Source of the DNA: Dermatophagoides farinae
Lineage: Eukaryota > Arthropoda > Arachnida > Sarcoptiformes > Pyroglyphidae
Assembly: GCF_024713945.1 (NCBI RefSeq)
Contig: NC_134683.1
Span: 1,354,501 to 1,418,500, forward strand
Reading direction: 5' to 3'
DNA length: 64,000 nt
Shown in pieces: positions 1 through 64,000 of the stretch. Each line of letters opens with the position of its first letter. Within the stretch, counting starts at the first letter, position 1. A program made the translations under genes and the position numbers. The notes under the pieces were generated by a model. That model made no database searches, was not told where the DNA came from, and worked only from the letters and a program-made list of their open reading frames with translations.

Positions 1-493
1 AGATCATTGTACATTTGAACAACGAAATTAAGCTGTTTAAATGTTTGTAACAATTTTCGTACATCACTTTCAGTGCCACGACGACGGCTAAGCTCTTCAG
101 AATCGAATGATTCATAATTTAAAATTATACAACGTCCTTGATATTCATGTCCCATATTATAATAAAGATCATCACGTTTCGATGAAATCTGTATACTTTG
201 TTGTTGTTGCATTGTTGATTTTGATTCTGTTTTAATGCTACAACTTTTTCCATTAGAATAGGGAAAAAAAGAAAGTTTTTTCGGATCACTTTTCATAATA
301 GGATTTTTTTTTAATTGTTGGATTCAAAACAAAAGAAAGAAACAAAAGAAAACTTGGTGTTTCAAATTCAAATGATTACTTACAGATTGAATAAGAATCC
401 AGAATCAAATTCAGTATTTGATTTTGAACCATTATTATTATTATTATTATTATTATTCGAGGTATCATCAGTCTTTTGGTTATCAGGTTCCAT
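1..493 (-). CDS. Caspase (cysteine protease), 5' part, two exons, cut by window edge
   Basis: Two minus-strand exons: 493-384, starting at ATG 493-491 and ending at a GTAAGT donor, and 237-1. The acceptor of the second exon is weak; an alternative 6 bases upstream keeps the same frame. Exon 1 encodes a short Asn-rich, acidic N-terminus (MEPDNQKTDD, then a run of Asn). Exon 2 encodes the start of the caspase large subunit: YYNMGHEYQGRCIILNYESF followed by SRRRGTESDVRKLLQTF and VVQMYND. This matches the G-x-C-I-I-x-N block and the R-x-G-T-D-x-D block of executioner caspases; the Arg next to Gly-Thr is the family residue that binds substrate Asp. The catalytic His and Cys lie beyond the left edge. 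The prodomain is about 55-60 residues with no visible CARD or DED, so an effector caspase (caspase-3/7 type) is more likely than an initiator. Start codon and exon 2 acceptor are inferred. Confidence 0.82.
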
Positions 494-2579
494 TTTGTAA
501 TTTAAATAAAGCTCTTTGAGCTACGTCTTTGTTTTTACTAAATATTAAAATATCACTGGAATAAAGTGTCACACACACACATTGATTTATTGTGTGTGTG
601 TGTGTGTTTGAGAAAGAGAGAGTGAAAAAAAAGAATAAAAATTCTTTCTGTTTTTTCAATATCGCGATACAATCGATTTTGTATTTTATTTCCATACCTG
701 TAGCTCAAAAAAAATTGAACGTTTTTTTTCAATTCTTGCTCAATAGATGGCAATAAATTCGGTTGAAAGTTTTAAATCTGGAACATATCTATACTAACAT
801 AAATTCAAAAAAAAAAAAAAAATCATCAAAACTGCTGTGAACACACACACACACACAAACACATCAGGAAATTATCATCAAGCATTTTGTTGGTTTGTTA
901 GGAAATTTCGAGACTTCAAGCCATCATCATCATCATCGTCGTCGTCGTCATCATCATCATCATCAATATCGAAGATCAAAGGTGCAAAGTTCACTTTCAA
1001 AAAAAAAAAAACGATATGTGTAAGCAAAAAAAAAAATATATATACCATACTCATGTGTATTACATTACATACACTTCTTTTTCTCGATGATCTTATCTTA
1101 TCTTTTATAAGTATTAAGATTTGTTTGTTCAACAATATAAACGCGCGTTAAGCCAAGAATTGAATCCATTGATAAACAAACACGTAGTGGTCATAATGAC
1201 AAAAAAATCATCATTATTTTGATGTTTATATGAAATATCTCATTACGTAGTGGAATTGTGACTATTACCTTATTTATATTACATGATGAATATGAAATGC
1301 AGAGCAGCAGTAAACCATGGAATACATGCAAAAAAAAAAAAAAATGGGCGGGCATTAATAATGTACACACACACATACATACAAGGACAAGTGTATATCA
1401 GCCAATCATAAATAACTATGACCAGAAAAAAAGGCCTAGTAGTAGTAGTACTAATAGATGATGATGGTTACAAAACCAATTATAGAATAAATCTTTACTT
1501 CTACTTTTATGGATACAACCGGTGGTGGTGGTGGTGGTGGTAGTTTTGATTATTATTATGGATCCAATCGGGTCCAAATCGACGACAAGGGTAGTTTAGT
1601 CTACACAGCATTCGAATTATACAAACCAATCCATACACATACACATAGTCTTAACCTGTTATACAAAAATTTTTCTGTATTTTTGTGTGTACCCTCCTGT
1701 TATTTATGTGCGTCAAAGTAAAAAAATTTCTCACTTTTTTTTGGCGGTTTATCACTGAAAATTTGAAAACCAAAACAGAAAAAAAAATTCTTAATAATTC
1801 CGTCAAATTGAAAAATTATTTAGAAAAATTATCATCCACTGCATTCATCATAATCATTCACATCATTTGATCCATTCAATGAAATTAATCATCACAATTT
1901 TCATCATATCAATCAATCAATCAATCAATTGAATTGGAATGGATTGATAGAAAAACATCAATCATCATTTAGTTTTTTTTTTTTGTTGATATTATATGTG
2001 TGCTATGTGTGTGTGTGTGTGTGTTGATTTGATATTAAAAAGAAAAAATTTTTTCTGATAAAATTATTAAAATTATAATAATTATGCGTCGTAGCCACAC
2101 ACCACCATCACCACCACCACCACCCCCAATGTATATTAAATAAATCCAGCATACATGAAAAAGTACTCGATCGATTTCAATTTGAAATCATCAAAATGTT
2201 GCGGCGGATGACGATGACGATGATGTCGAGGATCTCATAATGCCGACAATCAATTGGAAGAAAGAAGAAAAAAAAATTCAATCATCTTCTTTTGTCTTGA
2301 TTAAGAAAGTAATGTTTTGATTTTGTGTTTTTTCTACATTCTTTTTTTTTGTGTGTGTTCGAAAGTTTAATGTGTTCTTGCCAAACGAGGCTATATACCT
2401 CATGTGTCTATTTTGTGTTCCATAAAAAAAATGTGTGTGTGTGTGTGTCAACACCAATCGTATGTGTTCCAAAAAAAAAAAAAAAATGTCTGGTCTCATC
2501 ATTATCAAATTATATAAAATCAACATAATTTTATAATCTCATCAATAAAAAAAAACCAAAACCAAAAAAATAAATAAAA
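494..2579. other. Divergent intergenic region between caspase and TCF
   Basis: About 2.1 kb without a convincing gene. It must contain the promoters of both flanking genes. It is filled with simple repeats: CA/TG tracts (about 573-607, 840-857, 1364-1385, 2003-2023, 2431-2448), an ATC/GTC tract at 922-963, GGT repeats at 1521-1541 and poly(A/T) runs. The open frames here are microsatellite translations such as poly-Asp, poly-Ser and poly-Gly. Confidence 0.6.
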
Positions 2580-5500
2580 ATGCCGGTCGGTAGTACATCG
2601 GCCGAAGATCTTGCATCTTCGGATGAGATTAAAGTTTTTAAATTTGAAGGTGAAGATGAAAAACGTGCATCAGCTGATCTAACTGATTTGAAATCAAGTT
2701 TAATCACCGAAAGTGATCAGGTAAGTGGATAAAAAATAATGAATATCTGTACATATTAATTAAAATAAATATGTCCAATATATCATCAAATGTGATTGAT
2801 TGATTGATTGATTGTGTGACACTGCCCAAAAACCCAACAGCAACAAAACAAGTCACTTATGGTTTATTTCGACTCATTCTTATCATATTTTTTCGTTTTT
2901 CGTTCTCGTTCATTCGTTAGCTTTTAGTATGTTTTACAATACATACATACAAACTAAGAAATTTTTTTTCTGCTTACTCGATTGTTGTGTTTATAAAAAA
3001 AAATGTGACATTTTATATCCAATAACAACGATAACAACAACAACAAAAACAAAATATAGAGACTAAATCATCATCATCATCAAATATATACCGTACTTTT
3101 CCTTTCTTTATCTACTTGCATAGATATATTCTCTTTCTAATTTCATTTTCTGATTTCGATGATGTATCCAATCGGAAATTTCTTTCGTTTTGTTTTGTTA
3201 TTTTCATGTTAGTAGTGGATGTGTGAATCCAATCCTTGTAGTATTTGTGTACGTGGTGTGGGGGGTGGAAAAAAAAGAAAAAAAAAGCCACACCAATCAA
3301 ACATTGCAATCAATCAATAGATCAATTATTATTTTTTTTTCTTTTCTGCGTATCGATAGATATCATTCATTTTTTTTTTGTTTGTTATTGTACCAAATAT
3401 TTTTGTCATATTGAAAAAAAGTGCGTATTGTGGTTTGTTTTTTTTGTTAATTTGTATGCCAAAAAAAAAAACAACAACAACAACAACAATGGAATGAAAA
3501 GAAATTCCAAAAAGAATTCAAATCTTAATGGTAAACCTACACGAAAAACAAAATTCGGATAAGAAAAAAAAAATATTCATTTTCGATGGATTTTCAGCAA
3601 AAAAAAACGAATAAAACTAAAACGAGCAAAAAGCCATAAAAAAAATCTATTATCACAAACAAGTGGTCTTACCTTTTCATCTCATTATATACCACCTTGA
3701 TAATGTTGTCGTTGTTGTTGTTGTTGTTTTCATCTTTTCACTCACTCAATTGCTAGGGCTTAAAGCCTTTTTTTCAATTTATAAAATCAAAAATACCACA
3801 TACACCTCTCTCTCTCTCTCTAGGTAATTTTTTTTTTCAACGCATTGATCTGATCCTTAATGTTTGTTTGTTTGTTTATTTGTTTATTTATTTATATGCA
3901 ACAGGTATTATTGGTGTGTTTCTCTGTGTGTTTGAGTATGTGTTTTAGCTTACCTAACACACACCAATATAATCGTAATATTTTTGTTTTTTTTTTGTTT
4001 TTGAAGATTTCGTAAAAAGCTTTAAATTTTCTGCTTATTTATTTCACAATTCAAGAGAGAGAGAGAGAGAGAGAAACAGAGAGGAGGGTCATTGAATTGA
4101 TGATTTCAGAATCATAAATTCTTCATATGATTATAATATATTACCCCTGTGTTTTATATCACACACACACACACACACATATACAGCAGTGGAAACAAGA
4201 GAAAACAAAACAAAAATTCATCATTGTCGTTTGGCCCTGTGGCCATGAATTTTTGTCGAGAGTGAAAAAGAGAGAAAAAGAAAGAGAAAAACATAAAAAT
4301 TGTCGTCATTTTTTGTTGTTGTTTTTGTGGATTTTTTTTTTATTGCGCCTTCATCGATAATTGCATCGAACCAGATTTTTTAATTTGTAAATTTTGCAAT
4401 CGACAAAATGGAATACCAGATGAGATGAGAAAGAGAAAGATGGCAGAAAATTCTTCCATTTTGAACAAAATAAAATGTCATCATCATTAAAATGTGATTT
4501 CTGTTTCGGTTGTTGTTGTTGTTGTTCGTTGTTGGTCATTGATTTTTATCATTGGAATTTTGTTTTTTTTTCGCAATCACAGAAAAAAATATCTAGAAAA
4601 CAGGAATAAAAAAATTTTTTTTTGGAATGAAATTCTCACCACTTACTACTGCTGTGGTGATGATGATGATGATTTGTACTAGAGGCTAATTAAGTTTAAA
4701 AGTTTGAATCATTTCATCAACTGAAATGAGGGGATAAAAACAAAAAAAATTTTTTTTTCTATTTGCCATCAAAATCTTTAAAATGTGATTGCAGCCATGC
4801 AAACAGCATCAAGTGGTTCGTTATTGGCTATTTGCTTGCTATCTGTTGGTTATAGTTATAGTTAGTTGGATCATTGACATATCGACAAATGTCAGATGGA
4901 AATAGTGGTGTTGGTGGTGGTGGTTATCTTGTTTGAAAAATCTTTAAAGTTTTTTTTCCTCTGTTGTTGTTGTTGACCCTACGAAAAAAAAAAAAATACA
5001 AAACAAAACAAACATTAACCAGGAAACCAGATTTTCCTCTGTCTTTTTTTTTTTTTTTTTTGATCTTTAAGAATTTGATATATAGACAAGAGAAATTAAT
5101 TTTTTTTTCTGTTTTGTTTTCGATTTTTTTCTTCTTCAAAAGGATAAAAATTCATTCACCGGATCGAATCGAAAATCATCGACAACAGCGTCATCATCAT
5201 CACCATCATCGACAACAGTGATAAATGTTAATGGTGGTGGTGGTGGTGGTGGTGGTGATGTTTCAAACGGTTCAACAACATCATCAATTAAACAATCATC
5301 AAAATCGTCACCTTCTTCAGCATCAGTGGTAGCAGCAGCAGCAGCAGCGGCGGCTGCTGCTGCGGCGGCGGCGGCATCATCATCATCATCATCAACATCG
5401 ACAACAATTCCAAATGATCCAATAAATAATCGACAAAATTTAACAAATGGTGTTTTAGGTGATATCGGTAGTCTACATTCATCATCATCACCAATCAATC

Positions 5501-8500
5501 GTACAACAACAGAATCAAATTTCGGTGGTAAGTTTATCTTATATATAAATCTAAATCTCTTTTGTTTTCCAACGGGGAATCAGTCATCACAAATCAAATG
5601 ATGAAAAGAAAATCCAGAAATATAATAATCTCCATTCATCAAACAAACAACAAAACAAAACAAAAAAAATAAAAGAAAAACATTGCACCATAGATAACGA
5701 CGGCCACAAATTACAATAATAATAAAAAAATCGGAAAAGAAAACATAAATTCCGACAAACTTATTACAACCAATAATCATCATCATCATCACCATTATTG
5801 TTTGTCTAGGATTATCAATGTGTTGATTTTTTTTGTCAACGAATGAAAATCAATGTTCAAAAAACTTTTACCATTTCAAAAATTTTCTATTATTCAGAAT
5901 CAATCAAGAAGAAATTTTTTTCTTTTTGTCATTGATTCACTTTTTTTTTGTTATTCAACACTGATCTTGGTGACGATTATGATTATGATTTCGTTTGTTT
6001 TGTTTGTTTGTTCTAGTTTTTCATCTACTTCTTATGATTATTGTTAATAATCATGATGATGATGATAATAAAAAAAAAATCAGAGAGAAAAAAAAAAAGA
6101 TTTTTTTCTCTCTCTGATGTTTACTCGAGATATACAACAACACAAAATGATCGTCATCATCATAATCAAAATGTTTTGATCCCCTTACTATGATGATGAT
6201 TGAGTATTGCAATCTTCTTGTTATTATTACAAGGATCACACCCTCATAGTTTATAATAATAACTAACTCATCATATTAATGATGATGTTGATGATGATAA
6301 AATCCATAATTTTTTTTCTCTTGGATTCTTTTTCTTATCATCATCAATGATTATAATGTGGCACAAACAAAACACACACACTTAAGATTATAACAACAAC
6401 AGAAAAAAAATATAATCCAATTTTTTATTATTATTATTTGTTCTATGAGATTTACAACATTTACACACGGAAAAAATTGTCAGACAGACAGATCACTTGT
6501 TGAATTTAATCAAATTAATTTTTAGAAAATTCCTTTTTTTCTCTCACCACTGGTGTTTCAATTGGTATTCCATATTGATATATATACATATATGACATTA
6601 GAGACATAGTTTCATTCATCGCTCTTGTCATTCTTGGTCAAATTTGTTGTTGTTGTTGATTTTTTTTTATTTTCTAAAAAGTCTAAGATTACATATGGAT
6701 AGAAACTTTGTTTCAAGAAAAAAAAATCCACTAAACAACAACATTAAAAAAAATTGTGCTAGGTCTCAGCAACCACCACAACCATATGATGAAAGTGACC
6801 ATATGAATTTCATTTTCCCAAAAAAAATCCAAGTTTCTCTTATACAACAGAAAGATTTATTCCAAACACTATCGTTTGCTCAACATTTTCTGATGTTGTA
6901 AACAATCTTGAGATCAATGCTCACTCTCACTCTATCTCGAATGACGAAAAATTTTTTTTTTTTTGAAAGTCCAGCATCAAACGTTTAAGGTTTCAGTTTC
7001 AAGTCAGAACAATTCCATCATCATATGTGTGTAGCAGTTGTGTGTGTGTGTTTTAGAAAACAAGTAAGCAAGACAAAAAAAAATTAGTTCATTAGTGTGG
7101 AATATGTTCCGATTTTTTTTCTTTTTTTTTTGGTTATATGTTTCACAATCATCATATGTTGGTTGTGTATAGAAAAAGCCGGGGGTTTTCTTGCTTTTCA
7201 TTTTCTGTTTAAAATTTCAATTCTTTTTTTTCGTTGAACACATTCGGATGATGATGATGATGATGATGGTGGCCCTTTGGCCTATTGATGATGATGATGA
7301 TGAACATTCGTAATTCTCACAGTAGCTATGTTGATGATGTTGATGATGATGATGATGGACTATTTAATATACACTTCCGATTCGTCTTGTCTTGTTTCTG
7401 TGTCTCTCTATTTTTTGATTGAATGACTTGACTTGTATTTTGGTGTTTTCATTCATTCATCTATTTTTTTTTACAAACAAACAAAACCAGATGTTCATAT
7501 TGACGTTGTTGATGATAATGATGATGGTGGCCAAAGTAGCAGGATCATCATCATCATCATCATCATCATCATAATCATTTCAAATGAGAATTCTGTTTTA
7601 ACAAAACAAAAATCTTATGAATATATAATAATCCTATTATATGTCTAATTTTTCTGATCAATGATGATTATTTTTTGACGTTTATTAATTAAATTAAATT
7701 AATCATTAATTTATAATGATTTTACATAATGATTATGATGATAATGATGATGAGCGCCATCTTTACAGCCATTTACACTTAATTATCAGAGATAAAAATT
7801 TTGAATTGAATGTGATGGAAAATTATTGAAATAAAAAAATGGCACCCATTTTAATCATCATCATCATATATCATCAGGATGATGATAGTAATACCGACCA
7901 TTAAAAAAAATGATGATTAATGATACCACCACCGTTGTCCTCATATTTATGGTTATGGATGTATCACACACACACAAACACACTATTCATTGTCAATGAT
8001 TTGATTTGATTTGATGATTTCATCATGTTATTTTGAATATTAAAACGATTAATAATCAGAATCAGATTCTGTTATCATATTCATATATTACTGGTAAATG
8101 GGTAGCTGTTGTTGTTATCTATAACTGGATGTTTGATGATGAAAGGCTTGAGTTTTTCTTCTTTTTCATTCATTCATTTATTCGTCCGATAACAACGATG
8201 ACATTTTCATAAAAAAATCTCATTTTCTATTCAAATTTTCATTCATTTTTCTTAAACTTTTTTTTGTAGGAAAATTTGAATCACCATTACAATATTCACC
8301 ATTTGGTTATCCAGCATTCGGTAATCCACATTCACCATATCATCCACACAATGGAACAGCATTGGGTCAAATGGTAGGTGTTGGTTTTTTGAACATCTGA
8401 ATTTCTTTCATTCTAACCAGTTAAATGACCGGTTATTTATCATCAGTTCTTCTGGTGATGAATAACCAGATTTTGGCGTCTGTTATACTGTATACATAAT

Positions 8501-11500
8501 AATAATCATGTCATGTCATGTCATATTATTTTACACTCGATAATTGCTCAATCAACAACAACAAAAAACAAGATTTTGACTTGTTTTCCTATTTAAGTTT
8601 CAAGATGTTGTTGTTGTTGTTGTCGTCGGTGAAAAATTAGTGATTATTTGTCGTTTTTAATCACAATCATCATCATCATCATCGTCCAATACTTTTACCA
8701 ATGTAGAATTGTCTATACTCATCACAATCAACATGATAATAATCGGTTCATATTAACAAGTCTAGCCATCCGAAACCAAAAAAAAGAGCCAGGGAAAAAA
8801 ATTCCCTTGTCAATCAGAAGCAGTGATTTTTTTTCTGTTCAATTTCAATTTGTTTGCAAGCGAAAAAAAAACAAAAAGTTTTTTCCCCCAATTCTAGTTT
8901 ACTTTTGGTTTTTAGTTATTGTTGTTTTGGAGAGATTTTTTTTTGTTTTGTTTTTCTTCTTATTGTCAGAATCTTCTGTTGTTGTTATAATTCTTGAATG
9001 ACGATTGTCTATGTGTTTGTGTAATTGGATGAATGGATGGATTCATTTCATTGGAAAAATGAGGATTTAAATGAATGCTATTTCTCTGTATTCTGTGAGT
9101 GTGTGTGTGTGTTCTAATTTTACAATTTTATTTACATTTTAAAAAAAGAGATTTTTTTTTTTTTTTTTTTGGTCTTTCGACTCATTTTAATAAGCATTTG
9201 TTTGTCAGATGTGTTCATTTAGTTTTCAAATGAATGAATAAATGAAAGCAAAGATTCAAGTTCCATTCGTCATCATCATCATCATCGTCAGTGTTTATGG
9301 CAAAACATTCACATCAAATGTTTGGATTTATAAGAGGGAATAAAAAGATATACAAACTGGTGGTGGTGGTGGTGGTGGATTTTTTTGTTTGTTTGTTTCA
9401 CTTTGAATTGAATTAGCCAAATTGATGAGAATCAATTCGTGGCTTTTTTCCCGTTATTAATATACGATGTTTGGTTGTTGTTAATCACAATTTGACCACG
9501 ATATTCTTATGATGCTTGTCACTTTGTTTTGTTTTTGGCTTTTTCTTCTTCTTCTTCTTCGTTCAATCTTTATGCTGACGATGACCACATGCTGTTGGCT
9601 AGTTCAATTGGATGATTTTTTTTCTTGTAAATATTTCGCACACACACACACACACCTACCAAACAAACATCAAACAAAAATCTCATTTTGTTTATAAGAA
9701 ACAAACAAAAGCGATCGAATCAATAGATGGGATATTGAATAATCAAACAAACATGGAATCATTTGAAATGAGAAATGAAAAAAAATATTCGAATCGATAC
9801 TATCGATTATATCGTTCTATTCATTTCTTTTCGGTTATTATTTATCTTTATTATCCAAGGATTTATGTGACCATGTATCACTTTCTGATCATCTCACGAA
9901 GAGAAAAAAAATTCTCAAGATAAATTCCAATGTTGCCACAGACACACATGAAAGTGATGATCATTTTTTTCATCTGGTTTAAATTGAATTAAAGCAAGTT
10001 TTTTTTTTAATCTCCAAAATACTTTGATGATGATGATGATGATAACATCTAAGTTATAATCATCATCAATGAAAGTGAATGACATTTTGGAAATGAAAAT
10101 AACCGAATTTTTTTTTCTTTCTTAAAGAATTTTTTTTTCAACAAAACATGATGAGATCAAATCACCAATCAATCTATCTGAGATTGCTATTTGATTTCAA
10201 TGAGAAAGAAAAAGAAAAATTCGTCATTGATGATCATCGTTTTTGATAAAAGTTGTCAACCAAAAAAAAAAAAAAAAAAAAAGACGACCGGACAAAATCG
10301 GCCATCACCTTACAAACGGTTAATAACCGGTTATATATTAGCCACATGTTGACCATTTGGCAAAACATTTCTTCTTATCTTTAAACAAAATTCTTTTCAT
10401 TTATTTTTTTTCTCTCGTTTTCGTCTAGAATCTTTACAATAAAAAATTTTTTTTCTTTTTTTTTCTTGAAAGTAAAAACAGGTATCTAGTTACCCAGGTA
10501 CAGTGACACTTTTTTTTTCTTTTGATCATCATCATCATCATCATCATAATCAATGTTGTTTTAATGGCATGGCCACACAACGTGTGTATGCATCGATGAT
10601 GGTGATGATGATGATGATGATGATGGCGATCGATAAGTCCATTTTTATTCAATGTTTTTTTTTTAAAAAAAAATTGAGTCATTTATCTGATGTAATGGAT
10701 GTCTTTCTTTCTTTCATTTCATTTCAATTGATATGCTTGTCATCGATCAACAAATAGTGTTGTTGTTGTTGTTGTCCATTTTTGATTGGTGATGGTCTTT
10801 AGGACCCAAGGACCTTTATCTTTTTTTTTATTGATAAACAAATGCAAAGTTTTGTTGTTGGCTTGTTGTAACAAAATCATCATCATCATCCCTATTTTTT
10901 TTCGGTTTGTTTGTTTACCAATTTTTTCTGTGAATTTCTCTTTTGATTTTATGGATCAAATATATTTATATATCTCTATTATCTGATAAAATATCAATGT
11001 TTTTGTTGTTCCAAATGGAAAAAAAAATCTTTTCTTTTCATTTTGTTCGATCATAATAAAAATGGTAAATAGTTTTCATCAAGTTTTTGTGTGTGTGTGT
11101 GCATAAAGGTTTTTTTTTCGTTGCTTTTAGCCAGACGGGTGGTGGTGGTGGTGGTGACGGTGGGTCAATCTCAATCGAAACAATTTCATCGTCCATTTGG
11201 TTAACGAAAAAAAAAAATTTTTTGTCTCTCAAATATTGATCCATTTTGAAACATATAAACTTTGTCCTTTCTTTGGTCAAATATAAAATGGTTTCATTTC
11301 TTCTTCATTTTTTTTTTACTATTTTATTTGTTTTGCTAGTTTTGTGGCCCTTGTATTATTATTATTATTACCATTTTGGACAAATATTGGACCTAGTTTA
11401 TATCGACGGTGTGACCAATGAACTTGTTGCCGTTGTTGTTGTTGTAGTAGTTATAAATCTACACGCTAGGTCCAAGGGTTTTTCTGTTTCAAATACAGGA

Positions 11501-14500
11501 TTTCGTGTGTGTGTGTGTGTGTTTTTTTTTTGGTGTATAAATTGGTTGTTTGTTTGTTTGTTTGTTTGTTTTTTCAATATGGGAGAAAAAACTATTGGAA
11601 TCCGTATTTCTCTCTATGTTACGGTTGTTGGAAACCATACCATAGATATAGCTAGGCAACCTTTGAACACCATAACTAAATAGTTTGGTTTGCTTTTTGA
11701 ACTATGATTCATTTTGTTTACTTGTATGGTTGTTGAATTTTTTTTCTTCAAATATCCAGAGATTTTATTCGCTTGAATTATATTTAGTTACGTTATGTTT
11801 TTTGTTTTTTATGCATTCATGTCTTGTTGTGTGTTTGATTTTCATTTCAATTTCAATTTTCAATATGTTCTTTGACCTTAAAAGATTTCTTTCTTTTCTG
11901 TTTTAACAAGTTCTTGAGCTTCACAACCGAACCGAACAACTGGTTATCGATAATCGATTTATTATGGATATTTAGTCTTGAACAAAACAAAACAAAAAAA
12001 ACAACAGATTCTATTTTGATCCATTCAATATTTAAGAATTGTCAATGTTTTTTGTTGTCTTGATCATCGAGATTGTCTGTCCACTAGTAAAGCGTAAAAA
12101 TGTTTTTTAATTGCCCAATTTGTGTGTGTATGTGTGTGGGTGGATATGGCTATTTTGCTTTTGATTTTTTTCTGTGTGAATCATCAATTTTTAAAATAAT
12201 TGGCCAGAAACCATCCTTTATTCACCTATAAAATTCACATATATGAAAATATCGCGTGAATATTTACAATGTGTCCGTGTGTGTACGTGTGTGGTGGTAG
12301 CAAAAAAAAAAAAAAAAAACGTTTGACATTCCATTTCTTTTCACAATCCAATATTTTGAATATACACCATTGATGATTGTTCAAAGACCATTTTTCTTTT
12401 ATCGATCGAAACGCAAAAAAAATTTTCTTTTCATTTTGTTCGTTTACTTCATATATGCTGATGTCTCAATGTCCACTGCAATGTTTGTGTTTTTTAGGGT
12501 TCTTTATTTGCCATTCTATTCTATTCACCATTTTCTATATCCGATTCATTGTGTAAAAAAAAAAAAATTTCTTCGTTATCATTCATTCGAAACATTCCTA
12601 TATATATGACCTATGGACTGTATGTGTATGTGTATGTGTGTGCTTGACCCTACCCTAGTAGTTGTAATCTAAACAAGCTCATGATTTTTTTTTCATGGTC
12701 AAGAAAAAAAAATACTAGCCAATTTTGCAATTTGACCCTTCGACTTTGATTTGGATCATATTGTTGTTGTAAATGTAACAAGTGTGTGTGTGTGTGTGTC
12801 ATTTCAATTTTTTTTCTTTCTCTCACTCTCTTTTCCATTGAATCATTTTTTTTTTTGAATTTGAATTCATTTCATTCATTCATTGAATGACACTGAAAAT
12901 CTTGGTAAAAAATTTCCATTTTATTTATTTATTTCGTGCTTTTTAAAAACTGTCGTCTGTCTTCTTTTTTTCACTTTCAAGGGAAACAGTTGAGTAGTAG
13001 TAGTTAGAATTTGATCAAGTTATTCTCCAATGTTCATTTTGGTTCAATTTTTTGTTGTTGTTGTTGTTGTTGTTTTCGTTGTCAGAAACATGTCATTATC
13101 ACATTTACAATTGATAATATGTGAAGAATAACAGTGTGCAGTGAGTGCGCAGGTAGAAAAAAAATTGAAAAATTTTCTCAATGCAAGGGCTATTAACTGA
13201 ATTTTTAGAAAAAAAAATTTTTGAATGAAAAAATATTTTGAAAATTGGTTGGCTATGGATTCAGGTTTTTTCTCGAATACCACCACTAACAAGGAACATA
13301 ATGGTCAATCATCATCATCATTTACTTTATGGTTTTCTATATCTGTACAAGTTTCTTATTTGGGACCATCATTAGCGATAGAACTAGACTAGTAACGTGT
13401 TAGATTTGCCACTTTTTTTCCCTCCAACACTAACTAACACCGTCAACACCACCACCACCACCACAGCCATCATAGATCAATAACATTATCTTTTTCGTTT
13501 GTTTTCAATATTTTTTTTTTCTTTCGAGTAAGAAAACTGAAAACTATTGTTATTATAATAATAATAATTTTTTCTTCATTTGAAACAGAATCTTGTTGTT
13601 GTTTTTTTTGATCATGATGATGATGATGATGATAATGGTGGTTCAGAAAAAAAAATTCAAAGATCCTTGATTCGATTTGATTTTTATTTTTTGTTAGTTT
13701 GAACAACAACAAAAAAGATTAGATGGTTGGATGGATGGATGGATGGATGCTTGTTGGATGATGATAATGGTTTTTTGTTCATATCATCAGTGAAAGTATT
13801 TTTTTTATTTCTACCTTTGACCTTTTTTTTACTTTTATTCTTTCTTTATATATATGTGTGTGTGTGTGTGTGAAAGGTGAGATAATCACGCTTCTTTTCA
13901 TCATCATCATCATGATCTGGGTGAATCTTTTTCTCTTGGTTTGAACAAGAAAATGATCCTCAGTGATTGAACTATATTAATAGTTGAATAATCTATTCGT
14001 AAAAGTTCGCGCCTATTTAAATATCTATATGGATAGAAAACAAAAATATATTGTGAATGAACCTTGTTGTTGTTGTTGTTGTTGTTACAGGTAAAATACC
14101 TAAAATACACCTAGGTTGTTGTTGTTGTTGAATGATAATGAATATGATGATGACCCTATTGACCCTACCACTTGGAATATTCGTTGTTGTTGTTGTTGTT
14201 GTTGTTATATCTGACACATATAGAATAGACATATTTGATGATGATGATGACCTGACCTGGCCTTTATTATATTTTTTTTATCTCGCATTGACACGCCATT
14301 TTTACCAGATATAACCACCCCACTTCATGATGATGATAATAATGATGATGATGATGATAGAATGAAAATGAAAATGTGAAAGAAAAAAAATTTTTCAGTG
14401 CAAAAACAAACAAGACCTTTTTTCTATGATATAAATCAAAAATTCTATTTTATCTCATTTTTCATTTATTATTCGTGATGAACGATCATATCACGAATTA

Positions 14501-17500
14501 TTGATGATTGAACTACCATTATCATCATCATCACACATTGATTTGAATGAGAGTGGTGATGATGATGATGATGATAAAATGCAAATCCTTGAGGTTCAAT
14601 ATGTGAAAACTAAAAAAGTATTTTGCACGCGTAACCATAGATAAGGTATAGGAATGCGTGCTGTTTTTTTTACATACACACACACACACACACCTATCTT
14701 GAAGAAAAAATCTATCAATCTTTTAAATTCTAAGTGTATATGTGTGTTTGACACCTCCATGTTTGGTTTAAGAATTTAAGCTTGCTGTTTGAATTATTAT
14801 TATTTGTTGTTGTAGTTGTTGTTGTTGTTGTTGTTGTTGATGTTAGTTATCATAATAATAATAATAACGAGGATGTGTCAAATCTAATCGAGATTGAGGG
14901 GTGGACCATATATATAGGTGTCTATATGCATTGCCCTGTGGTAAAATTGATCCTGTTTAGATTCGGATTTTGATTTGTTTTTTTTTCTCTATCCATATCA
15001 GATTAGATATGTGTAGGTTGTGTATGTGTTTATATCGATTATCGGATCATCTATCGATCAATCGATAGTTGATGATGATGATGATGATGATCCATCGTGT
15101 ATGTGTGCGTGTGTGTGTGTGTGTGTGAGGTCATTTTGGTCAAGTTAATTTCTTTGTTTTTTACATAAAATGAAAAAAAAAATTAATCTTGTCACGAGTA
15201 TAGTGGTATTATGATGTTGAAGTTAAAAAGGAGGAGTAGTAATAGTAAAAGTATCTGATAGATGATGATGATGAAAACTTGTCAAAATTTCATTTTATAA
15301 ATCAGTAGAAGACAAAGAAGTAGAATTATTATTGCTGTTCCAAGGCCATAGAACTTTTTTTGGTCAACTGGAAAACAAAAATGAAGAAAAATTTTAGTTT
15401 TCTTCTTCCTTGATTTTGTGTTTTTTTTTCACTCATCATCATCATCATACGATATTCAACGTCTTCGTTGTCATTTGTTGCTGTTGTTGTTCATGGTTCG
15501 TTTGATCTTGATCGTTTGTCTTGATTATTATTATTTGTATGAATCGAGAAGAATCGATCTGTGTATGTGTGTGTGTGTGTGTATTTTGCATGTAAAGAAC
15601 ATGGTATGTGGTAGGTGGCCAAAAATTGTTTTCGTTCAACGTTTTTTTTTTTTTTTTGGTTTCGTCCAATCGGAAGGCGTCGGCTTCAACAGCAACAAGT
15701 TCTTATCGATTTGTTTTATTATCTGCATGTTTTTTTTGCATTGCAGAAGAAAAAAAGAAGGCAAAAGTGTCACAATAAATATTGGTTCCAATTTTATATT
15801 CAACAAGTGGCCAAGGCCATTTGACAGAGAGCGACAGAGAGAGTAAGATTGATTCGGGTTACTGATGAACAAAAAAAAACACACACAAACGAGATTGTTT
15901 TCTTTTTTTCTGACCAAAAACATAATTAGCTCTATTTATCCATCAGTTAATTGATTCAAAATCCTTTTTTTTCCGCTCTCTTGCTGTGTGTGTGTCTGAC
16001 TATGTCTGAGTTTTTGTTTTGTTTTGTTTTTGCCGGTTGGTGGTTGGGCTCTTCAATACCAAACGTTCCATTTCATTTGTGTTTTGGTCATTTCGTTGAT
16101 TTTGTTGTTGTTGTTGTTGTATTTTTGATTGATTTTGACAGGCCAAACTAGCTTTCCATTGCATGATTTTTTTTTTGACTAGACGAATGTCTCTAGTTAT
16201 TGTCTCGTTCTCTCATTAGAAAAAAAAATATTGTCGATTGATGATCGATCCTTGATCAGATCTTGTTATCGATAAATCAATTGTTGTTTCATTTTTTTCC
16301 AATGGAATTTTTCCGTTTTCTTTTTTTTTGAATCGAGCTTTTTCATGAATGTGGTTGTTGGCTGTTGTTTGTAACGATTTCGATTCAATGTCATTCCATT
16401 TATCTGTCACTTGGACGAAAAAAAAAATTTTACCCGATTTTAAACAAGAAAAAAAAATTCACACATTTTTTTTCCGTGGCCATCATCATGTATCATGAAA
16501 TGATCCTATTTTGTCCATGTCCATACAAACACAAACAGAATTTTTTTGATTTTATGACCCGCTAGAAAAAAAAACAATTTTGCCAATAACCATGTCAATG
16601 GAAACAAAACAAAAAATTTTAGTCGCGTGTCACTTTGTTTTTTTTGTTTGCCGCCATTTGTGTTGCACTAGTTTTTTTAACCGTAATTTACGATTACGTA
16701 ATTGAAACCGGAAAATTGAAGTTTTTTTTTGTTCTTTACAAACAACAACAACAACAACAACAACAATCGATTGATTCTTATGAATGAATCGGATTTTTTT
16801 TTCTTTTTGATTCAATTGAATGGAACATTTGGTCGGCTCGGCCCTAGGAGAGAGAAAAAAAAAGACGACCGTAATCATCATCATCATCACTTAAAAAAAC
16901 AACATAGGTAAACGAAGAAGCAAAAGCAAAAAAAAAAAAATTTTGAGAAACAGGCCGCTTATGCACACACACACACACACACAGAAAAAAAGATCGCCGG
17001 CATTTTTTTTTCTTGTTTTGTTTTGCGGTAAAACTAGAACTAAACCAACTTGACATGGTACTAGATTGTGGTAGTTCCCCCCCCTCTCCAAAAAAAGGAA
17101 AAGAAAAACAAGCAACAGCTAAGGAGGCGCTAAGAAATGAATTTTTTTTTTCAAGTGATGATCATCATCATTATTTGGTGGTGATTTTTGTGTGTGTGTT
17201 TTGTAACAATGATCATTGATGATGATGATGATGATGACATGTTAAATGGCCTAGGCCCCAAATCAATAACAACAACAACAAGATGTAAGAAGAATGGGGC
17301 CGCCAATAATCATCATCATCATCATCGGTCAATCATCATCAGTTATTGATCATAATGATCATTAGACAAGGTTTTTTTTTTTTGCTCAAAAAAGACCATT
17401 TATATCAATGGACCATAATTATCGCACAAAATTATACACACATATACATACACACAATGTATATACATTGAATTTTTTACACCAGTGTATTTATCGTTCA

Positions 17501-18516
17501 TTTTTTTTCTTGATATGCAGTAGTGGATGGTCAATTTATTGACCAATGGTCAATTCATTGAACACACGCATATTGTCAAATATCATCATCAAGTTTAAAT
17601 TGTGAAATCCTTTGGGTAGCCTTGAATTTCTGTTTATTATTGGAATTTTTTTTTATAATAATAATAATAATGAACCAATCAATAAAACAAAACAAAAAAA
17701 GCAAAATGAAATTTTTGGTCTGCATTTATTTTTTTTCGGAAATATCTCATAAATTTCTCATGTGAATGTCAGAAGACAACCAGCAATCAAAACAAGATGA
17801 GGAGAGAGAGAGAGAGAGAGATGACACGCTGTTTGTTTCACCCGAAGTTTTATTTTTTCTTACGTGTTTGTGTGTGTGTGTATTTCGATTCGATTCGATT
17901 ATTTATTAGTTTTTCTTTTCATTCATTCACTGTTGTTGAACTACCTGGTAGCTTCTTTATTTAGTTTTTTTTTCTTATGATTCTTCATCATCATCATCAA
18001 TTCACGGTGTATGCATTGCATGCATGGCCATGTGTCTGTTGTTGTTGTCTGTATTTGGTCAGGTTTTTTTTCTTCCATTTTTTTTTTTTTTTGGCTGTCG
18101 AAATGATAATTGCTCTTTGTCTTCAGACACGTTTTCCTCTACGATTTGGTTTTTGTTGTTGTTTGACCATTGGTGTGGAGAGTAAATGAATGAGAATCAA
18201 TGAATGAATGAATGAATGAACGAACGAATGGAGAGGTAGAGAGCAAAAAAAAAAATTGACCCGAAACATACCTACCTATGGCCTATTCCAAATACCTATG
18301 ATGATGATGATAGAATAAAGAAAGTGAACAAACAAGATGATGATGATGATGATGATGAGCTCATTCAACAAAGTCAATTCCAGTCCAGTCGATGTTTTTC
18401 TGGTAAGAAGAATTCAATCTGTCCAAGTCATCATCATCATCATTGTTGTTGTTGTTATTATTATTATTATTTTTTGTTGACTATATAGTTTTGCTCCCTG
18501 CTAGGTCTGCTTGTCT

Positions 18517-18550
<34 letters not shown>

Positions 18551-19786
18551 TCAAATACAAATCTACCATTATCTTCCACCGTAGACGATGATGATGGTAG
18601 ATGGTAGATGGTGATGATCATGGCGATGATTGAGGCTAGAAAAATTGTTTAAAGATTCTGACTATATACACACACACTTGTTTACCTGCTTTTTTTTCTT
18701 ACCTAGTTAGTTTTTTTTCTTGATGATCTTGATGGCTATTGCCATTTTTTATTTATTTATTTATTTTCTGCACAGAATTTTTTCCACTTGCCCCTTGTTC
18801 GTGACACCAATTCTCTCGTATGTTATATGTAGAATGAATGATAAAAAAAAACAACAACAACAACAAAATCGAAATTGGTTTTTTTTGTCGTCATCCACCA
18901 CTATCACACACATACACACACACACTAATAATATCGATCTATCGAAATATTGGTGGTGGAAACAAAATAGACCCTATGGTCTATCCAATACAAACATCGA
19001 ACACATACACACACATCAAAACATGCTGAGATCAACCTTCCAATTTTGGTTGTTGTTCAGTGATTGGCAATCATCATTGTCATGATCATCATCCATATCA
19101 TTATCATCATGATGAATTTTGACAAAACGAAACGTTCGATTCTATTTCGAACCAAAATGGTCAAGGCAAAGGCAATAGAAAAAAAAATCCAAAATCACGA
19201 TCATCATCATCATTATTGATTTGATTTTTGATCCATAAATCTAATCTCTTTCACATACAAATACACACACACACGCATAATTTATCTTTTGAACAACAAT
19301 AACAACAACAACAACAATTTGTTTTTCCATTGTTGTTGTTGTTGTTGTTTCTTTCCGTATATTATTTATTCAACACGAGAATTTTTTTCACACACACACA
19401 CACTGGCCATATATTGATGAACGATGATGATGATGAAAAAAATCCGAAATGCACGAATTTTTCGACCATTTTGTTTCGGTTTATTTTTAATTTTTTTTGT
19501 TTGTGTTTGATCGTGTGTTGTAAGAGAGAGATTTTGTTTTTTCTCTCATATCCACAGACAATATATAATTAATTAATTTGATTCTTGTTAATTAACATTG
19601 ACCTTACCATCAAACAACAACCTGTTGTGTTTTTGGTTAACCAAATTTAAACCCGAAACTAACTATAACAGGAATAATAAATGTAGATGAAAATGATTAA
19701 ATCAACACAACATAATAATAACAAGATTTAAAGGCGTTAAAAAACAAATGACCATCATCATAATTCATTGGTTAACCATCACCACC

Positions 19787-19827
<41 letters not shown>

Positions 19828-22800
19828 AAACAAACAACCATGTTGAAGATGATTATCATCATACAAAGATTTTTTTTGATGATAATGGTATATCGATTAA
19901 TATTTGTTGCTGGCTCATCATCATCATTATCATCATAAATCTTATGATGATAATAATTGGGTTCCATTGTGTGTGTATATGTGTAACATCATTATCATCG
20001 TTGTTTGTTTTTCATTTTTCTTTCTTCCGTTTATCATTGATTCCATAATGTTTTTTTTTGTCTTTTCTTTCTCAACGATAAAGATCAAGAGGCTTCAAGA
20101 TTAACGATCAGAAAAAAAAGTGATGAGGTAGAATGTGAAAAGAAAAAAAAAATCATTTCGTTTTCAATCTATCACGATCACATGATGATGATGATGATGA
20201 TTATTGGCCTTTTATCATATTAGAATTCATCCATCTTGTGTGTGATTATATAATGATTGTCTTCGAATACAGAAAAAAAATGGAAAAACGAAGGTGGATT
20301 GTTTGATGATAGTGGTGTGTGTGTGTGTGTGTATGTGTATGGATTCTCAAGTGTTAGGTAACAATCACTAAACAACACCAACCATCATGACCATATCATT
20401 GGTGAAAAACTTTTTTTCAGTCCAGGTAGTATAATTATTATTATTCAAATAATGTGCACGTATCATGATCATGTCAAATACAACAACAACAACAAAAAAA
20501 AACAAGGAGAAGTGTATTTGAATAACCAGAAAAAAATGAAATGATAATTTGATTGAAAGATTGATTTGTTCGTATCATACAAACAACAGTATACGTAATC
20601 GTGATTACCATTGAAACCGAACAAAAAGTAAAAGTTCAAAGTTGAAAATATTGGTTATTATACATAAAATTGATCGATATTGTCAATCAATTCAATTTCT
20701 TAGCTATCAAAAAGAAAAAAAAAGATTCGTGAGAAGGAATATTATGATGATCAGGTGTTGCTGTGTGTATGTATGTGAATCGCAATTGAATGAAATTGAA
20801 ACCATATCACATATCTTTGATGAACGATAAGATATTTTTAATGTTCCCTTTGCTGCTGCTGCTGTTTGATTTCTGGTTAATGATCACATAAATTAATTCC
20901 TTGTTTATATAACTAAAATGTTCATGTTTGATTGTCACCATATAATAATCATCATCATCATCATAATCGTTAATCGTTTTAAATTGTTTGGACATTGGTT
21001 ATTTATTTGGAATCAAAAAAAAAAAAAGAAAAAAAACTCACCATTGAATTTGTGCTGAAGGATAAAGATGTTCTTTTTTTTGATTCTTTCATTCAATTCA
21101 ATCTGATCATATCTCTGATCTGATTTAATCTGATCATAGATAGCTTGTTCAATGTTTATGTGTGTGTGTATACCCTATCCCCTACTGTGTAAGTAAGCTT
21201 TTTTCGTGTTCGTCTTCGTTTTTTTTTGGACAAATTTTTGGTCCTCAGTTAATTCTTCTTCTTCTTCTCAATTTTCATTCAAGTTTTAATGGTACACAAA
21301 AAAAAATCAACACAATTACCACGACCATTGAACACACATTCGTAATGAATGAGAGGAGACTAAGCAATTTTTTTCTGTTCGTTCGTTCGTTCTGCTTGCT
21401 CGTATTTTTTTTTTTTTTTTTTTGTTCTGTTCATTTGTACCATCAACAAGTTTGATTTTTTTTTTCATTTGTTGTTGTTGTTGAATTTAATGGAAAAAAA
21501 TCATCATCATCCAGAAAAAAATAAGTAATAATAAGCTTGACGCCTCAGGCAACCAAAGGCGACCGTCCGACTATCCATCTATCCAAAATAAAAATAAAAA
21601 ATAAAAATAAAATAACGATTGGTTGTTTGGTTTGATGACGATGACGACGACAGGTCTCTTTCTAGGGTTCTTTTTTGCCTTTTTTTTCATCATCATCATC
21701 ATAGGTAATAGGTAAATGTATGGCTGCCTGTAGCTCGTTTGTTTCGTTGATGTGTGTGTGTGTGTGTATTTGTGTGTTGTGTGCTTATATGTCTTCACCG
21801 TCAGGTTTTTTTTTTTTTTTTTGCCAATGGTTCTTGCTGGGGCTTTCATTTTATTTATTTATTTATTTTTTATCTTTGTTACCTGTATTTACCTTAAATA
21901 CACATACACACACAGAGAGAGAGAGAGAGAAAGAAGTCAAGACAAGACAACAACAACAACAGATAAATAGAATTCACACTGTGTGCTATATAGCAAACAA
22001 CGACAACAACAAATTGAAAAATTCAAAAAACGTCAGCCTCCTACTGGAGACAAAAAAAAATAAATAAAATACAGCCGTTTTATACACAAGACAGAATTTA
22101 TCAATAAAAAATTTTCTTAAATTGAAAAAATTAATCAATAAATACAATTGATGATCGATAAAAATGATGATGATGAAATAAAAAGTTCCATGACGTTTAA
22201 CGTTTGAGTATCTGTCTGAGATTTCATTCCATTTTTTTCAGATGTGTCATTAAACATCTTCACCAATTAGTATCGTGTATCGTGTGTGTGTGTGTGTGTA
22301 TTGTATGTGAGAAAAAAATGACTATCACACTTATATTATTGAAAATTGAATATTGCAGGTTGCAGCAGGTATAAAGAAAATGAAAAGAAATTTTTTTCTT
22401 TTTCTTCTTCTTCTTCTAAAGTAAATATTTAACCTAACCTCGTTGTAAAAGGTCGTTGTTGTCTATATAGAAAATTTGTAGAAAAAAATTCAGACCACGC
22501 CATAGCCGCGTAAGCTTTGAATACATCATCATTTCTTTACCTACCCCCTACCCTCCACCCTGAATACATAAACACACACCGTTCATTGTTGATGCTGATG
22601 ATGATGATCATCATTGATTAAAATAGACAGAAGCAACAAAAATCATCATGATGAAAGTGATTGGTAAATGAAAAACAAAACTTCATGGTCAATTGAATTT
22701 TTTAGTTTTCAGTTGTGTTATATATATTTATGATCAACGAAAATGATAAACATTCCACAGAGCAGAGGAAATGAATTATGAAAAAGGGGTGAAGAAGAAG

Positions 22801-25234
22801 AAATTCATAACCATAACTATTGATGAGAACAACAAAAAAAAATTTGATTAATTTGATGTTTATCGATTCTAAGAATTTTTTTTTCTTCATATCCACCTTG
22901 ATAATCACTCTATTTATTTACAAGAGTTTCACAGAAACAAACAAAGCAAAACACACACACACTGACAATTTAAATCTGTGTGATTGATTAGCATCTAAAT
23001 ATGTGTTAAATGGCTCAACACGATCATCATCATGTCATGTGATGAGATGATTTGAACAAAAAACAAAACAAAACAAACGAAAAAAAAAACATATCAAATT
23101 CAGTTTGATGATTATCGTTAACTGCCATAATCATAATCATCATCATCATCATCAACTACAACGAAAAAAAAAACGCCTCGATTATGATCTTTCGCTTATT
23201 AAATTGATGATGATTGTCTTCACCAGACACATTGAAATCAATTTTTTTACCTTGTTGTTGTTCAAATAAATGATTTAAGAAAAAAAAATCAAAATAACCA
23301 TTCAATCTGATCAATTTTTTTTTTTGATCAAGGGGCACACATTATCATTACCATCATCATCATCACACTTGAACTTGATGATCATCATCATGATGCCACT
23401 CCTGGAAATTTTCTTTGCCTTTTTTATTTTATTTCTACACTCATCATCATCATCATCATCTTTCGAATGGCAGGATCGGTTTTTGTTTTTTTTTTCGATC
23501 AAACGATAACGAAAAATGAGATGAGATGAGATTTGTATGTTTATCTTTAAAAGATATTATCATACAAGTGTTTGTGTATTTACACCAGCCAAAAAGATGT
23601 GCGATTATCATTATCATTATCATCATCATCATCAACATCATATCCAAACAATAATTAATCTAAACAACTTTTTTTTTCATTATTCTTTGCTTCACTTTCA
23701 CACACATACACACACAAATTCTCGCCTCAAATAGTCCGGATGTATTTGAAAAATGGTCATCAATTCATTCAATTCGTGATATGTGAACGAATAGCCAAAC
23801 GGACAAACAATCATCAGTGTTTGGTGTTTGGTGTTTGAACTAATGGTCTGTTGTTTTATCAATAAGACATTCCCTACATATTTACAAAATAAATTTGCAT
23901 TTTTTTTTGCATCCTTATTCTAGTTTCGTTTATATATTTGATTATTACCCATGTAACAATAAATGAAGTTTGTTTTGAAAAAAGGTGATCGCATATAAAT
24001 GATGATAATTATATATATTTAAACAAAAGAATCCATATATAATGATTAACAAGATAAATAATTCTTGATGATGATGTTCTGTTCACCATGATTATCAGAT
24101 CAGATTGGATGATTAGTGAACATTAATCGGTATCATTTTGTCAACAGAATTTCAAAAAAAAAAAAAAAAAAATTTCTTCTGTTTCTGTTCACCGAATATT
24201 TGACCTATATCGACCTATTATAATAATAAAGAATTTAATTGTCCTAAATTTTTTTTTCTTCTTCTCATTCATTTATTCTTTCATTGATGATGATGCTACT
24301 GTGTGTTTTTGTTTCTGGCAATCATTATCATCATCATTATGATGTTGATGATGATGATGATGATAATTTTGTCCAAAGCAAAAAATTTCTTTCCTTCCCT
24401 ATCATCATTTTGTTATATTTCAAATGTGTAATCATAAAGTTGTTACTTTGTCTTTTTAAACATTTGTTGTTGATGATTACCTTGATGATGATGATCATGA
24501 TGATGATGATGATGATGATGGTTGTTTAATGATTAACATTTTTTTTTCTGTTGTCAATTTGTTTTTGTGTTTGTGTCATTTGTTCATTTCACAGGTAGGA
24601 CACAAAACACACAAACATTAGTTGAACCATAGACTGAACACATATACACATCCTCTCTTGTTTTTCTTACTTTTATATTTGTATTTTTTGTGTGTGTGTG
24701 TGTGTGAAAATATCAAAATACCAAAAAAAAAAGATTCTAATTATTCTATTTACATGGTCGCTGTTGTTGTTGTTTGCACGCCAGTAGCATCGTTCGATTA
24801 TCATTATTAAATTTTTTGTTTTTTTAGATTTAGCCCATGGTAATGATGATTTTTTTTTTTTGGTGAACACCAATTCATCGAAATTCATTTTATCCATTAA
24901 TATAATATAACCATATTAATGGCGTTGTACATTTTACTATATTATTACAATCAAGTGTCAACTTTCAAATAATAAAGTTATATATATAGTAGAATAGTAG
25001 TGTATGGTTCCAGGAACAACAAAATCCGATTGGCTGATGTGCGTGCATGTTCAATCTACCGTATAGTGAAAAGTTTTTTGTTGTTTGTTTAGTTCGGTTA
25101 TTGTCTATATATCCATTATATACATGGTATACATAAAAACATTATTATAAATAGCCCACAAAGTGGGCATGTACTCTGCATCCATTTCTGGAACACTTAA
25201 TGCATAATAATATCTATGTTTGCGCAATAGTGAA

Positions 25235-25266
<32 letters not shown>

Positions 25267-28200
25267 TGGTTTTTTTTCACACATTTTTATCCATCAACCA
25301 CATTTGTTCCATCATCTATTGTTAATAATCATGAATGCATGAATTTCGATTTTTTTTTTTGGTTGGAACCAATAGGTATTTGGTTTCCATCATTTCATTT
25401 GAGACCTATTAATCTAGTAAGATCTAGTTTTATAGTTTTAGTGTTTTTTTTTTGTTATTGAATAACATGTTTATCCAGGCGAAAGAATTCATGGAATTAA
25501 AAATTTGAGGCCCTATGATTTTTGTTTGGTTTTTCGTTTTCAAAATTTCCATTTCCATTAACATTACTAATCGTAATCGAAAAGAGAGAGAGAAAAAAAT
25601 ATCAAAGTGATAATGATAATGTTATGGATTGATTGAGTGGATTGTTACTGCTGCTGCTGCTGCTGCTGTTGTTGATTAGTTTGAGATTTCAACATTTAAT
25701 ATTTAAGGGCGAATGTTTTATGCTACATTTTCCACATTCATTCCATCATCATCATCATCATTTTTTATCAATCAAATTTGATTGATTTATCATTAATTGA
25801 TCAATTGATTGATTGATTGATTGATTGGGAACGCAGAAATTTTTTTTGACTGTATATTTCCATTAATTAGCCATGATGATGATGATGATTATCATGATCA
25901 TTATCAAATGATCAGAAGAGAAAAAAATTTCAAAAATCGATTCAGATAATTTAATTGAACAAATAATGTATATATTGATTGCATAACAAAAAACCAATTG
26001 GTCTGGTTGATTCCGTTTTTGTTTTTTCCACATTTTCATTTCTTTTGATTTTTGTCCGAAACAAAAAAAAAACATGTTTATAGATGAAATATATTAACAA
26101 TAATAATAATTTGATTTAAGTGTATCCACCACTTACTATCAGTGATCAAAACATTCGTTGTTATCATTTTTTTTCTTTTTGGTGATGATGGGCTCTTTGA
26201 AATTGAAAATTTCAAATTTCAAACAAACAAACAAACAACAATTATGATTATGATGACATCTTTTTTTTTTGATCATCATCATGGTCATTTGAGATGTTTT
26301 TTTTCACCGTAGAAAAAACAAAAATATGGCGCCGTCCGACCAATGTCAAACACACACACATATTATATGTATTGCCACGAAATTATTAGCCGAAATAGTC
26401 GTCTAACAACAACATTATTTCACACACACACTCATTTGCACAGATAGAAAATCTTTCGCATTTTCAATTCGTATCGTTTAGTTTTTTTTTATATTTGACG
26501 AGATTCTGTAATAATAAATAACTAGTTGAAATAAAAAATTTCATTCCAGTCTAGCATTTGAATTTGTTACTGTTGTTGTGGTGGCTGAACAGCAAAAAAA
26601 AAATTTGATTATTCGGTTTTTGTCGTCGATAATATAACCGATAATATCAATGTAATCTCTATATATATATGTTAGTGTATTACTTGTCTTGTGTACTTTG
26701 CCCTGTCTGTGTGTGTGTGTGTTGTTCATGATGTCTAGATGATTCGTTTAGGTTTTTTTTCCTCATAATAATAATAATAATAATAAAAATACCATAGAAA
26801 CCATAACTTACCATTTACGATTATAATGTTGATGATGATGATGATGATGATGATTATCGAATTTTTTTTTCATTTGCTTCTTTTTTTACGAATGTTTCAT
26901 CATTTCAATAATAATAATAATTATAATCAACATATGAACACAAACACACACACACACACACACATTTATTTTGATTATAAACACCAACGAAAATAAAACT
27001 AAACAAAATCAAAATGAATATGTGTGTGTGTGTTTGGTTGTTAGTTTTTTTTTCTATTCATCATCATTATTCATTTTTTTTCAATTTTATCGTTTATTAA
27101 ATTTTGTATATATACTTATGATTCATCGTCATCATCATCATATTCGGATGATGATGATGATGATGAGTTATCAGTCTATTCATTCAATGATGATGATTGC
27201 TTTTCTTTTGGTTGATCTGATATCAATGGTTTACGTTGTTGTTTAGACAAAATAAAAAAAAACCGAGAATCATATGGATCATCCAGATCAAAGGTCAAAG
27301 GATTTTTTTTTTGTTCGAATGAAATGAAAAAACATATGTAATGGGTATATTGATGACAAATGAACCGGAAATCTTTTCAGATTTTTTTTCTGTTAGTTTC
27401 ATAATGATTTGGAATGAAATAAAATTTTTTTTTAAAAAAAACATCACCAAATCTGTGATTTTCTCAGCTGGTGGTTGATGATGATGATTTTAAACTTTTT
27501 TCATTTCATTTTATTGTCCACAATGTCCTGTGTGTGTGTGTGTGTGTTTAATATATTGATTGAAATGTGAACATTTTGGTTTTTTATGTGTTTGGACATT
27601 TTTCACTGGGTAAAATCAATAAATATGAAATAATAATAATAATAATAAACAAACAGAAAACGGGGAAAAAAATCAAATAAATCAATCATCAAGATAGGTG
27701 CGAGAATAATGATCGTCATCATCGTGAAAAAAAAAATTTTACATCCATGTTTGATCCGATTTTGATTCAATTCATTCAATTTGGAATGGATTTTTTTTCA
27801 ATTTGGTGCAAACAACAACAAACCAAATGATATGAAATCGGATTTTCGTGAAACGAAAAAACGAAAAAGGAAAAAACAAAAAAAAAATGATAAATAAACA
27901 ACAAAATTTGAATGACAACCAAAAAACCGTACCGACAAACGAAAATTCAAATTTTTTTTTTTGCTAATTCTAATTCTATTTTTCATTCAAGATGTTTGTT
28001 TGTTTGTTTGTAAGGATTTTAATACTAACGCGAAAAGAAAGGATTCCATTCCATTTTTCTAAATTGAATTTTTTTGTTGTTGTTGTTGTTGTTGTCTGTA
28101 TCTAACTAATTTACATTTGTTTTATTTTCAAAAATATACAAATATTCCATATATGGTGATCACTAATGATGAATTCTTATTATTTATTCTTTTATTTTAG

Positions 28201-30178
28201 GCCAATAAAATGGCTTCAATGGCTGCAGCCGCATCACATCATCATACGGCAACTGGTTCACCATTGTCACCGTTTGCAACAATGATGCCACATTCACATC
28301 ATCCACAAATAGATGCCGCATCAAGACATTTACCGCAACCACCGCCAGCACATATGGGTATTCCACCCGTACATATTGAAACAAAAGCGGTGAGCATTTC
28401 CGCATGGATGGATTTTGATCTATGTAAGTGTTTTTTTTTCTATTTTATTTGTTTTCGTGATTTCCGGTTAGAGATTCTATCTCCAAATTGCACTTCAATT
28501 TATTTATTTTTTTTTATCACCTGTTTTCATCACCATCATCATCATTTCACCACATTTATTATCATCATAATAATTATCAAAAAAAAAAAAAAAAAAATTC
28601 CGTTTTGTGTTTATCATCCTGATGATGATTGTTGATATTATTAGTAGAAAAAAAAGATGCAAAAACTTTTTTTTTTTGCCCATTTCATGATTATCATTTC
28701 ATCATCAACATTGTAGCAACATTTTCTCTGTGTGTGTGTGTGTGTGTGTATGTATGTTTACCCATTTCTCATCATCATCATTATTATTATCTTGTGTTAT
28801 CATTATTATGATGATGATGATGATGATGATGATGGTTACGATTTCTATCATCATCATATGATCGTCTGAAAAAAAACGGAAAAATTTTTTTATTTATTCT
28901 GACCAAATCAACATGATGATCATCATCTTGATTCTGTTTGAATTTTTTTTTTTCACAATTAATGAATATAGAATAGAATAGATGTGTGTTTATCATTTAT
29001 CAAAAATGATAGAATCTCTCTTCTGTTTGTAAACAAATACATTGTTGATGATGGTGGTGGTGGTTGCACACAAAAAAAATAAATTATACAATCAACCACT
29101 GCCATCACATTCAATCGAAAATGAACAAACAGACGAAAAAATAAAACTTATCATCATCATCATCGTCATCATCATCGTCATCGTAGAATCAAAGTCCAAC
29201 GATATTACATTTCATGTTGTTTATAAGAAGAAAAAAAAAAGAAAAAGATTCAGGCTTGATTCCTGGTGGTTACACATATATTGGCTAGCGTCGTTTGTTT
29301 ATTAGCCAGAATTTTTTTTTATTGGTTTTATTTCTCGTTTGGTAAAAATACAAATGACCAGACGCGTAGAGCATACACAGAGAAACATCATCATGGAATT
29401 TGTTTATCAAGTCAAAATGGAAATTTTTTTTTTTTGCTTGTTTTGTTTTGTTTCTTGTCATTTGTGAATTGGATTTGAAAGAAAAAAAGAAAAGAAAAAA
29501 AAATCTTTGTTCTCGTTTGATTTTGATGATCACACACTTATCATCACACACACACTTTATTTATTGCTACATGAAATTGAATGTAAGAGGGGGTAATATT
29601 TGAAAATTGGTGTGTTGTTATTGTTACGATTGATGATGATGATGATGATTTTCGATATTGTTAACGTTTAACGATTGATGAAATTCTTTTTTTATTTTTC
29701 GTTTCTGTTTGTTTATCGTCTCTGTTTTTCATTCATTCAATTCAATTCAATTCCATTCAATACGGTCATTGGTGTGATCTTCGTTGTTGTTGTTGTTGTT
29801 GTTGATGTTTTGAATATTTTTTTCCCCTTTTAAAAATGCTAAAACGAAATTTATTTTCAGGTTCAAGAACACATCACGTAAACACACACACACATTATAG
29901 ACACAAAAAATGCTTAGCAAAATAATTTCCAAAATAAAAAAATAAAAAATAAAAAAAATAAATCGATCGTCAATATATATTGCTTGTTGTTGTCGTCGTC
30001 TTTTTTTTCATCATATTCGATCTTTGACATTTGAAATTTTTTCAATTTTTTTTCCATTATTTATGATCATGTGATTATTAGTTATTCAGTACTAGAAATT
30101 AGCATCTTATTTCAAATTCATGGAAAAATTTTTTTTTTCATAATTTTCAAAATGAAAACAAAAATTTGAACAAATAAA

Positions 30179-30216
<38 letters not shown>

Positions 30217-32643
30217 ATTATCATCAATATGGCCATGTTTTTTGTATTGCGTGTTCGATGTGATCACTTTAAATTTTGATGATTTTTTTTCTTCTTCTTC
30301 TTTTGATTTGAATGTTGTTTTTTTTGTTTACGAGCATGTTATTCTAAATTGTTTTTTTTCTCTCGTTTTTCACTTCATTTTAGCCAATATTGCTAGAAAT
30401 CATTCATTATATAATCTATCTGGACATGGACAATATTCTCATTCAGTCCTATCGGATTTGACACAACAATTACAATGGTATGTGTTTTTTTTCTTTCGTT
30501 TTTCGTTATCAGAATTTAACATTTTCATTTCCATTTTTTTTTTCCTATTGTTCACTTTTTAACAGGCCAAATCCCGCAATGTATCAGCTGCAATCGGCTG
30601 CATTTCGTAGTCCATATCCACTAAGTTCAGTTCCATCGGCTACATTTCCTGGTTTTGCCGTAAGAACACCACCAATTATGCCGCCACATCCGGCTTCATT
30701 GTCTGGTCATCATCATCATCATCATCCACATCATCCTCATCATCCAACATTTCCACCACATCCGAGCTTTTTACCAACAAGTATGTTTTGTTTTGTTTAA
30801 TCCATAAATTCTAATTATTTGAAAAAAAAATTTCATCATTTAGCATCAAATAATATCCAACCAAATAATGTGAATACAATGACAACAACAACAACAAACA
30901 ATGGTTCGACAAATAAATCCAATCGTAGTAGTAGTAGTACTTTATCATTGGGAAAAAATAATGGTTTTCCATTCTTCCATGGAATCAATGGTAGTTCATC
31001 ATCATCATCATCAATATCACCAACATTAGCCAATAATAACAATAATAATAATACGACGACCACCACTAATAGAATGTCTTCATCATCATTATCATCATCG
31101 ACATTAACTAATGAAAATAGTAGTGTTAATCGAAGTCACAATCGTCATCATATCAATAATAATAATAATATGGATATGGATGATGGCCATAATTTTAATA
31201 GTAAACTGTTGAATACTGTTAGCCAACAACAATGCAATGTAAATGGAAATGGTTCCAAATTAGTCAATAATAATAATCATAAAAATTCTCAAACAAATAA
31301 TCATTCAATATCATCATCATCATCATCATTGAATGGTGGTGGTGGTGGTGGTGGTCAATCATCATTGCAACAACAGCTACAACAACAAAAACAACAACAA
31401 GAACAAGAAGAAAGAGAAAGAGAACAAAAAATGCATATTAAAAAACCATTGAATGCATTTATGATCTATATGAAAGAAATGAGAGCCAAAGTTATTGCTG
31501 AATCAACATTGAAAGAAAGTGCTGCAATCAATCAGATTTTAGGCAAAAGGGTAAGTTCAAAATTAAAAAAATAAAACATCTGAGTTTGATAACTAACCTA
31601 AACTCTGTTTTCTTTGTTTTTTTTAGTGGCACGATCTAGGCAGAGCTGAACAAGAAAAATACTATGATAAAGCTCGACAAGAAAGGTATGATTCATTTGA
31701 TTTGTTTTTTTTTTGCCATAATAATTTTTTAATATTAATAAATTCTGTTTTTTTTACAGAGAATTACATATGGAATTACATCCAGGATGGACAGCCAAAG
31801 ATAATTATGCAATTAATGGTAAACGAAAAAAGAAAAAACGTGAACGTAATGCCGATGGAGGTATGCGTTAATTATTTGAATATTTTAATCATTTAATTAT
31901 TTAATTTTTTATTTCTCCCTTTTTTCCCCTATTCTTTAATCAGAACGTGGAGCATTGAAAAAATGTCGTGCACGATATGGTCTCGATCAACAGAATCATT
32001 GGTGCAAACCATGCAGGTATGTGTTTTTTGGTTCATTTTTTTTTTTGTTTAAATTTTAATTTTCAACAATTCCATTCATTACAGGAGGAAAAAGAAATGT
32101 ATACGATATCTGGAAGCAGCAAGAGCAGTGGCTGCTGCTGCTGCTGCTGTAGCTGCAGCAGCCATTAATGGCAATACATCTCGTTCAGATACAAACGAAT
32201 CGGATAATTTCGGTAGTATCAGTAGCGTTGAGGCACCAACGCCAGAATCAAAAACAACCAATGAAAGTGACCATTTACCATCACCATTATTCTATCCATC
32301 ATCTGCTCATACACATCATATGTATCCGAATTCCGTTGCAACAGTTACATCATCATCATTACCATCACCAATAGGATCTCGAATGTCATCATTATTGACA
32401 CCAAATTCACCATTAACAACAGCATCATCATTCTCATCATCATCAGGCATTGGTAGTAGTTTATCATCTGCTTCATCAACAACATCAACATCATCATTTT
32501 CATCATTAGTCACATCATCATCGTCATCATCATCGACATCATCTTCTGGATCATCAAATGTACCACCAAGGAATAGTCCATTCAGTATTGAACAATTGGC
32601 ACGGCCACATTGTCCACAAAGTCGATCATCAATATCATCATAA
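2580..32643 (+). CDS. pan: TCF/LEF transcription factor (pangolin-type), Wnt effector
   Basis: DNA-binding partner of beta-catenin in the nucleus. Exons, all with consistent phase: 2580-2720, 5143-5527, 8270-8373, 28201-28389 (or to 28421), about 30384-30477, 30566-30780, 30844-31550, 31627-31685, 31760-31860, 31944-32016, 32085-32643. Exon 1 is the beta-catenin-binding domain ([20 protein letters not shown], then [12 protein letters not shown]). Exon 2 carries poly-Gly and poly-Ala runs. Exon 4 has the family motif [10 protein letters not shown]. Exons 7-9 encode the HMG box ([61 protein letters not shown]) and a basic tail KRKKKKRER. Exons 10-11 encode a C-clamp ([25 protein letters not shown]) with all four Cys. 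The C-terminus is Ser/Thr-rich. Exon 4's donor and the start of the next exon are uncertain, and the stop at 32641 may result from a repeat frameshift. Family assignment is very secure. Confidence 0.93.
2721..5142 (+). other. TCF intron 1
   Basis: A 2.4-kb intron from GTAAGT to a pyrimidine-rich AAAAG acceptor. It contains only simple sequence as far as can be seen: a CAA run at 3470-3489, a GTT run at about 3708-3728, a GA tract at 4053-4073 and a CA tract at about 4160-4179. Confidence 0.7.
5528..8269 (+). other. TCF intron 2
   Basis: A 2.7-kb intron between phase-1 sites (GTAAGT donor, TTTTTTTGTAG acceptor). Contents are ATG/ATC triplet repeats (for example 7249-7267, 7279-7303, 7545-7571), an imperfect GA/TC hairpin at 6080-6118 and poly(T). 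No gene seen. Confidence 0.65.
18520..18549. repeat. CA microsatellite in TCF intron 3
   Basis: An uninterrupted (CA)15 tract, one of the longest perfect dinucleotide runs in the window. Confidence 0.9.
19785..19827. repeat. CAA microsatellite in TCF intron 3
   Basis: About 14 CAA/ACA units in a row, the longest such triplet run in the window; it gives poly-Cys, poly-Gln or poly-Asn in shadow frames. Confidence 0.9.
25243..25266. repeat. GA microsatellite in TCF intron 3
   Basis: A perfect (AG)12 purine tract on the plus strand. Similar tracts occur at 4053-4073 and 17803-17820. Confidence 0.88.
28390..30383 (+). other. TCF intron 4
   Basis: A 2-kb intron; its 5' end may instead be at 28422 (CTAT then GTAAGT). 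It holds an ATG run at 28810-28834, TG tracts at about 28730-28748 and 30180-30213 and a possible 17-base microexon at 29861-29877 (TTTTCAG before, GTAAAC after). No gene seen otherwise. Confidence 0.5.
30180..30213. repeat. TG microsatellite in TCF intron 4
   Basis: A perfect (TG)17 tract about 170 bases upstream of the next TCF exon; the longest TG run in the window. Confidence 0.92.
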
Positions 32644-33986
32644 TAATAATAATAATAATAATATCAATGGATTGAATAGTAAAACTCAGAATAATAACCA
32701 CAATAATAATTCTGTTACAGTAGCCGTGATTACACAGCTACCTACACCTCCATCATCAACAGATTCTACTGCTGGAACACCAGCCATGTTGTGGGTAGCA
32801 TAAAAAATTCTGAAAAAAATGGAAAATTCAATTCAATTCAAACAAAAAAAAAATGAACATACTATCACTCACAAACAAAATCCACAAAGCAAATCAACCA
32901 CCAGTGCTATGTTTTCATTGATTTTTTTCACAATTTGTTGTCATTTTTTTCTGCATTTCTGCATTAATATTATATGTATAAAAATATAAATCTCCAAGAA
33001 GAATATGATGATGATGATGATGATACAAATAATTGTGGTAAATTTTTTTGATCTTGAACATTGATTTTTTTTTCTCATCACATCACATTATCATCATTCA
33101 TTCATTTATTCATTCATTTGAATACAATTTTCTTCATCTTCTTAACCACAAATGTATAAATGTCATTGCTGAAATATATTATTATTAAAATAGTGAAAAA
33201 AACTAACGGTTTTTTGTTTTTTGATTATTCCAATTACATTTTGTTTGTTTGTTTATTTTTTTTATTGCATCCGATTTCATTTCCAAATTTTTTGAAATTA
33301 TATATCATATATTTATATATATCAAGCAAGTATACACATAGCAAACTCTTTGAATTGCAATTAGAAAAAAAAGTTTCCTATACATTGTGTGTGTGTGTGT
33401 GTGTTTATGTATTTTAAGAAAAAAAAATTCAATTGGTTTAAGATCCGATTATATTAGTTTTCTCAATCAAGAGAATACACAATTAATAAATGAGATACTT
33501 TATATTAGGAAAAAAATTCTTGTTTTCTGTTGTAACAACACAAGATAGAGAAAAAAACCTAGAAATCTTTATAGGTAAATAAATGTGGTGTAATGCGTGT
33601 GTTTGAAAAAAATTGGATATTTACAACAACAAAAAAAATTGAAAAAATTGAAAGAAAAAAAAATCAATGATGAATATTATCTACAAAGACGATCCAGATC
33701 AAAAAAAAATATGATTTGTTGTGAAATATCATATTCTGTTTTTTTGGGGGGAAGAGTGGGGCTTCATCTGTAGTTTTCTATGATGATGTATGTGTATCTG
33801 TATGATCAATATAGCAGATTTTTGAGCAAAATTTGACTACAGAATTTTTGTGACACAATTGTAAAATTTTTTTCTAATTTAGAATTGAATAAAAACAGAA
33901 AAATGACGTGAATGAGTTCAATAAATGAGATGAATTCTAGTTCATGGCGATAAATGAACAGAATTTTTTTTTCGAATAAATATAAA
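32644..33986. other. TCF 3' flank / convergent gap to SIRT1
   Basis: The first 160 bases continue an open frame in a different phase from the TCF stop (to 32803). The remainder is AT-rich, with a TG tract at about 33386-33402, poly(A/T) runs and several AATAAA/ATTAAA-like hexamers. It should contain the 3' UTRs of both TCF and SIRT1. No further gene is seen. Confidence 0.55.
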
Positions 33987-36800
33987 TTAAGTTTCATCCG
34001 TAGTCATCATCATCATCATCGAATCGTCGTTTATCGATGGCATCATTAGTTTCGTAGTCGATCCTGGTGATTGTATCATTCCCATAACATCATGATCATC
34101 TTTCGTCATTGATGATTCATTTGAATTTGTACCACTATTCGATTCATTCATCATGACCAATGATTGTTCGCCATCAATCATCATACTTATATCTTGTGAT
34201 TGATTTGGAACTAAAATTTCATCATTCGTATCATCTTCGACAAAACTTTCGGCATCATCGACATTTTGAATTTCATCTTCATGTGAATCATCATTGCTAT
34301 CAGAATCAAAGGACTCGTTCAGTTCAGCACCTCTGAATATGTATCGTGATGGAGCAATGAATTCATATTCTTTTGTTTGCTGTAGCTGTCCGTTGACATT
34401 GTCAACATTATCTTGTGGAATTTCTTCGGTTGCCGATTTCGGCAATTTTTCTATATCGTCATTTTGATCCTGACCAAAACAAGATCTCGACCAATTATCG
34501 CCAAGTCTATAATAAATGAGAAATTAATAGTTAAATTTGAAAAATGAACGAAAAGATTGACTTACAATTGACAAAGATATCTAATGATAACATCACAATC
34601 GCCTAATAATTCGACATCAAAATTCAAATGATTCAATGGCTCACGATTGATTAGAATCTGTGGTATATTTTTTGGTATTGAACCTGGTATTAATGCTACT
34701 GGGCTAACTTTCAACGATGATCCAATTACGATCAATAAATCGCATTGATCTTTATCGATTGTCATAGAATTATGAAATTCATCAGAGAGACCTTCACCAA
34801 AGAAAACAATATCCGGCTTCATTACTGGTAAAATTTTTCTAAAATTTCGATGATGTGAAGATGGATGTATATTTTGTGATATATTATTATTATTATTATT
34901 TCTAGGTGCACAATGAGGACAAAGAGGTATGTTTTGAGCAAAAATATCATTTCGGATGGCATTTGAATCGCAACGATATCCACAAACAGTACATGTGGCC
35001 GTAGCAAATGATCCATGACATGTGATTACATTCTTGATTCCAGCTGTCTGTTCGAGTGTATCAATATTCTGTGAATAATTTCGAAGTAAACGGCCTTCAA
35101 TTTCAAGATATTTTATAAATTTATGTGACGGTGACGGTTGAAATTGTCCAGGATATATTTCCTATTGATTTCAACAATAATTGGTCAAATCTTTGTAATG
35201 AAAAATAATTCAAAAATATTTTTACCTTGGCAAATTTAAAAAATGGATAAGGATTCTTTTTGAAATAATGAATATCAAACATTGATTGTGGATCAGGAAG
35301 ATCAGGATAATCTTTACTGAGACGTGCATATACACCATTACGTGAACGAAAATCTGGTATACCACATGAAACGGATACACCAGCACCAGTTAGAACAATA
35401 ATTTTTTTAGAATTTTGTATCAAATCAATGACATCACTAATAGTATTGATATAATCTAATTTAGATCGTACAGATGGCTCGGATAGCATTCGAATGAGTA
35501 AACGCCATGCATAAGCATTATCAATATCGCCAATTAATTCACTTCCGGTCAATTGTTCGATAATTTCTTTGGGATCAGATCCATTAGATATTTGACGTTG
35601 TATCCATTCGATATTTTTATTAATAGGTTTCCAATCTTCACCACTTAAATTGGATAGATCGCTTGCATAGGAAAATTCACTAATATTATCATCATCATCG
35701 TCATCATCGATTTCATCATCAACATCTTCATTATGATGATTATTCTGATTACTATTCGATGATGATTGATATAATCGTTGTTGTTGTGCAATAATTATAT
35801 CCATAGTATCACTATTGGGAGATTCACCAGCAACCGATGCTGATTTGGTCGCCATTGTCATTTGATTTCTCGATATAGAATTTGTCGTACTATTATTACC
35901 GTCAATGGCTATTGCATCTTCCATTTTATTAGTTAAATTATTATTACTATTATTTACAGTTTTATTATCCGAACCAACGGACAGACTATCATAGGGTATT
36001 TGTAGCTCTTGAAAACCCGAATCACCATTGCTCATTAATTCGTTATCGCTATTTGATGATGATACTGTTGAAATGAATATTTCAAAAAAAAATGAAAGAA
36101 AAAGAATTCGATTAATCATTCAATAGTTAAACTCTAAACGCGCCACAAAATTCAAATTTGGAAATATATAAATCTATAGATCTGCCCCTCCCAACAATTG
36201 TGGAGCATGCGCAGAAAAAAATATGATTGAAATGAAAAATAGCAAACAAGAGAAACGATACATACCAGTTACAGTTGTATATGGTGGTGAAGAAAAAAGA
36301 TGGCGGCTACGACTACAGCAGCTTTCATCATCAATGGCAGCACTGATCCTGCTGCTATCGCCAACGTCGTACAACACGTCGATATCTCGACCTTCAACAA
36401 AGGGGGCGGCACTAGTAGCAACGTTCACTGTATCAATTGTAGTGATGGCAGCAGTGTTGTCCTTTGTCGTCCTCGACGTTGTAACTACGTCGTAGCAATT
36501 TGATTGCTCACGACGTAGTCGTTTTGTTGTTGGCACAAATGGCTCAAAAATTTGGCCCGTTGAAAATTCGATTTTCTTTTCTGTAAAACAATTGAAAGAT
36601 ATTTCTAGATCATTATTCCAGGAAGTGGATATTGGTTCCGTTGTTATGGAACGGAAACGTTTAGAAGATCTAGATGATGAAAAATTTTGATCATCATGAT
36701 CATTATAATGGCTATGATGATGATGATGATTGTTGGCAATAGGCAAAGAAAACGATGATGACGAAGAATTCTTCGACGACGACGACGAGGACGACATCAT
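33987..36800 (-). CDS. SIRT1: NAD-dependent protein deacetylase sirtuin-1
   Basis: Four phase-consistent exons: 36800-36266, 36064-35226, 35161-34566, 34506-33987; about 829 residues. The Ser/His-rich N-terminus carries a basic patch KRLRREQ. The catalytic core shows the Rossmann motif TGAGVSVSCGIPDFRSRNG, then FFKFAKEIYPGQFQPS, NYSQNIDTLEQTAGI and CHGSFATATCTVC with the catalytic His. Four zinc Cys are present (CTVC and, later, CPHC). Then come KPDIVFFGEGL, LLIVIGSSLKVSPVALIP, QILINREPLNHL and VELLGDCDVII. C-terminal to the core, EYEFIAPSRYIFRGAEL matches the ESA segment that activates vertebrate SIRT1, which places the gene with SIRT1 rather than SIRT2/3. An Asn/His-rich insertion of roughly 20 residues follows the zinc ribbon. 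Expected location is nuclear, deacetylating histones and transcription factors (family knowledge). It lies head to head with PCNA, with start codons about 0.9 kb apart. Confidence 0.95.
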
Positions 36801-37538
36801 TCGACTCTATGATTGGATTGGAAAAAAAACTCACACACACACAAACTCCCGACTCTGTTTTTTTTTCTTGTTTTTAGCTCACAAACGGGTATCATACAGA
36901 CAAACAAAAAAAAAAAAAAAAATTTTTTCTTTCTTTCTTTTTCAATTGTAGATAATGTGGAGGTTGATGTCGATGTCGATTACTACTATATACACAGCAC
37001 TGGTCGTTTGTTATTCAGGTTTTTATCGAATCAAGTTTTTTTTTTTTTTTTTTGTTATTTTAGTTGCTCACACAAAACACAAAAAACACACTCCCTCAAC
37101 TTTTTATACATGGCCATATATATATACGACAACGACGACGACGACGACGATAAAATTTTAGTGAATTGTTGAATGGTGGTAAAAATACGAGATTATTTTT
37201 GTGTATAAGCCTAAAATGAGTCATTCAAAGACTCACCCACATTTAATACATTCATTCATATAAAAAAAAAAAAAAAAAAAATTATCAAACGCATGCGTAT
37301 TTTTAATTTTCGGCATTTTTTTTTTTTGTTTCTTTAATATATTGACAAAAGTAAAAGAGCATGCACATGCGTATTCGAAACTGAACCAAAAAAAAAAACA
37401 TAAGAGCCGACTATTTCAATCTATATGAATACACTATTTTATTTAAAATTAACATTTGAACTTTTTATATACCGCTCACACACACAAAAATTGCGTGGTG
37501 GCAAATTTCGCGCGCTTTTTTTTCTTTTATCCATTGTC

Positions 37539-37572
<34 letters not shown>

Positions 37573-37697
37573 CAACGTCGACCTAAAATTTACAATCCCA
37601 TTTGGTTGTTGAATACTGACGTGATTTCATTCGATATTTATTTATTTATTTTTTTTTTTTGATATTCGATCTCAATCAATAATAAATACATTCGAAA
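36801..37697. other. Divergent SIRT1/PCNA promoter region
   Basis: An 897-base intergenic stretch between two divergent start codons. It contains a CGA run at 37127-37150, an ATC run at about 37541-37572, poly(A/T) tracts and an E2F-like motif at 37506-37515. It must supply both core promoters. No coding sequence is supported. Confidence 0.65.
37506..37515 (+). promoter_or_regulatory. E2F-like site upstream of PCNA
   Basis: TTTCGCGCGC fits the E2F/DP consensus TTTSSCGC and lies 183 bases before the PCNA start codon. PCNA is a classic E2F target in animals (established knowledge). CG-rich 10-mers are rare in this AT-rich DNA, which raises the chance that it is functional. Occupancy is inferred. 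Confidence 0.55.
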
Positions 37698-38617
<920 letters not shown>

Positions 38618-39008
38618 TAATTCTTTATTTGTGAAAAAAACAGAATATTTTTTTTTAAATAAGAAATATCAATAATCGAATGATAAAGGAAATTATTATT
38701 ATCATCATTTTTTTTTCATTTCATTTTTATATATTATCATCAATCATTATAAATACTAATTTACTAATGGGCAACTTATTGCCGACTAGAACAAAAACAA
38801 CAACAACAAAAAATCGATAATTATCAATGATGATGGTGATGATAACAAATCAATGAATGTTGTGGATTGTGGATAACAACAACAAATGAAGTATTAATAA
38901 CATTTTTTTTGTCTTGTGAAATTTTTTTTTTAAAGCCAACAAAATTAAATTTTTTTTCTGCTTTTTATACAAATGTGTATGGAACATGTGTGAATGATAT
39001 ATGGATTT
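38618..39008. other. Convergent 3' gap between PCNA and CDS
   Basis: 391 bases of AT-rich DNA holding the 3' UTRs of both convergent genes. No gene or structured repeat seen. Confidence 0.6.
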
Positions 39009-40828
39009 TCAATTTATTGTCAGATTCAAATGTTCTTGCAACATATGATAGATATTCATTTGGTCTTCTGGTTTTAATTGATAAATTAGATGCAATATTT
39101 TCGTTGGATTCGGTGCCCGTACAAAACTATAAATGTAAACATTGACAAACGATGCCATTAGATATTGGCAATCGAAACGATCCACTAGACCACCATGGCC
39201 TGGTATTACATCGCCAAAATCTTTGATTTTAAATGCCCGTTTAAAACCGCTGGCAAAAAACCCGCCAAATGGTCCAATAATTGAACTAAATAATGATAAT
39301 GCCAATGAATGTAATACGAATGGATATATCGATATGGTTTGTGGTAGACCAAACTAGTAGTGAAACAAAAAAAAAGGAAAACAAATTCTTAATTAAAATG
39401 CTAAAAAAATCTTGATATAATTACAATTTTGAAAATAAATTGCAACGTTTCTGGTAAACAATATTCAGTCAATTGAAATAGTTTAGATGGTGTACATTTA
39501 AATACACGTTCGATTGGATCATATGATTCGATTGGACAAACAAAAAATTGATAGCCACAAAGTAAATGTGATACCTGAATATTATTAATTTGATGATAAA
39601 AAAATGAAATTGTTTTTTTTTTGAATTAAAAATTCATTAGTACATACAATCATGCCCAATATGACAGTCGATATAACACCACCGATAAAACCTTCCCATG
39701 TTTTTTTCGGCGACAATTTAATCAATGGTGTTTTGCCAAAAAAGAATCCAAACAAATATGCCATTGAATCATTGATCACAATCATAGATACTGGTACAAT
39801 GAACCAGATTAAACCTTCAAACATGTTTTGTATAATCAGATATGATTGCGTAACAACAATCAACAATGTGACATGTGTCCAAGCAAACTAAAAATTTGAG
39901 TTTTTAAAAAAAAATGAGAAAAACAAAGATTAAAAATTTTTTTTTGATAAAATTAGAATTCTGGCCCAAAACTTACCAATGAGAATTGTCGTAGATAGTA
40001 TCGTTTGACTAAGCTAAGTACGAACCATACAAAACCAATAACATATAATGTGAATGAGATGAAACGATGATATGATATCAAAGGTTGCATGATATTCTGA
40101 TTGATAGAAAAAAAAACAGAATATTAGAACACAATCGTTAATCACATATTTGTTGTTACTGTACTTACTGGTTTTTTCAATACCAAAGCAAAATATTCAA
40201 CTAAACTTTCAGCATAGAAAAAATAATTTGATGTTATCAACATATACCATGACAATGAACGAAACCATGGTAAACCATGAACACGGTACACTGAATAACC
40301 GATGGCAATAATTTCTTGAAAGCATTTCACTTGAATACAAAGTGTCTAATGAATTTTTTTTTTAGAAAGAAAAAAAAAAATATTAACAATTTATTATTGA
40401 ATGAATGTTTTTTTTTTAAAAAAAATCAATCATACCAATATCATCAATGCTAATGGTCCCCAATAGATGACCAAACCGAAACCAATCACCATTAATAATG
40501 TGAATATAGAACGAACAATATAATTTCTCCATCTATTTGGTAATACGGCCAACATATTGTCCAAAAATTGTACAGTTTTATCCGATGATTGTGGTAATTC
40601 TTTTACTAAATCTTCAATATTTGATTCATCAATCAATTTATCTTCACCATCCGAATCAACATTATCGACACTTGGTTTTCGTACAACATTTGTATGTGAT
40701 GATTGTTTTTGTTGTTGTTGTTGCTGTTGTGACAGTGTTTGTGTATTCATTGATGATGATGATGATGACGTTGATGATGAATGTGGTGGTCGATCACCAC
40801 TTTGACGATTTATTAATGTTGATGACAT
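39009..40828 (-). CDS. CDS1: Phosphatidate cytidylyltransferase (CDP-diacylglycerol synthase)
   Basis: Makes CDP-diacylglycerol from phosphatidic acid and CTP, the precursor of phosphatidylinositol; an ER multi-pass membrane enzyme. Six phase-0 exons: 40828-40436, 40345-40169, 40096-39977, 39887-39648, 39574-39425, 39353-39009; about 474 residues. I chose ATG 40828 ([15 protein letters not shown]); an in-frame ATG at 40846 would add six hydrophobic residues. The N-terminus is Ser/Gln-rich. Conserved blocks: [95 protein letters not shown] and [16 protein letters not shown]. The family signature is complete: S-x-x-K-R-x4-K-D, then [12 protein letters not shown]. Sequence cannot separate CDS1 from CDS2; arthropods usually have one copy, so the symbol is generic. 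Confidence 0.95.
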
Positions 40829-43202
40829 GATGATGATTATTATCAAGATGATTCGTTCTTAAGATGGCTAAAATAAATATTTTGAATTCAATGAAAAAAA
40901 AAAATTTTTTTGATAATGAAATTATAAATATTCTCTCTGTGTTTATTTTTGTGTGAGTGAAAAATTTCGGGACAAGGTCGCCCCTTTTGTTATTTTTTTT
41001 TTCATCTATATCTCTATATGACAGTCGATCGATATATATTGTCTTTGGTTTGTTGTATGTATATGAGTGTGTCAAACATTAATAATAAAAACAAGCAGAA
41101 AATTAAGTTATGATGATTCTATAATACACTGAATATATAATGTCAACAATATACAAGAAATGTAGAATCTGCTCAGAAGAATCAAAACACAAAGAGGATT
41201 TTAGGTAGTGTTATATAACCAGAAATTCTGGTTATATAGCCAATCATCATTACAGAATATTCTGGCCAAAAAAAAAACTGCCAAATTCTATATCATAAAT
41301 ATATGTTATTGAATGGCAATATATAACAGAATCGAATACAATCAGTTTAAGAAAATAAATAAATCCGATTTTTTTGTTGTTGTTGTTGGAAATATTGGAA
41401 TAATTAATTACCTGATGATCATTCAGTCAATCAATCCAAATTGTGGAAATCTTTTGTTTTTATATAATAATCAATATATAATTTGTGATCATTTTTTTTC
41501 AAGGAATTTCGTTTCGTTTTCTTTTTTGTTTTTGATAAACAAAACAAAAAAGAAAAAAAAAATTTTTCACTTAAACAATTCAATTCAAAACATAAGAATA
41601 TATATACAGACAAGAATTATATTCGATTAAAATTGATTAGAATTCAATTAATTGAAAAAAAAATGAAGAAATATTGCATGTCGTCGCAGTAGTAGTTGTT
41701 GTTGTCGTCGTCGTCGTAGTCGTTGTTGTTATTGTTGTTGTTATCGACGTTGTTAGGTTGTACCTGTGCGCGCAATGTCAAAAACGAAAAAAAAGAAAGA
41801 GAAAAAAAACCACATGCATGCAAGAAAAAAAAATTGGGAAATTTACTGTGTGTGTGTGTGTGTAGTATATATTTATTTGATTGATTGATTGAATAAAATC
41901 GATCATCATCAATAAGACAAAAAAAAACTTGTACGTCTTGTTTTCAAATGATGAATATTTAATGTGGGGGTGGATGGATGGGTGAATGGATGAGGAAAAA
42001 AAAAGAGTAGCGATAAAATGTTTTTTCGAATTTTTTTTTTTACAAGACAAGATAAATTTACTTGTTGATCAAATGATTCGATCGGTGTGTGTGTTCGAAT
42101 GGAATTGTTCGAAAAAAAAACGTTAACCTACAATTCAGATTGTCACGATCATTCAAAAGGAAAATTTTTTTTGCAATTTATTGATTGATTGATTTATTGT
42201 TTATCTTTTTCTCTTTCTTTTTCTGGCTAACCAAAATGATGATCTGATTATATGTTGCTTTTTTTTGATGTTATTGTTTGACATTTGTTGTTTATTTTAT
42301 TGAATCGATCATATATAATGATTATAATCATTATCATCATCATCATCAAAAAAAAAACTTATCACCATTAGTGTATTCGATCGATCATCAATCAATGTAA
42401 ATATGTTGCAAAAAAAAAAAAAAATTCCAATTATCGATTTATCCACTAATCATCATCAGCGTTGCTAAAGGCAAACTGAAAAAATTCAAACTTGAAAATT
42501 AACATTTTCAATCAATCAACAAAAGCCTTTCTCAATAATTTTTAGACTTGGAAATGCAAAAAAAAACAGACTAAACATATATATGTGTGACAGTGGCATC
42601 GAAAAATTATCGGAAAAAAAATCGATCGATTGATTTTTTTTTATTTTATCAATTTTCACTTTGTCTATATATATTTACAACCAACCAGAGAGACAGAGAA
42701 AAACAAAATAAAATTAAATTAAAAAAATGAAGACCAACACTCACTCGTCACTCGCACACACACCGACACACACACACACAAACAAAGATGAACATCGTTG
42801 TAAATTAATAATTAATCATAAATTTTTAAACTTTTGTGTTCCTATAAATGACAAACGAGTGAGAATGGAAGAGAGAGAGAAATGGGGGGAAAAAATGCGT
42901 TTACAAACTTTGTACATTTGATTGATTTGACTACTTCTACTAATGATGATTGATGATAATATGAAAAAAAATGTGTAACATAAATGAATGCGTGTGTGTG
43001 TGTTGTATAATAAGAAGAAAATAAAAATTAAAAAAAAAATAATTCATCGAAAATAATTCCAGTTTAGAGAGTGGGTGGCTGTACCTGTTGTTATCATTGT
43101 ATACATAATAATATATATGATGATGATATGAAGAATTACGTTCGATGAATAATTTTACATATAAAAAATTGATGATGATGGATTGATGAATTTTTTTTTT
43201 GT
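40829..43202. other. Intergenic region between CDS promoter and SETD1 3' end
   Basis: 2.4 kb without a recognised gene. It contains the CDS promoter on its left, a near-perfect palindrome (41212-41238) followed by a second one (41253-41264), a GTC/GTT-rich block at 41690-41755, TG/CA tracts at about 41847-41863, 42763-42780 and 42990-43002, and the SETD1 3' UTR on its right. Confidence 0.55.
41212..41238. repeat. 27-bp palindrome (13-bp arms, 1-base centre)
   Basis: TATATAACCAGAA, one A, then the exact reverse complement TTCTGGTTATATA. Fourteen bases later comes a second, perfect 12-base palindrome CAGAATATTCTG that shares the TTCTG core. Confidence 0.85.
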
Positions 43203-46200
43203 TCAATTTAAAAATCCACGACAACCAACCGATCGACATAGGCAAGGTATTTTATTATCATCTTCAATAGGAAATTTATAATCATAGGTAATCTCTTGTC
43301 CAACTTCAATCAATTGTTTTGAATAGATGACGATTCGTTTTTGGCCTTCGACCGTTATCACTTTGGCATAACAATTTGGCTAAATAATAAATAAATGAAT
43401 GAATGAATTATTGATTAATTCAAATCAACGATCAATGTCTAATATACTTACATTACAACTATGATTAATGAAACGGGCCACATTACCACAATGTGTAGCA
43501 TCGATAATTGTATCCGAATCAATTTTAAACAAATATGAACTACCTTCATGTAGATATTTTTTCTCACGAATTTCTGCTACCATTGGCCGTATTCGCTGTC
43601 CAATATATTCAATAACCATTTCATCCGGTGGTATTGGTTGCATGGCAAATAATCCCCATACATGAATCTTACTACGAGCAAATTTCACCTGTTTCTTACG
43701 GAACTATATGAATGCATATGGAAAATATTGTTATTCAATTTAGTAATGCTAAAAACCTGACAAACCTTTAATTGATTTAATTTAAGAAGATCCGTATGAT
43801 AACTGGATGCTTGTTGTTCAACCAAATTATATAATCGACGTTGATTACGAGCCTCTCTGGTTAATTGCTGCGTTGTAACGATTTGTTTGGGCCGATTCGT
43901 ATCTTCCATTTCATTGCTGGCAATCGGTATGTTAGCAATATGATGCATCTTTTCCATACGATCTAATTTATAATATCCTTCACTACGTGCACATCCTGTT
44001 TCATGAACACGAACAAGATTATCTTCTTTACGTTTCTTTTTAGGCGGTTGCCAACAGGTGGCCGGATGATCCACCCAATGAATATCATTTAACCATGGTA
44101 GATTACTATTATCCTCCTCTAGTAGCTGATGATATCGACGTTTAAGATAGCCAATCTCTTCCAATTCCAAACCATTATGAAGAAATTCAAATAGAATTGT
44201 TTCTTCAGTTTTAACATTACGTATTGGAAACGTAATTGGTGGCTGTTCTGGTGTTGTTGATTTAATTTCATCTTTAAATAATTTATTTTCATCAGTAACC
44301 ATAAGATTTTCAGATGAAACCAATTCCGGTTGTTTAACAGATTTACGTTTCGCTTTTCTCCATTCAGACGCAACGGCCAATACACTTGGCGTAATATTCT
44401 CATCGGTAACGATTTCATCCTTCTTTTTTCGTTTTCTTTTTGGTTCGACAGGAGCTGTTTTAGGTTGTCGTTTTCTCTTACCACTAGTAACCAGTAATGG
44501 AGATAATTCCTGTCTTTCGATTACCATTCGTCTGCAATAATTATGTTCCATTTGGATAAGATCATTTGATGACAGTGGCATGGAAAGTTTTGAATCTTGT
44601 TGTGATTGATTTTGAAGATGTGAAAAATCATCACCGGATGGCTGTTCAAACCAGGAAGCGGCCAGCGAAATAAGCGCTTCAGATGCTTCAAATTCTTCAC
44701 GAGTTTTAGAATTCTTTATATCGTCAAAATTCATTCCATTAAGGCTTATCGATTCCCGACGTCGTAACTCTTCTTCACATACCTTGGTTTCATCAGCTGA
44801 ACATGTTCGACTTGAATCGGAATCATAAACATCATCATCATCATCATCATCATCAAGATGTTTTGCAGGAACAGATTTATCCATTATATCTCTACTGATT
44901 ACTTGAGCTTTAGTTTCAATTGCTTTGTTCTCGCCTGTTTTCAATGCAGCTGCAGCCAATGAAGATTTTGTCGAAGATTTAGTTGATGATTTGGTTGTCT
45001 GAGATTTCTTCGATAAAATTGAACTAGCAACAGATGCAGCATCTGCTAATGAAGATGCTACAGCTGACGAAGATGATGATGAACCTGAGGCATCTGATTC
45101 AGAACCAGATTCTTCTTCAGCTGAAACTGAACCAGAAACAGATGCCGATGAACCGTTTTCGTCTTCTGATTCTTCATCAGATGAACCGGATGATGATTCA
45201 GATGATGATGATGATGATGATGCTGACTCGGATTCTGATCCAGATGATGATGAGGATGACGAGGATGAACCGGAAGATGATGATGATGATTCAGAAGATG
45301 ATGAGGATGAAGCTGATGAAGATTCCGATATATCACTACGATGTCGTCGATGATGGCGACTAGGCAAACTTTCTGAACTAATAGATGAACGTTTACGTCT
45401 ATGATGAGGTATTCGTTGATGAGGTCTTCGTCGAATGGTTCGTCTATTGTCAAGATCATCTTCATCCGATATGTCTGATAGTTTATCATCAATAGGCGAT
45501 TTTGGTTTAATAATTTTTCTTTTAAATGATGGCAATTTGCCCATTGCAGCACGTAATCCACGACTGACACCATATTCGAGATTTGAGCTATTTATTTGAT
45601 GGCGAGAACGATTCTGGATAGAATTCTCAAATATTGGATTAGTCAAAAATGGTAAATGAATTTCGGCAAGTTTGAATGGTGATAATGGACGTTCGCCCAC
45701 TTTATTCTCATGATCACCACCGGTGACTGCATTTATATGATCAGAAGAATGGTGATGATATTTCCTTTCAGAATCTTCCCACCATTGATCAAACATTTTG
45801 AATGAAAAGTTTTCAACAATTTTTTTATAAATATCTTTGCGTAAAATTTCTTTCAAATCTTTTATCGATGCTTTAAGCGTATCATCAAGTAATTCTTTGA
45901 GAATATCTTCATTAGATCTTGCAATACGTGAACGTATATCATTTAAATCTAATGATGGCATGGAAGGCATTGCAGTCGTTATAAAACTATTAAAAAAACT
46001 AAATGCCGGCTGTGCTGTAAAACTATGATACATAAATGGTGGAAACAATGAATTTGTTATTGGATTATATGCATTGGTAGCTGCCGTTGCTGTTGATGAA
46101 TTCCATTGGGCCATCATTGTAGATAGATCATTATAATTCATCGTTGTTCCTGCCATCGATGCCGTCGTGGTCGTATGATGATGATGATGATGATGATTAG

Positions 46201-48197
46201 TAATCACAGAATTATCTTCAAACTTATTATCACCACTGCTCAATGATGATAATGACATTCGATCATCATCGTCATCATCATTGTAGTCAACATTATTATC
46301 ATTATGGCCATCTTGGCTATGTCGTTTTTTGACAGACATCGCATTCATATCATTAGTCTGATTTTTATCACTATCTTTATTATCAATTTCTTTTGTAACC
46401 TGATGCCATTTAAGATATTCGGAAGCAGAAACAAATGGTGATGGTGGCGTTCCTAATATAGCATCCGAATCATCGATTCTTTTTTGTGAATTTCTACGAT
46501 GAAACGTATGTTCATGATTATTTAATATATGAGGCAGTGGTGAAAAGTTTGGATCTTGATGATTATTACCAGAATCGGGAAAGAATGGTGCAACCATTCC
46601 GACACAATTTTTTCTCAACAAATTGCTGATACGTTTTTCTAGGCTTTCACGAACAGGACTTTGATTACCTGATTCCTTTTTATCATTGGTTTTCCAACCA
46701 CTTACTGTACTCGGTGTAGATGCCGTATCAAATGTGTTTATAGTATTGGTGGATGATGAATAAAATGATTGATTTTCAAACGTTGACGGTGTGGACAATG
46801 TAGCGGAATTATATTCACTTGAAACATCATATGATCCATAATCAGATGTTTTCGTTAATCTTGATTTATTTGGATCAAGATGATTTGGATCGATGAAATT
46901 ATTATCAATATTTGACAATGAATTAGCCGGTGGTGGATTGACAATCGATTCATAAATTTGATTAATTTTTTTAGCTAAAACAAAACAAACAAATTTATTA
47001 TTACATCAAGTTTAAACCGCGCAAAAAAAACTTACCGAAAGGATCGAAAAATACATTGATAATATTGCCCATAAGAGATGTTTGATTGAGTTTAGTGACA
47101 CAAGCTCTTGCTCCTGATGGCGTCATAAAGATAACTTTGGCTAGGCCAAGATGTTTCTTTGTTTTAGGATGATAAAATATTTCAATCTCTTCCATGGAAT
47201 CAAATTTTTTCAATGTTTCAATTAGAAATGATTTATTAATATTATCATTTAGATTAGTAATGGAAACTTCAATCGATGGCGGTGTTCCAACATAATTTTT
47301 ATCAATCTTGAATTATGAAAAAAAACAAGTCATCAACATATAGTCATTATTATATATGAAAAAAATTGATTTAAAAATTTACTTTGAATCGAGGAACAAT
47401 TAAATCAGCTGGTTCCCTGAGAGTCCAATGTAATGATACAGAATGTTGACGAGGATCTTTGACAATGATGGCCAACTCTTTCTGTTTTTTTTTTTTTTTT
47501 TGGAACGAAAACAAAAGAATTTTAGAAACAACAAAAAAATTAAATTCAAAATAGAACATACCGATGAAACGGTTCCATCATAACGATATAATTTGGTTGC
47601 TCCTTTTCTTAGTGCTGGATCGCTTACTAATTTATAACTTTTATATTTTGGATGATTAGGCAACGTAGACGATGGTGGATATTGCTGTGATAATATTTGC
47701 GAAGATTGTTGATGATGTTGTTGTATTTGAAAGGATGGAATCTGATTTTGATGATTTGTAACATTCGATTTATGATTCTGATTATTTGGATGATGAGTAG
47801 AATGAGGATGATGATGATGAGCATCATTTTGGCGGTGTTGTTGTTGCTGTTGTTGTTGTTGTTGATGATGGTGATGATGATTTAAATTTTTTTCATTCAA
47901 ATCATTATGTGGATGATGACGAATAATTTGATTGTGATTAGGATGATGGCCAATTGATGAATCTATATTGGTTGTTGTTGTTGTCGTTGTCATTCGATTT
48001 TTTGGATCAATTTTTATCAGATCATTTATCGAATCTTGGCCAATATTATCTTTATGATTATTATTATTAGTTGAATATTTTTCAATTGTCTCATCTTGTA
48101 TTAATAAATCATTAGCCGATTGATTACTAATAGGCGATGATTCTGATGATGAAAGTTTGTCCATTGAGGCCACCAATGAATCGATATTACCATTCAT
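43203..48197 (-). CDS. SETD1: Histone H3K4 methyltransferase SETD1 (SET1/COMPASS)
   Basis: Catalytic subunit of SET1/COMPASS, trimethylating H3 Lys4 at active promoters. Seven exons: 48197-47562, 47481-47383, 47306-47036, 46974-43766, 43703-43452, 43379-43203; the phases fit and give about 1547 residues (six coding blocks are visible, and a further short exon cannot be excluded). Order of domains: Gln/His-rich N-terminus; the SETD1 motif [16 protein letters not shown]; an RRM at about residues 246-335 ([40 protein letters not shown]); a long low-complexity middle with a dense Ser/acidic tract (plus coordinates about 45050-45340); N-SET with a WDR5-binding Win motif GCARSEGYY (about 43971-44000); then [59 protein letters not shown]; and post-SET CLC...CRGFLN at the end. 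All key SET residues (NHSC, the YDY Tyr, post-SET Cys) are present. The RRM separates it from MLL-type enzymes. Confidence 0.95.
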
Positions 48198-48866
48198 TTT
48201 TTTTTATTTCGTTACAATTAATTCAATTAATCATATCAGGATATTTCAAAAAATTTGAAAAAAAATTCGACAATTTGAAAATCGGTTCGAATTTTCTTTC
48301 CAACATCAAATAGGAACAAATTTTTCATTAATTATTACGCCATTGCATTTTCTTATCGATTATTATTATGGAAAAACTATATATATTTTGAGTCATTTAT
48401 CGATTCGTATTCATATATGTGGAATAGTTTTCGATCATCAGAATATATTAATAATTTTCTTTAGTTTTGTTATAAAATGAAATAATAAAATTAAATTAAA
48501 TTCGTAGAATTTTGATTTATCTCGTATGATGATGATGATAATAATAATAATAATATTTTGATAAATAATTACGATGATGATGATAATGGTAAAGAATTTG
48601 CAAAGAAATAATCATTGAAGAAACGAAGAAAAAGAATGGTGATTGGTGCGAGTTTTTTTTTGTTATAAATGTTTGTGTGTGTGTGTGTAATACCTCACAA
48701 ATATACACACACACACAGATATCACAAGGAGCTCAATGAATATAATGGTTATAATCACATCCAGCAGATGACTCTAGAATCGATTCTATTCTAACTCTAA
48801 AGGTTTCATAATGGTTTCCATAGATGATGACTGGATTAAAAATTTCCAAAAAAAATGGATCACCAA
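48198..48866. other. Divergent promoter region SETD1 / METTL23-like
   Basis: 669 bases between divergent start codons: ATA/ATG triplet repeats (48526-48557), a TG tract at 48672-48688 and a CA tract at 48706-48717. A short upstream ATG frame (48811-48906) overlaps the start of the plus-strand gene. Confidence 0.55.
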
Positions 48867-49585
48867 ATGGTTAAATGTTTTCAATTCAAAACTGATTCTT
48901 CGATGATTAGACTGTCTGATTCTAGTGATCAAAATGATGATACGATAATTGAAATAAAAATTTTACAAGTTAGTTATAGTTTCTTCGAAAAAAAAATTAC
49001 GTTTTTTTCTAAATAATTTATTTTTTTAACCGATAAAGATAGAATTCAGATAATCGATATTCATCGATAACATGGCCAAGTGCTGATCTGTTATGTCGAT
49101 TCATGTTGGCTAATCGTACGGTTTTTATGGAGAAAACCGTTTTAGAACTTGGTTCTGGTACCGGAATCTGTGGCATTATGGCAGCAAAAATTGGCGCCAA
49201 AGTTATTCTTAGTGATCAAAATGTTTTTGCATCGGAATTGATCCTAAAAAATGTTGAACTGAACAATGTCAATGCACAATTCATTCCATTAGATTGGGGT
49301 CGAAAATCTGATTTGTTGAATGATCGAATTCCTACTGATATTGATTATATAATTGGATCTGATCTTTGTTACGAAGATGAACAACAATTTGAAAAATTAT
49401 TATTGACCATAGCATTTTTATTGAGAAACAATCGACAACAATCGATACCATTTTATATGTCATATCATTTTCGTAGCTCTAATTATCAAATCGAATGTTT
49501 ACTTAGAAAATTTAAACTTCAAAGTAAATTATTGTTTTATAGTGATAATTTAAAAATTTATTTATATGAAATCACATTGATATGA
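48867..49585 (+). CDS. METTL23: METTL23-like protein-arginine methyltransferase
   Basis: A class I SAM-dependent methyltransferase; METTL23 dimethylates histone H3 Arg17 in mammals (family knowledge). Two exons, 48867-48968 and 49043-49585, with a 74-base intron (GTTAGT ... GATAG); 214 residues. Exon 1 (VKCFQFKTD ... IIEIKILQ) matches the short N-terminal strand of METTL23. Exon 2 starts NSDNRYSSITWPSADLLCRF, equivalent to the family's conserved Trp-Pro. Motif I is LELGSGTGICGIMAAKIGAK, followed by an acidic residue in ILSDQN; then PLDWGRKSD, and DYIIGSDLCYEDEQQFEKLL is the post-motif II segment. The length equals the family norm. The acceptor is weak but is the only one that keeps phase and avoids an in-frame stop. 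Related METTL21 lysine methyltransferases are the main alternative. Confidence 0.85.
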
Positions 49586-49601
49586 TTATTATTATAATAA
49601 A

Positions 49602-50438
49602 TTATTTTTGATTATTAATCATTGTAAAAATCATCCTGAATACATCATCCAATGATTTGATCTGTTTTCGATCCGAAAGATCTAATGGCAAACGTTTTGT
49701 TTTAAGACCAAGCTTTTTACATTTTGATACAGTTAATTCGATAATTTTTCGTCGATCAACAATACCGCCAATGATGAATATAGTATCCGGATCAATTGTT
49801 AATGGATCGATTGTTTCTGATGCATGTGGTGATAGATAAATGATTTGTTCATGTGGAAATAAATTGTCGAATGATTGATTATGAAAAAATACATTTGGAT
49901 AATTATGACGATGAGATGAATCGAAATATTGATCCAAAAAATTACGTGTCGATTCACTTTGTAACAAACCGGTAATATGAAGATTGAACCAATTTGTTTT
50001 GAATTCTTGCCGATTTTGGCGTATTATTCGAATTAATTGTTCAGCTAGATTTTTACATTCTAACGATGACATATAATTATCGAATGTAATATCGAATGCA
50101 ATGTTCGGCACAAATGGAATCATCGACAATCGTCGTCGCCACTCAAGACGATCAATTTTAGCTTGACATATTGGTGCAATCAATGCATGACCATCAAATG
50201 ATTCAATTTGTTGAAGTTGACAAAGATAATTATATCGTGCACGATATGAAATATCAAGCCAACAAAGACGGCGATATTTTTTTGTTTCAAACATTTGTTC
50301 AAGATAATGTAAATTTTCGATAGAAATATTCATTGGAACCATTGTCGGTTTCATATATCGAAGCCATTCAATTTCAGATTGAATTAATTTTCTTTTAGCA
50401 CGAACAAGATCAGAATATTTTCTTATAATCATTATCAT
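49602..50438 (-). CDS. TRMT10C: TRM10-family tRNA m1G/m1A9 methyltransferase, TRMT10C-like
   Basis: A single exon of 278 residues. The SPOUT domain of the TRM10 family is visible from about residue 105: NIAFDITFDNYMSSLE, FNLHITGLL, then IIYLSPHASETI, TIFIIGGIVDRRKIIELTVS and KKLGLKTKRLPLDL ending in VFRMIFTMI. These correspond to the SAM-binding knot (YLSPDA, IGGLVD, A-x-x-RLPL). The region before it (VPMNISIENLHYLEQMF) resembles the helical segment specific to TRMT10C, the mitochondrial RNase P subunit, more than TRMT10A/B. The N-terminus is shorter than in vertebrates (about 400 residues), so an unseen 5' exon with the mitochondrial targeting peptide is possible. Its stop codon lies 16 bases from the stop of the convergent METTL23-like gene. 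Confidence 0.85.
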   Translation of the reverse strand: MIMIIRKYSDLVRAKRKLIQSEIEWLRYMKPTMVPMNISIENLHYLEQMFETKKYRRLCWLDISYRARYNYLCQLQQIESFDGHALIAPICQAKIDRLEWRRRLSMIPFVPNIAFDITFDNYMSSLECKNLAEQLIRIIRQNRQEFKTNWFNLHITGLLQSESTRNFLDQYFDSSHRHNYPNVFFHNQSFDNLFPHEQIIYLSPHASETIDPLTIDPDTIFIIGGIVDRRKIIELTVSKCKKLGLKTKRLPLDLSDRKQIKSLDDVFRMIFTMINNQK

Positions 50439-51658
50439 TATCAGTTATCATCAGAAAATTTTAATCAGCTGTAAAAATTTAAAGTTTCTTTTTTTTGTTT
50501 TTTTTTTAATGAATAATTGTACAGTAACGTCATCTGGATGTAAAAAAAATAATAATAATAATAGTGTGCTTTGTTTTTTCTTCATTTGATAATGATGATG
50601 ATGATGGTGATAGAATGAAAAACAAAACCGGCTTATTATCTTGGCTTTTGTTGAATATTGAAAGAAATTTATGCTACATCAAAAAATCATCATCATTCAA
50701 TCTGATTACCATTGAACACAAGATTTACATGAATATGATGGCCATGAAGATGTTTTCATTCATGAGGCTAGCCTCATCATCATCATTATTATCATTGACG
50801 AATCTGAATTTTTTTGACCATCATAATATCGCACATCTACTACTACCATCATCATCATCATCATAAATGCCAATGATGATAATCCAGATTCTATAAACAT
50901 ATTCTGTTGACCAAGATAATGATTTTTTTTTTGTTTTTGTTTTTGTTTGGTTTGCCAACAATTATAAACATTTTCAATGATGTGATGATAAAACTATGGC
51001 TTTAATAAAATGTTGGTTACGTCAAACTATTATCATATTATGACGACTACGACGACTACAAACACCGGATTTAAGAAATATGATACGATACGAGGCAAAC
51101 ATTTTCTGATATATAAATATGATAAACGAAAAGCTTATCAATTTATTTTATGATAAAAAAAAATAATCATTGTTTTTTTTTGACAAAAAGAAATTTTCTT
51201 TATATTTTTTTTTCGTTGATTTTTCGTTATAAATTTCCATCAAATTATTGCCATTATATTTTTTTTTTCAATCAATGAGCTCATCATCATCATCGTCGTA
51301 GTCGTCAGCTTTTCATCTTTCGTCAATCAAATTTGTTCTTCTCGTCATCATTGCTGCATATCATCGCCGAATTTTTAATTCATTAATTTTCTTCCATTGT
51401 CAATCAAACTATGGTCATGAATTTATGAATTTTTTTTTTCGTTCAACTCTTTTTTCAGCTTCGTATTTTGATAAAAAAAAACAACAAATACGTCATCAAC
51501 TTTTTTTTCAATATTTATGATGATGATGATTATCATTATTGTTGGAAAAACAAAAACCGAATTACAGTAAAGAATATAGTAGACAAAAACTTCCAAAAAA
51601 AAAGAAAGAATTCGAAATCAACAAAACCAAAATCATCATCCCATTCGCCACAATAACA
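50439..51658. other. Divergent intergenic region TRMT10C / IPMK
   Basis: 1.2 kb with no recognised gene: AT-rich, ATG/ATC runs (for example 50593-50607, 50852-50865) and poly(T). The frame open from 51539 continues into IPMK but has no ATG before 51659 in that frame, so it is probably 5' UTR. Confidence 0.55.
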
Positions 51659-52794
51659 ATGGAATCATCAAAGGCAGCTACAGCCAATTCGAATGGTGAA
51701 CATTGTATTATACAACGGCCATCATCCGAATCTTTATCATCAAATCCATCGAAGATTAATGATCATAAAATGATTATTACAATACCCGATGGTGCTGAAC
51801 AATTACCCTTTCAGATTGCTGGCCATTGTTTTGGTAAAAGTAAACATAAATGGGGTATATTGAAACATTCCCAATCTGGTGATATATTGAAACCTATTTT
51901 TGATAAAAGAAGTCATCGTGAACAATTATTCTATGAGAATATAATCAATGATGATGATAATGATAAAGACAATGGCTGCTTGAAAATATTACAAAAATTG
52001 GTGCCTCATTACAATGGTTTATTCCATGATGATCATATGAATATTGATTATATCCGTCTAGAAGATATTACTGCCCATATGATAAATATTTCATTATTAG
52101 ATGTTAAAATTGGCTATATTACTTATGATCCTGAAGCAAGTGAAGAAAAACGTCGTGCTGAAATGAGTAAATATAAATATGCAAAAGATCTTGGATTTCG
52201 AATATTAGGAATGAGAGTATGTTTGTTCTACTTTGTTTGTTTTGTTTTTTTTAATTATTCGAATTTTTTCTATTTTTTTTTTTTAGTATTTCGATAGTAC
52301 AACCAATGAATTTGTTGATAAAAATCGTGAATATGGATTACAGATAACACCGGATAATGCTTCCAGTGGTATGTGTTTTTTAAATATCAATCAAGAATTT
52401 CGATTTTTAATCCGCATTTTTTTCCATCTTTTCCTCAATAGCATTTTTATTATTTGCTCAAAATGATCCCAATATATTACAACAATTTGATAATCAATTG
52501 TCCGAAATTGAACATTGGTTCACAAAGCATAATATACGACGATGGAAATTTCTATCATCATCCATATTGTTTGCTTGTGGTGAAAAAACAATCAACACCA
52601 ACATTAACAATGATGATGGCCATAATAATAATAAACGTAAAACAATTGTCAAAATGATTGATTTTGCACACGTGTTTCCAAATGATGACCAAGAATTGGA
52701 TGAAAACTATTTATTCGGCCTAGGTAAATTACGTTTTCATATAACAGATGCGATAAAGATTTGTGAACAACAACAACAACAACAATCTAAATAA
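51659..52794 (+). CDS. IPMK: Inositol polyphosphate multikinase
   Basis: Phosphorylates inositol phosphates (IP3 to IP5) in the nucleus and cytoplasm. Three exons, 51659-52216, 52287-52368 and 52442-52794; 330 residues. Start ATG 51659 (MESSKAATANSNG). Family blocks: PFQIAGHCFGKSKHKWGILK, LKILQKLVPHYNGLF, YIRLEDITAHM, LLDVKIGYITYDPEASEEKR, LGFRILGMR|YFDSTTNEF, SSSILFACGE and VKMIDFAHVFPND ending in YLFGLGKLRF. The DFAH Asp and the Asp/Lys of the kinase signature are present. However, the first residue of the PxxxDxKxG motif is Ile (residue 144) in place of Pro. The C-terminus ends in a Gln run. The last 49 bases of coding sequence and the 3' flank are repeated at 54658-54988. Confidence 0.93.
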
Positions 52795-53078
52795 ATGAAA
52801 TATATATGTGTATGGGCTGCAGCAAAAAAAAAAAAAAATGAAAAAGTTTTTTTATTTTAATTATAGAATATTGCCACAAATTGAAAAGACAAAAAAAATT
52901 ATTTTTAAAAATGAAAAGATTAAAAAATTGAACATGATCAATTTGTTTGTTTTTTTTTGGTTATGTTCCAAGTAAATTTTGTTCTTTTTTTTTGTATGTT
53001 CATCAGATAAAATAATTCCTAAAAATTGAAAAAGGTCATTATTACTGCGTTTCAATTGGAGCAAAAATAAATTGGTTT
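52746..53078 (+). repeat. Direct repeat copy A: IPMK 3' end and flank
   Basis: 333 bases beginning AGATGCGATAAAGATTTGTG inside the last IPMK codons and running through the stop to ATTGGTTT. Copy B at 54658-54988 matches nearly base for base, with small indels in the CAA, TA and poly(A/T) stretches. This copy is attached to the intact gene. Confidence 0.93.
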
Positions 53079-53080
53079 TG

Positions 53081-53225
53081 AATTTTGAATTCTGAATTTA
53101 TTGTGTTAGGTTGGGTTTGTTATTTTCTGGATTTTGAATTTTGAATTCTGAATTGATTGTGTTAGTTTGGACTTGTTATTTTCTCGATTTTGAACTCTGA
53201 ACTGATCGTGTTAGGTTGGATTTGT
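53081..53225. repeat. Tandem repeat, period 56 then 49 bp
   Basis: Three diverged copies of a unit with GAATTTTGAATTCTGAATT then TGTGTTAGGTTGG and TTTGTTATTTTCT. The GTTAG cores lie at 53105, 53161 and about 53210. The third copy lacks seven bases. Confidence 0.75.
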
Positions 53226-53300
53226 CATTTGTGATGTTGATTGTTGCAAATTTGTCGACACAATATTTTTTTAATTTAATATTTATGTTGGTGATTTGGT

Positions 53301-53363
53301 GGGCCGCACAAAAAGTTGCAATGGGCCGCATGCGGCCCGCGGGCCGCAGGTTGCCGACCCCTG
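53301..53363 (-). mobile_element. hAT-type transposon terminus (fragment)
   Basis: Read on the minus strand from 53363 it begins CAGGGGTCGGCAACCTGCGG and continues as GGCCC/GGGCC-rich DNA. CAGGGGT-type ends with a GGCCCGCGGGCC core are typical of Buster/Charlie-like hAT DNA transposons (recalled knowledge). It is strikingly GC-rich for this window. Only this end was recognised; no partner terminus or transposase was found, so it is a relic or a non-autonomous fragment. Confidence 0.65.
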
Positions 53364-53463
53364 GTATAGGGCATCTTATAACTTCGTTGTGATGAATACA
53401 CGATATGTGATGTTTACACATATTTAAAGATGTATAATTTTTTTCACATTCTTGATATGGGCA
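53364..53463 (-). pseudogene. Zinc-finger fragment, copy 1 (truncated by hAT end)
   Basis: About 100 bases nearly identical to 53606-53703. On the minus strand the frame reads GCPYQECEKNYTSLNMCKHH, then IRCPIP, and then runs straight into the hAT terminus at 53363, losing the NCEKVYM continuation present in the other copy. A start codon exists upstream (53484) but the product would be a chimera. I regard it as a broken duplicate. Confidence 0.6.
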
Positions 53464-53526
53464 ACCACGTGTTTTTTGTTGCATTGATTTTTTTGTATTA
53501 TGATTAAAAAATTTCTTTCTTGATTA

Positions 53527-53814
53527 TTAAAAAATAAAACCATTTTTAAACGTGATTATTATCTCCTGATCCTTAATCCTTAACATATATACCTTTTCAC
53601 AATTCGGTATAGGGCATCTAATAAGTTCGTTGTGATGAATACATGATATGTGATGTTTACACATATTTGAAGATGAATTTTTTTCACATTCTTGATATGG
53701 GCATGAAAATCTATGACGAACATGCCTATAAACTGAGGTTTGATGGCTGAATGATTTACCACAACCCGATATCCGGCAGGAAAACCGTATGTTAGTATGT
53801 ATTATATATTTCAA
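53527..53814 (-). CDS. C2H2-type zinc-finger protein fragment
   Basis: A 95-residue minus-strand frame. The Cys/His pattern is CRISGCGKSFSHQTSVYRHV with a following Arg-His (C-x4-C-x12-H-x3-H, a classical C2H2 finger), then CPYQECEKN...MCKHHISCIHH and CPIPNCEKVYM, which look like two more fingers with irregular spacing. It probably binds nucleic acid. It sits inside the insertion island, has a partial second copy next door and has no recognisable partner exons, so it may be a captured or transposon-borne fragment rather than a working host gene. I do not recognise the family member. Confidence 0.45.
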   Translation of the reverse strand: MKYIIHTNIRFSCRISGCGKSFSHQTSVYRHVRHRFSCPYQECEKNSSSNMCKHHISCIHHNELIRCPIPNCEKVYMLRIKDQEIIITFKNGFIF

Positions 53815-53880
53815 ACAATAATCTAATAAAAGAATTGTTTGTTATTTGTTGATCAAGTACAACAGCAGTACATTTGAGTC

Positions 53881-53931
53881 ACAAACGGAATTGAGTCCAA
53901 AACGGAATTGAATCCGAAACGGAATTGCAAC
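53881..53931. repeat. Three tandem 17-bp units
   Basis: ACAAACGGAATTGAGTC, CAAAACGGAATTGAATC and CGAAACGGAATTGCAAC, each exactly 17 bases and sharing the AACGGAATTG core. They are followed by a small ACTGAG-TTG-CTCAGT hairpin. Confidence 0.85.
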
Positions 53932-54657
53932 GTGTGACTCACTGAGTTGCTCAGTCAATCACTCAACACAAAAAACACGCACACACATAGGCACCATTCT
54001 TATATGACGTACTCAAAAAAAAAAAAAATATGAGTCGACCAAAAATCATCATCATCATCATTAGTACCATTGGCACATTCAATTATCGTTTGATGAATAT
54101 TTTTGTTTAACAAAAAAAATTGTTTTTTTTATAAGTTATCCTTTTTGATAATTTTTTTGAAAATATTGATTTTGTGGTCAGCGTCTAATCTTTTGTCTTT
54201 TCGATTTACTCAATATCCTGTCATTAAACAACGTCACCAAAATTTTTTCTCTCTGTGTGTTGTGCGTTTAAATTATTTTGGGTAAATGACAAATCCAAAC
54301 TGAATTTGAATTATTATCGGCTATTGTAGCGTTTGATTTGGTTTTTTTACTATTTATTTACCAGGAGAAAAATGCAAATGTTTGACAAATAATAATCAAA
54401 GAATTTTTATTCATTTATTGTGTTATGAATTGTGACAAGACAAATAAAATTTGAGAAAGCAGAAAAAAATACTATTGACTAATCTATCTATCTATCTTCT
54501 ATCTTCTATTCTATTATGACGCTTAGGATGTCTGTAACTGCAATTTTTATACTTTGCAAGTGCTTGCACTGTGTACTGGCACTGTGTATTAACTTGGCAT
54601 TTGATGCAAAGAAACTCAGCCCCGCAGGGCTAGAATGGAGGAGGCGCGAAGCGATAA

Positions 54658-54988
54658 AGATGCGATAAAGATTTGTGAACAACAACAACAACAATCTAAA
54701 TAAATGAAATAATAATATATATGTGTATGGGCTGCAGCAAAAAAAAAAATGAAAAAGTTTTTTTATTTTAATTATAGAATATTGCCACAAATTGAAAAGA
54801 CAAAAAAAATTATTTTTAAAAATGAAAAGATTAAAAAATTGAACATGATCAATTTGTTTGTTTTTTTTTTGGTTATGTTCCAAGTAAATTTTGTTCTTTT
54901 TTTGTATGTTCATCAGATAAAATAATTCCTAAAAATTGAAAAAGGTCATTATTACTGCGTTTCAATTGGAGCAAAAATAAATTGGTTT
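54658..54988 (+). repeat. Direct repeat copy B: partial IPMK 3' end
   Basis: 331 bases duplicating the last codons of IPMK (reading AIKICEQQQQQSK then stop) and the 3' flank. It is orphaned: the upstream kinase sequence is absent and is replaced by a GC-rich junction. To its right lies the unrecognised gene at 55073. Confidence 0.93.
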
Positions 54989-55072
54989 GATTCAAAAAAA
55001 ATTTCCTAGAAGACGACGTTTTTTTTGTTGTTGTTGAATAACAAAAAAATTCAGCCAAAATTTTTCAATTGG

Positions 55073-55902
55073 TCAATTGATTAGCCAGAAATCTAGATCC
55101 AATTCACGGCTATAAGGCATAATCGATTGATTTGCTTTTGGACATGGATGATCCAAATGATAAAGCCATGTACGACCATTATTATAATCATTCAATGATA
55201 ATTTGAACATTCCATTTGACAATGATGATGATGCCGACAACGACGATGATTTAGTTTGACGATGAAAATTTCGGCTCCAATGACGATAGAAATCATTTTC
55301 ATAATAATTTTCTAAAGTTGATGATGATGAGGACAAATAAATTGGTTGATCACAGTTGGTATTATTATCATCATCATTATTGTTCAACAATTGTGTAGCC
55401 ACCATCATATCGGTATTACGTATGTAATCCAATATCTCAATATCATCGGAAATTACCGTCGTTTCATGATCATAATCATCATCATCATTCATATTCGAAT
55501 TTTTCTGTTGTTGCTGTTGTTCATCATGAAACGATTTGATTGTTCGTTCAATTTTAGCCGGAATATCATCGACAGCCATTTGAATTTGTTTTAAAGCCAG
55601 ATTTAATTTTCGTAATTCTTCAACAATTTCTTTTTGAAAATCATCCGTTGTTGTTGTTGTTGTTTCTGTCGTCGCCATTGTCATTGTTTTGGATTGCAAC
55701 GAATTCAGTTGTTTTCGTTGTATATAACGATCATATATTAGTTTAGTCACTTCCATTGGATCATCCCATGAACTGCTGGTGTCCAATGAAGTGAAATCAT
55801 TTTCATCAATCGATGATGACTGGAACAAGAAATAATGGGAATCATTTAGTCATTTTTAAGAATAATTTTAAAGAATAAACTTACATCCTTAATTGTGCAC
55901 AT
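55073..55902 (-). CDS. Unrecognised acidic protein with central coiled-coil-like segment
   Basis: Two exons: 55902-55885 (MCTIKD, then a GTAAGT donor) and 55819-55073; 254 residues. I do not recognise the family. The N-terminal half has an acidic Ser-rich stretch, WDDPMEVTKLIYDRYIQRKQ, and a helical segment (EIVEELRKLNLALKQIQMAV) likely to form a coiled coil. The middle is low complexity (Gln, Asp, Asn, Ser runs). The C-terminus (WLYHLDHPCPKANQSIMPYS, ending FWLIN) is not repetitive and looks structured. No signal peptide or membrane segment. An ORF of this length with a short spliced first exon and strong donor supports a real gene. Its stop lies 85 bases from the duplicated IPMK tail. Confidence 0.6.
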
Positions 55903-56910
55903 GGTTCTCAATATCACTGCCTGAGTTATATTCAATTAAAATGAATATATAATCGATTCGATTTTATTGTGTTGACACTCTAAAACGCACTTAATTGGTA
56001 ACGAAATCAAAGTTTAAGATATTTTTTTCTGATTATCAATAAACAAAAAAAAAATTTCTTTTCTTTTTGGGACATTAAACGATTTATTATATCGCATGTG
56101 TGTGTGATATCATTGATCACTATGATAACTCACAACAATGTATACAATACTATGCGCAGTATATGTGTTGTTTATAACAAAATCGAATAAAGATGTCACG
56201 TATTTACCTGATCATTTATGAACGCATGCGTGTGCAATTTTTTTTTTCAATTTCATTTGGTCATACTGTTCAGATATAATGTTACCGATGAAAAAAAAAA
56301 ATAAACCGGCGCAATTTTTAATTGTTGTTATATTTGAATGAAAAAAAAACTTTTATGAATGACAAATTATCAGACTATGTGTAAGTATTGAAAGAACAGA
56401 TTAAATTTCGAGGTTAAATTTTCAAACCAATTATAATCATCATCATATATCGGAAACAAGACAACAAGTTTATGGATGAAGTTTTAGAAATTTTTGTTGA
56501 TTTTTTTATTTCATTTTGTACGACCTGTCTATAGGAGGATATTATGAAAACAGAAAATGAAAATCCCGCAAAGTCATCGTGACTTTTGACAAAAAAAAAA
56601 GAAAGAACGACGAAAAGATGGATGTTCTTCAATGTTAAATGGTGATAGATTTGGATATCGAATCGACCGAAAAAAAGTTGATGGTGGTGGTATGAAATTA
56701 ATTGGTTTTCCGATTATTACCACCACCACCACCGGATTGGGTCGAATTTTATTTACAACAATTAACCCGAGTATAAAAAGAGCGTTGGATGTTGAGGACA
56801 AAATGATTCTTGGATATTGATCATTGTTCTCGTCGTATTTTTGTTTGTTTGTGATTGTTCTTGAAACGTTGCTGCCACCCCAAAAAAAAAACTCTTTTCT
56901 GACAAAAAAA
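55903..56910. other. Divergent intergenic region before Ly6-like gene
   Basis: 1 kb containing the promoters of the unknown minus-strand gene and of the Ly6-like gene, with a TATA-like box at 56772. Open frames on both strands at 56574-56990 have no family resemblance and are treated as non-coding. Confidence 0.5.
56772..56779 (+). promoter_or_regulatory. TATA-like box upstream of Ly6-like gene
   Basis: TATAAAAA in a moderately GC-balanced context (CCGAG before, GAGCG after), 139 bases before the start codon. This would put the transcription start near 56805, giving a 5' leader of about 100 bases. Inferred from position only. Confidence 0.45.
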
Positions 56911-57602
56911 ATGATGATCCTTTTCCTCATGACTTTGTGCCTGACCAGCACATTAGGTACGGAATATGGAGAAAATTTGAAATATAACATTTATCTAGTA
57001 TTGACCTTTAACTAATTTTTTTTAGGCTTGGCTGATGTTAAAGAAACCAATGGACCATCATCAAGTGCAATGCCGTTGATTACAACATCGGCTGAAATGT
57101 TAGCACAACCAGTGTCCAGTGCACAAACAGCCGAACAAGTTACAGCAGCAATCAGTTGTTATGTATGTACTTCGAAAAATGATACGGCCTGTTTCGATGA
57201 GAAAACATTGCGAAAAGATCATATCCATGAATGTCATCCAGTTAATGGTCAACAAAGTATTGGCTGCTGGCGTTTAGAACAATGGGTTATCTATGATGAA
57301 ACTTCGGGTATGAAACTTTCCATTGAATTCAATTAAAAATAATATTCTGAAATTATTATTATTTTAATTATAATTAATTAGAATTGAAAGCTCATGATCG
57401 AATTATTCGTGGATGTGCATATAAAAAACAAGAACATGCATGTATCTATCGTAGCGGTTTTGGTGGTATGATTTCTCATTGTCTCTGTAATAGTACTGCT
57501 TGTAATTCGGCCATGACAATGTCGACGGTTACACCGATCAACGCTTTCTTTGTTCTATTTTCAACATTGTTATGCATTGTTACCATCAAATCATTCTTTT
57601 AA
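56911..57602 (+). CDS. Ly6/uPAR (quiver/sleepless-like) GPI-anchored protein
   Basis: Three exons: 56911-56956, 57026-57307 and 57382-57602; 182 residues. MMILFLMTLCLTSTLGLA is a signal peptide. A Ser/Thr-rich linker precedes the three-finger domain: ISCYVCTSKNDTACFD, then HECHPVN, GCWRLEQWVIYDE, RGCAYKKQEHACIYR and ISHCLCNSTACNSA. The CxxC opening and the closing CLC-x4-CN pattern are diagnostic of arthropod Ly6 proteins of the quiver type. The C-terminus is hydrophobic (INAFFVLFSTLLCIVTI), as in a GPI-attachment signal. Quiver/Sleepless and relatives modulate ion channels or septate junctions (family knowledge); which member this is cannot be told. Confidence 0.85.
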
Positions 57603-57857
57603 AATAATTCTTTAAACTGAACAAATTATTATCGATTGATTAATTGATTGATTGACGATTCTCTGATCCATTAATAAACCCAATATTATATATTGTTGTT
57701 CCATATTTTGATCCATTTCACTTTTAGAAAAACACATAAATTAATTTCTGTTGATTTGGCAATAAATTTAAAATTTAATTTATTCATCAGCTTCTTTTTC
57801 CTGTAACGAGAACCAAAAAAAATATATTTACATTAAAAAAAACACAAAAATCCATTA

Positions 57858-58385
57858 TTATTTCTTCGAACAAGCACGAATTTTCTGACGAATGGCCATC
57901 ATTTTTCTTGATGATCGTCGACAATTTTTATTTTTATCAAATAATATTTGTTCACGAAAATTACAGGCATTCGTTTGTATGATCGGTGCCTTAGCTGTTT
58001 CGATCAATTCATCTAATGATAAAATCTCATATTTTGTTGTTTGAGTGGTCACTGTTTTTGATTTGGCCAATTTTTTCTTTTCTCGTTTATTCTTTTTCAA
58101 AATTGTTGGATCAACTTTTCGAATATTTGTATCTGGCTTTTCGGTGACGGCTGAATATTCCGTTTCGATTTCTTTGAGAAAATCTTCAGGCAATTTTTCA
58201 ATTTTCATTTTTTTCTGCTCAACATTACGTTCCAATTCACGACGTCGTTTTTGTTTTAATTTTTCATCGATAAAATTTTTGGCCAATTTTTCTTGTTTAA
58301 AATTTTCTCGTGCTTGTTGTTCGGAGAATTTTTTCGATACTTCAACTGGTGCATCATCATCATCAATATTGTCGTGTGGATTCAT
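57858..58385 (-). CDS. NOL7: NOL7-like nucleolar protein
   Basis: A single exon of 175 residues, very basic and rich in Lys/Arg/Glu. The N-terminal part reads APVEVSKKFSEQQARENFKQ, then KLKQKRRRELERNVEQKKMK and KLPEDFLKEIE. It resembles the P-x-E-V-x-F...K-x-K-R-R-R-x-E-L...E-Q-K-K...K-L-L-P-x-x-x-L-E pattern I recall for NOL7. The C-terminal NFREQILF...RRSSRKMMAIRQK is compatible with the domain that ends that family, though the usual LYG is not seen. NOL7 is a nucleolar RNA-associated factor in ribosome biogenesis. Low-complexity basic proteins give weak matches, so the assignment is moderate. An E2F-like motif lies about 160 bases upstream. Confidence 0.62.
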   Translation of the reverse strand: MNPHDNIDDDDAPVEVSKKFSEQQARENFKQEKLAKNFIDEKLKQKRRRELERNVEQKKMKIEKLPEDFLKEIETEYSAVTEKPDTNIRKVDPTILKKNKREKKKLAKSKTVTTQTTKYEILSLDELIETAKAPIIQTNACNFREQILFDKNKNCRRSSRKMMAIRQKIRACSKK

Positions 58386-58542
58386 TTTGGATCGAAAAAT
58401 AATAAAAAATCAATAAAATATATCATCACAAAATTTAATCATTCATTCGTCCACACACACACACACGTGAGTTTCACAAGAATTTTTTTTTCATCTATTT
58501 TTCTTGGAAACTTTCTTGTAGCATTTTTTTAAAAAATTTCAA

Positions 58543-58555
58543 TTTGGCGCGGAAA
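58543..58555 (-). promoter_or_regulatory. E2F-like site upstream of NOL7-like gene
   Basis: TTTGGCGCGGAAA is close to the palindromic E2F consensus (TTTSSCGC on the plus strand, and its complement half GCGGAAA). It lies 158 bases before the minus-strand start codon at 58385. It is one of few CG-rich motifs in the region. Function inferred. Confidence 0.5.
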
Positions 58556-58610
58556 CTTTTCTCCCATTCGAACCATTCACTTGAACCACACTATATATCG
58601 TGTATATGAA

Positions 58611-58811
58611 TTAATTAGGTTTTTTTTTGTAAATTTTCACCGGTATAATATTCAATGTCAATTCGGTTAGATTCGAATCCGGTGTGTACACATTGAATAA
58701 TGTTGTCCAACATACATTCGAATTATTAATTAATTTAATTCGTTGATGACTTTTGGAAAAAAAAGAAGAATTGAATTCATCCATTGAATTAAATAGAAAA
58801 TTTTTTTTCAC
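58611..58811 (-). CDS. Small hypothetical protein (66 codons)
   Basis: Reads MDEFNSSFFSKSHQRIKLIN in its interior (second Met) and ends VKIYKKKPN. The residue mix is balanced rather than repeat-derived, which is unusual for spurious frames here. No domain, signal peptide or neighbour supports it, and it could equally be a chance frame or an exon of an unseen transcript. Confidence 0.2.
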   Translation of the reverse strand: MKKNFLFNSMDEFNSSFFSKSHQRIKLINNSNVCWTTLFNVYTPDSNLTELTLNIIPVKIYKKKPN

Positions 58812-59000
58812 TCCTACAATGATTCTTTAAAAAATCATAATACCTGTGCTTATGAGTGTGTGTGTGTGTATGGTAGTAGTTGTTCATTCTTTCAATTTTA
58901 CAAATCAATCAATCAATAATCGGTTTTTTTTCATAATTGGGCGTGTGGATACCAAGTGTGGATCAAACAAACAAACAAACGAAAAAAAAACAAACAAACC

Positions 59001-59543
59001 ATGCCTTCATCATTTCGAATATTTAATTATCGACTTTCATTCAAATACTCATCAGCATTATATCTAAGCAAATGGAGTCTAGTAATTTTGAATGTTATTT
59101 TCATTGTTACCGATATAATAACATCATCAATTATTTGGGTTAATCTTTTTGATGATTATCAACCATTTATGAATCAAACATCATTACATATTGATACTGA
59201 TGATGATTTAGAAGAATTATTATCAACAAAAAAATTTGGCATCATTCTAATCGGTATACTAATAACCACTGTATCAACAATCGGCATATTTGGTGCTGTA
59301 AGGAAAAATATTAAAACTTTAATGATTTACGATGCATTCGTTGGATTTGTATTAATATTATTATTGTTTGGTTGGCGAAATTATCAAAATATTTTCTATT
59401 GGTGGATCACCGTCATTGTTTCCATTTTGACAGCATTATCGTTATCATTTATTTACATAAAAACAATTCGTAATGAACCAATGAGAATTCGTAAACAATT
59501 ATTATTGAATCATGTGAATAATCGTGAAAGTTTTATTTTTTAA
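59001..59543 (+). CDS. Four-pass membrane protein, tetraspanin-like but lacking the large loop
   Basis: A single exon of 180 residues from ATG 59001 (MPSSFRIFNYRLSFKYSS); the frame upstream has no better start. Four hydrophobic segments: about 24-49 (WSLVILNVIFIVTDIITSSI), 79-100 (FGIILIGILITTVSTIGIFG), 107-125 and 132-152 (WWITVIVSILTALSLSFIYI). An acidic loop of about 30 residues with a possible N-glycosylation site (NQTS) joins TM1 and TM2. IFGAVRKNIK after TM2 resembles the G-x-x-G-A-x-R/K-x-N signature of tetraspanins, but the large Cys-rich loop with CCG between TM3 and TM4 is absent. The cytoplasmic tail is basic. Function unknown. Confidence 0.72.
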   Translation: MPSSFRIFNYRLSFKYSSALYLSKWSLVILNVIFIVTDIITSSIIWVNLFDDYQPFMNQTSLHIDTDDDLEELLSTKKFGIILIGILITTVSTIGIFGAVRKNIKTLMIYDAFVGFVLILLLFGWRNYQNIFYWWITVIVSILTALSLSFIYIKTIRNEPMRIRKQLLLNHVNNRESFIF

Positions 59544-59744
59544 CAAAATAACAAAAAACAAAACAAATATCATGGTATTTTTCTTCTTTTATTATTATTA
59601 TTCATTTGATAAAAAAAAATATTCTGTAATACAAAAATAATAGAAAAAATAAAAAACAAAAATATAAACAATAAAATCTTATAAATCGAAATCATCAATA
59701 AATTTTATTGTTGTGAATAAATAATCAATTGTATATATTCATGT

Positions 59745-61445
59745 TCAGTCCCAATCTTCGAAATTTTTGTCATTTTCATCATCATCATCATCGTCATCAT
59801 CACCATTATCATCATTCCTTTGATTTGATGTTGTTGTTGATGGTGGTGGAATCAATGCCGACATATTAGCCATTGTTGAAGCAGCATCAAATGTCGGTAA
59901 TTTTATTGTTGTTGTACGATCTGTATTATTTGATTTATGTTGATGATCACTACTAATGCCGCTACGTCTTGATTCAAGACGTTTTCGAAGTTCAGCCATC
60001 ATATCAAGACCTTTGTTATTATTATTTGTTTGATTAGAAGTATTCATTGGTGATTCAGTTATCGAATCTTCTAAGGCATCTTTTTTCTTCAATTTTTCAT
60101 CATGTTTTCGTTCTTTAATTGTTTTCTTTTTTGGTTTACCACCAGCTGCTCGAATTGATTCCAAAAGACTAGCTCTACCATTATCCAATTGTCCATGTTG
60201 TGAAATTGACTGTTGTATCTTATTAGTTTGTGGACTTGATCCAACCGATAAAACCGAAGGAGGTGATGTTGGTGGTGGTGGCAATAACGCTTGTTCATCC
60301 AACATTGACGTGGGGGGAGGAGGAGGTGGTGGTGGTGGTGGTGGCGGAATAAATGGAGGAGTTGCAACATCATATTCAACAGAAATGGGCAGTTTTGGTA
60401 GCTTATCAACATTGATATCAACAATTGGCTCGGATTGATTTGATGAAGGTGGTGAAGAAGGCGAAAAAGTAGATTTAGATAATGATGCTAAATCAGGTAG
60501 ATTTAAATGACCAATAATATCCATTTCACCAGTATCTTTGAAACGAAATTCATCAGCTATACCGGGTAATGAAGGCAATTCGGCAGGCAAATCATCAAGT
60601 ATATCTGGTTTTGTATGAAAAGTCAATTGAAAATCATCATCTTGAACATCCGTTTTTTCCGAAGTCGATGTTGATTCAGTGAATTTTTGTGAATCACTTT
60701 CATTAGATTTTATTTTATTCCCTGTTTGCGTACAACGTTTAGCGAATGTTGTTGGACTACCAATAGTGTAGGCGTTTTCAGATGAATTAAACAATAATAA
60801 AGAACTTAGACTAGATATTTGCCTCCATGGTATATTCGATTCAGATAGATGATCAGGTATTGATGACTTCTATTTTTTTACGAGGAAAAAAAAGAAAATA
60901 TGTAAATAAGAATGGGAAAAAAAATTCATAATCATAGAATCAGAATTTCTTACATTAGGTTTTTTGTCATAAATATAGAATTGTGATTTCATTTTCGAAT
61001 CATCATCATATGGAACATGTGTAGCATCAATGGTAACCCGTTTATCGTCATTATCATTATTACTGTTGTGGTTGTTAGTGGCCAATCCATGAATGTCACG
61101 ATCAAGTATAAGGAAACTATCATAAAATTCTTCCACTTTAATTTCATGACTAGGATATTTTGAATGTGAATACAACGTAATGGCTTTCTTTTCATCTTTA
61201 AGTAATGAAATTTTCTTTGCACAAATTTCGGTTCGTTTATTAATATCCTGTAATTTAGTTTGAACATTATGAAATTCTGTATCCAAACGTTTGAACAATG
61301 TTTCCGAATAAGAATCAATCAATTTTAGACGTTCTGCAATTTGTACCATTAATTCTTCACGGCGAAGATTTTCGGGCGTTGCAATAAATTGAAATGCCAT
61401 ATTGAAACCATTTGGACAATGATGGTTAATATATATGTTAAACAA
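59745..61445 (-). CDS. WASHC1: WASH complex subunit 1 (endosomal Arp2/3 activator)
   Basis: Nucleates branched actin on endosomes through Arp2/3. Two exons, 61445-60954 and 60869-59745, with an 84-base intron in phase 0; 538 residues. The N-terminal WASH homology domain shows ENLRREELMVQIAERL, a helical heptad region and KKAITLYSHSKYPS. Exon 2 begins with the family block ISSLSSLLLFNSSENAY. Then come LPDLASLSK-type and PSLPGIADEF segments, a run of 12 prolines (plus coordinates about 60313-60350), and the VCA module: WH2 helix GRASLLESIRAAGGKPKKK, a second basic amphipathic helix (MMAELRKRLESRRSGIS) and an acidic tail with a Trp (NFEDWD) ending the protein. Either Met61445 or the in-frame Met at 61400 (MAFQFIATPENLRRE) may be the start; the latter is closer to the family length before LRREE. 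Confidence 0.93.
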
Positions 61446-61804
61446 TGATGAAAATAAATAGCGAATGATTTGAATTCAAAATAAAATTTCAAAATTGATT
61501 ATCATGACGTGATGATGATGATGATGATTAAAAAATTTTCAATTCATTTGGACCAAATGCATATTAGTCTTTTTCCACACAACAAGCTGGCTAAAGTCGA
61601 AATGGATTTTTTTTTTGAAAATTCTAAATCTAAATAAAAAATAAATTGCCAAAAAAAAAAGTTTTAGGTCTCTTTGGAATTTTTTTTTATTCAATTTTGA
61701 TCGAAAAAAAATTTATAAATAAAATAAATTCCGAATACATGAGTTGATAATTATAATTTATACATCATATAAATAACGGCAAAAATGACGAAAAAAAATC
61801 GTGA
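61446..61804. other. WASHC1 promoter / LIN54 3' gap
   Basis: 359 AT-rich bases between two same-strand genes; an ATG run at 61509-61529 and poly(A/T). No gene seen. Confidence 0.55.
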
Positions 61805-64000
61805 TCAATTCTGACAATCAACATCGTCGTTCATTGGAATATCATCATCAGTGTTGCCATCACTAATATATACCAGAGAAAATAAAAAAAAGAACGAAAT
61901 TTTTTTAAAAATTTGTGATTTTTATTATGTGTATGTGAGAAAAAAAATTATATATGATTTGATCATGGATGAGGATGACTTGGAAAACGAAAGACTTGAA
62001 CTTACTCATCGGCCATTCCATTGTTTGCTAAATTCAATATCTGTGAAAGACATTCACCAAATTGATCAAGAATCAAGCTTTCGATATTTTCTTCTTTAAG
62101 ATTTTCAAATTCACCTTCTTCAGCTTGTGCAAGTAAACAGCTAGCAGTGGCTTCTAAAATATCATTAGTAAGCACATTGAATGGATGGCTATGGAATTTT
62201 TTTTTTTTTTTATAAATTTCAAATGTGAATAAATTAAAATCTAAAAAAATATCAATTACACATACCAATCGCTTTTGACTTTGACCGGAAGTTTTGATTT
62301 AAATTCAGGTCCCCATACATGCATTTTTGATGCTACTGTTTGTTGTTGTATCGAACGAACAATAGCCGCATCGGCTAAATGCATCAATGTTTTACGTTCA
62401 TCACTTTCTTCAAAATTTTTACAACCAACACATTTACATTTATCTGAGCAAAGAATTTTCGCTTCATAACATTCGCAATAATTTTTTAAACAACCACTAC
62501 GTTTACAGCAACATCCTTTCGTATGACGACGTTCAATATCACCATGATTACTTTGGCCAATTTTTGGATGAAAAGCATTGGGATTTCGATCCAAACATAA
62601 ACGTATAGCTTTTTGTCGTAATTCTTCATGTTCAAGATTATTACAGCAGCTAAGACAATTACAACCGCTACAAAATTCTCCGTTGGCAAAACAATCGCAA
62701 TATAATTTCAAACATTGAGACCGGGTACAATTGCATGGTTTTCGTCGTGTTTCTTCGAATCCATCAATTCTGTTGTATAATGAATGGCTGTTAAAATATT
62801 ATCATTCAATCAAAAAAAAAAAAAACAATCTTACAAATTCTTTGGAACAGTATTGACTGTTATTTTTGCACCATCTGTACCGATAGTATTGTTTGCTACA
62901 TTTGGATTAGGTGCAATAGGTACGTATTTTAAATTACCACCACTTTTAGATGATCCATGACTGTCATTCGCTTTGATTATCTGCTTTGGTAACATCCAAA
63001 CTGATGTAGCATGATTTTTCGATTTATTTGTTGCCGATGCTGTCGTTGTTGTTGTAGTCGATGCAATAGTCGTTGTAATTGATGACTGCAATGTAGTGGC
63101 AGTACCCGAAATCTTGATCGTATTTGGATTAACTATAACCTTTTGACCATGACCAACTTGAACTAGATTCGTCGATTTGATTGCCGATGATGATTTCGAT
63201 TGTTTAATAGGTAAGTATTTGGTTGAAATTTGTCCAGCAGTTGTTGTACTACCAATTCCAGTGGCGGTAATCTGTTGTGTCGAATTGTACGGTACAAAAC
63301 TTATGTATTGAATATTTTTATTTGTTGTAGTTGCTTGAATTGGACGAACATTAGCTGGTGTTATTGATGATACTATTGTTTTTGTTATTGGGGCAGGTGC
63401 TAATGCTCGTTTTGATGATTGTGATGTTGTTACCACTGATGGTGCCATCGTAACATTTGCCGTAGTTGATGATGATGATGGAGGCAAAATTTTAAATGAT
63501 GGAATAAATTGTGTTGGTTTTGTTGTCGAATTTCCGCCCGGCTTGACTGGTGATAATATAATCAATTGTTGTTGTTGGGATTGATTAGTAATAGAAGTGT
63601 TAGGAGCAGCGGCTAATATTGTTCCTGGTTCCAGAATATTGTTGTGGTTAAGAATTATTTACCAGAAAAAAAAGTAAGCAGGATACACTGCAAAATTGAA
63701 TTTTTTTCAACCTTGCAGTGTATCCTGATTACTTTCTTCTCTGTATTAGTTTTATTACCATCGACTATTCGTTGATTGGATTTGGTACCAGCAATCGATT
63801 TTGTCATCAAAGTAGTATTACCAACAACATTTCCAATAGTCGGTTTAATCGGTGAAAATACCAAATGTCTTTGATTAGTAGATTGAATCAATTTAACATT
63901 CGCAGGATTGGTTGATGTGACCAATTTTTGTGGCTGAATCGATGTTGTATCAGATACCGGTGCATTGATTACAATTGGTGTATTGATCAATGCAGTTGTC
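61805..64000 (-). CDS. LIN54: LIN54 (DREAM/MuvB DNA-binding subunit), 5' end beyond window
   Basis: Binds CHR promoter elements for the DREAM/MuvB cell-cycle complex. Exons: 64000-63759 (partial), 63624-62835 (acceptor could be at 63612), 62769-62266, 62188-62006 and 61862-61805. The two CXC domains are clear: [20 protein letters not shown] with [15 protein letters not shown], and [20 protein letters not shown] with [13 protein letters not shown], joined by [20 protein letters not shown]. The Tyr of KLYCDC and KNYCEC, which enter the DNA minor groove in human LIN54, are conserved. The C-terminal helical region [15 protein letters not shown] ... [13 protein letters not shown] matches the part that contacts other MuvB subunits. 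The N-terminal region is Thr/Ser/Gln-rich. The last intron (GTAAGT at 62005) could be skipped, giving a stop at 62002; splicing adds an acidic tail ending DVDCQN. Confidence 0.94.
63663..63743. repeat. Inverted repeat in LIN54 intron (31-bp arms)
   Basis: Arms 63663-63693 and 63713-63743 match at about 28 of 31 positions, with a perfect 13-base core (GGATACACTGCAA / TTGCAGTGTATCC) and a 19-base loop. It lies within the 134-base intron inferred between 63625 and 63758. Confidence 0.85.

Follow-up and report, generated by a model that had tools for sequence, protein, structure and literature searches.

A duplicated IPMK 3' end around a transposon-rich island in Dermatophagoides farinae, most likely left by error-prone DNA synthesis

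How did the 3' end of a mite gene come to stand twice, in the same orientation, on either side of a stretch of transposon-rich DNA? The locus lies in the 64,000-nucleotide stretch of Dermatophagoides farinae DNA that we analysed (the window), and an earlier note on this DNA had described it as an insertion island flanked by a partial duplication of an IPMK gene. We refer to the first copy as R1, to the second as R2 and to the ~1.58 kb that separates them as M. Our analysis points to a recent rearrangement of an already known type as the most likely origin of R1-M-R2, which would be the trace of error-prone DNA synthesis rather than a novel mobile element.

The duplicated end of the IPMK-like gene

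The IPMK-like gene occupies 51659..52794 on the plus strand, with exons at about 51659-52216, 52287-52368 and 52442-52794, its splice sites and stop having been read from the sequence by eye. Exons 1 and 3 match the Pfam family IPK (PF03770) with E-values of 1.2e-11 and 9e-15, respectively. The frame of exon 3 closes with a TAA at 52792-52794, inside R1, and hence 52746-52794 is coding, exactly the 49 coding bases that the earlier note had assigned to the repeat. R1 (52746..53078, plus strand, 333 bp) consists of these last coding bases and the 3' flank of the gene, including an AATAAA at 53066, while R2 (54658..54988, plus strand, 331 bp) runs into a presumed native downstream flank, GATTCAAAAAAAATTTCC.

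The repeat is real and, as claimed, in direct orientation, with 1912 bases from the start of R1 to that of R2. Global alignment of 52746-53078 with 54658-54988, the comparison that the earlier note had proposed, gave identity at 324 of 324 aligned bases and not a single mismatch. Five indels, 16 gap bases in total, are all that separates the copies, and each falls in a simple repeat or homopolymer (one in a run of CAA, one in an AT/AAT run, one in an A-run and two in T-runs). In the window, R1/R2 was the sole direct repeat to pass our filters (blastn with 20-base seeds, length ≥120 bp, identity ≥90%, spacing ≤8 kb). A stricter scan (length ≥150 bp, identity ≥95%, spacing more than twice the length) over 76,207 bases of loci of at least 4 kb from the same genome, the present locus included, recovered this pair and no other. 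When R2 plus its downstream flank was used as a query against the whole 62.4-Mb assembly (62,435,336 bases), three places were found, namely R1, R2 and a 33-base match to a portion of the flank; neither a third copy of R nor an empty site, that is R without M, was found in this assembly. A 29-base stretch of R had no match in prokaryote and viral collections, as expected of collections that are not meant for mites.

The event had also been called recent, and it probably is. Zero substitutions in 324 aligned bases place the divergence of the copies below 0.92% (95% limit). For a D. farinae assembly that is presumably the one used here (62.43 Mb, scaffold N50 of 7.11 Mb, 10 pseudochromosomes), excerpts of PMC11074847 give a heterozygosity of 0.52%, at which zero differences in 324 bases has a probability of 0.18. 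The age of the duplication is compatible with ordinary allelic differences and the duplication may be polymorphic; with copies free of substitutions at this heterozygosity, the event may still segregate, and an allele with the empty site could be found.

Pieces that make up the island

That M is unlike its surroundings holds for its content, which is one of repeats and gene fragments, but the contrast in G+C is modest (0.38, 0.31 and 0.32 in three parts of M, 0.29-0.30 in the flanks, 0.22 in R). The view of M as an insertion element did not hold. M is a nest, not one mobile element: a mosaic of a truncated hAT-like end, zinc-finger pieces, a dispersed repeat and a cut mini-Helitron, bounded on both sides by truncated transposons. 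Since both edges are broken transposons, neither the hAT nor the Helitron is likely to have mobilised M.

At the left edge, 53076..53363 (minus strand) is a truncated hAT-like end composed of ~50-bp subterminal array units and the terminal repeat CAGGGGTCGGCAACC (minus strand), which is found only once in the window, at 53349-53363. Among the best candidates in the same genome, seven other loci carry this end at 89-93% identity. We scanned 11 stretches of the genome for the exact terminal repeat (two of them, L002 and L016, being the same locus); both ends were present in six, one end in two and none in three, and all six relatives having both ends are flanked by identical 8-bp duplications. 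In the relatives listed the array extends further upstream, and the piece in M is broken within an array unit. The terminal repeat and the 8-bp duplications of the relatives thus liken this piece to hAT transposons, known here from their ends and not from a transposase, whereas M itself has one truncated end only. Insertion of M as a hAT element was rejected, as there is a single terminal repeat and a duplication of 330 bp instead of 8 bp. The hAT-like family (contigs C4 and C5; L013-L016, L022, L023) measures 1.6-2.7 kb and carries its ~50-bp subterminal array units in both orientations; of 320 matches in the genome, those listed, a part of them, were mostly to array units. The identical 8-bp flanks of its copies suggest fairly recent activity of this family.

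Adjoining the hAT-like end, 53364..53463 (minus strand) contains the first copy of a C2H2-like zinc-finger gene fragment with a C2H2-like reading frame, 85% identical to a copy at C7:942 kb and 85-90% identical to copies at C7:1262 kb. The GTATAGGG at its start is possibly one half of a hAT target site. A dispersed repeat at 53458..53576 is 96% identical to C5:2824550 and C4:2150606, and further pieces of the zinc-finger locus follow at 53586..54469 (minus strand), akin to C7:942-947 kb, though with gaps and deletions and, at one point, an altered order. The pieces at 53364-53463 and 53586-54469 together resemble zinc-finger-like regions of one contig, at C7:942-947 kb and C7:1261-1263 kb. Their C2H2-like identity is suggested by the reading frame and by Pfam matches to zf-C2H2_aberr (4.4e-4) and zf-C2H2 (0.0077), both under the curated cut-offs. 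Piece by piece, substitutions against C7:942-947 kb range from 0/42 and 1/186 up to 16/108 (0-15%). The nearest kin found for these gene pieces are the regions C7:938000-947999 (L009) and C7:1258000-1264000 (L010), which are zinc-finger-like and contain internal repeats.

Helitrons start with TC at the 5' end, finish with a hairpin and CTRR at the 3' end, and insert between A and T with no duplication. At the right edge of M, 54483..54653 (plus strand) is the remnant of a mini-Helitron, in which a 5' terminal region is fused to a 3' terminal region that is broken inside the 3' hairpin; a TCTA microsatellite blurs the 5' boundary, and 54483 is an outer bound. A query with this remnant listed 45 matches, itself included, about 40 of them to the 5' part at 73-91% identity. 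By reading, TCTA follows A at 13 of the 18 listed 5' ends of the relatives; at the remaining five, microsatellites or a local repeat obscure the boundary. Ten 3' ends were listed, and in all nine with a flank CTGG is followed by T; the search motif itself ended in CTGG, so that only this T counts as a test. The terminal hairpin folds strongly in the family (z of -4.45) but not in the truncated remnant (z of -1.11), because the latter retains only three bases of the second arm beyond the loop.

In their 5' TCTA, 3' hairpin and CTGG before T, the relatives of this piece are like Helitrons, known here from their ends and not from a helicase; the remnant in M differs in having no 3' terminus. Insertion of M as a Helitron was likewise rejected, given the missing 3' terminus, the extension of M far upstream of the 5' end and the 330-bp duplication. 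Copies of the family with both ends (among L033-L053, on several contigs) measure ~1-1.6 kb, run from TCTA after A to CTGG before T and have the strong terminal hairpin. At one place on C7, several Helitron 5' ends stand in a row (L038/L041/L045).

The genome search for M that the earlier note had called for brought up relatives of the separate pieces, at 73-98% identity, and no contiguous donor. Among the 40 of 75 candidates that were scored, no long match to M was found besides the locus itself, and three internal junctions of M, with as many as 3 mismatches allowed, each occurred once in the whole assembly, at this locus. The donor may therefore have been lost, be unassembled or belong to another haplotype, or M was built at this place, earlier or in the same event. 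We favour the first of these readings, with M already put together in such a donor when the event took place. Divergence from the relatives is 3-15% for most measured pieces; two, however, nearly match C7:946-947 kb (1/186 and 0/42 substitutions), so that not all of M is equally old. Part of M may have been copied from there at about the same time, and several template switches may have occurred in one event.

Joints, order of events and competing accounts

At the left joint, R1 ends in TTGGTTT and the array reads CTGGATTTTGAATT, with TTT common to both within a longer, imperfect likeness. At the right joint, the Helitron reads ...GAAGCG and IPMK ...GATGCGATAAAGAT, with GCG common to both. Here an extra copy of an 11-bp unit, GCGATAAAGAT, precedes R2's own and forms a tandem at the joint (54651..54661, plus strand); the first GCG of the unit is common to the Helitron hairpin and IPMK. 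Microhomologies of at least 3 bp occur at 8.7% of random joints between the same partners on the left and at 3.4% on the right, and the microhomologies alone are therefore weak evidence. The exact 11-bp tandem is, in our judgement rather than by calculation, harder to ascribe to chance, and we read it as slippage or a templated insertion at the joint. With the joints taken into account, the host segment copied is 52750-53078 (329 bp), the GCG at 52750 being the first IPMK base after M.

What is observed in the assembly is the order R1-M-R2, two copies without a single substitution, a broken transposon at either edge of M, the shared TTT and GCG, and the 11-bp tandem. We put at roughly 55% the probability that all this goes back to one recent event of repair or replication, namely a FoSTeS/MMBIR-like or polymerase-theta-assisted cycle of templated insertion, and not to transposition. 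A 3' end would have come off its template within the 3' flank of IPMK, at TTGGTTT, and annealed to a donor rich in transposons, M, of which ~1.58 kb would have been copied up to a stop in the strong terminal hairpin of the Helitron. It would then have returned to IPMK via the GCG at 52750, with one slip of 11 bp, and copied R again, continuing into the native downstream flank. R would be present twice around M because the re-entry lies 329 bp upstream of the exit. In favour of this course, the hAT and Helitron pieces are both cut, and R with the downstream flank is found nowhere else in the assembly; against it, no contiguous donor of M was found, microhomologies of 3 bp are weak, and the ancestral adjacency of R2 and GATTC is inferred. 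The results support the earlier note in that the duplication is a long host duplication and no transposase target-site duplication, as well as in naming template-switch repair as a route. Two other routes that it had named, unequal exchange and integration of a circle, fared worse: both need R and M to have been neighbours elsewhere beforehand, and the assembly showed no such arrangement.

Template switching with short microhomologies near DNA transposons is described in animals in excerpts of PMC8277862. Cycles of templated insertions, as PCAWG presents them in the excerpted PMC7025897, and FoSTeS/MMBIR share with our locus a foreign segment between re-replicated host copies, joints of short microhomology and a small slippage-like insert, and a host segment is indeed present in re-replicated form on either side of M. 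Relative to these, the event here is in the germline of a mite, apparently used one donor segment, itself a nest of transposons, which was not found in the assembly, and its mechanism is deduced from the product only. The locus would thus be a clean, probably young germline example in a mite of a rearrangement class named in human cancers, with joints that can be read to the base and one stop inside a recognisable hairpin. It also cautions that transposon-rich islands flanked by direct repeats need not be mobile elements. One may go further and suppose that Helitron terminal hairpins are preferred points of template switching here, recurrently joining broken Helitrons, along with debris from upstream of them, to the ends of host genes and duplicating the host end; we consider this decidedly improbable. 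If true, it would give rolling-circle elements a transposition-independent route to reshape genes, and the hairpin stop, a single case, is the only part of the locus of possible wider interest.

Tandem duplication with filler through staggered-break repair was reportedly described by Vaughn and Bennetzen in 2014. At our locus, opposed nicks ~330 bp apart would have left overhangs that were filled in, and the ends would have been joined around a captured 1.58-kb fragment ('patch-mediated' repair), giving the same product of R, filler and R. We regard this as unlikely but credible. Breaks whose ends protrude are reported to give tandem duplications in excerpts of PMC5730883 and PMC8355091, both of which refer to Vaughn and Bennetzen's work in rice, and the 11-bp unit fits polymerase-theta end joining; duplications made by theta are larger and more frequently show microhomology according to PMC8355091, which would suit this locus. 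What our locus has in common with these cases is the direct duplication at a break; here the two copies enclose foreign filler. The size fits less well, 329 bp with a 1.58-kb filler as against the short duplications (<100 bp) in the same excerpts of PMC8355091. Such repair also requires a free double-stranded filler of 1.58 kb and leaves the stop inside a strong hairpin to chance. The finished product itself cannot distinguish an R that was copied again, as in template switching, from one that was filled in.

An assembly fault, in which merged haplotypes or contigs caused R to be written twice, appears improbable. The assembly described in excerpts of PMC11074847 was made from ~3,000 pooled mites, with PacBio Sequel subreads assembled by Falcon, WTDBG2 and Flye, merged by Quickmerge and polished with Illumina reads. 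If it is the one used here, this would count in favour of a fault, as does the confinement of every difference between R1 and R2 to homopolymers or simple repeats. Both joints, however, are base-exact with microhomology, one of them with an internal 11-bp tandem, there are no Ns from R1 to R2, and no alternative contig with a single copy was found.

If instead M were native beside IPMK, R2 alone would be new, a 330-bp patch from 1.9 kb upstream put into a break at the Helitron hairpin. This would need one event and one local template, the hairpin is a plausible site of breakage, and the absence of an M donor would be accounted for. The identity of R1 and R2, however, ends at most 3 bp from the start of the hAT array, and the 3' end of R2 would have to match the boundary between R1 and array within 3 bp by chance. 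With IPMK-R-GATTC as the ancestral order the coincidence of these ends is automatic, whereas IPMK-R-M as the ancestral order requires chance, and we therefore prefer the former, with R2-GATTC as the probable ancestral adjacency, and think a native M quite improbable. An earlier tandem of R and R with later insertion of M was set aside, since the insertion would have had to occur exactly at the joint.

Bypass of the Helitron end, a route listed for Helitrons in excerpts of PMC8277862, would have rolling-circle copying run past the deleted hairpin and carry R along to a cryptic terminus, TTGG before T. The Helitron remnant stands immediately before R2, intact ends read CTGG before T, and TTGGT occurs at the end of R. 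We consider this very improbable, as bypass carries along the downstream flank of the donor, which would place a Helitron inside the last IPMK exon, while the actual joint has the GCG microhomology and the 11-bp tandem and the part of M upstream of the Helitron goes unexplained. Hardly credible, finally, is a cut-and-paste or retrotransposon insertion, a truncated IPMK retrocopy included: R does end soon after AATAAA, and eight A's come after GATTC, but both recognised transposons in M are incomplete, GATTC and not A follows R2, which speaks against a retrocopy of the IPMK mRNA, and R contains no intron by which splicing could be judged. To our knowledge, a 330-bp duplication fits no known transposase.

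3' ends of the two convergent genes

Downstream of R2, a long reading frame of 258 aa from stop to stop (55073..55849, minus strand) converges on IPMK; it had no Pfam match over the curated cut-off. The TTTATT (AATAAA on the minus strand) closest downstream of this frame is at 54762, within R2, and the 87 bases from R2 to the frame (54989-55075) contain neither AATAAA nor TTTATT. On the IPMK strand, the AATAAA lies in R1. Judging from these poly(A)-signal-like motifs, each of the convergent genes may have retained a separate copy of the 3' region that they share, which is a possible reason why the event was tolerated.
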